DNA of 64,000 bases, from positions 13,468,082-13,532,081 of the forward strand of contig OZ025211.1 of NCBI GenBank assembly GCA_964019055.1, read 5' to 3'. Both the position numbers and the translations under genes were made by a program. Numbering within the stretch: the first letter of the stretch is position 1; each line of letters opens with the position of its first letter. Below, piece after piece: positions 1-64,000 of this stretch. The notes below the pieces were generated by a model that saw nothing but the letters and a program-made list of their open reading frames with translations, had not been told where the DNA came from and made no database searches. Origin of the DNA: Anthopleura xanthogrammica (lineage: Eukaryota; Cnidaria; Anthozoa; Actiniaria; Actiniidae).

Positions 1-128
1 CTAGCTTAAAGCACTGAGGGAACCAGTCAGAAAATACCAGTAAACCATTTTAACAAATTTCAGTTTAAGAGAAAACAGGTCTGCTTTGGTTACTGAGACT
101 TAATAAACACATTAAGTAAAATACATGT

Positions 129-247
129 ACTCCAGTTTCATGTTTCGTAAATACTGCTGTTCATTATGACCACCGACAGGCTAAGCCTGTGCAAATGAAT
201 CTGAGGTCATAGTGTACAGCAGTATTTATTGAACATGAAACTGGAGT
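129..247. repeat. Short foldback (MITE-like) inverted repeat
   Basis: Two 32-base arms (129-160 and 216-247) are reverse complements with about two mismatches. The inner sequence continues the symmetry with TATGACC/GGTCATA and the palindrome ACAGGCTAAGCCTGT. The whole 119 bp can fold into one hairpin. It lies just past the 3' end of the minus-strand gene that stops at 266, so it is either an independent miniature element or a terminal part of a larger one. No target duplication was identified. Confidence 0.75.
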
Positions 248-265
248 ATTTCAAGATTTTCATTT

Positions 266-3200
266 TTAGTTTTTCCATTTACCTTTGTCCATACTTACCA
301 TGGCCTTGGCCATCATGGGATGGCAACAAAACCGACACTGATCCAGGTTTTCTTTTTTAGTAAACCCACAGTTGCAATACGATGGCTTACTAACACGTTG
401 AGGAATATAGGAGATTTGTTGGTTAGGCTTAGCAGACACATCAAAACCCTTATCTCTTAGCCATAGAAGTGAGACATGTTCATGGCGGAATATTTGTTCC
501 CATCTCTTGATGTAAAAAGTATTTCTGGAAAATTTAGCAATGGAGATGTGCTTTGCTTCCCTCCCCTCCATAGAATTAAGTCCCAACCCCATCCCATACT
601 TAGCCAGCATTTGTTCAGTGTGCGAAGGAACAACACAGGCAACGGTCCAAACTGTGGGATTAACACTATAAAAAACATAGTTAGCACGTAAATATTTGTT
701 ACAAAGTTCTTTAAGTTTACTAACCTGTTCAGATGTTATGTTAATTCTAGTAAAAAGGGAAACTGAATCACGTAAATAAAGGCAAATCAACGCAAGGCCA
801 TAGATACGCTGTTGATAGTGTTCACCATCTGTACCTTCTTCAAGAACCTCAATCAAAAACATAAAATTAAACAAAAACATACGAGAATCTCTCCCTGTGA
901 ATCGATAGTCAAAGCTATCGCATTTCGATCCTTTGCTGTCTTCGAACCATCTTACAACCTTCTTGGCCAGCCTTGTAAGACAACATTTTTGCTTCAATGT
1001 TTCTACATATTTCACAAATTTTGAATTTTTTGGCAATTTAGAAAAAGAAGAATAGTTATAAATGCCTTGAGAGCATTGATTGAGTAGCTCATCAAGAAAA
1101 TATCGGTGTGCATGAGCACATGCATTGTTCTTAAGGTGCAGAGAATCAACATGTATATTGTCAACTAACTTACCCAGTAGTGGTAGAAATTCTTGCCTAC
1201 TTTTCTGTTCAGCAATAAATTTGGTGGTATTTTTTCGTCGAGTTGACTCAGCTAGTTTTTTCTTGTCTAGTTCAGCTTTAAATTTTGCTACAGCCTTGGC
1301 AACTTTAACTCTAAAACTGTACTTCCATGCTTTCCAAGTGTCAGAAGGCTCAGGACCAAAAGTACCAGAAAGTACAGACTCAGATTTTGAGCTTTTTAAG
1401 GAGATGTCGGCAAAGGAAGAAAAATAAGTGGCACTGTTGCTGAGCTCACCTGTCAAAAAACAAAGCATTTTCATATCATTGGGAAACTCTGAAAAACAAA
1501 ATTTGATGTTACGTGTTGAACCATTATTCAGATTGAGAGTATATGTTGTTTTCTCTATTCTGTCTACTTCTTGCATTACTTGTGTTACAAAGCGTCTGAC
1601 TGCTAAACAATTTTCATTGCAGTTAGCACCAAAGAGAAGAAAGTTCTCTGAACTGCTTAAAACTCGCTGCCCAATGTTAAGAATACTGACAAGCCAATGC
1701 CACCGAGGTATCGTCTTTACCACAAGGAGCTCCATCTCCGCCCAAAGCTACATGGAAAGTGTCCGGATCACCAAAATAAGAAAGCTCATAGTCATTGTTA
1801 AGATAAAAAGTACAAATACTAATCAAAAGCTCTTCTAAGTTCCTATACATACCATCTACCTTTTCCTTTTCCTGCAAGTCAGCACACAACGTTTCTCGAA
1901 CACTATACAAAGTACCTATATTAATATCACTGATAAAAAACATTAACCTGTAATACGGAATCAGCTTTGGAATGGGGCAGCCTGAAATAGTTAACCGACT
2001 AGCCTTCCTTTTACCTTTTACCTTTCTATTATCCTTAAATGCGTTAGATCTATAAACACCCAGATACTTCTTCTTCCCCATAACCCCCCTACTATAATAA
2101 GTTGCTACAGATCTTGTTACATTATCAGTGGATTTTTCAAATTTTTTGAGTGACTTTTTATAAATTTTTGGTAGAACCTTCAGCTTGATATTCTTGCTCT
2201 TTGAATCCTCCACAGCTTGCATGATCTTGTCTGCCTTCACCAGCTTGTCCACAGTATCAACCAACCCATAGCTTGCTCCCTCCTGACTCCCATGTATTTC
2301 TATTGCTGCTTCCATCGTCTCTCGTCTGCGTTTCCGTGTGGTGGTGTTCTTCAAATTAATTCCAGTCGGCTGCTTTTTTCTTGCATTAACTGCACGCAAT
2401 GACAAAAACTTCCCACCATCCCCCTCCTTTCCACTTAGCTCTACTCTGGTGCTCTCTAACTGCTCTGTCTCTGCTACTAAACTGTCTACCTGTAATAATT
2501 ATTTTATATTCATATTAGATCTAGTAGCAGTGATTGTATATATATATATACATATATATAGCTTAGTGCAAATGTCTAAAACAAAAATCGAACCAATTTG
2601 ACCATTAAAATGGCACAATCTTGTCAATAACTTTTTCTCATATTTTTGAACACTTTCTTGTATTCCTTTTTGTTGTATTATACATAATTTTCATGCATTG
2701 TAATTTCAAATTTATAAGTTTTATTTCAGTTGTAACAGTCACCGATAAACTAAACTAATCTAAACTAAGCCTAAATTTAAGCTTTACTTAAGCTTAATTT
2801 CCACTTGAATTTATATAAGAACAAAACATTCCAGTTTTCGAAATACTTAATAAAAATGTTTGAAATACTTCGAAGACATAATTCTTTACTCGGACAAAAC
2901 CGATCGGATGAATCTAAAACTTATATATTTGTAAACAGGGCTGTAAGTGCATTGTTTTGACAAATTTTGAAAATTATAGATTTTTCTATTCTTCATGGCG
3001 TAGGTGACCATTACAGACATTGTTTTATACCCAGCTAAACCAAGCTGCATTGATTTTCTATCTGATATTATACTAAAAATCACAAATGGAACGCGCGTGT
3101 TATTAAAAAAATTAAAGACCCTGTCGTGACACTGCCGTATTAGATAGTAAGTTTACTAAAACTTACAATCATCAGAATAATGGCAAGCAACAATTTGCTA

Positions 3201-3386
3201 GCAAGTTAGCTTTATTTGTCATACCTTTCCATTCAACCTCCGAAGCTTTGCCCTTTTCACTTCGACTTCTTTGTCCTTCTCCATTATCTCTCTGTTTAGT
3301 TCGGCGATGATGTTGTTTCTATCCGCTAGGTCTTCTTTCAACTGTTTCTGGGCTTTCATGAAGCCACCAACATTAAAACGCGGCAT
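266..3386 (-). pseudogene. Two-exon gene, coiled-coil N-terminus, unknown transposon-like protein, frameshifted
   Basis: Exon 1 (3386..3225) encodes 54 residues starting MPRFNVGGFMKAQ, a charged heptad-rich helix. It ends at a GT donor and joins in phase to exon 2, which starts at 2489 after a TTACAG acceptor. Exon 2 reads without a stop to 1677, then the frame is lost. The second reading frame (about 1735 down to 266) continues the same protein, so one inserted base near 1694 (GTGGCATTGG) is the simplest explanation. The joined product would be about 800 residues. Visible features are a basic patch near residue 95, a GGDGAPCGKDD segment at the frame break, and a C-terminal CNC-x12-CRFC zinc-ribbon-like motif. 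I recognise the protein as similar to repeated uncharacterised cnidarian and sponge ORFs, probably transposon-encoded, but cannot name a superfamily. A programmed frameshift is possible but less likely than decay. Confidence 0.6.
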
Positions 3387-4324
3387 TTTAAACTTGAATT
3401 TTCTCCGCGAGGAAACAAAATTTTACAAAACTAAAAAGAAGGTCATGTATTTAGATCATAGGACTATCCAGTATATAGAGAAAACATTCCATCCTGCTGT
3501 TCCATAAAAAGTTAAAACAAGCCTCAAATAATGAGGTTCAATTGACGGTTTGTTAAGACATGTCCTATTCAAAGTTTAGGATAACGAAAAAAAATGAATC
3601 CTTAACCATTATCGGCCATGTTTGATATCAAAACCTCGGCAAACTCGAGCATTATCATTTCCCGCTAATCGATTTCCCATCGGAATAAATACGACGAGCT
3701 AACGAGCTCATACACGAAGCCAAAATTTGACTTCGTAAACTAGGTCCCAGGCCCCCAAAAATATATACGCGTCCAATATGGCGACGAGTACGCGAAACAT
3801 TGTCGATTTTGCGTGCGTTTTTTACCACCGTGATTTAAGCATGCAATTACATTCTCTTGAAACGAAACAAAGGGCTTATATAACAACATGCTAATAGATT
3901 GGTAATATTTTGTGAATTGCCGCTAAATCGGAAAACCCTATTTGCAACATCCTCTGATCAGTCTTCAGCATAATTTGTGCATTTCTTACTCTGGTTACCC
4001 CCTCCCCCCTATCCAAACGGAAATATATTATGGGCAAAGTGAAAGTAGTGAATAATATTAATATAAAATGTCAATAACAAGTAAATTACCATTTCATGTT
4101 AATCATTTAAAAGTACCTTTCATCCATGTTAAAGCCTTTAAAACTGTCTGCTTTCAATAAGGTATTGTAAGTCCTTCTAAAATCTTTTCTTTTTGAAGAT
4201 CGAGAATATTTGCCAGAATCAGAACTGGAAGCCTTGTTCTCACTCTTAAAGTGATTTTCTTAAATAACATTTTCTTGTTTTAATGTCCTCTGGTAAGAAT
4301 GAAATTACTTGAATTAATATATCT
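3387..4324. other. No supported gene
   Basis: Upstream of the coiled-coil gene. It includes a short plus-strand ATG ORF at 3778 (MATSTRN..., 35 codons) with no recognisable continuation. Nothing else was recognised. Confidence 0.5.
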
Positions 4325-5000
4325 AACTTAAATCAAGATCTTGAAAATCAGCTACTCGGTCGCTTAAAACAAGACGTACCAACTTAAATCAAGATCTTGA
4401 AAATCAGCTACTCGGTCGCTTAAAACAAGACGTACCAACTTAAATCAAGATCTTGAAAATCAGCTACTCGGTCGCTTAAAACAAGACGTACCAACTTAAA
4501 TCAAGATCTTGAAAATCAGCTACTCGGTCGCTTAAAACAAGACGTAACCAACTTAAATCAAGATCTTGATAATCAGCTACTCGGTCACTTAAAACAAGAC
4601 GTACCAACTTAAATCAAGATCTTGAAAATCAGCTACTCGGTCGCTTAAAACAAGACGTAACCAACTTAAATCAAGATCTTGAAAATCAGCTACTCGGTCG
4701 CTTAAAACAAGACGTACCAACTTAAATCAAGATCTTGAAAATCAGCTACTCGGTCACTTAAAACAAGACGTAACCAACTTAAATCAAGATCTTGAAAATC
4801 AGTTACTCGGTCGCTTAAAACAAGACGTAACCAACTTAAATTAAGATCTTGAAAATCAGCTACTCGGTCGCTTAAAACAAGACGTACCAACTTAAATCAA
4901 GATCTTGATAATCAGCTACTCGGTCGCTAAAAACAAGACGTACCAACTTAAATCAAGATCTTGAAAATCAGCTACTCGGTCACTTAAAACAAGACGTACC
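4325..5000. repeat. Tandem repeat, 12 copies of a 56-57 bp unit
   Basis: Units start at 4325, 4381, 4437, 4493, 4550, 4606, 4663, 4719, 4776, 4833, 4889 and 4945. A truncated thirteenth begins at 5001. Each unit contains the 12-bp palindrome TCAAGATCTTGA and then CAGCTACTCGGTCGCTTAAAA. Units vary at a few positions (GTACC or GTAACC, CGGTCGC or CGGTCAC), giving 56 or 57 bp. Copies are nearly identical, so amplification or homogenisation was recent. There are no unique spacers, so it is not CRISPR-like. Confidence 0.97.
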
Positions 5001-5860
5001 AACTTAAAACAAAAAGTTAAAAGTATTTTATTATTATTATAGTATTATTATAGTAATTCCTAGGGTTAACAATTTTTTTATTAATTTAGTCAACTCATAT
5101 ATGGAATCAATTACTACTGGCTAACACAATCAACTATTTACAATTTTTATTAATCAAATATTGTATTTACCTCGTTCACCATTGCCCAGCTACCTACTAA
5201 CTTTGCCATCTGGGAAGTTGTTGGGTTTCTGTGTAATATATGTACAAATACTACATATTAGAATTTTTAATGACCCATTAATGCGCTATTCAAGATTTTA
5301 TTGGTAAATTATTTTTACAATTATTTCATTACACCCACCGGTTTGTATATAAATAACAGCTGTAACATTTTTCAAGAGACGAAACTTCACTATGCTCTGA
5401 AAATTAGCCTTACTACTGCGAATTTCACACTGTAAATCTTTCAGTTGGAGATAGTCCACGTATGTATTAGTCGTTATCCAAACACAATACACGCATGCGA
5501 CATAATGTATGTGATGTAGGCTCCCATAGTCCCAAAAAAAAACACTAGATAAAAAACTCCTAAACATTTTCAATCATTTGATGTGATTGGATGTACTTAT
5601 GACACACCTACCAAATTTTGCTTTTCTTTGTTAAAAGCAGATCTATAATTCGCCCAAAAGTTAATTATTATAAAACCATCAGTGTTTATGGTTCGAGTGA
5701 CTTCTCTACTGAAATCTTTAAAGGCAAATGTTTTCGTTTTCCTGTTTCGGAATTACATGACAATTATGGACTATTCCTTTTTTATGCCTTCAGGAGGGGG
5801 AAACGGTATGTAAAAACTATGAAATAAAGATGGAGTGTGAAAAATATGAATAAGATATTT
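5001..5860. other. No supported gene
   Basis: AT-rich sequence between the tandem array and the foldback element. Short ORFs at 5298-5573 (minus) and 5618-5827 (plus) have no recognisable domain or convincing splice context. Confidence 0.5.
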
Positions 5861-6022
5861 CAATAGGAGATATCGTAGTTACACTCCATTGCCTTCAAAC
5901 AATTGTTTCAAGTTGAGGCAATTGGGTCAACAATACAGTAAATGTATACACACTGACCCAAATGCCTTGATTTCAAACAATTGTTTCAAGGCAATGGAGT
6001 GTAACTACGATATCTCCTATTG
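5861..6022. mobile_element. Foldback element with perfect 35-bp inverted repeat
   Basis: 5861-5895 and 5988-6022 are exact reverse complements over 35 bases, starting CAATAGGAGATATCG. Inside, both arms continue into CAAACAATTGTTTCAAG, itself palindromic, and then an imperfect GGCAATTGGGTCA/TGACCCAAATGCC pairing. Almost the whole 162 bp therefore forms a hairpin with a loop around 5930-5955. It lacks coding capacity. This is the structure of a foldback MITE. I could not assign a target duplication. Confidence 0.9.
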
Positions 6023-6309
6023 ATTATGAACACTGATATTATGATAAAGCATCCAGGAAAATCGATTAGCCAATCAGATTGCGAATCGTGTTTTCGAAAA
6101 ACGAATCAATTCCATACGCCTTTGCACGTCAAATTCTCCTTGAACGAGGGGGAAAAAAAATGGCGAACAAGGAAAATACGAAGAGAAGTGTCAGCCAGTG
6201 AATTGAGCGTGCGGAGGATGATGGGATTGATTCTTTTTTCTAAAACGGAAATGATGCTTTGCGCGCCTAGTCAGATCACCTGGATGTAAAAAGAGCATTC
6301 CACCCTGAC

Positions 6310-9300
6310 TTAACTTAAAACTTTTGAGCAAAACTTTCTATACGCTAAAGATTTTTTAGATGACTTAATTCCCAAAACGAATTTCTCTATCATTATCAAA
6401 GCAAGCTCCTGGCTTTTGTCGTACGAAAAATTGAAAGCAAAATAGCTTCCCATCAAGATTAGCAAAGAATCAAGGTATGATTCATTTGATAATTCCAAAA
6501 ACACTTTCTTGTCAATTACCAAAAACATCTGGTCGGCCGTATTATCTTCATCCACAGTGCACCATAGACTTGGCTGCTTCGATTTAGATTTGCTTTGAAT
6601 TACTTCGTTGATATCAGATATATGCTACAGAACCGACAAGAAAGAAACAATTAGCGTATTGGCGTATAACTTTTAACTTAAAAGTTCTTAAGTTGTTTAC
6701 AACAATAACTACTGCTATTATTATTGTTACATTATCATTGCATCATCATTATTATTAACAGAGCAAATATCAAATCTGTGCAATTCAAATTCCAATTTTG
6801 AACTATTCGTGTGACAGACCTTTCATCAAATAGCAGTAGTTGCATGTACTACGGCTAAATAGCTACGCGTATTTCACTGGTTTACTGACTGCACTCTAAC
6901 GTTACAAATATCTTCCCATATTTTTTTTTACCTGTTCTTCAATGGAGTTCAGAAGTGGTCTGGTCATTTTGGTATCCAACCAATTGGAATGGATCAGGAA
7001 TGCGCCACACACGTCATCTAAAATGAAAAAAGAAAAGAAAACTATCAATGGAAAATTTGGATATGTAAACGTTATCAATGGTCTTCAATCAAATAAGATC
7101 AAAGTGAATATGTTATTTAACAACAGCCATTGCAACATTGCCCTTCAGCTAATAATACTGATTATCATCAGTATACTAGGCCAAATAACAAACTGCCCTC
7201 TTGAAAACGCACGCCTAGCGGGCGATAATGGATTTTGGCGGGCCGCAAATACGATTTGCAGCCCTGTTGCTCATTTAATAAAAACATTGGAGAAATTTGC
7301 TAAGATTTGGCCAAGTATATTGATGATAATAATAATAACATGACTTTTGTAGAGCATATTATTTATTTGTGGCCCTTGTAGCAACATTTGCACCCTTGCT
7401 GCGCTCGGGCCCAAATGATGCTACTCGGGCCAGCAGGATGACATTTTGCGTGCGCAGGCGCGAGACCGCTGGCCAGTGACTTTGTAATCGCGGGAGACAA
7501 TATGGCTCCAGTATTTAAATCCTTGATGATACTGACGATATCTAAAACAAATATAAATTTTGAGTACTTCCCAATTTTTGCTACCAATTTCCATGATATA
7601 TTTTGAAAATAGATAAGATAAATATGTATTTGCGGTAGAATTTCCTTGGGGGATGTCGTGTAGATCTTAAAATATATGGAGAACTAGATAATTTCTATAG
7701 AGAAATTTGCATTTTTTACAACACCGAAAAAATTTATAATATTTCTAGCGATCTTCGTACAAACACTTATTTTCTATTTCAATGTATATAAGAAACAAAC
7801 AGAAGGCAAATTTTCATGAAATTATTTCTTCGCTTATAGGTACATAGCGATAGTAATTTAGTGATAAAGTTCAAGTTAGCGAGTATAAACAAATGAAATA
7901 TAATAATTTTCAATGTTCCCAAATTTTCCTAACAGAATTAGCACAGCATTTTATCACATCATTGATTCAGCTTGCTAAATTGGGGGATATATACTAGATT
8001 TCGATATATTCGACTTAATTAATCATCGATGAAAGCTCAAGTGGTTTAGACTCGATTATCGCTGAAATAATTCTTCTATTCTTACATTTATCAAAATTAA
8101 CAGTTCAATAAATTGATTGAATTGAGTTTCTGTGTTTCATCGTAGCCAAATAAGCGGTAAAAAACGATGAAAAAGACGGACTTCACGTATTAAACAAGTC
8201 ATTACAGAAACGCTTGCCTTGGTCTTCCCGCGTTCGGGCAGCGCATGCGCACACGTAATGCCATCCTGCTACTCGGGCCACAAATAAACAATATGCCCTC
8301 CAAAAGTCATTTTATTGTCCTATTAACATACCACTGTCCATATCTTGAGATACATCTTCATTATCACTGAAAGCATTATTAACATCAGAAGAAATATGTT
8401 CCCAGTTTTGATGAAACTGTGCCATTGTAACTGCGTTCGCGTTTCGATGGGTACAGTACAGCTCTAGTTCATTTAGAAACTTCGAAAAAAGAAAAAGAAA
8501 TTAAAAGTGAATAAATAAAAAGATTTTGGTAAAATTGTTATCACACTATTTGAAGCCATAAATGTGACTCTGTCAAAAAAAAAAAATCAGTTATTGTTAC
8601 GACTAAGTATTTCTTTTTTTCATTGTAAAGACAAACAGTATTTTCATGAATTAAAACCAATTTGTTACTGTCTAGCAATTTCTATTGTTACAATTTTGAA
8701 TTCATTTCATGTTTCTTTTTCGTTAAGACAAATTGGTTTTTAGCAGGCGTCAACCAAGGCGTTCCTACAACATTCCATGAGACGTCCGTATTGGCCTTTT
8801 CCATAACGAGCAAGGGACTGGAAACGAGTTTCTCAAAATTATCTTAATTCAAAAACAAACCCCTTAAGAACAATTACAGATTAGTAAGATTTGAAAGTTT
8901 GAACAAGTTTGTGCAGATTGCAACGAAAATATGATATTTTGATTGTTTTCGAAAATACAGAGAATGTATGTTTGGAAGGACGTTTTGGAAGGACACCATA
9001 CATTTCTCTGTAATTTTGGCAGAGTTTGGTTGCTTATAAAAAAAATGTTATTCCGCCAAACGTTCTGCAACTTTGTCAATAAGCTTATATTAGGTTACTC
9101 TTCCATGTGATGGGGTCATTTTTTCTGGAACTATAATTCAATTAGTTTTTCACACTCGTACCCAGTCCCTTGCTCGATATGGAAAAGGCCAATTAATAGA
9201 TTTGTGTTTTCCTAAAAATCATCGAAGCACTTGTCGCAACAAAAAGGAAATCGCGAGAGGTTGCATGTGATCTGGGCTATAACACATGCCATACTCACAA

Positions 9301-11738
9301 CATTTGAGTCCTCTTTAAAAAAAGGAAAGGCATCAACAATTGTTCCTAAAACATCTTCTTCTTCGACGCCTTTGACGACATTCCTCCTGTGGGCGAAGGT
9401 AATTGACTGTAGTTCTTTTATGTTTTCTTTGTTTTTCTTTTTCTTTTTTATTTCTTTCAGAAGCTCTGCATTCAAATCTTCCACATCTCTTTCTTCAAGT
9501 CTTTCCTCTTTTGCCGATGACTTTCCTGTCTTGCAAACTTTTAATTTTTTTTCTTTTCTTTTTTGGTAGGTTTTTATGTTACTTAAACGCCGTTTCAAGA
9601 GAAACATCACAGTGCCCTAGAAAATAAACAGTTATGAGAATTAGAACTTGTCGTCAGATTTGTTTTTGAAATTATAAAAAGTCAAAACATACTAGAAGCA
9701 AAATAAGCAAATAAAAAAGTGTGGTCTCCCACTGCATTTTCCAGCCATGAGAAGTTAAAGCGAAAATCTTGTTTCCTTTATATCTTGCTCATCAAAAAAT
9801 TCACTTTTGCTTGGATTCCATGCGTAGAAGGGATGCGCGAAAACAATGTCCATAAACGTTCTTAAGCAATACTAGTACAAACAAGTACAAAACAATTATG
9901 TAATTATTTACCCAGTATGGGAATGTTGTCCCGGATTCCAAAGAAAATGAAGCGGGCTTGGGATCCTTAAGCACGGGAATTGCGTCACATATTCTCCTTG
10001 CTGCGACCACTAGATGTTCTTGGTTTAATTTCCCTTCCCCAACCGCAGCCTGAAGACAGGAAGCTGCATCTCTAATCAGCTGTCTTCTGTCATCATCTTC
10101 TGGATATTTTCCAGACTGGTTACATCGTTTCATCGACTCTGTTATGGGAAACTTAAAATCCACCAATAGTTCACCATCAGTATCTGTTGCGTTAGAGGAT
10201 GTTGATGCCAATGATGTGGTTTGCTTTGCAGTAGTTCTTTGTCTTTTTGTAGGAAGTTCCTAATAAACAATTACATACAAGATTCTTTGTAAGACTTGAA
10301 TTAAAATTATGCAAGGCTTTTTTATTCTTTTCTTTTCATTTCATCAAATTTCTTTCCTTTCATTTGATTTTTCTTTTTTTTTGTGTTTTTCCTTCTATTT
10401 TCTTTTTACGATGTTGTTTATTTGCCTGATATTAAATATTTCTTGCAAGTCCACAACAGCGAAGGAATAATTACAAAACCAGCGCCAAAAATGTAAAACG
10501 AAGATCCATGCTAATACAAATTACTAAAATTTAAGAGAATTAAGGCCATCCAAACAGCTACATAGATTATAAACTCTGATTTACGGTAACAATTTCGTTT
10601 TTTTAAAACGCTCATCTTTACTTTGGACCGGCTTGTTTACTTACTTTTTCTTGTGCGGGTTCATCTTCCTCATGTTCTGTTTGCCCAGACTTCTTCTTCT
10701 CGGCATTCGAAAGCTTATTTCTCTAATAAAAAAAAAGGTTATTTGAAGTTGGAAGTCTGTGATAATAATTTTGCTAATTAAATAAAGAAACCTCTTTCCA
10801 AAACGGTAAAAATAATAATTCCTACTTAAGAGAGAAGTAATCTTTACAACTAGTTACTGGTCAATTCTAACTGCGTAATTTACAATGTTTAGATTTGTGT
10901 ATATTTAGGGAGTTATCATTATTTATCTGGGGGGGGGGTGGGCCACTAAAATTGCATTGAGCCCTGTAGAGAAAAGGCCCTCCCTTGGAAGGCAAAGAAA
11001 AAAATGTGGCCCGCCCTTGAATAGGATAGAAAATATTATTAAAGCTCATTAAAAAAAATTCAAACCTCCCCAAACACACATTCAAAAAAATATGGCCCTC
11101 CCCACAAATTTAGTGGCCCTCCCTCCGATAAATAATGATAACTCCCTTAAACTGACGTTATCGGTAGAAACTATTTCTTTTTTAGAAGCCATAACAAGTC
11201 GGAACCCACTTGCATACCCAATTACAAACTGCAGATCAAATCGTTCTATAGGATTAAACCTTTAATTCAGCAGATTCTAAGCGCGCATCCTAATTCAACG
11301 TGCCCACACTCAACTCTTGAATAATCGTTTATATCGGGCTACAAATTGAAATTGGGTTTAGTGCTTGGATTTCCGTGCGAGAGTTTTAGAATTGGATGTG
11401 CATTAAATGGAGCGTGCTCCGTATAGGACAATATTTACCCAATCATCCAGTAAATCCCAGGTCTTTTTTCGGGTGATAAAACTATCAGGAATAAAGTCCT
11501 TCAGATCGGATCTTGTAAGGTCCAAGATGATTTTGGCGTCCAGGTTGTTTTCTGAAGTAAAAGAAAAGAACGATTGAAAACCAGGTAATGAAATTTAAAA
11601 GGCAAAATCTAGATCTGGCTTTTTTTTTTCTCTACACAGCTCACCTTCTACACAGTCAACAAAAACGTCATCAAATCCTTTCTGACGAAGGAAATCTAGA
11701 AGTTTTTTCATGTCTTTTGGCGGCTGGGAGGTTGCCAT
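6310..11738 (-). CDS. SAM-domain protein, SAMD3-like family, eight exons, 499 residues
   Basis: Minus-strand exons are 11738..11645, 11551..11439, 10722..10645, 10259..9912, 9616..9299, 8479..8332, 7017..6932 and 6624..6310. All junctions use GT donors and AG acceptors. Lengths sum to 1500 nt, giving one open frame of 499 codons plus stop. Residues about 9-69 (exons 1-2) resemble a sterile alpha motif: hydrophobic helices, then LDAKIILDLTRSDLKDF. A charged linker follows. Exon 4 carries DDRRQLIRDAASCLQAAVGE and VLKDPKP, and the last exon ends in a helical block (YLDSLLILMGSYFAFNFSYD). This arrangement is what I know from SAMD3-like proteins expanded in fish and cnidarians, of unknown biochemical role. 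No frameshift or stop is seen, so it may be functional. It could be a host gene or an old domesticated transposon gene. The start was chosen because the ATG at 11738 opens the SAM domain. Confidence 0.8.
7340..8310. mobile_element. Non-autonomous DNA transposon in an intron of the SAM gene
   Basis: The ends are inverted repeats: ATGACTTTTGTAGAGCATAT at the left matches the reverse complement of the right end (ATGACTTTTGGAGGGCATAT). Similarity continues through TTTATTTGTGGCCC and an AGCAGGATG...GTGCGCA block, giving arms of about 100 bp with an extra segment on the left. The interior has no coding sequence. The target duplication is not clear. Confidence 0.7.
8790..9193. mobile_element. MITE in an intron of the SAM gene
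   Basis: The arms 8790-8828 and 9155-9193 are inverted copies over 39 bases with about four mismatches, beginning ATTGGCCTTTTCCATA and running through GAGCAAGGGACTGG. The 404-bp element is noncoding and lies between exons 5 and 6 of the SAM-domain gene. Confidence 0.8.
10905..11149. mobile_element. MITE with a 21-bp core inverted repeat
   Basis: AGGGAGTTATCATTATTTATC at the left (from 10907) is mirrored at 11127-11147. Similarity extends through a G-rich run and GGCCACTAAA. About 245 bp, noncoding, in the intron between exons 2 and 3 of the SAM-domain gene. Confidence 0.8.
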
Positions 11739-11919
11739 TACAGCGAATGATAACGAAAGTCAAACAGGGCGAGTTCCTTCAATTGGTGCTTACTTTGCTC
11801 TCTCTATTGCTTTGAATAATCCCCAATGAACCTGAAAGAAACTCTGAGTCTTATTTATACTATATTTCATAACCCCTTGAGACAAGTTTGGATGGTTTTT
11901 TTTTAAAGCATTGCAAATG

Positions 11920-12235
11920 AATGTTTTTAATTCGAGTGCAAGGTATGCGCTCCCATTCAGTTAAAGCTATTCATTTAAGGATGCCTGGTTACGTAATCCA
12001 AGTACTGAAATATTGATTTCAAGTGTAAGGGGTGTAATCCCAGTTGGTTAAGCTATTCATTTAAGGATGACTGGTTACTTAATCCAAGTACTGAAATATT
12101 GATTTCAAGTGTAAGGGGTGCAATCCCAGTTGGGTAAGCTATTCATTTAAGGATGACTGGTTACGTAATCCTAGAATCCGATTCTGTTAAAGCTTTTCAT
12201 TGAAAGATAGCTTGTATTGTTATTGTAATCCTAGT
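11920..12235. repeat. Tandem repeat with an 86-bp unit, about three to four copies
   Basis: AGCTATTCATTTAAGGATG recurs at 11965, 12051 and 12137, exactly 86 bp apart. The two inner units are nearly identical, while the first and last are degraded. The array sits just upstream of the zinc-finger/transposase gene that starts at 12289. Confidence 0.85.
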
Positions 12236-12288
12236 TCTGAGATATAAAATGCATCAAATCATACACCATTTTGACCATATCTACCAGC

Positions 12289-15200
12289 ATGGCGTGGAGA
12301 TGCGTGTTCTGTATCACATTTACAGCTTTATTATTATCAACGTTAGTTACTCACTTTAACTCAGAACATAAGTTACCCAATATAGGTCAAGATTGGAAAA
12401 TTCGTTGTAATATAGATGGTTGCACCAGGCAATACTCTAAGGTCAATTCCCTAACCAAACATATAAGAACCCACCATTCGCATTGGTTATTCTGCACTAA
12501 TAATGGCACCGGTGGCCAGCCAGTGATAGTGCATGGTAAGTATAATTATTATTCATTACATTTTATATATAGCCACTTTCATATCATTTAGAGGATGATA
12601 TCGATTGGAATTAAGTAATTAATGTCGTTAGCTGAAATGGTTTATTTGTTCTGGTCCAGGTGATGAAAGTACACAGACACATGTTGAGAGCGATATTCCA
12701 CAAGAAGTAGTATGTATATTTATTATATAAAATAATACTTCCGATTTTTCTGTACTTAGGAGATTACAAGAATATCGTACAATATAAGCGAATAATTTGG
12801 ATGAACCAAAGCTAAATCTAAAGATAGCCGCATCGAATCAGTAACATACGTATCGAAAATATTATACGGAACATTTCTCTCATAAACAAAGGAGTAAATG
12901 GTGTAGGATCGACGTTACCTGTGTAGGGCTTAACCCAAAGTCAACATGTTTGGATCGGAGCTTAGGAGGGTTGCATGAACATTTTTGCATACCATTACTC
13001 TAAGTTAAGCATATGTCTATGGCCAATAGACTAAATTTATGATTTTTCTCTTCGTTTGCTGTTGTTTTCAAATTGTTTTGAAAAAAGCTAGATTTCAGTC
13101 ATCTTGAGTTCATTTTCTCCTAGGTACATGACTCTGAAGCATGCAATAGTCCTAGGAGTGTGGCGTCTTCCATTTCTGAAGTCAACGATAGCCATGTCAA
13201 CGTCCCTTCTTTGGAAGTTCTTGGTAACCAGTTTTTATGTAAAATACGGGGCCAAAGTCATTTATCTGGAACAACAATACAAAACATTGCTATGTCGACA
13301 AATTATTTCCTGGAGCAAACTTTGGCAAGCGTAAACAGAAAAGTCGGAGAAATACTTGACGAATTCGGTACTTGTGGCGAGGAAAAAAAAAGAGTAGACA
13401 GAGTTTTTTCGGAGGCAGCACAAGAGATAAGCTTCTTGGGATCTCCAGTAACCGAAATATCAAGCAGACCTGAAAGCAATCCTCATTTGCCTCCTCAAAT
13501 CGTAAGTTTATCGCAGGGGTTATAGCGATTCTCAAAATTCTGCGAACTCGGTAGTTGCTAGTTGCACATTGGAATTTGGTTTTTCGTTGCCGCCAGCCAA
13601 AAATATCAAAGGTACCGACTGATTATCATTGATTGACGGAAGCGAAAAACCAATTTCACAACAAACCGTTGAAGTGTTTAGGTTCGCAGAATTTTGAGAA
13701 TCGTTGTAAAGACTCGAAATAGTTTTGTTTTCCTTCCTTTTAATAAAAGTCTGTTATGCTTCTTACTTAAAGGGGCACTTGAATTGAAAATCGATGAAAA
13801 TTGGAAATGACTTGAAACTTGGTTAAACGTATCTATATGGCCACGATAGTAGCCAAGCAACATATTTTCTTCACAATACATCAACATTAAACCCATGTAA
13901 ATCTCTTTTTTTGTGCTGTGCAACTAGTTAAGGAGTTTTTGATAGAAAAGTAATGGCGGATACCAACATGAAACTATACGTACCAAAAAAATTCGTTATT
14001 TAATAGCGATTAAAGGTATATGGGAGAGATTTGTTCAGGTCATTGAAGGTAAACATTAGATTCCTCTTATTTTGCTTTTTCCCCTTTGCAGCAACCTGTG
14101 AGATGTGTTTTAGGCCAACATCGCACGACAGCCAAGCGAAATAACAAGAAAAGAATCGTAGAAGTCGATGATGTTTTCTATTACATTCCAGTTCTAGAAA
14201 CAATTGGAGTTCAATTGAAGTGCACTGAAATATTGGATATGGTATTGTACAACACCCCTAAAAACACAAATCCCAATATTCTTCAGGATCTATGTGATGG
14301 TTCATTTTTTAAAACACATGAATTATTTTCTAACGATGAACGGGCTCTACAAATATTAGTGTATTACGATGATGTAAACTTTGTCAATCCAATGACGAAC
14401 AAGCCGCACAAAATTAGTATGTTTTACTACCAGCTTGGGAATTTGCCCACAGAATGCAGATCGAAACTCAGGTGTATACATTTATTCGCGGTGTCAAAAA
14501 CAGCCCATATTTCAAATCCTGCTTATGGCTTTGACAAAATAGTGGAACCGCTAGTGAAAGACTTAAAACTGTTGGGTAGGGACCGTGGTTTTACATTTTC
14601 CCTGGGACCTTCCGATAATGTTATAAATTTAAGAGGAGCATTTTTTCATGTATTGCCGATACACCAGCGAGCCAGAAGGCTGGCGGATTTAAGGAGGGTG
14701 TAGGCGGATCACGAAGGAAATGCCGACATTGCATGGCCACATTTCATACAATGCAAATTGGTTTTACGGAAGAGGATTTCAATTTGCGTGATATTGACGA
14801 ACACAAAAAACATTTATCCAAAGTAGAAAACACTGGTTCGGGATTCCTTAAAGCATTCTATTCCAAATTTTACGAGATAAACCGAAAAACAAAACTGATG
14901 GATGCTCCCTACTTTGATCCATGTGAACAGCTTCCTCAAGACGTGATGCATGTTTTCTTGGAGGGTGTGGTTGCCTATGAATTGAGACTTTTTATTCATT
15001 ATTATATCCTGGAAGTTAATGCTTTTGGATTAACCGACTTGAATACTAAAATACAAAACTTCCCATATGGATATAGTCATCGCAAAAACAAGCCTTCGAT
15101 AATATTGGAACGCGATTTAAATCAGCAATCACACACAAATCTTGGACAGAATGCGTCCCAAATGTGGTTACTGTCTTGCGTCCTGCCTTTAATTCTAGCT

Positions 15201-16040
15201 GATTTCATTGATACGAATTCTGAAAGATGGAAATGTCTCATTTCATTGCTGGAAATTATGTCTGTATGCCTTTCACACAAAATTTCTATCCCAGCCGTAT
15301 TGTATATGAAACGAGCAATTAAAGAGCACTTGGGTCTATTTAAGAAAATATATCCCCAAGCCAACATTATTCCGAAACAACATTATTTGGTTCATTTGCC
15401 TTCACAGACATTGAAGTTTGGTCCATTGATTCGCCTATGGTGTATGCGTTTTGAAGCCAAACATTCGTATTTTAAAGAAGAAGCCAGGCATGTTAAAAAT
15501 TTCAAAAATCTTCCTTTTTCTTTGGCCAAAAGGTACATAAACAGCTTCCAAGCCGACAGCATAAGGCTCCACGAGAAAGATACAAGCACTGTATTTAATG
15601 AAAATACAACTTTTGGTGTAACGAGGGAACTGAATGGAACTCAAAAGGACAGCGCAAAGTCATACATAAAAAGATTTTATGATCATGAAGTAAGTGCTTT
15701 ACATGAAGTGGACACGGTGCACATACGTGGAATCCATTATAAAAGTAACGAACAATCTTGTTATTTGCACATCGGTTTCCTTGATGAGTTGCCGAAGTTT
15801 GGACGCATTCAAAAAATATGGTTTGAACCCAACCACGGAATATATTTTGGGTTACAAGTAATGACAACTTTGAAATATAATGACATTTTCAACACATTCC
15901 AAATACAAGAGCAAGAATTACCTGAGGGATTGGAAATTACTCATTATGAAAATTTGGATGTTCCTTTTATTTTCCATTCCTATAGATTCAGAAATGATAT
16001 GCATGTCATTGTCAAGGAGAATCCATTTTCATACACTTGA
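12289..16040 (+). pseudogene. CACTA-like transposase with N-terminal C2H2 fingers, four exons, one frameshift
   Basis: Exons are 12289..12535, 12660..12709, 13124..13501 and 14092..16040, with GT-AG introns and compatible phases. Exon 1 encodes two C2H2-type fingers (C5-C8-H22-H27 and C40-C45-H58-H62). The last exon carries the transposase-like core: RKCRHCMA (a CxxC pair), then QLPQDVMHVFLEGV. The D-x-MH-x-x-x-x-G signature recurs in the second element of this window as DPMHNLFLG, and I associate it with the CACTA/EnSpm (tnp2-type) clan. Near 14655 the frame shifts: one frame runs to a stop at 14703 while the next resumes with DTPASQKAGGFKEG. A single lost base explains this. The product would be about 870 residues. 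Apart from the shift it is intact, so the element decayed recently. Confidence 0.65.
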
Positions 16041-16174
16041 AGACAAGATTTACAGTGCAACTACTAACAACCAAAGCCACCCCGAAGCAAGGTCTATAAG
16101 CGTTTTTAATACTCCTTCCCCGTGTATACACCATCATATGTAATACGTTTACAATGAAGTTATCGCGTTTTGCA

Positions 16175-16180
16175 AATAAA
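16175..16180 (+). terminator. Poly(A) signal for the 12.3-16.0 kb gene
   Basis: AATAAA lies 135 bp after the stop codon at 16040, followed within 10 bp by a second AATAAA-like run. Confidence 0.5.
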
Positions 16181-16637
16181 GAAAAATAAAAGTTTCATCA
16201 ATGAATAAACGTTACGTTTTATTTTTCGTTCGTGAATTCTGAATTTTAACCACATAAACCTGAATACTCCTTTTTACGGCAAAGTTATTTCGACAAATGG
16301 AGCTTTGGGGTTTTCCCTGCTGCCTTTTTATGCTTTTGCGCGACACCGCATTGCAGATATGCACGGGCTCAATGCTAACAAGTTTTGTGGTTAGTCATGC
16401 AGACCTGGTTACAAAAAAATTAACTAGTGATTTATGAATTTGATTTAAAATTTGTTTGGGTGGCCTTGGTTCAAGTAGTCGCACTGTAAGGTCAAATGTT
16501 GAAAAGATTTCGTTACAACTCACTTTTTTGTAAGTAAGAATTAAATCCCTCGAACCTCGGCTTTTAGCCATACATCTAATTGAAAAATCATTGTCATGTT
16601 GAGAAAAGGTCGATTCGTGTTCATTTGAATATTCCGA

Positions 16638-16871
16638 AGAGGGTCCTGAAGGGGTAAAATGGAAACTGGGATTTGCTTGTTTTTGAGGCTGGGAAATGGG
16701 ATTTGATGCACTGGGACTGGGATTTACAATAAAAGAACAATAGAAAGTGGGAGTGGGATTGAAAATTTGAGCAGAACTATGGTATTGATGGGTTTTGTAA
16801 CTGTGGGATTTGGTCAAAATATAAACTGGGAAATGGGATTCGGACCCCCCCCCCCCCTTCAGGACCCTCTC
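16638..16871. mobile_element. MITE, copy A of a GGGATTT-rich family
   Basis: The ends AGAGGGTCCTGAAGGGG (16638-16654) and its reverse complement (16855-16871) are inverted repeats. The interior holds repeated CTGGGATTT and GGGAAATGGGATT words. A related sequence lies at 36919-37062 in the same orientation. Noncoding. Confidence 0.75.
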
Positions 16872-17072
16872 TGAAGCATGGTTCCGATGTTACATGTTTC
16901 AACCCCCTTATGAGTTTCTGATAGAGCGTAATCTCGGTCCATCTATTGTGCTGTACATCAATAAATAATAATCGCCAAACACTGGTCTTGTGGTTGATGA
17001 AGAATAATTTACATTTTTCCAGTTTGGTCCGGGAAATAAAGGGAAATAAATCAAAAACTTGCAAAAACGATG

Positions 17073-17345
17073 AATCAATCAATCAATCAATATTTTTATT
17101 CTTCTTTGATATGTAATAATAAAAAGAGTTATTTACAAAATATCCAATAAGTAATGTACACGACAAATATTTACAAGAATGGAATAATTTACATATAAAG
17201 AGAAAAGGTCATCCTAAATAGCATAAACTAATCGAGAGGATGACCTAACTTTACAATAATAAATGATATATTTAAAAAAATTACTTAAATTTGTATTCCC
17301 AAAATTATATATACAAATAATTAATTAAATAATAGTTCTACAAAA
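17073..17345 (-). mobile_element. 3' end of a truncated LINE with (ATTG)n tail
   Basis: On the minus strand the sequence ends AATAAAAATATTGATTGATTGATTGATTCA, that is, an A-rich 3' end followed by four ATTG repeats. Simple tails like this are typical of target-primed insertion. Upstream of it (17100-17345) is AT-rich 3'-UTR-like sequence with no ORF. The family is not determined. Confidence 0.5.
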
Positions 17346-17726
17346 AGATTTAAGTGATGGTTTTTCCTTCAATTTCCATGAATAGATATTTATTAGTTTT
17401 AAGAATACTTGCTGGTAATAAGAACCAAGTGAACTAGATGTAAGAATGGAAATGTGCTTTTTAGCAACCATACCTTAAAACCAGTTATGCACATTTTATT
17501 GTGTGGTGAAACAAGCTATTTCGACTTAAAATGTATTTCAAGTTTATAATCGTAACCTTGAAATAATAATCACGGCTTAAAATAACATTACTTCAATCTT
17601 GTTTTAATAATATCAGTACTTAATTTGCATGGACATTTACTTAAAACTTGAAATAATATTTCCAAACTTAAATTCATAATATTCAGTTACTTATTTCAAT
17701 CCATAAGGCACTCGAATTAAGAAAAT
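17346..17726. other. No supported gene
   Basis: AT-rich sequence with several scattered CTTAAA/TTTAAG words. Nothing coding recognised. Confidence 0.5.
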
Positions 17727-17729
17727 CAC

Positions 17730-17876
17730 TTTAAGAGTGTTCTGATTCAATTCTTCGAGAACCTTTTGCTGTATCACTGCATTCGCTCTCACCTCCTCTC
17801 TCAAATTTTTGTTTTCTTCGATGACCCTTTCAAGCAAATTTACGTAGTGATCGGGTAAACTTATTTCTTCAGCCAT
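17730..17876 (-). CDS. Possible first exon, coiled-coil peptide
   Basis: The ATG at 17876 opens 49 codons (MAEEISLPDHYVNLLERV...) of a charged heptad-like helix. They end exactly at an AAA|GTGATT splice-donor-like site at 17730. It is divergent from the CACTA-like gene that starts at 18111, about 235 bp away, so both may share a bidirectional promoter region. No following exon was recognised. It could be a second gene of the neighbouring transposon or a host gene start. Confidence 0.35.
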
Positions 17877-18110
17877 TGCCTTATTAACAGAGGAAAGATG
17901 AACCTTCACTTCAACATCAAGCAACAACACCACAGCGGACAGCGGATATCGATACAGCCTGCCGACTCTATGTCGTTCCTGGGAACGAGGTTAAGCTAAG
18001 TGATTGGTCGACATACACACGTGATCACCAAGCATTCTCGTACCCAGGCCATCTTATTACGGACAACTTAACATAGCGCGCTGTAGCAGCTCAGCATCGT
18101 GTAATATAAA

Positions 18111-21100
18111 ATGTCTTTACCACGATTTCGTTTCCGAAAGCAAAGTAGTATCTACTGTGGCCATTGTGAGGAATATTTGTCAAGAACCTCTTTTTGGAGA
18201 CATCGAAAGGCATATTATAATGACAAGTCAGGAAAATGGACAAAGAAAACTACGAAAACATCCCCTTTCAAGCAAAATCTCATGTTAGCACAGCTGAACG
18301 CTCACAGGCTTTTCAGAGCAATTTTGCTACTTCTGATAGTGAAAACTCTGACATGGAAATGGAAATTACAGGTAATTTTTAGAAGCGAAATTTTACTGTC
18401 ATATCTATCTTAAGGCTTTTTGTGAGTCATAAGTAAGCTTATTGGAAGAAAAAAAATACTAGGTATTTATGAATTGGAATTTGACGTCTGGCACAACATG
18501 CTGCAGCAAACGCAAAAATAAGCAAGCTTTAATACGGTTCCATAGGCTTTTACAGGTCCGGATGAAACTCTAGATAGGATTTTACGGCTTTATACACTGA
18601 ATACCCGATATGGCAGCCACAAGGATTGATTTTGTTATTAACTGATCGCGTCTTATGTTACCATAGCAATGCAAAAACTGAGCAATACCAACACTTAATT
18701 GCCATTGATTATAATTTCCATGTCTTTCATATTACAGAACAATGAAAAAAATTTCATACTACAGAATCTAAAATAACTGGGAGATGTTTAGTTTTATTTT
18801 GGATAAGTAAATTTTATCTCGTATTACAGTTATTGTCAAAAAGGTTGTCCTGTGAAAAAAGACTTAAAGACCGAAAGAAGTATCACGCGATATTAGATAT
18901 TACTCTGATTTTTTAACCCTAATCCTTACTATTTCAGATTTTTAATGTTTTGACTTTATTTACTCCATAGGTGAAGTTAGCCAAGAAAACGAACATAGCC
19001 AAGAGAAAGAGCAACCAGAGTGTGATCATGTGGAAGTTGTCGACAGTGATGCAATGGTATGAAAACAATAATTATAATAATTATTAGACAAGTTAAATTT
19101 CATGAATATTTAAAAGTGGAACAATTATGTGATTATATCATTAAAGTAATTATTATCATTATTTATAAAAAAATATATGTTGGCACTGTTTTTTTAATAT
19201 ACTAAACAAGGGTTGATGCCATGTGTTGGGGGGGGGGTCATTGTGGCATGTTTTTTACCATCTGATTTTAAGTTTTGATTTGTCTGCTTTCATTCAAGGA
19301 GGATGAATCAGAAACTGATGGTGAGGATAAATCCAGCTGTGGGTGTGAAAGTGATGAGGAAATATGGCCTGAGGAAGATGCTGCTCAGCTACTTCAAGAC
19401 CTAACTGGCGAGGCACTTCCAGAACCCAGCCCTGATAAAACAACTTTACAATCCCTGAAATATTTACTTCAGTGGTTCGTTTACTTCATTCTGTTGTGGC
19501 AAGCAACATGTAAGATAAGCGATAATGGTGTGGAATGGCTACTGCGTTTTCTTTTCCAATTTCTACATTCCGTTGGAATTACCTGTGACAATGAATACTT
19601 AACTAAGTTGGCATTAATGTTTCCCAGTTTCTTATACCTAGCACATCAGCTCATAACGTTTAATCGTGATAACTTTACAAAATTTGTGGTATGTCCAAAA
19701 TGCTGCACACTATACAGTCTCGACAGTTGCACTGTACACGTTGGCAACCAACTAGTACCTAGAATATGTTCTGTAAAAGCTTTTACAAAAGGTCGCTCAA
19801 AAGAGTGTGGAACAGCTTTGGCAAAGAAAGTTATTTTATAAAATGGCAAAGTGTATTTCTACCCTCATAAATTATATTGCATAAGCAGTGTAATCAATCA
19901 GCTTGAAACAGTCCATAAAAGACCAGGTATTCCTGAAATGTGTGAACAGTGGAGGCAAAGAAATACGGAACAAGGAATTATGAATGATATATATGATGGA
20001 AAAATATGGAAAGATTTCCTCGTTTATAAAGGCAAAGATTTTTTAAACAGTCCAAGAAATCTAGCATTTGGTATTAATGTGGATTGGTTTCAGCCTTTTA
20101 AACACAGAAAAGACAGATCAGTTGGTGCAATCTACTTGGTGCTTCTTAATCTTCCTCGTCAAGAACGATATAAATGGGAAAACATTATTGTAGCAGGGAT
20201 TATACCAGAATTAAGTAAAGAACCAAAGTCAGTAAACCCTTTTAAGATACTCTGCTATTGATCCAATGCACAATTTGTTTTTGGGAACTGCAAAACACAT
20301 GTTTAAACTTTGGCTAGCAAGAGATCTCCTAAATCAACAAAAATTTAACTTCTAGAGGAAAAGATCAAGTCTGTAGATGTTGCGACTGGTTTTGGCAGAT
20401 TACCTCATAAGATATCATCCAATTACGGTAGTTACACTGCATCTCAATGGAAAACTGGACATTAGTGTATGTTTATGTGTTTATCTGTTTATGTGCTGAA
20501 TGAAATCATTCCTCAAGATCATCTTAGATGCTGGCAAACATTTGTTCTTGCTTGTCAGTACTTGGTTAATCCAATAATTTCTACTGATGATGTGCTAAAA
20601 GCTGATTTATTATTTCTAAAGTTTGGAAAACAAGTTCAGCATCTGTATGGGAAAAGCAGTATTACCCCAAATATGCATCTCCACTGCCATCTCAAGGAAT
20701 GCATTATGGATTTTTGCCCTGCACATGTATTTTGGTGCTTCAGTTTAGAAGGATTTAATGGTATCCTTGGTGCAACACAATTGAATGGGAAGTCTATTGA
20801 AGTGCAGATGATGAGAAAGCTGTTAGCAGGAAAGTATATGTGGAATGTACAGTTTCCAGAAGAGTTTAAAAGCCACTTTGCACCTTTTTTTGAAGAAAAA
20901 AGGAAAAGCTTTGTAGAACAGTTCAACCCACTTAATGCCTTCAAACTTTTCAAGAGTGCAACCTGCTACAACTTACAAGATATTGTCTGGAGCAACTTGG
21001 AAATTGTAGGATTACCAATCTCTTATAAAAATGAAGTCATAGAAGCAGATGATTTAAAATTGTTGCACTCTACTTATAAAATAATTTATCCTGATAGCAA

Positions 21101-21526
21101 CATACCATTATCATCACTGTCATTAACATGCAGGAAATATAGAAAGATATTTCTTGGAGGTGAAACGTTTGGCTCAAAGATGGAAAGCAGAAGTCTTCGA
21201 TCTGCAAGGGTTTTAGCTCTTGGACAGAAATAGATGGAAATATTAACCCTTCAGCCTTTATCAGACCAGGACAAGTTAATTGTTACATTAAACATTGCAT
21301 AGAGATAAATGAGGTACCTCTTCAGCACATTTTTGCTTGTGTCTGGTGGTATAGCATTGATCAGGATCAGGATCACTTTGGGAAACCAATTCAAGTTTGG
21401 AAGCTGAATGAGTTTGACAATCCTGGCCCATCTACTTACATGCCAGTTCAGCGCATAAAACATACTTTTGCCTCTTGTAACATAGAGATGGATGGTGAAA
21501 AGAAGTTGGTACTTTCCTATAACTAA
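18111..21526 (+). pseudogene. CACTA/EnSpm-like (tnp2-type) transposase, degraded
   Basis: The first exon starts MSLPRFRFRK and carries a CGHC-x11-H zinc-finger-like motif, then shifts frame near 18245. Exons 18971..19059 and from 19299 onward are acidic. The core then reads DGKIWKDFLVYKGKDFL, FGINVDWFQPFKHR, VGAIYLVLLNLPRQERYKWE, DPMHNLFLG (about 20261), then PNMHLHCHLKECIMDFCPAHVFWCF and FNGILGATQLNGKSIEVQMMR. These blocks in this order are characteristic of animal CACTA-type transposases. The reading frame changes at least four times: near 18245, 19841, 20250-20470 and 21225. The gene is therefore dead. After the last shift, the C-terminal block (INPSAFIRPGQV to the stop at 21524) is still readable. 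Terminal repeats were not located. Confidence 0.75.
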
Positions 21527-21802
21527 TTTTGTGAACTTTTGAAAACCAAACATTATTGAACTTTTGAGCTTTCAAATTTAGGGATCTATTTTTTTAAATA
21601 AAATGTGCAGCTAAGTGGTCAGTACAAAGTACTAGTATAAATAAGGGCCCTGCGTATAACAAAACATACCAAAACACATAGATACAAAAGAAAATGAAGA
21701 ATGAAATATTTTTTAAATGTACTATTAGATGTTTTATCAAAGCACAGTTCCTCTCTATTAATAAGCTATGATGAATATTATCCTAGGCCTACTCCTCGGT
21801 AT

Positions 21803-21870
21803 GACCTTGTAGCTTAGCTGGTAGAGCAACTGGAGTACTAACCCGAGGGTTGGGGTTCAAAATCCAGATT
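21803..21870 (+). repeat. tRNA-like sequence, probable SINE head
   Basis: TAGCTTAGCTGGTAGAGCA matches an A-box consensus, and GGTTCAAAATCC about 30 bp later resembles a B box. The acceptor stem does not pair well and no CCA or discriminator is obvious. This reads as a tRNA-derived SINE promoter or tRNA pseudogene rather than a working tRNA. Confidence 0.55.
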
Positions 21871-21974
21871 GCAGATTACATGCAAGTCAAATTAAAAATA
21901 TTTCATGCACATTTTTGAGTGATCACTTCACTTGTGTGTATTTCAAAGAGTTCAAATAGCACTTGTACGCCATG

Positions 21975-22290
21975 TTTTACGCCACCTTTATCAGTCGACT
22001 GTAAAGAATGGCTTAAACTAACTTTACGAGCATCCGTAAATGTGTCGTAAAGCTAAATGACTGTAAAGAATGCCCTAAGTTAACTTTACGAGCATCCATT
22101 AATGTGGCGTAAAGCTGAATGACATACTTTACGCCAAGTTTACTTTACACCCTTATCAGTCGACTGTAAAGAATGGCTTAAGTTAACTTTACGACATCCG
22201 TAAATGTGTCGTAAAGCTGAATGACTGTAAAGAATGCCTTAAGTTAACTTTACGAGCATCCGTAAACGTGGCATAAAGCTCAATAACAAA
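21975..22290. repeat. Compound tandem repeat, 165-bp higher-order unit
   Basis: GACTGTAAAGAATG recurs at 21997, 22059, 22162 and 22223. Pairs of about 61-bp half-units form a larger 165-bp unit present twice. GTAAAG and its complement CTTTAC recur many times, so local hairpins are possible. It follows the tRNA-like head. Confidence 0.8.
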
Positions 22291-22848
22291 CTTTACGCCG
22301 TGTTTATGCTACCTTTAAGGCATTTTACGTAAAGTTCAACTTTAAGCAGAAATAACTTCCTTTAACTTACAGCTTAAATTTTATTCGCTGACTTTATGCC
22401 GCTTTACGCTAAAATTAAAGTGCTGTAAATCTGAATTTTGGTCCTGTGTTAGGAGATAGAAATATAATATTAGGCTTGAGATGCTATTTGTAATTATATA
22501 ATTTATTAGTGTACAGACCTTTTGTAATCATTATAACAAACCCCATTAACGATAAGCCACAATAATACACTAGTTCTCTACAAAAAAATAATGAAACAGG
22601 CAATTGCTTTGTGGTCTGAAAAATAGGTCTCTAATATATTTTAATATATTTTAATATATATTAAAATATAAGATCCTCGCAAGTGAAAGCAGATGGCACC
22701 AGAGAAAATGGACTGAGGCTTGTCTCATAGCTAAAAACAATAATGTAATATTTAATAGAGATAGCGGAAGGACAATCCCGCCATGCTACGAACCTATTCT
22801 CAAAAAAATTCTTATAATTTTCTAAATTATTTCTTTAATGTTTGCTTT

Positions 22849-23848
22849 CATTCATTCATTCATTCATTCATTCATTCATTCATTCATTCATTCATTCATT
22901 CATTCATTCGTTCATTCGTTCATTCGTTCATTCGTTCATTCGTTCATTCGTTCATTCGTTCATTCGTTCATTCGTTCATTCGTTCATTCGTTCATTCGTT
23001 CATTCGTTCATTCGTTCATTCGTTCATTCGTTCATTCGTTCATTCGTTCATTCGTTCATTCGTTCATTCGTTCATTCGTTCATTCGTTCATTCGTTCATT
23101 CGTTCATTCGTTCATTCGTTCATTCGTTCATTCGTTCATTCGTTCATTCGTTCATTCGTTCATTCGTTCATTCGTTCATTCGTTCATTCGTTCATTCGTT
23201 CATTCGTTCATTCGTTCATTCGTTCATTCGTTCATTCGTTCATTCGTTCATTCGTTCATTCCTTCATTCGTTCATTCGTTCATTCGTTCATTCGTTCATT
23301 CGTTCATTCGTTCATTCGTTCATTCGTTCATTCGTTCATTCGTTCATTCGTTCATTCGTTCATTCGTTCATTCGTTCATTCGTTCATTCGTTCATTCGTT
23401 CATTCGTTCATTCGTTCATTCGTTCATTCGTTCATTCGTTCATTCGTTCATTCGTTCATTCGTTCATTCGTTCATTCGTTCATTCGTTCATTCGTTCATT
23501 CGTTCATTCGTTCATTCGTTCATTCGTTCATTCGTTCATTCGTTCATTCGTTCATTCGTTCATTCGTTCATTCGTTCATTCGTTCATCCATTCATTCATT
23601 CATTCACTCATTCACTCATTCATTCATTCATTCATTCATTCATACATTCATACATTCATACATTCATACATTCATACATTCATACATTCATACATTCATA
23701 CATTCATACGTTCATACGTTCGTACGTTCGTACGTTCATCCATTCATTCATTCATTCATTCACTCATTCACTCATTCATCCATTCATTCATTTATTCATT
23801 CATTCTTTCATTTATTCTTTCATTCTTTTATTCATTCTTTCATTCATT
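22849..23848. repeat. 1-kb microsatellite: CATT, CATTCGTT and CATACATT blocks
   Basis: About 15 CATT units come first, then roughly 85 copies of CATTCGTT with only one visible substitution (near 23261), then CATT/CACT variants, about nine CATACATT units (23641-23710), and a decaying CATT tail. Because 8-bp and 4-bp units lack stop codons, all three plus frames stay open as Ser-Phe-Ile/Val-His/Arg repeats. There is no reason to think they are translated. Confidence 0.97.
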
Positions 23849-23879
23849 AATCATATTTATTTATCTTATTTTATATAGT

Positions 23880-24198
23880 TTATTTATATTCATCTTAGGT
23901 CCTATCTAGAATTGGTTTAAACCGTACATTAGTGTTCCTAAGTTCTTTTGCTCGCGCTTTATTTTCTACAGTGCGCGCTCTGTCTCTTTCCTGTTAGGTT
24001 CGTTTAGATCTGTTTATACACGTAGATCGTATTGTTTCTCTGATTGGTCCTTGTATTCGTAAAACGCAAATCGCACGCGCTTATAGTCTTTAAATAATTT
24101 GAATCGTTGTAAAACATACTTTTCGCCCTGATGATGCACTAGAAGTGCGAAAGCTCGGTATTATATTAAAAAATAGTGGAAGAAACAAACGTAAACAA
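23880..24198 (+). repeat. Dispersed repeat, longer copy, with CTGATGA...GAAA hairpin
   Basis: From about 24027 to 24198 this sequence is repeated in inverted orientation at 26056-26223. Both copies end at the same point (AAACAAACGTAAACAA) and the second is shorter at its other end, suggesting 5'-truncated retroposition. CTGATGA (24128), a 5-bp hairpin GCACT-AGA-AGTGC, then GAAA (24149) resemble the hammerhead core, but I see no convincing stems I and III. Confidence 0.6.
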
Positions 24199-24239
24199 TA
24201 TTTTAATATATTTTAATATATTTAAAAAAATTACTTGTG

Positions 24240-24612
24240 ATTCAGGAAAATTGATATATATATGGTCTATACAAGTCCTATTATCAGTCGTATAACAGGA
24301 TACCAGTTGTCTGTAATTATCATTGATAAACAAATTATACAGGGGTGCTCTTTCCTTTTCATATAGCCAGTTAATATTGAAATCTCCAATGAATATGTTA
24401 AAGGTAGTTGATAACATATTAAGTATTTGCCTTAATGAACTACATAGCTGCCTTGCTGGTATGCCTGGAGGGCGATATACACTAATAACTGATTACAGTG
24501 GAGGGATCATGATTCTTAAGACAGTCATTTCAACACCACCTGTGTTGTAGCAATAAGGATAACCTGGATAATAATCAAGCTTACTATAGACTACCGTTCT
24601 TCCAAATGGCCG
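24240..24612 (-). pseudogene. Endonuclease (EEP fold) fragment of Helentron
   Basis: The minus-strand reading includes VYRPPGIPARQLCSSL, then FIGDFNINWL (the GDFN motif of AP-endonuclease-like domains) and CIDHIYIN. One in-frame stop lies near 24490. It directly follows the PIF1-like part, which is the domain order of Helentrons. The match to LINE endonucleases is generic, so the context decides the call. Confidence 0.6.
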
Positions 24613-24755
24613 TATATTGGTTGACATACTACTTGACACTTGACATAAATAGGATGCAGGACAAGTTCAAGATTGCCTTTAGTTCTAAGACGTTCCATCT
24701 CTTCCTGAACATCTTGACAAACCGCTATTTTGTTTTCACATTGGTCAGTGATATG

Positions 24756-25698
24756 TTAACCTTCTATGGTTGTTATTCTACTGAATCCTACATAATGTAT
24801 ATGTGGAATAGTTCTCTTTGTTTCAAAGTTTACAACATTTCTAGTCTCTGTATCACCAGGTGATCTGTGAATAGTTTTTGCTGCAGCAGGTCTCAATGGA
24901 AACTGTTTTCTTACAACTTGAAGTGTTTTATTTCTACCTACTGCAAATTGTGTAGTGACAAGTTTGATAGGTGTCCATGTAGGTCTATTATTATGTCTGG
25001 TTTTCTCACCAACATGATTATGATCAAACTGTACCCATATTATACCTGACGGTTTGTCTGTTTGATGTACTTGCACCAGCTTAATCACATTACCAGCATC
25101 ATTTGTCATGCCATCATTTGTCCTAGTGTTCAAGGAGATCTCAGTTTTCTCTTCTACTGCTAAGTTCAGCAGAGAATGCAACGGTTTGGTTTCCTAGAAT
25201 CACTAGGTATTTGTTTCAAGATTTTGTCTCTAAGTTTTTGTGACTAAGCTCCTATAACACTGTCATAATGGAGTACTTAGTAACTGATAGAGCATGGTGT
25301 GCCCTGTCATTGAACTCATTCACCTTAGCATTCTGAATAAAAAAGTGAGGTGCATCTCTTGGATAGTGAGGACTAGTCTGGGCAATAACTCGTTCCTTGA
25401 ATTTTATAATATCTTCTTTGGTGTGGTTACCCTCTCTGAACCTATTTAACATTTCTACAAATGTCTTACTTTCTCTTTTTCTCATTATTTGTTTGAGTTT
25501 AAACATTTTAAAAAGTTCTTGCCATATATTAGGTGCAAGAATACCATATTCATTGTTATCCATATTTTTTAATATGTACCCATCCATGACTGGCTGAAGT
25601 TGGAATAGATCACCAATAGCTATTATACTAATTCCTCCAAAAGGCAATGAGCTACCTTTGACATCTTTTAGCATATTGTATATTCGTACATTGAACAT
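24756..25698 (-). pseudogene. PIF1-type helicase fragment of Helentron
   Basis: The first part (25698 to about 25252) has IIAIGDLFQLQPV, the Walker-B-like GD-x-x-QLxPV motif of PIF1 helicases, then LKQIMRKRESKTFVEMLNRF. After a frame change around 25200 it continues EISLNTRTNDGMTNDAGN, QFPLRPAAAKTIHRSPGDT and IPHIHYVGFSRITTIEG, the late SF1B motifs. Walker A is absent because the 5' part is lost. In a Helentron this enzyme would unwind DNA during rolling-circle transposition. Here it is a broken relic. Confidence 0.7.
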
Positions 25699-26055
25699 AG
25701 TGTGAATGAACGAATAACTTTATTTATACACGGAATTAAAATCATCAGTCAAATTTCATAATAAAAGTTAAGATAGTTACTATTTTACAAGATTGCCGTG
25801 TGCGAATCCAAAGTAATAATGAAACATGGTTCAGTTTCCTCTTAAAGTCAGCTAATGAGCCAGCGTTTCTTACTTCTTGGGTTAATTTATTCCATAAATC
25901 GGCACCAATAGGTAAAGGACCGTTTTAGATAATTGGTACATGGTACCGTTAGGACTAGTTTGCCTTCATGATTGCGTAAGTCATACTTGGTTATATTCGG
26001 GAGGAACAATTCATTCAGATACGCCGGGTAGAGCTTATTTATGGATTTATACATC

Positions 26056-26223
26056 TTGTTTACGTTTGTTTCTTCCACTATTTTTTAATATTATACCGAG
26101 CTTTCGCACTTCTAGTGCATCATCAGGGCGAAAAGTATGTCTTACAACGATTCAAATTATTTAAAGACTATAAGCGCGCGATTTGCGTTTTTCGAATTTA
26201 AGGACCGACCAGAGAAACAGTAC
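26056..26223 (-). repeat. Dispersed repeat, second copy, inside the LINE ORF
   Basis: Inverted copy of 24027-24198, including the CTGATGA hairpin GAAA block (reverse complement near 26105-26130). It interrupts the reverse-transcriptase C-terminal region. Confidence 0.75.
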
Positions 26224-27210
26224 ATCATTATTGCTTTAAGCTTTTTACAGTGTGTAATGAAATTTATCCCATGGTAAGAAATCTGGCGGCACGATTTTGC
26301 AGCTTTTATAGTTTGTCAGACAAGTAGCTACTTAATCCATCCCACATCTGGCAACAATAGTCCATGTGTGGAAGGATTAAGGCTTTGTAGATCGTGACTG
26401 CAGTTTTCATGGAGATAAACAGTCTCACTCTTCTCAGTACACTAATTCCTGAAGCGATCTTTTTAGAAATTTCATTGATATGATGAGTCCAAGAGAGTCT
26501 GTCGTCAAATAAAAGCCCTAATGATTTCGTATGATGGACTCTTTCAATTCTAGTCCCTTCTATTTCTATTTCGATTTGATCATTGCCTAATACCGAAAGC
26601 TTTTGCCATGAGCCCATCACCATGAACTCTGTCTTCGCTATATCAAGACTAAGCCTGTTTGCCTTTCACCAACAAGCAAGATTATGAAGCTCCGAGCTCA
26701 TTGTGACTTGGAGGTCATTTAGGTTATCGGCAGAAAGATTGACATTAGTATCGTCGGCAAACATATTAGGAACCGCCAACTCAAGGCAGTTAGGCAAGTC
26801 ATTTATGTACACTAGGAAGAGTAATGTACCGATTATACTCCCTTGTGGCACACCGCAAGTTATCAAACGTGAGTCTGATAGATTACCATTAACTTGGCAC
26901 TTTAGACTTCGATTACTTAAGTACGACTGAAACCACACAAGGGTGTTTCGGTCAAGTCCATAGTTTTGCAGCTTACATATAATTATGTCATGATTTATTG
27001 TATCGAAGGCCTTCTTGAGGTCGATAGATATAATACCGTATATAAGGCCTTTGTCAATATTAATTGACCAATTGTTTGTAGCTCGAAGTAGAACTGTCAT
27101 TGTACTATGAAGTGACCGGAATCCCGATTGACAGTTTGTTAACAGCTCGTTATTTAAATATGCATATAGCTGGTCGTAAATAATGTTTCCGAAAATTTTC
27201 GAAACTACAG

Positions 27211-27218
27211 GTATAACT
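27211..27218. repeat. Left 8-bp target site duplication GTATAACT
   Basis: Identical to 38408-38415 in direct orientation, immediately outside the 293-bp inverted repeats. The empty site restores the LINE reading frame. Confidence 0.93.
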
Positions 27219-27511
27219 TAGCCTGCGTGCAGCCGAACGAAAACCCAGGTTATGTCCGTCTGCGAATCAGCGACACAAATCGTGTTCTAGACTCCCAGCA
27301 CTGTACCGAGATATATGTACTAGATACTGATTGGTTACTTCGATTACAATTCTTACGCGCGCTCTCATTGGCTGTATCCTACTCGTACCAGGCCGACTCA
27401 TGTGTCATGGCTTGTTTTGGCTTTTCCCGGCAAAAAGATTTCGCATGGATTTCGAAAAGTGTTGTATTCTTTGTTCTCGAGATATTTTAGAACACAGCAA
27501 GAGGTATTTAG
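27219..27511 (+). repeat. Left terminal inverted repeat, 293 bp
   Basis: Matches the reverse complement of 38115-38407 with about two substitutions. Its inner edge contains the first 22 codons or so of the DUF6589-like gene, because the repeat extends into coding sequence on the other end. It probably also carries the promoter for the helicase. Confidence 0.95.
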
Positions 27512-27531
27512 CTTTATCAAGAAAAGTATAA
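27445..27531 (+). CDS. 28-codon upstream ORF ahead of the helicase
   Basis: The left repeat copies the start of the opposite gene (MDFEKCCILCSRD...). On this side it runs six codons past the repeat to a TAA at 27529-27531. It lies 47 bp before the helicase ATG at 27579. If the transcript starts in the repeat, this would be an upstream ORF that could limit helicase translation. That role is inference. Confidence 0.5.
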   Translation: MDFEKCCILCSRDILEHSKRYLALSRKV

Positions 27532-27578
27532 CTCCGTGAAAGTCCCTAAAGATTACCAGCTTTATACATTGGAAAAAA

Positions 27579-29663
27579 ATGTCTTCTACTGTACCAGAAA
27601 GCGTGTGGAAAACAGCTATATCGCAAGTTCTCGAACTGTTTTTGATGGAAGAATTGATGGCCGAACAAGAAGAAGCAATTCGAGCATTCTTTAATGGCCT
27701 AAATGTTTTCGTAAATTTACCAACTGGATTCGGGAAGTCTCTCATTTTCCAATGCCTTCCTGTCGTCTCAGACGTGATCAACAACAAACCTCGAGGTTCA
27801 AGTTTAGTTGTTGTCGTCTCTCCGCTCAAGTCTTTGATGGAGGACCAAGTTGCCAGTTTACAGAATCTGGGAATTCCTGCTATAGCCATAGGGACTGAGA
27901 CTGATGCTGAAATGATTCAGCAGGTTATTAATGGAAACTTTATCATCGTGTTTATATCCCCCGAATGTTTGTTGTCGACTTCAACTTCGCGTGAAATATT
28001 TAATGCGGAAAGCTTCAAAGAAATGCTGATTGGAGTTGCTGATGACGAGGCTCATTGCATAACACAGTGGTAAGCTAAAGTTTGATTGTATGAATTTTAC
28101 TTTTTACGAAGACAAATAAATAGAACGATTTTTCTCACTTGAATTTTGTTTATTAATATAGTAATACAACGTGAAAATATCATTGTTTTTATCATACATT
28201 TATATAAGTTTATAAAACTAAAATGAATAAGTGTGATTATGTGATACACTATATTATAAATACTACAGACATGCAAAATGAGCAGCAGTTAGTCATATAT
28301 GCAGTTGTGATGTAATCTCTAATGCACATATTTATTATCTACCTGCAGGGGTTTACCTGGAGACCAAAAAGTTCCATTCAGGAAATGGTTTGGCCGTTTA
28401 GGAGAGCTGCGCTCGCTTATTCCAGAGGGATGCAACCTCATGGTTCTAACTGCAACTGCAACTACAGCAACAAAACAACAAAGTATGAGCTCCCTTAACT
28501 TGACATTTCAAAATGTCAAAGTCATAGAACAGAGCCCTGATAGACCCAATTTGTTTTACAGTACAGTGTACCTAGACAAGAACCAGCCATTGGAGAGAGC
28601 ATTAGGAGGTTTAATTAAAGAAGTAGAAACACTGGGCAAAGACACTCCTAGAACTATTATTTATTGCCAAACTCGGAAGCAGTGTTCACTTCTTTTTGCC
28701 ATGTTTGAAATGTTTCTGGGCCAAAAATTGTTTAACGGAGACAGAAAACCTCGAAACCGCCTAGTTGAAATGTACCATGCTGGTACCCCAGCTTCAGTAA
28801 AGGAAAACATAATTGAAAACATGACTAAGTGTGAGGGACATCTTCGCATCTTGATTTCAACTGTTGCATTTGGCATGGGAGTCAACTGCAAAAAAGTGAG
28901 ACGAATTGTTCATTTCGGCCCATCAAAATCAATTGAAATGTACATACAAGAGTGTGGGCCAAGTACATGTGTTCTGTTATTTAATGGTTTGCTCTCAGCT
29001 TATTGTGACAATGATATGAAGAGATATGTTCAAGCTGAAGAAGCATGTCTACGAAAGCTATTGATGGTGCACTTCAGTCAAACAGCATCTAAATCTAACA
29101 CCAGCTTAACTCCTTTGCACAACTGCTGTAAGTACTGTCATGCTAAATGTAGTTGTGGAAAATGCCCTGAACTATGTAAACTTGAATTTGAAGATGATAA
29201 CTTTTCAAATTCTTACTTTAAAAAGTCAAGAGTCAAACAACACCTCACAAGAGTTGTTACCAAGGGAAATGTCTCTATTCTTTGTGAAAAACTTTTGGAA
29301 TTTCAGCAAAATTTGCAAAAGAACATTGAAGTGTGTGCTATGGTTTCCTGTCCTAATATTATATTAGTCCTAGCAAGATGTCACTCCTTATTCACCATAA
29401 AAGATGTTTTTGAGTCTGTGGAGGTATGGCGAAGTTACTATGCTGTTGCTATTCTGAAGATAATCAGTGAGATATTTCAGGATGTAGATGTTGATTTTTC
29501 TGCTATTCATAAACAAGATTTGGACTTTGATGAATCAGGATTTTCTGAGTGGAATAACATTAGAGATGATTCTACCTTGTTACCAAACTTCTTTGACACT
29601 CAAGACCTTGAAGGAATAGGAAGCTCCATGGACACATACAATTCATGTACTAGTAATGAATGA
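27579..29663 (+). CDS. RecQ-like SF2 DNA helicase of the transposon, motif VI lost
   Basis: Two exons, 27579..28069 and 28349..29663, join in phase to 601 residues. Walker A is LPTGFGKS (47-54), preceded by a RecQ-type motif with Q30; motif II is DEAH (156-159) followed by CITQWG. LTATAT marks motif III and FGMGVNCKKVRRIVHFGPSKS motif V. The next block normally reads QESGRAGRDG in RecQ proteins. Here it goes from QECG straight to PSTCVLLFNGLL, so the motif VI arginines are missing by in-frame deletion near 28955. A RecQ-type zinc region follows (EEACLRKLL then CCKYC, CSCGKC). ATP hydrolysis coupling would be expected to fail, so this copy is probably inactive. In the intact family the helicase would presumably act on DNA during transposition or repair. 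The start is the first ATG in a frame open to Walker A. Confidence 0.8.
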
Positions 29664-29775
29664 GTAGTGCATGCATGGCTTTTGGAGGTGATCATAACAC
29701 AACTTTAGCTAAATTATATTGCTGCCATTATTAGTACACATAATTCATAATATATAGATTTAGGCACTGCCTAAA

Positions 29776-31228
29776 AGCGGAGCTCCCATAAATAGTATAT
29801 TTATTGCTAAAAACGTGACAATTGTGTGACGCGGCATAACGCTGGTTATAGCGTTACCACTTCGTTTGATTTTACCAGAATCCAGGAGGAAAAACTAAAA
29901 GAAAAACCATTATTTTAAGCCTTCAAAAGCATTACAAAACTTTTCAATTCGAAGAAAAATAATTATAGATTGTACAACATATGAATACATGTATAGAACA
30001 AAGGATTTCATTCAGCAAATCTTAGTAATCAAAGTTGTAAGTTTTTTAGGTGGAAAGTGAACTACACTGAAAATTGTCGAAAAATATTACTGATAAGCTT
30101 AAGCTTACATTCACTTGAACTTCATATGTAAAAAGAGACATATTCATTAATGCAAGATAATAATGTTCTTTGTTAGTAAGTTGGTCTTTGAAAAGTTTTT
30201 TTTCAGATTATCGAGCGAAATATCTTACAAAAACATAAGCTTATTTATAAAGAAAAACAAGCTCATCATTTTTGCGATTGTGTAATAGTAATAGCTGGAA
30301 AAGCCCGATAAATAGCAAATATTTGGTGTGATATGTATTTCTTTTTTCATATTTCATTCAACATTAAAATAAATTATCTATAAAAATGTCAAAATATTCA
30401 TATGAAACTGGAATCTTGTTTTAACTTCGCGTGAGGTTCGCTGGCCGTCAAATATATTTTTTCAAAGAACCAAGTCTTTTTACTAAGTCTTAGCCTTTTT
30501 TCTTGATATGGGATCAAAAACAAAAATTCAAAGCTTCAAATATCGCTTTTTTGGTTCACAAGTAATGAAGAAAAAGATGATAAAAATCTAGAATGCAGTA
30601 AAAACGACAAACTATCCAAGTTTTTCTGACAATGTTTGCCGAACCAAAGTCCTTGGCTTGTCTGAGAGTTTCTCCAGCTAGTTTACACATTTCTTGTCGT
30701 TTTTTTTACGAAATATTAGTTAACATTAATGAATTTACCTTCTATGAAGTGCTTTCTATGGAGCTGAAATATTATTCTTGCAGTATAATCAGGTTTTTCT
30801 GGTCTACAGGCCACTTTTTCTGTCACTGAAGTTTCAGTCACGAAACTTCATCGTAAGATTAAGAATCTTCCCTCGCTTTCCCTCGCTAAATCTTCTTTAG
30901 CAAGTCGCTAAAGTCGAAAAATTGTTTTTGTTCACTTTAAGACAGACATGACTTCGATTAAACGTATTTTTCGCATTGCAAAAATAAGAAAAAATACTTC
31001 TTGATCCATCTTTCAGTACATTATTGCAATTTTTCTGTGCATTTGTGAGTAAGCAAAGCGCGCGGGAACCCTGTGCAAAGTGGTACACGGACGGACGTAT
31101 GTATGTATGTATGTATGTACGTATGTATGTATGTATGGACAAGGTGATGACGTAATCAAGCCATGAAAAATCAACTCGATGGGTTACCATTTCTTCTTAA
31201 GTATGGTGGCCCGCGCGGGAGCTCCGCT
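29776..31228. mobile_element. Candidate non-autonomous element with AGCGGAGCTCCC ends
   Basis: AGCGGAGCTCCC (29776-29787) and its reverse complement (31217-31228) bracket 1.45 kb of noncoding sequence lying between the helicase stop and the end of the convergent gene. A (ATGT)n microsatellite lies at about 31099-31138. Short ORFs here (for example 30632-30829) look spurious. The 12-bp ends are short, so the boundaries are tentative. Confidence 0.5.
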
Positions 31229-34022
31229 ATAATACGTTCAAAATTTGATTTTTGGTAAAACTTCATTGAATTATTCACCAAGAGTCTATTAGAAATCTTA
31301 TGCATATTATTTAGCTCCCACATGAAAGATTATGGGAATAGAGAAAAAAATTTTCAATGCATTAATCCAGCATTCATCCTTTTTTGATTTTATGATTTAA
31401 AAATATATAATTATATATAAACAGCTACCAAAAAGCACAAACAATATAATCAAAGAAATGTCTGTGTATAATAAATAAATATATTTAAAGAAATATGACA
31501 TACAAATTAAGATGTATGGTGAAGCTGTTTTATAAATCTTATTAAAGCTCAATGACATCTAAAGATCCTTGGAATTCTTTCAATGAAGTTTATGATATTA
31601 ATTAAATAATTTTGAAAATTTGAGGTGTGGATTGGAAGTATTGTTTTAATCTCCTTGTGTTTATATCATCTTGCTCTTCTATTAAGTATCATATACTTCT
31701 TGTGTTGGTTTATCCAGGTATACATTTTCTGCATGTCAAACCCAGAAAGAATACTTGGTGGTACATCCACGTAGTACTGGTATCTTCGACCTTCTGTGTA
31801 AGTAAAGGCACTTTGTGCAACCAATTCCTTTACAACCTTCTCCAGATCACTCTTTGCTGATTGCTTGATGTGCTTCCCAGACCTTTTGTATACCAACAAA
31901 TTGGTGTCAAAATTTGCCATAAGTTCCATTGTGGTTCTTAGAGAGTGACAAATTCTGTCCAATGACTTCTGTGATGCAGCTGGACCAAGCTTTTTTATAG
32001 CCTCTTTAACAGACTTGTTAAAGAACTCCAGTTGCAGATCTAATGGGATGTGCCCTCCTATCCCTGACTTGTTTTTGCTAAACCTGTTCCATATCAATCG
32101 GTGAGATGACCTTGGACTCAGCAAAGCATGTATCTGAAACATTAAATACAGAGTTTCCAAGGAATACTTGGAAGAACCCCCCTCATGCTTCAGATATAAT
32201 AAAAAGAATTTCCAACAGCGAATAACTCGTTGCCCATCCCCCTCAGAAATCGCATCCCAAAAATTTAGCAACAACATGCCATAATCCAGAAGGGACCTCT
32301 GATATGCAAGCATATCATCACCCTTATTTTGATCAGTGATCTCTTCCTCCTTTTTCTTGGTGGAACCCTGTTGATTGGGAATGGCAGGCTCAGGGGGGTT
32401 ATGCTCTTCTTCATGCTCTCTCCTTAGCTTTCCATCATGAGCGAAGGTTTTTTTGCATCCAGGATATCTACATGGATATCTTCCTTCTGCATTCACAACA
32501 TTCTTCTTCTGCTCATCCTCCAGGTGCTGACATGATTGCTCAATGTCTTGATTTCTCTCCTTGTCAACAATGAATGTGTCAACAACAAGTGAAGCTACTT
32601 CATTGAGGTAGGCCTTCTTATCTTGTTTGGGTGAATCTTTATTAAGTCCCTCTGAAATAACATTTTTTCTGGGCTTTTCATCTAGTTTGCTCATACCCAG
32701 AATATTTAATGCAGCAGCAACTACTCTTGCCTGTACCTCAAGAGTGAAAAATCTGCGGCAAGCATTTGCTGCTGAAGAAACATCACTTTTAACATTTCTT
32801 CTGTTGATTAAATTTCTGTCGCTAAATAAAGTACACTTGTCTCCACCAGATGTAGCACTGTATAACTTTGAGAAGCCAACCTGTAAGTAAGATGCATGAA
32901 ATTATCATATTAAATTTTTATCTCCTTTTGTATTGTTATTGATTGCAAATATGTCTAAAATGGCATTAGAAAAAAATCCTCTGATTGGCTTAGCTGTTAG
33001 GGGTCCATAAGTGATACACCTCTTGTAGCGAAAAGGGCCGGATTTTAGAACCAAAAATAAATTATTTCATTCAAATATCAACATTTTTCATCCTTTATTG
33101 GACCGATTACTAGGTTTTTACTAAAACAACTAATTATAGACCTTAATTTGCCCTCATATGGCCTACGAGTCAATGGACTTCAGAGACCATTTTGGGATTA
33201 TGAGGACTAATTAATTGTAAAATATAGGGAAATTTGAAGTTGCCTGCTGAAAAAAGAAAAAAATAGTACTGGTGATCACTACAACTTTTCCTGTTGCCAT
33301 TTATATGAGTACCTTGGTTTTATACTTCTAGAAAATTTGTTTTTAAAGAGATGTTTTTATTTAGAATTTTAATATTGATAATCACCTCCAAGAACTTGTT
33401 TCCTGCATGCCAGTCTGCCACCTCGAAATGCAACCCATCAAGTCTTTCTTCAGGAGTGAAGCCATTAGCAAGAGACATGTGGCCATTTACTCCACACTCT
33501 ACACTCAGTTGGTCACCAACCACTCCTTGAGAAGCATATACTCTCTCGTCACCATCACCATGGAAAGGCACATAGTCATGGAGAGATTTCAAAATTTCAA
33601 TTATCCCATTGGCATCATTTTCATTCTCGTCCATTATTCCTAAGAAAGTCTAAAAGAAAAGTCATCTATTAGCAAGTTTTGTTCATTCAAACATCATTAT
33701 TACCCTATAGGGATAAAATGCACCCTATGACAGCATAAACATGCACTTGAGATTTTAATGCCCACCTTATCCCAATGATAAATTTACATATACCAGTGGA
33801 AGTGGAAAAAAAAAGAAAGCTATATCTCAATGTTGTGTTTTAACAATTCACTATATATAATCGAAAAATGTTGCCATTAAGCATGATCACTCAAAATATA
33901 TATATATATATATATATATATCTGGATGTGTCTATTTTGACGGTAAAGTGCTCAATACATTGACATGTAGAGCGTTATAGATTATGGATTGTAGATAGAT
34001 CAAAGACAAGACATAACTTTTG

Positions 34023-34062
34023 CTGTTACTCGGAGTTTCACGCTTACGCGATCTTCAGACAG
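34023..34062 (-). ncRNA. Hammerhead-ribozyme-like motif (Penelope, left copy)
   Basis: On the minus strand: stem I strand CTGT, core CTGAAGA, stem-loop CGC-GTAA-GCG, core GAAA, a short stem III (AC/GT around a 5-base loop), GTA, then stem I strand ACAG. Position 7 of the CUGANGA core is variable in hammerheads, so all invariant core bases appear present. A U-U pair flanks stem II. Hammerheads are reported in the terminal regions of Penelope-like elements. Confidence 0.55.
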
Positions 34063-34179
34063 TCTTTAATAAAGAATGATCAATACTGTAGTCTATATAT
34101 ACCTGAGGCGCTATAATCTATAATAGGAGTATTGTTATGTATTTACAATAGTGTTATTGTTCTATCAAGGTGCGATAAT

Positions 34180-35175
34180 TTATGTTATCCGGCTTAAGTA
34201 ATATTTGTTTTCGTGGCGGCATTTTGAAATAAGTTCTGATCTTTTGTTGAGAAGGTTGGCTTTATCTGCTTTAATAATGTTCAATTTTTCTGCTAAGCAG
34301 AGATTGCATTTCTTAGAAATATTATTGTAGGCTTTTGCTGAGGTGATGATTGACCATTTGATGTGGTAAATTTTCTTGTTGTCTTGAAGTGTCCAGATGT
34401 GTTTTGATAGTTCAGTGCTGTTGGCGTATTTTCTGTTTCGGAAAGATAGCTTGTGTTGCGTATACCGTTGTTTAAATGTTCCTTCTGTTAGTCCGATGTA
34501 GTTCTTTGCGGGTATGTCGTCTTCTGTGGTTACTCGTGCGTTGTACACTATGCTGGTTGTGAGGCAGTTGTTTTCTAGTGGGCATTGGTCTTTTTTTCGG
34601 CAGTTGCAGTCGTTCTGTGAAGAGGTTGCGGGGCTGTTGTTAGTTATTTTCTTGTTGTGTTTGTTGATTATGCTTGTCATATTTTCCATGCAACTGTAGC
34701 TGACTTTAACGTTGTTCTTGTTGAAGATGCAGTGGAACTTGTGATTTTTAGGGAAGTGCTTCTGAATAAGGTTAAGGAAGGTTTTTCCTACGTTAGTTTG
34801 TACGTTTTTGCTGAATGGGGGGTTAAACCATATAATATTTCTCTTTCTGTTTCTTCTTTGTGGTGCAGATGTGTTATGGTTATTGTATGTGAGGGTTTCT
34901 GTGAATCCGCTGTTTTTTAGTGCTGTTTCGTAGAGTGGCTTAGCTGCGTTGAATGCTTCTTCGTTGCATGAAATGTCGGTTATTCTGCGGTTGATAGCTG
35001 CGGGTAGCTGTTTGATTATGGAAGGTGGGTGGTTAGATTTCGTGTTGATATACAGTGGCTCGTCGTTTGGCTTTCTGTAGGGGTAGTAGGATTCGTTTGT
35101 TAAGTTGAATGTGACGTCAAGGTAGTTTACTGCTTTCAGGTTGGTTTGTATGGTGATATTAAGGCCGTGTTTCTT
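34180..35175 (-). pseudogene. Penelope-like RT thumb plus GIY-YIG endonuclease (left copy)
   Basis: The open frame starts at the truncation junction. LKAVNYLDVTFNL, PYRKPNDEPLYINTKSNHPP and IIKQLPAAINRRI are the region after the reverse-transcriptase palm in Penelope-like elements. CNCRKKDQCPLENNCLT is a Cys-rich linker. YNARVT and NYIGLTEGTFKQRY form the GIY-YIG nuclease with a following H (YTQHKLSF). The stop is at 34180. The RT palm with its catalytic motif is missing because the copy is 5'-truncated, so it cannot move by itself. Confidence 0.8.
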
Positions 35176-35176
35176 A

Positions 35177-35712
35177 ACAACGTTAAAGTCAGCTACAGTT
35201 GCATGGAAAATATGACAAGCATAATCAACAAACACAACAAGAAAATAACTAACAACAGCCCCGCAACCTCTTCACAGAACGACTGCAACTGCCGAAAAAA
35301 AGACCAATGCCCACTAGAAAACAACTGCCTCACAACCAGCATAGTGTACAACGCACGAGTAACCACAGAAGACGACATACCCGCAAAGAACTACATCGGA
35401 CTAACAGAAGGAACATTTAAACAACGGTATACGCAACACAAGCTATCTTTCCGAAACAGAAAATACGCCAACAGCACTGAACTATCAAAACACATCTGGA
35501 CACTTCAAGACAACAAGAAAATTTACCACATCAAATGGTCAATCATCACCTCAGCAAAAGCCTACAATAATATTTCTAAGAAATGCAATCTCTGCTTAGC
35601 AGAAAACTTGAACATTATTAAAGCAGATAAAGCCAACCTTCTCAACAAAAGATCAGAACTTATTTCAAAATGCCGCCACGAAAACAAATATTACTTAAGC
35701 CGGATAACATAA
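35177..35712 (+). pseudogene. Penelope-like GIY-YIG endonuclease (right copy, truncated)
   Basis: Shorter inverted copy of the neighbouring ORF, beginning within NNVKVSYSCMENM and running to the same stop. It differs by few residues (for example LAENLN against LAEKLN). Confidence 0.8.
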
Positions 35713-35829
35713 ATTATCGCACCTTGATAGAACAATAACACTATTGTAAATACATAACAATACTCCTATTATAGATTATAGCGCCTCAGGTATATATAGA
35801 CTACAGTATGGATCATTCTTTATTAAAGA

Positions 35830-35869
35830 CTGTCTGAAGATCACGTAAGCGTGAAACTCCGAGTAACAG
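35830..35869 (+). ncRNA. Hammerhead-ribozyme-like motif (Penelope, right copy)
   Basis: Same architecture as the left copy with one change in stem II (CAC instead of CGC), which weakens that helix unless it re-pairs as CACG/CGTG. Stem I CTGT/ACAG and the cores CTGAAGA and GAAAC...GTA are unchanged. Confidence 0.5.
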
Positions 35870-36918
35870 CAAAAGTTATGTCTTGTCTTTGATCTATCTA
35901 CAATCCATAATCTATATATATATATATATATTTATGCCAAATTTTGAAATGAGTATCTTTCTAATGAGTTTGATACAAAAATTATAATAATATATGGGTT
36001 AACAGGATTTGATATAATACAATAAAATACAACATGATGTTTTTGATATTGAATTATCATCTTTTACAGGGATTTATAGTAGAGGGTCATGCACATGTCA
36101 CATTTTTGATGATCTTTTTTTTAATTTGAATGTGTTATTGAAACCCATGCATGCCACCCTGACCCTCCACTCACTTTACATAATAAGTGGTCCCTACCGT
36201 ATCAGTTTTCTGCATCATCTCTGTTCTATACTGATGGGGGATATGTGTGGTTGTGACATCTGACAGGAAGTTGAGACATGGGATGTTCTCAACAATTATA
36301 CGTTCCACCAATATGATGTAATTTGCTTTTTGCTTCATATTTTCATTGGCACTTGGTATGCAGACTCCATTGAACATTTCAAGGACTCCATCACTTGGAG
36401 CCTCATCAGATAATTGGTTACCAGGAACTCTATTTTCAGTTGACATCATTGTAACACAATGTTTGTCTTCACTTTGGTGGTCCTCAGTCATATAGTGTAC
36501 CTCTTGTTTGTAATCAAGATTGTCAAAGGTGATTTTCCTTCCACAATCTTCAGAAACTACTTGCAACAAGTTGTTCTCCTTATTTTCATCATGATTGGCA
36601 TTTGTCGACTCACTCTGTTGAGCACTCTCCTGTGTTTTGGCCATGTAGTGACTCTGTTTGAGGACTGCATCTTTAATTTGCTTATTGTAATCCTGACCAA
36701 ATTCATCCAGCTTCTTGTAGAGGAATGTATGGCTTGTGGTCAGCTTAAGAGGACCAAGTCGAGCTAAAGTTCCCTATAGAGAATATGGAAATATTTATCA
36801 TCAGCTTATTATTTGCAGTCACTATACATGAATATCTTGTCAGTTTTGTTTTTCTAAAGAAAGGCGAAGTAGAGCGACAGACTCAAAACCAGCCATTTCG
36901 TTTCACGTACAAGCAAGT

Positions 36919-37062
36919 GAGAGGGCCCTGATCAAGAATTAAGGGGTAAAATGGTCCGAGTTGGGATTCACTTTTTTTGTGGGCTGGGAAATGGGATTTC
37001 ATGCAGTGGTACTGGGATTTATTTTTTAAAAAAACAATAGAAAAATGGGATTGAGATTTCAG
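36919..37062. mobile_element. MITE copy B of the GGGATTT-rich family
   Basis: AGGGGTAAAATGG, GGCTGGGAAATGGGATTT and ACTGGGATTTA follow the same order as at 16638-16871. The right end is not recognisable. It lies in the intron 36774-37243 of the DUF6589-like gene. Confidence 0.6.
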
Positions 37063-38114
37063 CAAAACACACCTTCCACAAAATGACTCTTGCATAATAA
37101 ATTATTATCATTTCAGTATATTGATCAGTATTATCCCCACCCCATGCCCGGCCTCCGTCCCATAGGTGCTTTATATCTCAAGAGTTTATAAAGCCCGCAT
37201 ACATCTCAACTACTTGGGAAAACTTTACATGATATCTACTTACCATCCAGTTTGAATGATAGAGGAAGGTAGTAACCAAAAGTTGAACTGCAATCATGAA
37301 TTTTGATCTGTTTTTCAAACAAATCGCTGCTGCCATGCCGATCGCTCCAAAATTGGTTCGTGATGGGTGAGTTGCTCTTCTCTTGCTGTTGATACTAGCG
37401 GCTGATAAGAGGTAGTAGAATAGTGGAGCTCGCTCTTTGATCTCGTTTGCCAACTTTTCCACAGTAAACGATAACATGCTAGACTTATCTGTCTTCCTCA
37501 GGCAACTGGGATTCGTTTTTGAACGCCATTCGCTTCATTCTCGACGTCTTTCGCCATGAGTGCTATCAGTTCTTTCTTGACACAAGGAGATTTCCAGGCC
37601 GCATGTGCTATCTGCTTGTAAGTACCACGAACGAGCATCTTTCCTAGTGACTCTAAATCCTCTGGTAACTTCCTTTCTTTTTCTTTGGAGGGCCATTGTA
37701 TCCTGACTTTTACATCAACACTTTTTTTTTCGGTCGAAATCGGAAGGCTTCCGATTTTAATAGGAGATACTGTGCATGTTTCACGCGGCGGTGCTCTTGT
37801 TCGAACGGGTGTCGAACATAAACTTGCGCTTGAAGAAGGCACTTTGATTGACTCGTCGGAATCTACGCAAACTTTCTTAGGCGTGGAGATCACATCTTCA
37901 GAAGCACTTCTCTTCAGTTGAGAATTCTGAGGAGGTTTGGATAAGTTGTATCGTTCTTGTATAAGGCTATAAAGTCTCTCTTGTTGCTCAATCACACCTC
38001 GACGTTTCTTCAATAGTTCTAAACAAGTTTTGCAAATATAGTCGCTTGATCGCGAAAAAGAAAAGGGAAGGTTCTTAAGCTCTTCTTTAACCTTGAAACT
38101 TCCTTTTCCCTTCA

Positions 38115-38407
38115 CTAAATACCTCTTGCTGTGTTCTAAAATATCTCGAGAACAAAGAATACAACACTTTTCGAAATCCATGCGAAATCTTTTTGCCGGG
38201 AAAAGCCAAAACAAGCCATGACACATGAGTCGGCCTGGTACGAGTAGGATACAGCCAATGAGAGCGCGCGTAAGAATTGTAATCGAAGTAACCAATCAGT
38301 ATCTAGTACATATATCTCGGTACAGTGCTGGGGGTCTAGAACACGATTTGTGTCGCTGATTCGCAGACGGACATAACCTGGGTTTTCATTCGGCTGCACG
38401 CAGGCTA
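38115..38407 (-). repeat. Right terminal inverted repeat, 293 bp
   Basis: Reverse complement of 27219-27511. It contains the ATG (38181-38179) and first codons of the DUF6589-like gene, so its promoter must lie within the outer 225 bp or so. Confidence 0.95.
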
Positions 38408-38415
38408 GTATAACT
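38408..38415. repeat. Right 8-bp target site duplication GTATAACT
   Basis: Direct copy of 27211-27218, abutting the transposon end. Confidence 0.93.
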
Positions 38416-38480
38416 TGAATGGAGCGATAAATATTAGGGTCTGATTTTTGTCCCTTCTTGAAAACAGGGGTCACTTGAAA
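38416..38480 (-). pseudogene. LINE reverse transcriptase, fragment upstream of the insertion
   Basis: Reads TPVFKKGQKSDPNIYRSIQ, the early reverse-transcriptase block. It continues in frame with VIPVVSKIF on the far side of the 11.2-kb transposon at 27218. Further 5' there is a stop, so the LINE copy is 5'-truncated or decayed here. Confidence 0.75.
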
Positions 38481-38736
38481 TCAGATTTATCTGATTTATT
38501 TGCATTTTCAACATTGGTACTCACCTGGACGCTAGAGACAAATGTGGTTAAACTTGTATTTAAGGTTAGTACTGGTTTCTTTGAGGTGCATTTCTGTTTC
38601 CTGTGTATCGGCTTCTTTGCCTTCTAGTATAGCCTCTACCCCGGCTTAAAAAAGGAAATGGTCTTCTTTGCTCAGACCTCGTATTTTGGTTTCAAGTAGA
38701 ACCTTGGCTATTGTAGTTATGCTTGAATGTGTAAGC

Positions 38737-38945
38737 TTAGATGTCACCTTCCTCCGTCAGATCTTTTACTAATTTGCTCAGCTCAGTTCCAAATAATAGG
38801 TCTGTGACAGGATTTTGGTCACTACACAACAAGCGATATTCGAATTTCATATCCGATTTGATCAGAGCTCTTCTTCGAAGGTCTATTCCATGTGATGCGT
38901 CACTTAACAGCAACACTGTCTGAACAAGTCTGTTGTCATGACGAC
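38737..38945 (-). pseudogene. Coding fragment resembling DIRS-type gag
   Basis: A minus-strand frame of about 69 codons reads LLSDASHGIDLRRRALIKSD, then LLCSDQNPVTDLLFGTELSK, ending EEGDI-stop. The pattern LRRR...LCS...PVT-x-LFG-x-x-L resembles a region I recall from cnidarian DIRS/tyrosine-recombinase elements. There is no neighbouring reverse transcriptase, so it is an isolated fragment. Confidence 0.35.
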
Positions 38946-39063
38946 AAAACGTAATCTCTTATCTTTAGTTTTTATAATAGATTTATTTTTTACTTCGTAA
39001 TTAAAACGATTACCAGAAGAACAGGTCTAAGACAGCACAGGTAGCACCAACAGCAACAGCACA

Positions 39064-39170
39064 AGAGAAACAGCACCGACAGCAACAGCACCAACAGCAA
39101 CAGCACCAACAGCAACAGCACCAACAGCGACAGCACCAACAGCGACAGCACCAACAGCAAGAGCAAGAAC
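39064..39170. repeat. 15-bp minisatellite (CACCAACAGCAACAG)n
   Basis: About six to seven units with occasional A-to-G changes. It could encode Gln/His or Thr/Ala/Pro repeats in plus frames, but no gene context was found. Confidence 0.85.
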
Positions 39171-39179
39171 AGGAGAACA

Positions 39180-40570
39180 ATTAAGTGCAGGAACTCGAGA
39201 ATAAGAACGAAGAGTAAGTAGACGAAGCTGAAAAAACTTACATAATTACACGTCATTTCAGGTCTCAAAGGAATTTTCTACCAGCTAAATGTCAATTTTC
39301 TAATAGAAATTTCAAAAAGGGTCTAACCTTTCATTTTCATTTGGCTTATTCATAGTCTTAACTTATACCTATATACTTTATTTTTGGACCAGTTATAGAG
39401 CTAAGATGAAATCTTAAAATGATGTTAATTTTAGCTTGACTGACGTTACCTTGGCAACGATAAACAAATATTGTTGAAATTGGTTTTTATCGAATAACTC
39501 TAAAACTCGATGAGACCTAGACAAGCGGCAAACGACATCACCAACTTCAAGCTATTGCAAAACGATTCCAACTATTTTTAAGAAAATCAATGTTAGATTT
39601 CAGGTAATTCGCCGAAATATTCTAAAGCCGTGATTTTCGCACATTGAAAGTTACGGCGGACCGAGAGTTTTTCAGAAAAACCGAATTACTATTAAAATAC
39701 TCCAAAACAAACCCTTCCTAATACACCTTTATGCTAAATCCTCACATATGACCTGAAAGAGCAATCATAGTAGAAACACACCATACAGTATATTTCCTCA
39801 TGGATTTGGTATGTATAGTGTTATGAGGATTATAACATAGCCTTCCAAAAACAGGATTTTTCATGATTTGTGGCCTAAAAAGTGACCCACCCCTGTAACT
39901 TTTGAAGCAAAAGGCAGAAATCAAAACCAAATCAGGCTTTGCCATATCTCATTAAGTCTAACTTCTGCACCAAGTTTCGTCAAATTCGGTGGAACCCCAT
40001 TCCCATCTTCTGGAACACTTTCTGGGACAATGACTCTTAAGCAATTGACACTTGGTTTACATTAATCTTCATAAATGTGATTAGGTCACGTGACCTTACT
40101 TGTCATGAGATAGTTGTGAAAGACCAAAATATTTGTACCTTTTTCGTCAGTTTAAATGAAAAATATAAATACACCTTTATTTTCTCATCTTGTGATGGTT
40201 TTTTAAAATACTAATATTTCTGCGCTTGCAAATAGGACTTTTTTACTCGCTGATGTGGCTTTGATCCGAGGTTCAATTTGAAATGCGAAAATGATGAAGC
40301 AAACTTTGAAAGCTGTCAAATTGGAAGACCTTAAACAATGTTTCTATTTGGCTGTTGACTATTATTACCATAATCATATTCACATATTAACAATATCATC
40401 AAAACATGTACTACTTAAAGTTAATATATTAAACTTCATTCCCAGTACCAAATCGTACGAACTGTAGTTTCCATACTTTGACTTATTCTTTATAATGAAC
40501 AGTGACTAACAGTGTCAGTATTTAAATAGTCGGTTCCGGACGGTATGACAACCTTGATTGGGCATGTAGT
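39180..40570. other. No supported gene
   Basis: AT-rich sequence without recognisable coding or repeat structure. Confidence 0.5.
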
Positions 40571-40802
40571 ATAATGGGTCAAACTTCATCTTCTGTTAAG
40601 TGTTTCTACATACGTCTCCACACTTACAAGCCTTGGAGCAATGAAGAGATAAACGAACACAAGTACATCGTCTGTTTGCACAGCTGCTTTCACGAGAACA
40701 ACCGCAGCATGCTGGGCTCTCAGGGAGTCAAATTCGGCCATCTCGACGAATATGCCCGCGCTCATATCAGCAGTATTCCGCTTCATATCATTCGTTTTCA
40801 AG

Positions 40803-41314
40803 ATGGCGGCCTTCATCGAAAAAATGCATGAAATAACAAACGAGTACATTAACGAATGCAGAACTCCATCAGAAAAGGATATCGCCATCAAAATAACGTC
40901 TGAAGTACTTCAGTTGTCAAGAGCAGTTATCAAATAACATACTTGGCTAGGAAGCTGAATTTAAGTACGTTTGCTCAACCTTACAGAATGCTTGGTAAGG
41001 AATTTGAACAAAGGAATACTTAAGCAGTTAGGAGGATGAACATTTCCTGCTCCTTGAGAAAACCATGGACAGTGGCATCTCCAAGGAACATTACATTTGA
41101 AGAATATAATAGCTTGAGTGGAATAGTGATCTCATGGCAGCTGGGAGAGAAGACTAAGGCGACGAAACACGTAGAAGAACTTAAGATTTACTCAATGGAT
41201 AACTTCATTTACCTTATGGTGGCAGTAGCAAACAAATACGACAAGAATGCTTTAAATGAGGACACTGTTTTATACAAACAGGCAAAGATGGTGGAATATG
41301 CAAGGCAGTGGTAA
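40803..41314 (+). CDS. Weak small-gene candidate, two short ORFs
   Basis: ATGGCGG at 40803 has a good start context and opens MAAFIEKMHEITNEYINE to a stop at 40935. A second ORF at 41036-41314 encodes 92 residues (MNISCSLRKPWTVASP... to a stop). Both are amphipathic or helical in places, with no domain I know. No splice pair linking them was established. They may be chance ORFs. Confidence 0.2.
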
Positions 41315-42000
41315 ATATCAACCATCCAATAAACATTAAGTATTCAAAAAAAATAGAAATTGTTCGTGTCAATTTTCGCTATGGAAGATGGAATAGAATG
41401 GAAATTTCCGAACACACCATTTCACACTAAATAAGCTGTAACCATGTCCCGTTTTAAGATCTAATGTTTTGATGAATATAATTATTCAAGCCCTTTCAAA
41501 AACAAGAGTGGAAATTAATCCCAAGTTGTAAAAAATATGTACTATTTACTGTTATATGGTGATTTATATTTATTCCCTATACATATATATATGCGCATGT
41601 GTAGATGTTTAGATATGTGGAATGTTCGGCCAATGATTACTTTGAAAAAGCAGATTTGTCCTACATTACAAGTTTATCCATTGTCAGTAAGCCATATACA
41701 GTATAAAGAGACATAACATTGTGGTCTGAATTTTTTTACTGTTAGCTTAACACAAATTATGGTGAATCAAAGAATTAAATATTGTTGTCATGTTGTCAAA
41801 GAGCTTTCTTAGATGTTGATATTCTGGGTATTTGGAGAGTGTTTGCATACAGATGCATGAAGAGTGGAAAAAAAACTTTTTTCGTTAACTTGAATCGCGG
41901 TTCAGTGATTGCACATGCACTCTAAATTTACTAATTACTAATTTGTACAAAATAGTACAATTTAGTATCAGTAAAGTTTCACGCTTTTACTAAATGCACT

Positions 42001-42068
42001 CAATAATAATAATAATTATTATTATTATTATTATTATTATAATTATAATTATTATTATTATAATTATA

Positions 42069-42102
<34 letters not shown>
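42001..42102. repeat. (ATT/AAT)n simple repeat
   Basis: Alternating AAT and ATT runs directly upstream of the LINE. A similar run (45735-45752) follows its 3' end, which could be the target or tail of the insertion. Confidence 0.9.
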
Positions 42103-42104
<2 letters not shown>

Positions 42105-42109
42105 AGCAT

Positions 42110-45100
42110 ATTAGCACTCCGAGTATAGTTGCTTAAGAAATTAGCTCTTGATGTTTTAAACGTTTTATCTCTAATTTAGATACTTTTGATGCTTTTTACC
42201 ACGCTAATTTTGTTTCTAAGTATTTGTACTGTCAAATTATGCTTTCTTATTCGAGAAATTCTTTGCTATCTCGCTGTTTGTGGTGGAAATGTTCTGTTGG
42301 CTTTCAAACTTCCCGCCATTGTTTGACAACTGGTCATCGCTATGGTCAATTTCCACTGGATTCTTCGACTTGGAATACTATGAAATCTCTTGGTATCTTA
42401 CGTCAGTTCAGAGGAAAACGTGGTGGTCGATCTCAAGCAAAAGACGATGGTATTCGATCGATAAAATCAATCTTTTCGCGTTCTACCAGGATATTAAATA
42501 TTCAAGATTCGTTCCTTCGTTCACCTTGGCTGAACACCGCAAATAAACACAAGCATTTTCATCGTGGAATCAATACCAATAACTTGTGCTACCCTCGCCG
42601 CATACCTTTATCATCAAATGTTCGAAGAAGCTCTAAACTTTGCCTATTAAACTGCCGGTCAGTATGCAATAAACCTTTGATTATAAATGATTTTATTGTT
42701 GAAAATGATATTGAGTTGCTTTGTTTAACTGAAACTTGGTTGAATACAAATAATTCAAATTTACAATTAGTTATTAATGAAATAACTCCGAAGGGCTATG
42801 TTTTTCACCACATCCCTAGAAACTCTAGAGGAGGAGGTGTTGGTCTACTTTTTAAAAAATCTCTGAAATTAAATAAAATTTCGATATCTAAATTTAAGTC
42901 GTTTGAGATCATGGGTATATCTCTAAACTCATCTCCGTCTACTATTTCAATTTTTGTTTTATTTAGACCACCTCCATCAAGTCGGAACAAACTTTCAAAT
43001 CAAATGTTTTTTGATGAGTTTTCTCATTTTCTAGAACAGTTTTCTATTAACTCAGCCTCATTTCTTCTTGTGGGTGATTTCAACTTTCATGTTGAAGATC
43101 AAACTAATTCTCATGCTCTTGAATTTCTTAATATCTTGAATCTTTTCAATTTGTCTCAACATGTTGAACTGCCTACATACAAAGAGAAACACATACTCGA
43201 CCTTATTATTACCAATACAAATAGCAATTTAATTGATAAAGTTTCTGTCTCTGATCCTGCAATATCCGACCACTCTGCTGTGTTTTGTGAACTACTTACT
43301 AAAAAGCCATCTTTTGAAAGAATTGTTTCAAAATGCCTAAAGATCAGATCAATTGACGTTGAATCATTAAAAAAAGATATTGATTGTTCCAGTTTAATAA
43401 CCTCACCAGCAGATGATATCAACAGCCTTACTTCACAATATCACTCTGAGCTGTTGTCTATCCTAGACTCACATGCTCCTGTCAAAGAGCGTATTATAAC
43501 AATGAGACCATCTGCTCCTTGGTACACGGAAGGGATAAAATCTGAAAAGACTAAGCGTCGAAGACTTGAGAGAACCTGGCGAGGCTCACGTCTTACAATT
43601 CATCGTGATTTATATGTAGAGCAATGTTGGGTAGTAAAGAAACTTATTCAGAAATCTAAAGATGAACATTTTTCTAACATTATTAAGGACAATATGTCCA
43701 ATCAGAAAGTTTTGTTTTCCACTTTTGACAAATGGCTACACAGGAATCCGGAGGAATCCTTTCCTGTTGCACCTACCGCTAAACATCTTGCTAACTCTTT
43801 TAGGGACTTCTTTGTTGGCAAAATTAAGGCTTATCAAAGTAGTTTTGTTTCTCATTCATCCCACCTGGGCATCCATCCAGTTTTACCAGCGTCTCAACAT
43901 CTTATTTCATTTTCTGAAATTGCATGTGATGATCTGTCTAAACTCATACTTCCACTTGTCAGCAAATCCTGTGTTCTTGACCCTTTGCCTGGTGTTATTC
44001 TCAAAAGAACCATTGAAATGCTCCTTCCTTCCATTACAAAAATTGTCAACTTATCTTTAAATACTGCAACAGTGCCTAGCAATTTAAAGGAAGCGATAGT
44101 GAGACCAGTCATCAAAAAACATAATCTGCCTCAAGATGAATTTTCCAGTTTCAGACCAATATCAAACTTGACATTTCTCTCCAAGGTTGTAGAAAAGGTG
44201 GTCGCCTCTCAACTGGCAGAGCACTTGGAGAAAATTGATCTCCATGAAAAATTTCAATCAGCCTACAAGAAATTCCATAGTGTTGAGACAGCACTTTTGA
44301 GAGTTCACAATGATATTCTTCAAGCTATTGACAGACAGTCTGCAGTTATTTTAGTATTACTTGATCTATCAGCTGCTTTCGATACGGTAGATCATAACAT
44401 TCTTCTTGAGAGGCTTTCAACTAGATACAGCATCAATGGAAAAGTTCTTCGATGGTTTAAATCCTACCTCAGTGATAGATGCTATCGAGTGAAAGTAAAC
44501 GGTGCTTCATCTTCTTCTCAACTTCTAGAATGCGATGTCTCCCAAGGCTCTATTCTGGGACCCATTTTATTTCTTTTATACACCGCACCAATTGGTGATA
44601 TTATGCGGAAGTGCAACATCAACTTTCATTTATATGCTGATGACACCCAACTTTATTTCACATTTTCTACATCTTCCTCAATTGAGTGGGATAGAGCAAA
44701 CCAGCAAATTGAGACCTGTGTATCAGAAATTGATAGATGGATGACTTCCAACAAGTTGAAACTTAATGACGACAAAACTGAAATTCTTGTTTTAACTAAC
44801 CCTTGTCGTCCTAGACCACCTATTGAATCCCTTCAAATTTCGAACTCATCTATTGCTCTATCAACATCAGCTCGTAACATCGGTGTCATCTTTGATGAGT
44901 CATTGTCGTTGGAAAATCAGATACTTTCTGTATGTAAAACCTGTTTTTTTCATATTCATAATATTTGGAAACTTAGAAAGTATTTGAGTCGAAATGCATG
45001 TGAAACTCTTGTCCATGCCCTCATTTCCTCGAAGCTTGACTTCTGCAATTCTTTACTATATGGTCTCCCTAATGTTTCTCTGAAAAAGTTGCAACATGTT

Positions 45101-45752
45101 CAAAACGCAGCCGCTAGGCTTGTTACCTTCTCAAGGAAACAAGAACATATCACTCCCATCTTATATGATTTGCACTGGCTACCTGTTGAACAGCGTATTG
45201 TTTTCAAGATTCTTCTACTTACTTTCAAAGTTTTACATAATCAGACTCCTTCTTATCTGTTTGACTTGGTGCAACCTTATGTGCCATCACGTTCCTTAAG
45301 ATCAAAGTCTCAGAACCTTTTGACGAAACCTAATTATAACCTAAATCACTATGGCAAAAAAGCCTTCTCCACTGCAGCCCCTGAACTATGGAACAGCCTC
45401 CCACAGAACATAAGATCATCTATTTCACTCTCACAGTTCAAACATGAGGTTAAAACCGGGCTTTTTAAGCAAGCATTTTATAAGTCGTCTTATTCTGAAA
45501 CCATAATATTTTACATTTTTATAAACTTTATAATTTTATATCTATACACTACTTTTATCATGTTGTCTATATATATATATATATATATTAATAAATTAAA
45601 CATAAAATGTACATAAAGTCCAATTATACATGATACAATAAAGATTAAGTTAATGTTCCCAAAACTTTTATATAATACATTTGTAAAGCGCAGTTGAACC
45701 ATGGGGAATTAGCGCTTAATAAAATATAATTTATTATTATAATAATAATAAT
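42110..45752 (+). mobile_element. L2/CR1-type LINE, near full length
   Basis: One long ORF, followed by a 3' end with AAAGCGC...GCGCTTAATAAAATATAA and an (ATAATA) tail. It is flanked on both sides by AAT/ATT repeats. A separate N-terminal ORF1 was not found, so it may be a one-ORF type or lightly 5'-truncated. Confidence 0.8.
42239..45616 (+). CDS. LINE ORF2-type protein: APE endonuclease and reverse transcriptase, intact
   Basis: An uninterrupted frame of about 1,125 codons from the ATG at 42239. The endonuclease spans roughly residues 135-370: KLCLLNCRSVCNK, CLTETWL, GGGVGLLFKK, FLLVGDFNFHVED and ISDHSAVFCEL hold the expected N, E, D, N and H residues. The reverse transcriptase follows: FSSFRPISNLTFLSKVVEK, LDLSAAFDTVDHN, CDVSQGSILGPILF and YADDTQLYF. 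The PQGS motif has Ser for Pro. The C-terminus (DLHWLPVEQRIVFKI, AFSTAAPELWNSLP) is the helical tail common in cnidarian L2/CR1 copies. The absence of stops over 3.4 kb suggests a recent insertion. It would nick target DNA and prime reverse transcription in the nucleus. Confidence 0.9.
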   Translation: MLSYSRNSLLSRCLWWKCSVGFQTSRHCLTTGHRYGQFPLDSSTWNTMKSLGILRQFRGKRGGRSQAKDDGIRSIKSIFSRSTRILNIQDSFLRSPWLNTANKHKHFHRGINTNNLCYPRRIPLSSNVRRSSKLCLLNCRSVCNKPLIINDFIVENDIELLCLTETWLNTNNSNLQLVINEITPKGYVFHHIPRNSRGGGVGLLFKKSLKLNKISISKFKSFEIMGISLNSSPSTISIFVLFRPPPSSRNKLSNQMFFDEFSHFLEQFSINSASFLLVGDFNFHVEDQTNSHALEFLNILNLFNLSQHVELPTYKEKHILDLIITNTNSNLIDKVSVSDPAISDHSAVFCELLTKKPSFERIVSKCLKIRSIDVESLKKDIDCSSLITSPADDINSLTSQYHSELLSILDSHAPVKERIITMRPSAPWYTEGIKSEKTKRRRLERTWRGSRLTIHRDLYVEQCWVVKKLIQKSKDEHFSNIIKDNMSNQKVLFSTFDKWLHRNPEESFPVAPTAKHLANSFRDFFVGKIKAYQSSFVSHSSHLGIHPVLPASQHLISFSEIACDDLSKLILPLVSKSCVLDPLPGVILKRTIEMLLPSITKIVNLSLNTATVPSNLKEAIVRPVIKKHNLPQDEFSSFRPISNLTFLSKVVEKVVASQLAEHLEKIDLHEKFQSAYKKFHSVETALLRVHNDILQAIDRQSAVILVLLDLSAAFDTVDHNILLERLSTRYSINGKVLRWFKSYLSDRCYRVKVNGASSSSQLLECDVSQGSILGPILFLLYTAPIGDIMRKCNINFHLYADDTQLYFTFSTSSSIEWDRANQQIETCVSEIDRWMTSNKLKLNDDKTEILVLTNPCRPRPPIESLQISNSSIALSTSARNIGVIFDESLSLENQILSVCKTCFFHIHNIWKLRKYLSRNACETLVHALISSKLDFCNSLLYGLPNVSLKKLQHVQNAAARLVTFSRKQEHITPILYDLHWLPVEQRIVFKILLLTFKVLHNQTPSYLFDLVQPYVPSRSLRSKSQNLLTKPNYNLNHYGKKAFSTAAPELWNSLPQNIRSSISLSQFKHEVKTGLFKQAFYKSSYSETIIFYIFINFIILYLYTTFIMLSIYIYIYINKLNIKCT

Positions 45753-46256
45753 ATTTTCTTTAGGTAGTCAAGAAGTGATCGTCTCAAAACATTTCTTCCT
45801 TGTATTTCTATTCATCCAGTATTTATGTCACGGCAAGAGTTAATATTATAAAGCAATTCTCACTAGTGAGATTTACGTTTCTTTTTCCTAGGTCAGTAAT
45901 TCCTTTAACTATTGTTCATGCTGTTTGATCTTAATATTTATCTAATTTTTTTGTCTTAGATTTTCTTTATTTTTTTAAATTTCTAGAACCAATGTTTGTT
46001 TTCGTTTTTTCATATTTGAATCAGAGCGAGCTATAGATAGTTCGTTATAATTTGAATTAAGCTCGAGCACATAACTGACACGGGATGGACGCGCACTGAA
46101 ACGTTTAAACAAAACCGATAATGCAAAAGAACAAAGAATCGAATAGAAACCAAATCGCTCATCTTGGGGATCAACAAGGAGCACGTTCTTCGGTGAGGAA
46201 CCAGGTCGAGAACGAAAAGTTAGCTTCTGGAACGAACTCCACTCCACAATGTTCAA

Positions 46257-47537
46257 ATGGCAACCGTAATGTTTAGAGAAGACACCAAGAAATTGTACAG
46301 GGAGCTTGGAAAAAAGCAGATAACGGTAGAAAAACCACCGACGGTAGAGGAAGTTGAAGAATTCTGGAAAGAAACTCTAGAGCAAGAAAAAAGTTATAAC
46401 AAACAAGCAGAATGGATAAAACGGACAGAAAATCAAAACAGCAAGATCAAACAGCAGACATGGAGCAACATTACACAAGCTGAAATCGCATCTGCGTTAA
46501 CCAAAGCAGGCAACTGGAAATCTCCTGGTCTGGATCAAATTCACAACTTCTGGCTTAAACACATCACAGCTTTGCACGGCGATCTTGCTAAGAGTGTCAA
46601 TGATATGTTGAAGAACCCAGAGACATGTCCAGAATAGATGACGCAAGGTATTACCTACCTCCTCCCAAAGACCGAGGAAACAAAGGAAGCAAAGAATTAC
46701 AGACCAATAACATGTCTGTCTACCATGTACAAGCTCATGTCATCAATCATGACAAGTCGAATTTATCATCATCTGGAGACCAATCAACTCGTACCAAAAG
46801 AGCAAAAAGGATGCAGAAAAGGATGTTATGGATGCAAAGATCAGCTCTTAAAAAATAAGATGATACTTGAAAATTGCAAGCAAAAAAAGAAAAATCTCAG
46901 TACAGCATGGATTGATTACAGAAAAGCGTTTGATAGTGTCCCTCATCCATGGATATTAAAGACCTTGCAGATCTACAAGATATCGCCACTACTATCGAGC
47001 TTCCTGAAACACAGCATGAAAACCTGGAAAACATCCATGATCCTAAACCACACAACAGGAACACTAACAACAAGAACGATCACCATCAAAAGCAGGATCT
47101 ATCCAGGAGACTCACTATCACCACTGTTGTTCTGCTTGGCCCTGACACCACTTAGCAACATGTTAAATAGCACAGAATGTGGATACAGCGTTGAAAACGC
47201 GAAGGTCGGACATCTCTTCTACGTAGACGATCTAAAGCTATATTCAAAAGACGACAGCCATCTTGAAACACTTCTCCACACTGTACACCATTTCAGTAAC
47301 AACATCAACATGAGATTTGGCCTCGACAAGTGTGCCAAAGCTACTTTCAAGAAAGGTAAATTAACGAAGAAATCGAACATCCAACTTGATCTTGACACAG
47401 TCATTAAAGAACTTCACCACGAGAAAACCTACAAGTACCTAGGCATCGATGAAAGTGATGGAATACAGCATTCCAAGATAAAAGAAAAAGTGAGGAGTAC
47501 TATCGAAGACTCAGATTGGTACTACAAAGTGAGTTGA
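46257..47537 (+). pseudogene. R4-like/NeSL-like LINE reverse transcriptase, nonsense-broken and truncated
   Basis: Two open stretches (46257-46637 and 46638-47537) are in the same frame, separated only by a TAG at 46635-46637. The family reads tryptophan there in CPE-W-x-TQG, so TGG to TAG is the likely change. SPGLDQIHNFWLK, NYRPITCLSTMYK, GCRKGCYGCKDQLL, AWIDYRKAFDSVPH, YPGDSLSPLLFCLAL and FYVDDLKLY identify the reverse transcriptase, and GLDKCAKATFKKGKL the thumb region. I link this series to the R4/NeSL-type LINEs with restriction-like endonuclease. The C-terminal zinc and endonuclease domains are missing after 47537. Confidence 0.75.
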
Positions 47538-47845
47538 ACGCAGCGAATAAGATCCAGGCTATTAAGAGTGAATGTCAGTAGAAATCAAACAAAATTCAAA
47601 AATTCGCGGACACGGCCCAAAAATCGTGTTGGCTTATATTTTGATCATTGATAGGGTAGGGTATGTAGGTAAACGAAACGGGGTTGATTTGTTGAAATAT
47701 TCGTTATTTTGAAAAATATCGACCAAAGACGATGCAAGCCTGATTTCGGCTCAAACCGACTCACACTACTAGGTATTTAGCCGATTTTTGAGTGTCTCGT
47801 AAACTCGCTAAAACAAAATAAAAAGTCATTCATTCATTGTATCTA

Positions 47846-48097
47846 CAATCGTGGACTAAAAGGGTTGAGAATTTTTTATCATATCAAAAAAATGGAATTT
47901 TCCTCATAAAATATTATCTAAACTAAAATTCTCCCTCCCCCCCAGCACAATGTTGGTTCCATTGGCTAGCACAGTTCCCTCTCAACAGACCCAACATTGT
48001 TCTGGGGGGAGGGGGGTCGTTCGAGAGGGATTTAACTGTGTTTTACACAATATATCCTTAAAAACTCAAAAATTCTCAACCATTTTGTCCAAGATCG
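47846..48097. mobile_element. MITE copy 1, CAATC(T/G)TGGAC ends
   Basis: About 250 bp repeated in direct orientation at 55236-55487 with few differences. The terminal inverted repeat reads CAATCTTGGACAAAA then GGTTGAGAATTTTTG. The centre has C-rich and G-rich runs (CCCTCCCCCCCAGCACAATG and its inverse) that pair. Noncoding. Confidence 0.85.
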
Positions 48098-48430
48098 TCT
48101 GCGATCTGTATATGCTAAAAATCATGAATTCTTCCGTCGAATCACAATAAAACACATTCAATAACCCATATTTCTTGTTTTACAAATCGGACCCTTATGA
48201 TAATGAGACAAAATGACATTGTACATCCTTCGTAATTCAATATAGGTATGGATTTGTATACAATCCGACTGATATCCGACTGCTACACATGTCGTAAATT
48301 GCATGACGTCACAAAGAATGGCATTTTTTTCTTCGAAAAGTAGCGGTAACTCGTTAACCATAGAACTTTAGGGTGTTAATTTGAATGCAAAGATTTTCAA
48401 GGAGTACGAATCCCAAGAAGAATCACTCTT
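48098..48430. other. No supported gene
   Basis: Spacer between the MITE and the Academ-like element. Nothing recognised. Confidence 0.5.
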
Positions 48431-51400
48431 ATAGTCCGGAAGATTGGGGTTGGTAACAATAGACGATTAAGATCCACCTTGGATCCTAATCGGTTGAAAC
48501 GTTTTTCGAGAGGAAAAGTTTCCTATATATTTTATATAGAAAGCACAGGGATCCCAATTCATGAAAAATCGAAAATTTTCAAATTATAATTCTTACGATC
48601 CTAAATTTTTGATAAATCATCCCTGGTAACATTTTACTAAGATATTTTAAGAGAGTAACAATATAACTTAGTGATTTAGCTCAAAGAATATTTTATCTAC
48701 CAGTATTTTTCACTCTTGATAACAGCTGCCATTGCAGAAACATAGGGCAGTGCAGGGCAGGTTTGCTTTAGTACACTTGCAAAGTCCCCGGCATGCACGT
48801 TTGCATCCACATCTTATGAGTTCACTGCATGCTTTGGATGCCTCAGGTAATATTGTCCAGGTAGGTTTCCATCCCTCTGCAGAATGATGCCAGCCCCAAT
48901 CTGCTGCACTCGGAAGGTCTTGGATGGGATCTAGTTTGCGCCCCCAGACATGCCCAGCTTGAAATGCTGCCCTCTTAACATGTTGCTCCAGAGCCGATTG
49001 GGTGGGAGGAATACTTTCGATGCTTTTAGTGCCTTGGGCAAACATGGCTTTGCGTGCATTACATACATTCTCATGGGGACTTGTTCTGGAGTACATAATA
49101 ACCACGAACCGCTCCAACAGCTTAAATTGCTCCTCAGAGACCGCTGCTTGTGGTAATGAAAGACTACGGAAGACCTCTGTCACTTCGGGATAACACTTCC
49201 ACGCTAAAAGTGCTGTCTTTTTCCCTTTTCCTAAAAAGTATGAGACAGTGTCACATCCGGTGAGGGCGTGAAAGAACGGTAATCCTTCACATTGTTGTGT
49301 TGTGAATGAACTGGCTATGGTATTGACAGGCAAATATCGCAAATATTTGCCAACACCAAAGGCAATCCAAAGCTCTTCTACTTGTAATTTATGGTGAAAA
49401 GCAATTGCTAGGACGACAACGTCTGTGTCGACAGTTCGTATGAGGATCTTTTTCATACCATTAACTGACGCATGCTTTGCATGGACGAAGATACGCGTAT
49501 CCGCTTCCTCATGATTGCAGGGTGCTAAACCTTCCTTGTCTACATCGGTTGGACTGATCACACCACACCAGCCGTGCTGATCACCTCTACTGCTGGTAGG
49601 TTGATAGATGCAACATTTTCTGCAAGATAGTGGAAGAGCTCTTTCTTATTATCATCCAGCCTCAGAAATGCCTTCCAATTTGAAGGTATCGATGCACTGT
49701 CGCATACACGTCTACGAGCTCCTGATCCTCTGGATTCACGTGTACCTTGCTTTAAGCTGTCTGGCAGATAACGATCCCAAACCAGATCAATTCTCTTAAC
49801 ATTCTTGGCCTGTTGGATGACATAAGGGAGAAACACAGTGGTTGCATATTCGTTGAAGGTTTTGCACTTTCCGGGTGTCAGCATGTTAACAGTAGCTGCT
49901 GCATCAAGAACAACGACATCTACTAAAGGACGCTGCAATGTTGTATTGACTTCAATAGAGTTGATCAGTTCCGATTTCTGTCCTGTGCGCATGTGGCCAT
50001 TACGAGAAAGGGACGGGGGACTTGAACTGTTTTCATGCTTAAAAAACTCGTCAAGATTTCCCTCTCGTGCTTGACAAGCGATGTACAGCCTGGCAAATAG
50101 GTTGCAGTTGGTTTTCAGATCGCTAACTTGATTACTTGTCTTTTTTGATTGTCTTTTCTCTGACATCCCAAACAAAGGTATTTTGCACTGTTTGATAGTA
50201 TCTGTAATGGCCTTGGAACGATTGGCACCAAGTCGTTCCTCTACATATTTGTCGTACATTGACTCTCCTTTGGCCTTGGCTGTTGAAATTCCTTCCACAA
50301 CAGATTGAGGCATAATCTCCTTGGTGTCCAGTACAAAAAGATCTGTACTCTCTTCGCTGAAGGGGTTTCCCATTTCCTCTATTACACTGACCATACTTTC
50401 CACGTCTTTAGCGAAAGCTTTCTGAACAAAAGGAACTTGCTCATGGTGATGAATGTTATTAGGCTTCAGTACACTATATGTGGTTTCAAACTCTTTCACT
50501 GCTCTGGCTATATCTGGTCCTGCCACCATCCAGCGTCGAAGGGCTGCGGGGCTCTCTGTTAGCCCTACTGCCCCACCGTCTCCTTTGATCATCTCATTCT
50601 CCTGTTCGTGGTTCTGGTCCAATGAAATTTTTGAGAACAGATGTTGGGATTTCTGGACCACGAATTTCCCTTGTTGAAACTCAGCATAAACTGATGGGTG
50701 CCTCTCCTTTAGATTGACCAGGTCTCTGATGTGGATAGAAAGCCATCTTGCATAGTTAACCAAACCCAAAGCAAACATCCAAGGAATTAGCTTGCCAAGA
50801 ACCTGCACATACAAAGGAAAGTTTCCTTCTCTAGTGGATCGGACGAATTCTAGAACAAGCAGTTCCAAATCAAGTGCAGTTGACCAGAAACAAAACTGTG
50901 GACGTGTTACACATCCCTTCTATGACCAAGAAGTAAGATCTTCAGGCTCGTTATTGTCAACTACACTAGCCTGGTAAGCGTTTCTCTTTAAGATATGCAG
51001 TGCGCACGCACTAACTTGATGAGCATAACGAGAACGAGTGATCTGGGTCGCCTTCAGTATAGCATCCGCTCTTCCACTGGTAGTGATCTCAGCTTGGACT
51101 AAAGCGCTATCCCATCCACTGTTACTCAACCAATTGCCGACCATTTTCAACGAGGCCATCTCGATATGCAAGCTGCCCATCATAACGACATAGCTACTCT
51201 CCCCATACAAATCTGCTCTCTCCCACTGAATCTGTTTGGCAAGGGCGTAGAGGGGCTGGTCCATTCCGATGATGGGTGTCTGTCCAGGATTGATGTATGC
51301 GATCTTGTCTTTAACCAATTTCATGGAATGTTGGATCATTGCTTTGCTGTGTGCATTGTCTTCGAAGAGAGGTAACAGCGACGTTATGGCAGGAGGTGGG

Positions 51401-53921
51401 ATACTTCCAGTTTGCAAGTAGGCAAAGTGAGCGGACCATGAAAGATAATCTTTCTCCTCACGCTTTTCCTTCTCTAACAAATCTTCGACTTTTCTCAGCC
51501 ATTGGTACTCACTTTTCATATTTTCAGTGACCAGATCTGACAGCGGCTTGTTAACGCTGTACCCTACTGGGACGTAGTAATCTCGATTCTGTCGTTCTGC
51601 ATACGGCTGGATACTAGTGTAGGCTTCTGGTAGATCAGAAACAGTTTTTCTCTTTGGCATGTCAGCATTTATCAGAACTCGGTTTCTGTCAATACCACTT
51701 AAGTCAACAGTAGGGTGCTCAGTTAAGAAATTGCCGTTCCATGGAAGGAATCTTTGGCTGTGCGCGAACTTGGATTGTGGTCTATGTTGTCCACACTACC
51801 AGTAGTAAATAGTGACTTCTTTAGCTTCGAAGGGCAAACTACACCCTCCTCCTCGAACTGCGCACATACACTGTTTCCGAGATCTGCTGAAATCTGCATT
51901 ACTCGATCGTAAGACACAGACAGTCCCAATCTGTACAGTTTATCCACTAATGTTTTCTTTCTTGTTTCAGCATCTATGAGTAATCCAAGATATATGGGTA
52001 GTGGGGTCTCTCTGGTCTTGCTGTGCCTAGTTGTTGTACATGTGGCATCAACTTGTGTGTCCCTCTTACGTTTAACGGAGTTATAGATTAATAGCTGGGA
52101 CAGCACGACACCTGCGCTTTTATCTTCATCATCTTTTTCCTTGAAATTTGGCCCCTCTAATATCATGTTCACCAGCGCGAGTAGTAAGTCTGGTACTGCC
52201 GAACGCTGGCAATCACCATCAAAAGTGCCGTTGAAGCTTTGCTTCTTAGCTACCATATCTTTTCTTACAATCATTGCAGCTTTGGCCAGGTGCATAGCCT
52301 CCGTGTCATAGTCGTGGTCTTGGGCTAAATTTAAAGCTGCGCCAATATCGTCAGTAAAAGCAAGCTTTACCTCTTTTCCTTCATTGTAAGCACAAAGATC
52401 GGGTATTTGTGTGAGAAGAAGATCTTTCAATCTGGTTCTGTTGACTCTTCGAGGCACATCACCTCCAAGCTGCTCAAGGGATGATGTCTACATTTTGGTT
52501 AGATCTGACAACTGAAAAACTATGGGGCGTGTAGCTTCCTCGATGAATATCACGAGCTCTGCTAAAGCAATAGCTTCTAATGAAGGTTGAGCACTGTCAC
52601 TAGTCTCTTGGTCTTGAGAGAGTCGAACACTTCTTGCTCGATTGTAAAGAGATATAAGGCACGATGCATGGTAATATACATCGATAGCATGCATATCGCC
52701 GGCGGCCAACTTTGCTAATAGCTAACGGTCTTGCAATTTTGTAGCTGCTGCTTTAACTTTGCCATCAACAGTAAGAGTAGCTGCTCTACGTAGATACCCG
52801 CCTTTTAATAATAAGAAAAAAATATTCTCAAACTCAATAATAACTCATGACAATGTTAGTTTTCAAACCCAATGAAACACGACTTCAAAACTTATAGAAT
52901 TTTAAAATATTTTGATAATTAGTACTAGAAATCTGCGAAAATATTTTTAGTCTTGTCTTAGCTTTTATTGTCTGTATCGCTCTGTCTGTCTGTCTAAGTA
53001 GCATTCTATTTCTTTTTTTACCTCAAATATCAAGAAAAAAATATAAGAAAAGAGAATTTACCCGTTTCTTCGCAAAAGAAGCATTGTCTTACGCCATCTC
53101 TTGATTTAGCTGCTATTCCCAGGGAAGCACGAGTTTTAACAGGACTGTGTTGTCTGGAAGTGTCTTCGTCAGAGCCTTCACTTAAATCCACTAGTTTTCT
53201 CTTCTGAGCTATAATCAGCTTTTCGTTACTACATCGATAAAAACATGCTCTGTCCCATGATGCACGGCGTGATCTTAGTGTTTCGGCAATCCCTCTTCCA
53301 TCGTCAAGTCTCGATAATGGTACTTGAATTGGCAGTTCACCAATCTCTTCAAACTTCGGTAAAATTTCTGCTAAACTTTCGTAACCTGATACACAGTCTT
53401 TTCGTTTGTTGTTAAAAGGACATACAAGCTTTTCACTAGCATTATCTTTTTCGCACAGAGCACATAATTCCCAGTTTTTCCCAGTATTTAAGGACTCAGC
53501 CATTTTACTTTAGCATCCACAACTAAACAACCTGCTAGTAGGTTCAAATCAGTCAGGCGTTCCTGGAGAGCACCACAGGGACCCCGGGGTTTTAGTGAAA
53601 GATTTTAATATGCTTTTATTTGATTAAAAAAAACTGTTTCACACTAATTTTAAAACAAATATGTTTTATACATGGTACTCAGACAGTACGGGCAAAATTT
53701 GATCAAGTGTGATCCATAATTGCGATCTTTATTGAGCCTGCTGTCCCTACCGCTGACCGCCTCCTAAAACCACCTTAAATCATACCTTTACGATTAGGAT
53801 CCAGACCGGATCTTAATGGTTTATCAATCTACATGGTAAAGTGTGTTTATTCTGAAAATTTGGTGCTTGTATCACTAATGTGAACAATTCGACTATTTTT
53901 GTCCCTTATCTTCCGGACTAT
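48431..53921. mobile_element. Academ-like DNA transposon with XPG/FEN-type nuclease, eroded
   Basis: ATAGTCCGGAAGAT (48431-48444) and its inverse (53908-53921) mark the ends. A second inverted block, ATTAAGATCC-x4-TGGATCCTAATCG, lies 25 bp further in on the left and about 90 bp in on the right. The single minus-strand gene inside fills most of the 5.5 kb. The XPG-type nuclease and Cys-rich motifs fit what is known of the Academ superfamily. The target duplication could not be read. Confidence 0.65.
48710..53503 (-). pseudogene. Academ-like transposase with Cys clusters and XPG/FEN-type nuclease domain
   Basis: Exon 1 (53503..53062) starts MAESLNTGKNWELCALCEKD and has paired Cys motifs (CALC, CFFC). 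A donor at ACGG|GTAAAT leads to a second exon from about 52815, read with several breaks to 48710. Stops or frame changes lie near 52723, 52490, 51700, 50915 and 49560. Toward the end, HEEADTRIFVHAKH, IRTVDTDVVVLA and FHALTGCDTVS match the three acidic blocks of FEN1/XPG nucleases (EAxA, DxD, GxD). The terminus is Cys-rich, CGCKRACRGLCKCTKANLPC then CFCNGSC. Academ elements carry this combination. The number of lesions means the gene is dead. Product length before decay is about 1,550 residues. Confidence 0.7.
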
Positions 53922-55235
53922 TAGAACCATCCCACGAAGGAAGAAATGAATTTACCAAACGAAATGAGGCCCTTTCATTAAGTAACATATAGCCTACCTA
54001 ACGTACAGAAGCTTCTATCAAGGCGAGATTTTACCGTATATTTGAAATAATACTGGTTTTGATAAAATACGAAAGAAAATAATAATAATAATAATAATAA
54101 TAATAAGCTAATTTATATATTTATAAAGCACGGTTCACAACGGTTTACAGCCATTTACCCTATAATAAAAAGAATTATTCTAAAATATCTTTTTATCGCG
54201 ATTTGAATGTTAACCGTTGTGAACCGTGGAAAATTGACTCCAATCTTGTTGTTTACCGTTATTTTTTAAAGTTTTTAGGTTGTTCTAAAGTTTCTTATTT
54301 ATATTATGTGCTTTCGTTTGAAAGTGAGTAAGATATTACACTTATTTGGCCATTAGAGCGACCACGGTTAACAAACCGGAAGTGAAGCTTTAATAATGAA
54401 CCGGAAGTAAACGTTTGAATACTCATTTCATTAAAAAAGAATTAAATGCGTATCATTTACAATACTTGAGATTAGTATTTTCTTTGTCATTAGCTTTTTT
54501 GGAAGAAAAAATCGGACTTTCCTTCCGTAGAATTTTAACTTCACAAAAGAGTTGTCTTTCCATCCATTGGGTATTTGTTCCTGAGTCTTACAGGGCTCTT
54601 TGCCTTTTTTGTTCCTTTTTTGAGCCTTTATATTGTTTTACAATCCTGAGGAAATGCAAGGACAAGCTCGACTGCTTAATCAATGAAATGTTGTTGATTA
54701 GGAACAAAGGACCAAGTCTAAACACACAATCAGACTCCATACGTGCAAAAATATTTGTTTAATAATTTGTCATGCGCATTGATCCCAAGAGGATAATTCA
54801 TCTCAATGTAATATTCAAATTTATCGAATAAACCAACTCACTTGAAAATGATGTCAGCGACATCGAAACGTCGTACAATAAGCGTTCTGTCTTATATTAT
54901 CAAACTTTATATTAAAATTTTGAAAAATATACACTGATTCTAGACCCATCTTGGCCTCCTTTGCAATATCTACTACTTTGTTGCTTTTTTAGGTAAATGT
55001 AAACGGCGTATACCTTTTATTCCAAATTATTAGCCTTTCTAAATACCAGTTTTTGGACTTCTATCAATATCCACTTTTTGTGACCTCACATTTTCCTTTG
55101 CATTTATGACTTAATTCAAATTAATTAATTCAAAAGTAACATTTTCTAATATCTCTCAGTCTATTTCTTATAATTGACGCTTATTCCCTTTTAAACTGCC
55201 TGGCATCTCTTTTAATTACAAATACCATTTCCAGA
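53922..55235. other. Mostly noncoding spacer with LINE tail and hairpin motif
   Basis: Contains a LINE 3'-end relic (54077-54200, minus) and, near 54848-54882, GATGTC-AGC-GACATC followed by GAAACGTCGTAC, a hammerhead-like fragment without a proper CUGANGA core. The ORF at 54415-54762 has no recognisable domain. Confidence 0.5.
54077..54200 (-). mobile_element. 3' end relic of an L2-type LINE
   Basis: On the minus strand, AACCGTGCTTTATAAATATATAAATTAGC runs into (TTA)n. This matches the style of the intact LINE's 3' end (a GCGC/GTGC box, AT-rich stretch, trinucleotide tail). Confidence 0.5.
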
Positions 55236-55487
55236 CAATCTTGGACAAAAAGGGTTGAGAATTTTTGATCATATCAAAAAAATGGAATTTTCCTCATAAA
55301 ATATTATCTAAACTAAAATTCCCCCTCCCCCCCAGCACAATGTTGGTTCCATTGGCTAGCACAAATCCCTCTCGACAGACCCAACATTGTTCTGGGGGGA
55401 GAAGGGTCGTTCGAGAGGGATTTAACTGTGTTTTACACAATATATCCTTAAAAACTCAAACATTCTCAACCATTTTGTCCAAGATTG
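55236..55487. mobile_element. MITE copy 2, CAATCTTGGAC ends
   Basis: Second copy of the 47846-48097 element in the same orientation, with better-preserved 11-bp ends (CAATCTTGGAC and its inverse). Confidence 0.88.
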
Positions 55488-58352
55488 TAGGTCAATTGGG
55501 CCTAGTACGGCCAAGATATAACAGTTTCATTAAATATGGATTATTTTGGATAGGAACGGAGGCCTTTTATAAAGACGATATGCGTACAGCGATAAATTAA
55601 CTAGTAAACTACCTGTTACTCGAGCGAAGAATAATATACGAGGTGTTTCATCAAAACTCTCGATATTTATACCAGAAGGTTCACAAAAGGATGTTCTTTA
55701 AAGTTATAAAAAAAATTCTGGACTCTTTTTGATTTTAGTCGAATAAGAGCCCTTTACTTTTCACAAATTTCGGGTTTTGTTCCACTGACACTGAAAGCGA
55801 CAACCAACCTCATTTGCGAAGTTGCGAGTCAAAAACTAATTTTTCAAGACTAAAAATGTTTCCAGGATTGCTAGAAAATATTACTTTATATCATGAAAAG
55901 TATTTCTAATAGGTCTAGCAATTTGATTGTGAACTGGTTGAAATATTTTGTCAAACTAAAGAAAAATAATAGTGCTGCCGCAGTCTGCATATTCAGTCAA
56001 ATAAGGGCATAATATATATCACAACTGACATATTTAGGGTACACTGCAGTACTATATTAATATGAAAATGATTAGAAGTACTGTACTCGTAAATACAAGC
56101 TGCTTTTAATGAATATCAAATAAAATTTGGAACTTTATTGATACGATTCTTTTTGCGATATGTCATTGTGATGAACCACTTGTAGATTTCAAACCGCCCT
56201 AATTAGTATTCATGTTGTCTTTCTCGTCGGTCGTCGTACACTGTAGCACGCACTATATTTATTAGCATGAAAATAAATAAGAGTACAAATACAAGCAGCT
56301 CTTAATGAATGTCACATAAAATTTGAATTTATTTACGAGTTTTCACGATATTTGTTGTTAGAAATCTACTAGTGACGACTGTTTACTGTACAGTGACATG
56401 TAAAATATTACATTGTTATATCTAGAATAAGGTCTAGGGTGCTTGATACTAGTTTTATCATGTATCTTGTACTATCCACTTTTCTTTTCTTTTTTTTTTA
56501 ATTGTAAATTGTATGTGTTTGTAATTTTATCTGTTCTGTCTGTACTTTATTAAGCCACATGCGGCATTTAGGACAAATTCCTTGAACAAATGTTACAAAA
56601 AATACAAATTAGTCTCACAATTTATGATAACGAGGCTCCCTCTCTTAAAACAATCATATATATATCGGAACCAATATTTTTTCCTTTCTGCTTGCGGGAT
56701 TCCTGTGGTTTTGGCTGGAAAATAAAAATGGTACATACCGCACTCCCTACCCTCAATGCTCAGATGTATCGTGGCATTTTCGGCGCAATTAACTTTGTGA
56801 TAGCGAGTGTATACGTGGTTTCAGCAAAATTTACTCGTACATGAATGTTTTATATTTCTTGAACAAGATGCTGGTGGCAGCGTGCACTGGGTTACCTGGA
56901 CCGGGTGGGACCAGGGGCAGGAGGGAGGGGGAGGGTCCTAGGGTGCCCTTGACCCACCCTTTGTGGAAAAACAGTGATCAATTATAAAATAAGCTGACTG
57001 TAATTTGGTTTTTAATATTTCTGATGTGTCGTACTGTCAAGGCCCTCGTTTTCTTTTTTCGTCGTTTTTCAAAAGACAGTGAGAGACTGCCTACCAAAAT
57101 GTACAGTGAAAGCCATATTGGAAAAAATTAAATCAAAAACTAAATCATCGAAAATACCCATTTTGGTGAAGTTCCACAGTTTCAACTTCCATATCTCCGA
57201 TTCCAGTCCGAGTTTTATCATACGTAATTAAGTCGCAGGCAGAAAGTCGGCAAAGCGAGCTGACGGAGACACATTTGCTTGAGGTCAGCATTATTTGTTT
57301 ACTACATGAATCCTTCGTTTAGAACGGTAAGACGAGCAAATAATTGCTCAAAACTACCCTCAGAATTGTTTTACATTTTATAATTTTCTATGTTCGTATA
57401 TATTTGTAAATCAATCGACAGTTCGTAAATGTTTGACGAGTGAGCTGCGAGTTGAATGACTTTATAAGAGATCGATCTGAGAATCAAAATACATGCGTTC
57501 GATTTAACAATATTTCTCATTACTCTTCAGTTCTTAATATCAAAATGAAAGCCCGAATAAACTTCTTTGTACCTCATGTTTATTTGTAGTAGTCTTGTTG
57601 AGTCAAACCATTAAATAAAGCATCCGAAAATCGTGTCGGTAAAACTCGAATGAAGTCAGGACGTCCCATCGGTTTGATTTAGCTTGGAGTACGTAGAAAT
57701 TCTTTAACACAAGAATTAAATATTGGCCTTGGCTAGCTTTTTCCTTTTGTACTGATACTACAGATAATACTGCTATAGATAGCTGAGTCAAAGCACGAGT
57801 ACTTAATCAAAGTTAGCGGATTTGCCGTGAGCAATGCAAATTCTTCAGAATTCCGGGCTGCATTAGAATTATCCTTGTTTACGAATAGATTAAAAATTCT
57901 GACTCGGCTCACTCTTTAATTACAGCAGTCAACGAAATAGAGCATGCGTAGACATTAATTTATGTCACGTGATACGCTAGCTCTGCCCTCTCTTAATTAG
58001 TTGGCAATGTAGTGACATTGATTGACAGTTGGCACATGCTAATTGATAGGACTATAGACAGGAACCCTGTAGCAGATGCCCGCTAAGGCCACTTGGGTAT
58101 AGTTCTGAAGACCCCTGGGTACTATTGCGCAACTTTGCCATTTTGTCGCGAAGGAATCAGAATGGAAAAAAAAAAAAAAAAAGAAACAACGAAGGTATTT
58201 TATGACTGGTTTACCACAGGTAATCCAGTAATAAAAATACACACATTTCGTTCGCGTATTCGAGAGCTCATCATCTCAGGTAGTTCAACGCTTTTTTGTT
58301 TATTTTAACACTGCTAGAATATTTAAAAGTATTTTGACAAAACCATGCTATC
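55488..58352. other. No supported gene
   Basis: AT-rich intergenic sequence. A diverged direct duplication lies at 56030-56180 and 56230-56385 (shared AATACAAGC-GCT-TTAATGAAT and ATAAAATTTG). A G-rich run lies at 56903-56943. Short ORFs (56590-56844, 57603-57791) lack supporting features. Confidence 0.5.
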
Positions 58353-58354
58353 TA

Positions 58355-58634
58355 CAGTAAAAATCGAAATGTGTTGATACACGACCCCTATGATGCCCCC
58401 AAAATTGGCTGCGTGAAATGACTGATGTCCACTGTACGCTCCCCCTCCCCTTGCAATGTTGTCTAAATGGCCAAAGTTGGGTACCGTGAGCTAGCTACAT
58501 TCTCAAGGAACAACATTGAATGGGGGAGGGGGGGATTTAGTTTATATACAATTTTTAAAGCGCTTTTTCTTACACTGCATGCTTAATTTTTCCAACATTA
58601 TGAGGTAGTGTATCAACACTTTTGATTTTTACTG
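58355..58634. mobile_element. Tc1/mariner-like MITE with TA target site
   Basis: CAGTAAAAATCGAAATGTGT with TTGATACAC after it (from 58355) is mirrored at the right end (GTGTATCAACAC...GATTTTTACTG). TA flanks both sides (58353-58354 and 58635-58636). The 280-bp interior is noncoding with C-rich and G-rich complementary runs. Confidence 0.8.
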
Positions 58635-59054
58635 TAGACAGCTATCTTTAAGACATTTGCAAAACGTTATATAGTATTTTGTAACCATGCTTTTGATAAA
58701 TCTTTAAGAAATATATCAAGACGGTATTCAAAACAACATGGGCAGATCTGGGCAAGTCCAGAAAGTCTGTCTAGAGATTGTGCAATTTCGCTAGCTCAAA
58801 ATCACAAGGTTAAAAGAAATTCATAAAAGAAATTGAGTGCAGTTTACGCTTGTAGTTACAATTAATCTGAGCTGTACATTGTGAAACAGGAATTGTATGG
58901 TTTTAGGGTTGTAATCCATTAAATATGTCTTATTTTATGGCATTAGAAGTATATCACAAACAGTAACAATTTTGCGCATAGTAACAACCCAACCCAACGA
59001 TATAGAAGTAGTAAACCTTTCCTGACATAAACAAATTAAAACATATAGATTAGT

Positions 59055-59213
59055 GAATGTTCATTTCTTACCAGAACTAACCGGGACAAGGTTTTTTGTC
59101 ATTTCAAGAATTTTGCGAGCTTGAAGAAGACTCTGTCCTCTTTGTGCCAACGCAGCATGTCTTGGAACTTTTGCATGCTTTGCGATTTAGCATTGCCAGA
59201 AATATTGGACATT
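59055..59213 (-). CDS. Weak candidate exon
   Basis: One minus frame reads KVPRHAALAQRGQSLLQARK then ILEMTKNLVPVSSG, ending at a TTCTG|GTAAGA donor-like site near 59070. Another frame has an ATG at 59213 and 37 codons. Neither could be tied to further exons. Confidence 0.2.
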
Positions 59214-59468
59214 GTCAGCGGTGTTACGCATGAATGAAAATGAAGTGGTTTTTTAGAGGAAAAATATAACTACATGGTTTCCAAGCACATATTTATATTC
59301 AACTATGATGTTAGTAAAACAATTCTTACCAAAAAAAGTTACTTGACAATCAAAAGAACAACTAGTATTTTTTTGTTGATAAGCCTCACCACAGGAAGCC
59401 CATGAAGGACAAGAAACAAGTTTCAAACGTAAATCGTTACTTTTAGCTTCCTTATTGTATCTCAGCAG

Positions 59469-59910
59469 TCAATAGGAGCTTGTAAAAACAAAATGGCGGC
59501 GATATTTAGGGGGTTTTGAAGCTGTTTGGAGCAGTTCTCTGTGGTTTCTTGTCATTTTTAACTGAAAACTACGAGCTAACAACGCATCGAATCGCTTAAA
59601 ATTTAACCTAACTCCAAGCTTCTTGAGAACCAACATTCTGAAAGCATGCTGTCTATTTTGAGCGGATTTGGATTTATTAAACACTCGTTTGGTGATATCG
59701 AGGTGGAGCTCTCTTACTTTTAAATTTTTTCGATTTCAAATAAGACGATTTTGGGGTCAAGTTTGGCCAGATTTATAGACGATGTATTGAATCTAGAGCT
59801 TTCGAAGGCAAGTAGTCCGGGAACCAATATGTCGCATGATTCAATGATCACTTTACGCTTATTTAGTAGCTTGTAGGGTGGGTTGTTTGTCGCGATGTGG
59901 AGCTCAGAGT
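59469..59910 (-). CDS. Weak ORFs beside the TTAA element
   Basis: 59684-59469 and 59910-59720 have open minus frames (HAFRMLVLKKLGVRLNFKRF and ELHIATNNPPYKLLNKRKVI). They could be exons of a host gene hit by the TTAA element, but I found no good splice sites and no domain. Confidence 0.2.
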
Positions 59911-60044
59911 AATTAAGAGAAGATATCTGTAAAAACCAGACAATCGCGGCAACGCTCAAAAAATCGATTTTGCTCATATTTGAACCATAGCCCGTAACAT
60001 GAAATACATCATGGTGCTTTTTGTTTTGAAAAAAATTGAATATT

Positions 60045-62855
60045 TTAGGAGAAAATCGCGAAAAACGGAATTTCTGGCTCGACGCTTTTCAACTCTTTAA
60101 GTACGTCATCAAAAATAGCCAAAATTGCACTGCTATCCTGGTTGCAACTTTGGAAGGGATGAACGAAAGTTAGCATTTGGATTTCTCCATCAGCACTCTT
60201 TCGTATGGCTACTGTTAGGTGCCAAGATATTCCCCACTTTCCATACCAGTCTCGTTGACTTTCGCGGTACTTCCTTGGCAAGAACTTCATCGCCCACTCT
60301 GATACTAAAAGAACAGAATGTTCATCTAACTTGTCAATAATCTCTTGTCTAGCGGAATCTTGGTTCACGTTTCTAAGGAGATGAGCTTTCCAAGCACTGA
60401 TACGGTGTATGGAAGTTGAAACGATATATTCCAGTTCTTCTCTTTCTTCCTTGGAACATTCGGTGCTTGCAAGAACTACCTGTATTTCATCCATAGCAGC
60501 AGAAAGGAGTTGGCATCTGTCACACTGCATATTGTGTTCATGGTCACAACCACTAGAAAAATCGTCATCATCTGGGTCACTGAGTGCAAAAGTTCTACAA
60601 TGATCAGCAACCATTGAACTTTTTGAAACGTGGACCTGAAATCAACGAAGAGGAAAAACAACAAAAAAAGTATTCAGTATAAAACAAAATAGTATTGAAG
60701 ACTTGTTCCTTGTCTCTCTAGATGTTAAAAATGCTTAGAGCCGATTCCCTTTTAATAATCTTGGAAAAGGCGGGGTACATTACATATGTAAAAAAGTGAG
60801 CACACTCCCTCAGTTGCTTTAAATTTACATTACCTTGTAATCACATTTAAGGTATCGCTTGGCAAGTTTAAGTCTGTCACGTATATCTTTGGCCCAAGTA
60901 AGACCCTTTCCACATTCATCTCCGAGTTTATCGATGACCTTTTGCAGCTCGTCAAAGGCTTCTGCACCAACCGCTGAAAAATAATCTAAACCTTGCAGAG
61001 ATTTGCGGGTGGATGCTGAGCAAACGTTAAGGACTCTCCACAAGGTACTGCGGCTCATTGGCTCAAATCCAATTTCATTACAGTATCCTTGATACTTTCG
61101 GATTATCTGCTCTGGTATCAATGTTCGAACAACATTGGGGATCTTGATTTGTGCATCAGATGAAAGCCTAAGTGTCTTTTCACCGAAAGGCAAATCTTGT
61201 ACTATGTGATTACTCGTTATAAATGAAAGAAAGTGTTCCAATTTCTCTTCTTTCACACACATTCTAGTGTTATTAACAGGTGGTAATGCTGCTCCTCGGC
61301 CATGCAATAATATGTGATGCCTAGCAATGTCATAGCGATATTTCGTTAAGGTTGGTATCCACCTAAGCAAATCTTTAAACCCAACCTTATCAGCCATTAT
61401 AGAAAGTATCTGGCGACGAGAACTCCAGTGTTCTGCATTATTATAACATTCAGACAGGGCCTCCATTATAGAACAATCAACGTTATTGCCGGAACCATCT
61501 AGCTTTTTCTTATCCAACTGATTAAATAGCTTGGCTGATTCTCCTGGGGCAATTTCTTCGAGACAGGTATGAACCACATGTTGCGCCTTTCTTAGATGGA
61601 ATCTTTTAGTGCGCTCTGACGCATTTTCCCATGGTATCGAGAGAGTATATCGAATGGGACTTACATCTCTGGACCTAAGATATGAATTCATTTTTTCTCT
61701 TGGGGATTTTTCTGCAACAGGAGAACAGAAAAGGGACTCTTGACTTGGCTCGTAAAGGCTTTTTGGGGTATCTCGACTAAAGCATTCAGTATCATCTATT
61801 TGAGAGAGTGTTGGACTTACAAATACTGGTCTGAACGACACCTCGTCGTCTTCGTTTTCATCCTAAAGATAGAAACACGCAATGATTTTTTTTTGTGACA
61901 CAGTATTGATCATTTTGAAATAATTTTTTTGCGCGTATGCATTATCACTTTATTTGCATAAAACAAACATATGCCGAATATATGACCAATGAGTAACTGA
62001 ATGTTTTACTAACATGAATGTCTACAGCATGCAAGGATCTATTATTCATTTTTGATATTATGTTTTATGCTTTTATCTTTTATTTAAGTTTCATAACAAT
62101 AGTCTCAGATGGGAGAATGGTTGGGATACCTGTGTTTGCATCGTCATCATATACTTGGGGGTAGGAGGGATGAAGAGAGAGGCACGTGCACACACCGCAT
62201 TTAATAAGATCCAATTTATTTACAGTCCATACCAGTGTCAAATTAGTCATTTCAATAGTGACCTCAGTTTCTTGATTTTTTTCTTCTTCTTTTTCCATTT
62301 CCCTTAGTAGTTTTCTACAGTTGACACAGATACCTGATAAGAATATAAGAGTACTGGACTAAGTAAGCCTGGATTGATTTAATAGAATGAACAAAAATAA
62401 TGTCATATACCTGATCCAGCTTGAACAAACACGCCGGTTCTCTTCAAGATCAATTGCGTATCCCTCTTACCAATTCCTCTTTCACCCTTCGGCCACGTTC
62501 TTTTGCCTTTTCCATGATTAGAGATTTGAACCGGTACTCTACACCGTGTAGACTTCCTCGTCCAACCAAGCCCTAGCTTCCCGCGATGAAGTGGACAAAT
62601 TGTCCATGTTTCGATATCTTTGGGACGTGTAAACAATCCCGCTCTACTTAAAATCAGATCTATTTCATTCTCGTGTCCAGCAAATTGAAATAGATTCTCA
62701 TGGCTAGAAATCTCCTTTTTACATGCAAGGAAAGGAATCACATTAGAATATTTATGGCGATCTCTTGGATCATGACCACATCCCCCTCCAGTAAGTGCTT
62801 TAAAAGAGCATTGCAAATCCATCGAGACTAACATCTTAACAGCCCGACTGAACAA
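60045..62855 (-). pseudogene. Four-exon transposon protein, C-terminally truncated by deletion
   Basis: Exons are 62855..62411, 62333..62155, 61862..60834 and 60635..60045, all GT-AG and in phase. Exon 1 has LTGGGCGHDPRDRHKYS, GLFTRPKDIETWTICPLHR and GERGIGKRDTQLILKRTGVF. Exon 2 has CVNC and CGVCTC pairs. Exon 4 starts with a Cys/His cluster (CDHEHNMQCDRC) and contains EWAMKFLPRKYRESQRDWYG then GISWHLTVAIRKS. I recognise these blocks from a repeated uncharacterised cnidarian family that normally continues past this point. Here it ends PEIPFFAIFS-stop, where the last residues come from the inverted repeat. The product is about 745 residues. No other lesions are seen, so the deletion is young. 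The start may instead be an internal ATG (62822) before DLQCSFKALTGGG. Confidence 0.65.
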
Positions 62856-63731
62856 CTATTTTGTTATTGCTCTGCCGGACTTTTTAGAAACATACATAAC
62901 ATGTCAAAGTTAATTAGGTCCAGTCATCCTTATCTTGTCGATCAAAAAATATGGGCATAGAGTTGGAACTTGTGAAGCTTTTCACTATTTTATTTGAACG
63001 AATATGAATTATTAAATCTTCCAAATATTTTCTGAAAAACTGATTTAAAGAAAAGCAACTAAAAAAATTCTAATAAGAAAGCAAAAACACGAATAATTTC
63101 AATTCAAATGATGAGTACCATAATATAGATCGAAGTGCTTTGCATAAATTATGCAGCGCTTAGAGGTTCACTATAAACCGAAATTACAAGATTTAGAGCA
63201 AAAAAGTTTTTAAAATCCTCCAATTTTAAAGGCAAAACATGATTTTGTTGTTTTTGTTTTTATTTCAAGACAGTTTGCGATAAAATAAGAAAAGCATGAC
63301 TGTTTATGCAAATTGTTTACCGCGACTTGGCAATTTGACTGATCTTAGCCGACGTTAGACTTGCACGATTTTGGGCAAGTTCAGAGCTCCATAACTTCGC
63401 TCGAATACATTTACCCAAGCTGATTTTTTCACAGTCATATATTTACTATCTTAACTTTCAGACTACAGAATATTATCAAATAATTTTTGGTAGCACACAG
63501 TAAAATAATTTTTGTTTTTGCCCTATTTTTGTGAAAGCGAAAAGTATAACTTAGAAATATTTTTTTAATTATGCTACAAAGTAGGTGGAAATCCATATAA
63601 AGGCTAGGGACTAAACTTGAGATAATAATTAACAACTTTGAGAAGGTTTCGAGTCATTACAGTATTTAATTTTGCCACACGAGGCCGCCAAAGTTGACAA
63701 AAAATCGAGCGTCTCAAAGCGGCGCTTTGAC
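62856..63731. other. Upstream region of the TTAA-element gene
   Basis: AT-rich noncoding sequence between the gene start and the right inverted repeat, presumably promoter and 5' UTR. No ORF or repeat was recognised. Confidence 0.4.
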
Positions 63732-64000
63732 GAAATTCCGTTTTTCGCGATTTTCTCCTAAAATATTCAATCTTTTTAAAAACAAAAAGCACCATGATGT
63801 ATTTCATGTTAAGGGCTACCTATGGTTCAAATATGAGCAAAATCGATTTTTTGAGCATTGCCGCGATTGTCTGGTTTTTACAGATATCTTCTCTTAAAAC
63901 CCTATTTGCCGTAAATAGAGGAAGCTCTATTTTCCCCATACATTTCCTATAAGACTCGGCGGCTATTTTGTAAGCTGAAACGCATCATTGCGCATGTGTG

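Follow-up and report, generated by a model that had tools for sequence, protein, structure and literature searches.

The DNA analyzed here, i.e. a 64,000-nt stretch of the Anthopleura xanthogrammica genome (contig OZ025211.1, positions 13,468,082 to 13,532,081; hereafter the window), contains an 11.2-kb element that carries a RecQ-like helicase together with a protein of the DUF6589 type, which Pfam lists as "of unknown function". The question raised by this locus is what kind of element it is and what part the helicase plays in it. It is highly likely that the locus is a fairly recent, probably defective insertion of the AcademH type, with the DUF6589 protein as its DDE transposase, of the P/hAT/RAG1 type, and the RecQ-type helicase as a long-term partner of this protein. 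The borders of the element, its insertion site and a further insertion within it are as follows:

27211-27218, no strand: left target site duplication (TSD) GTATAACT, a sequence that the uninterrupted LINE paralog has only once
27219-27511, plus strand: left terminal inverted repeat (TIR), 293 bp, 2 mismatches relative to the right repeat
38115-38407, minus strand: right TIR, 293 bp
38408-38415, no strand: right TSD GTATAACT, an exact match to the left TSD
26669-27217, minus strand: interrupted LINE reverse transcriptase open reading frame (RVT_1, 4e-21)
33976-35916, no strand: insertion within a transposase intron, with inverted repeat arms of 741 bp that match perfectly and enclose a 459-bp spacer

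An earlier note on this DNA had described a TIR transposon with two convergent spliced genes, and both features are borne out between positions 27219 and 38407, with 293-bp repeats that differ at 2 positions and an exact 8-bp TSD. The LINE open reading frame, read by eye, resumes past position 38408. The joined flanks display 98% identity to C6:13699495-13699717, an uninterrupted LINE paralog on the same chromosome as the element. Because this match has one GTATAACT and no interruption, the insertion is established beyond what the repeats would imply. A second LINE paralog has 89% identity over query positions 1-176 and its target site has diverged. The 28-nt tip of the TIR has 37 matches with up to 3 mismatches in the 290-Mb genome, 20 of them exact, and the reversed control gave no matches in the same search. 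The TIRs start with TAGYCT in four of the five families read, and in three GCAGCCG comes shortly after. A 9-bp TSD, GTATAACTT, was considered for the window copy but needs asymmetric ends, since one T is common to both; five short copies (L042, L044, L046, L051 and L066), in which the 8-bp TSDs are exact, disallow this reading and the 8-bp TSD is therefore retained. GTATAACT recurs at 27526 and 32860, within the element itself, presumably by chance. The insertion at 33976-35916 contains open reading frames that we take to be GIY-YIG-like.

The two genes of the element are made up of the following parts, with splice sites placed by eye from GT/AG, reading frame and two relatives:

27579-28069, plus strand: helicase exon 1, with motif I LPTGFGKS at 27717-27740 and a DEAH box at 28041-28055
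28349-29663, plus strand: helicase exon 2, with LTATAT, STVAFGMGVN, RecQ-type cysteines and a stop codon at its end
28947-28967, plus strand: QECGPST, where residues of motif VI are missing; relatives have RAGRDG or RAGRNG here
37244-38226, minus strand: transposase exon 1, with its first ATG within the right TIR, another ATG in the same frame at 38181 and a cysteine-containing N-terminus
36198-36773, minus strand: transposase exon 2, with the candidate first catalytic D in codon 36522-36524 (FDNLD)
33386-33649, minus strand: transposase exon 3, with the candidate second catalytic D in codon 33512-33514 (GDQL)
31666-32880, minus strand: transposase exon 4, the DUF6589 core, with the candidate catalytic E in codon 32026-32028 (LDLQLE)

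The helicase displays DEAD (1e-16) and Helicase_C (6e-13) domains. The RecQ family model TIGR00614 is the top NCBIfam model for both exon pieces, each of which scores below the whole-protein cut-off, and the nearest solved relative by sequence is WRN. The best named matches are from corals, among the matches listed (at least 120). Motif VI is the arginine-finger motif of RecQ helicases. Seven alignment columns at the site of this motif are empty in the window copy and are filled in all four of the other families, where the sequence is RAGRDG, but RAGRNG in one. The window's helicase sequence in this alignment includes 8 residues that stem from the end of the intron.

The transposase gene has at least four exons on the minus strand. 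The DUF6589 score in the last exon is 1.5e-25, and the match in exon 3 (0.0045) is below the cut-off. Exon 4 contains a C2H2-like insert at 32401-32472. Named relatives are found in Hydractinia, Clytia, Dendronephthya, an oyster, Acropora, Nematostella and a lancelet. The reading frame of exon 1 shifts between about 37498 and 37522, and two relatives stay in one frame over this region. The element thus pairs a RecQ-like helicase with a DUF6589 protein, as the earlier note had it, and the same note called it complete and suggested that its family may be autonomous. Completeness holds for the ends, but the helicase is without the motif VI residues and exon 1 of the transposase changes frame. The term autonomous is ill-suited to the window copy for these two reasons; judging from the sequence, neither of the two genes looks intact and the copy is probably not autonomous. 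An assembly error may be the source of the defects.

DUF6589 can very probably be identified as a DDE transposase, given the fold matches of predicted models and a candidate D-D-E triad that is retained in the window copy. Two AlphaFold models of DUF6589 relatives have their best matches with the P-element, Hermes (hAT) and RAG1 transposases, with Foldseek E-values that are not significant. The top rows for both models are transposases or recombinases, and an RNase H-like core is present in the prediction. Sequence identity in the P-element and Hermes fold alignments is 7%-11%. As placed by sequence alignment alone, the first D and the final E of the candidate triad are found in all 11 aligned proteins, and the middle D in 10 of the 11. 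No hits were obtained when PDB sequences were searched with the DUF6589 profile, and the literature searched has no mention of DUF6589 by name. The suggestion that DUF6589 is the likely transposase finds support in the fold matches of the two models, and DUF6589 proteins could on this evidence for a P/hAT/RAG1-like DDE transposase be annotated as transposon-derived.

A genome search with the last exon of the window's transposase as query gave 29 matches, which represent 25 places once exons were merged; a few weaker DUF6589 places from the family search are left out of this count. A convergent helicase is found at 18 of the 25 places (14 plus 4, two of the latter being fragments). At one place, C8:13.16M, the helicase is on the other side of DUF6589. 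Three places (C2:2.07M, C6:16.24M and C15:4.79M), all of which have stop codons, show no helicase within ~5.5 kb on the expected side, and three more (C1:16.04M, C1:16.05M and C2:2.40M) gave no helicase match in an outward reading of 1.5 kb, nor does the genome helicase match list have one close to them. For the five families that were read in detail, the pairwise identities of the helicases correlate with those of the transposases (r = 0.98); of 120 label permutations, 3 attain this value, the true order being one of them. The pair seems to have long travelled together, and the linkage and co-divergence support the convergent RecQ-type helicase as a long-term partner and not recent cargo. With several helicase-bearing families and their co-diverging partners, this one genome is well suited to asking why a transposon retains a RecQ helicase of its own. 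Helicase matches that have no DUF6589 partner are also present in the genome.

TSD lengths differ among and within the families. The count for the window's family is based on 16 two-ended copies; 11 one-ended places (L006, L047, L049, L050, L052-L054 and L070-L073) are left out, and L074 is L006 again. Eight of the 16 have 8 bp (one with a mismatch) and five have 9 bp (one with a mismatch), one has no TSD, and two have exchanged flanks common to both. The C11 family shows exact 9-bp TSDs in three full copies as well as in 12 of 13 short copies among the matches listed. One copy of the C3 family has 9 bp with one mismatch and the other has none. The full copy of the C2h family has 9 bp, and its six short copies among the matches listed have 8, 9, 9, 9 (one mismatch), 9 and 10. 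The C5b element sits in a tandem repeat, thus its TSD has no unique reading. The short copies are from pattern searches that gave at least 100 places each, and consist of all pairs shorter than 130 bp among the places listed (13 and 4) plus two of a 217-bp class. The uniform 8-bp TSD expected in the earlier note is therefore not found, i.e. the window's family gives 8 or 9 bp and its relatives give 9 bp in most cases, with one of 8 and one of 10.

Palindromic copies of 45-124 bp that consist of the ends only, with TSDs, are also present. In the window's family the arms are 13-42 nt and 11 different internal structures are found among 12 elements (L065 is the reverse complement of L066). In three families the arms reach about 42, 60 and 37 nt, respectively. 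The arms, the varied structures and the small overlaps or fillers would be in keeping with abortive gap repair or with footprints left by excision alone, but this reading may be the less likely one because arm length looks family-specific. Palindromic mini-elements whose centers were revised in place would fit the family-specific arm length. Near-identical tips suggest that the short copies moved recently.

An 11.9-kb unit at C1:26254365-26266278 has copies of the family at both borders and B-box (TRIM-like) host genes within. It has an outer 9-bp TSD, TCAGTACAT, and an inner 8-bp duplicate, TAGAATTT. Its interior of 10.95 kb corresponds to part of a B-box/TRIM-like gene array in circularly permuted order, and both inner flanks of the interior are the two sides of one C9 site. 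Since the flanks match in direct orientation, an inversion between L004 and L069 is discarded. A replicative route, taken at least at times by AcademH-type elements, is very doubtful; in it RecQ would open the end of the transposon at the fork of strand transfer, and the C1 unit, cointegrate-like in its structure, would be a product. The unit is equally well explained by simple macro-transposition out of a tandem array, or by a circle that crossed over into a resident copy. Such ends may also mobilize host genes.

The earlier note had named three observations as contrary to its reading, i.e. copies without one of the two genes, repeats that flank unrelated cargo, and TSDs of other lengths than 8 bp. 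Each is seen in part: the three degenerate relatives described above are without a helicase within the stretch read, the C1 unit holds unrelated host genes between family ends, and 9-bp TSDs occur. None of them overturns the transposon reading.

In the proposed mechanism the DUF6589 protein would recognize the terminal repeats, pair both ends and join them to the target at positions staggered by 8 or 9 nt, from which the TSDs would arise. Cleavage and strand transfer would both be carried out by the DUF6589 protein. The most likely role of the RecQ-type helicase would be to unwind DNA of the transposon ends or of gaps, in the course of strand transfer or repair. Since the short copies have near-identical tips, a working transposase, seemingly not encoded by the window copy, may have acted in trans or have since been lost.

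Two AcademX-like loci in the same genome, C6:5733070 and C18:7413199, show DUF6589 matches, with 44.4 bits for one of the two and 27.2 bits for the other. As single open reading frames compared with the DUF6589 cut-off of 27, one of the two proteins (L104) passes with 43.1 bits and the other (L103) misses it with 24.1 bits. The tail, presumably XPG-like as in AcademX, is in the same open reading frame in L103 and in the next one in L104; a cysteine-rich end is seen in L103. No XPG domain was detected in the tail by Pfam, NCBIfam or PDB sequence search, a profile comparison of DUF6589 with these proteins was not significant, no convincing TIRs were seen within 5 and 7 kb of sequence around them, and the genome helicase match list has no helicase near either. 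C6:5733070 has a DNVD motif that resembles the first catalytic D of DUF6589 proteins. The C-terminal XPG-like and cysteine-rich tail, as we would label it, is a difference from the DUF6589 protein of the element.

Three other explanations of the locus are to be weighed. The helicase could be a passenger, or a RecQ captured from the host, that plays no role in transposition, and the loss of the motif VI residues in the window copy despite TIRs that are 99% identical is in keeping with this. However its convergent position at 18 of 25 places, the divergence correlated over five families and the intact motif VI in all four others make a passenger unlikely. It is quite unlikely that the element represents a separate superfamily, neither Academ nor Kolobok, in which DUF6589 was independently paired with RecQ and which is closer to P and hAT. 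The P element and Hermes are the best fold matches, P and hAT typically give 8-bp TSDs, and the profile link to the AcademX-like proteins is weak. Most families here nevertheless fit the description of AcademH, i.e. a helicase and the 9-10 bp TSD quoted in PMC10045372. In addition, one open reading frame of the DUF6589 type passes the DUF6589 cut-off and has an AcademX-like tail after it.

A helicase-bearing Kolobok, i.e. a Kolobok transposase with a RecQ helicase (KolobokH type), is scarcely credible. Kolobok elements have a TTAA TSD, whereas the TSDs here are 8, 9 or 10 bp and of varied sequence. The relevant part of PMC9587614 describes a RecQ helicase in KolobokH and in Kolobok-1_CCri, in the latter on the complementary strand, and gives KolobokH as found in fungi only. 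These are like the element in being DDE transposons with a RecQ helicase, once on the complementary strand.

The preferred AcademH-type reading can be compared with known systems. The P-element and Hermes (hAT) transposases are like the DUF6589 relatives in the overall fold of the two predicted models; the element differs by its extra helicase gene and its C2H2-like insert, and the Hydractinia and Dendronephthya relatives by an N-terminal zf-AD domain. AcademH was reportedly treated by Kojima in 2020 (Mob DNA 11:15), in a paper whose title is said to name animals and fungi. Passages of other sources quote TSDs of 9-10 bp for AcademH and of 3-4 bp for AcademX (PMC10045372), mention a RecQ helicase in Academ as early as 2013 (PMC3627910), report AcademH from fungi (PMC10799480), or merely cite it (PMC12210899, PMC8290104); literature searches gave no further source on AcademH. 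The earlier note suggested that the family may be little-described, which is right only in part, as AcademH is a published lineage. The link to AcademH drawn in the same note finds support. The element is like AcademH in its transposase and helicase, the latter of superfamily 2 (RecQ-type), in its TIRs and in its presence in an animal genome, and the TSDs of its relatives, mostly 9 bp and one of 10 bp, match the quoted 9-10 bp (PMC10045372). It differs in that the TSD is 8 or 9 bp in the window's family and 8 bp in the window copy, the two being likened by description only. The element is best filed as AcademH-type, from its description and not from comparison with an Academ reference sequence. 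The family in the window is new and the type, AcademH, is already known.

Short palindromic copies of 45–124 bp, nearly the whole length of which consists of two TIR tips, number at least 29 among the matches listed (loci L042–L046, L048, L051, L065–L069 and L084–L100). TSDs of 8–9 bp are found at 26 of the 29, with one mismatch in four of these. The centres of the 29 copies almost all differ; L065 (56 bp) is the reverse complement of L066, which is a separate locus. The TIR tip of the related C11 family (20 nt, two or fewer mismatches allowed) has 1083 matches in the genome of the window, 515 forward and 568 reverse, compared with 0 for a control pattern. Thus the C11 family, a relative of the window family, seems to have driven large numbers of short copies.

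One ends-only copy lies in a composite unit in the same genome as the window:

C1:26254365-26266278, composite unit (loci L004, L105, L106, L069)

The order is TCAGTACAT (outer 9-bp TSD), a 917-bp family derivative, TAGAATTT (inner 8-bp duplicate), 10.95 kb, TAGAATTT, a 45-bp ends-only copy and TCAGTACAT. The 10.95-kb interior displays a B-box (TRIM-like) open reading frame and a partial tandem duplicate, 90%–97% alike. The inner flanks of the unit are the two sides of a single site within an array on C9, present as TAGAATTT at C9:3900126 and as TAGAATCT at C9:3913802, each with 14–23 additional bases adjoining the site. A search with the outer flanks joined found no uninterrupted paralog of them.

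The window element itself carries an insertion in an intron of its putative transposase gene:

Window 33976-35916, insertion with perfect inverted repeat arms of 741 bp separated by 459 bp

It contains GIY-YIG-like open reading frames, which we take to be Penelope-like. The TSD octamer of the window element, GTATAACT, is present again at 27526-27533, 14 bp inward of the inner end of the left TIR, and at 32860; these internal copies are probably due to chance.

Two loci encode a DUF6589-type protein followed by a nuclease-like tail:

C18:7413199, L103, tail with a cysteine-rich end
C6:5733070, L104

Sequence searches of Pfam, NCBIfam and PDB gave no match to the nuclease-like tail. Both tails are presumably AcademX-like.
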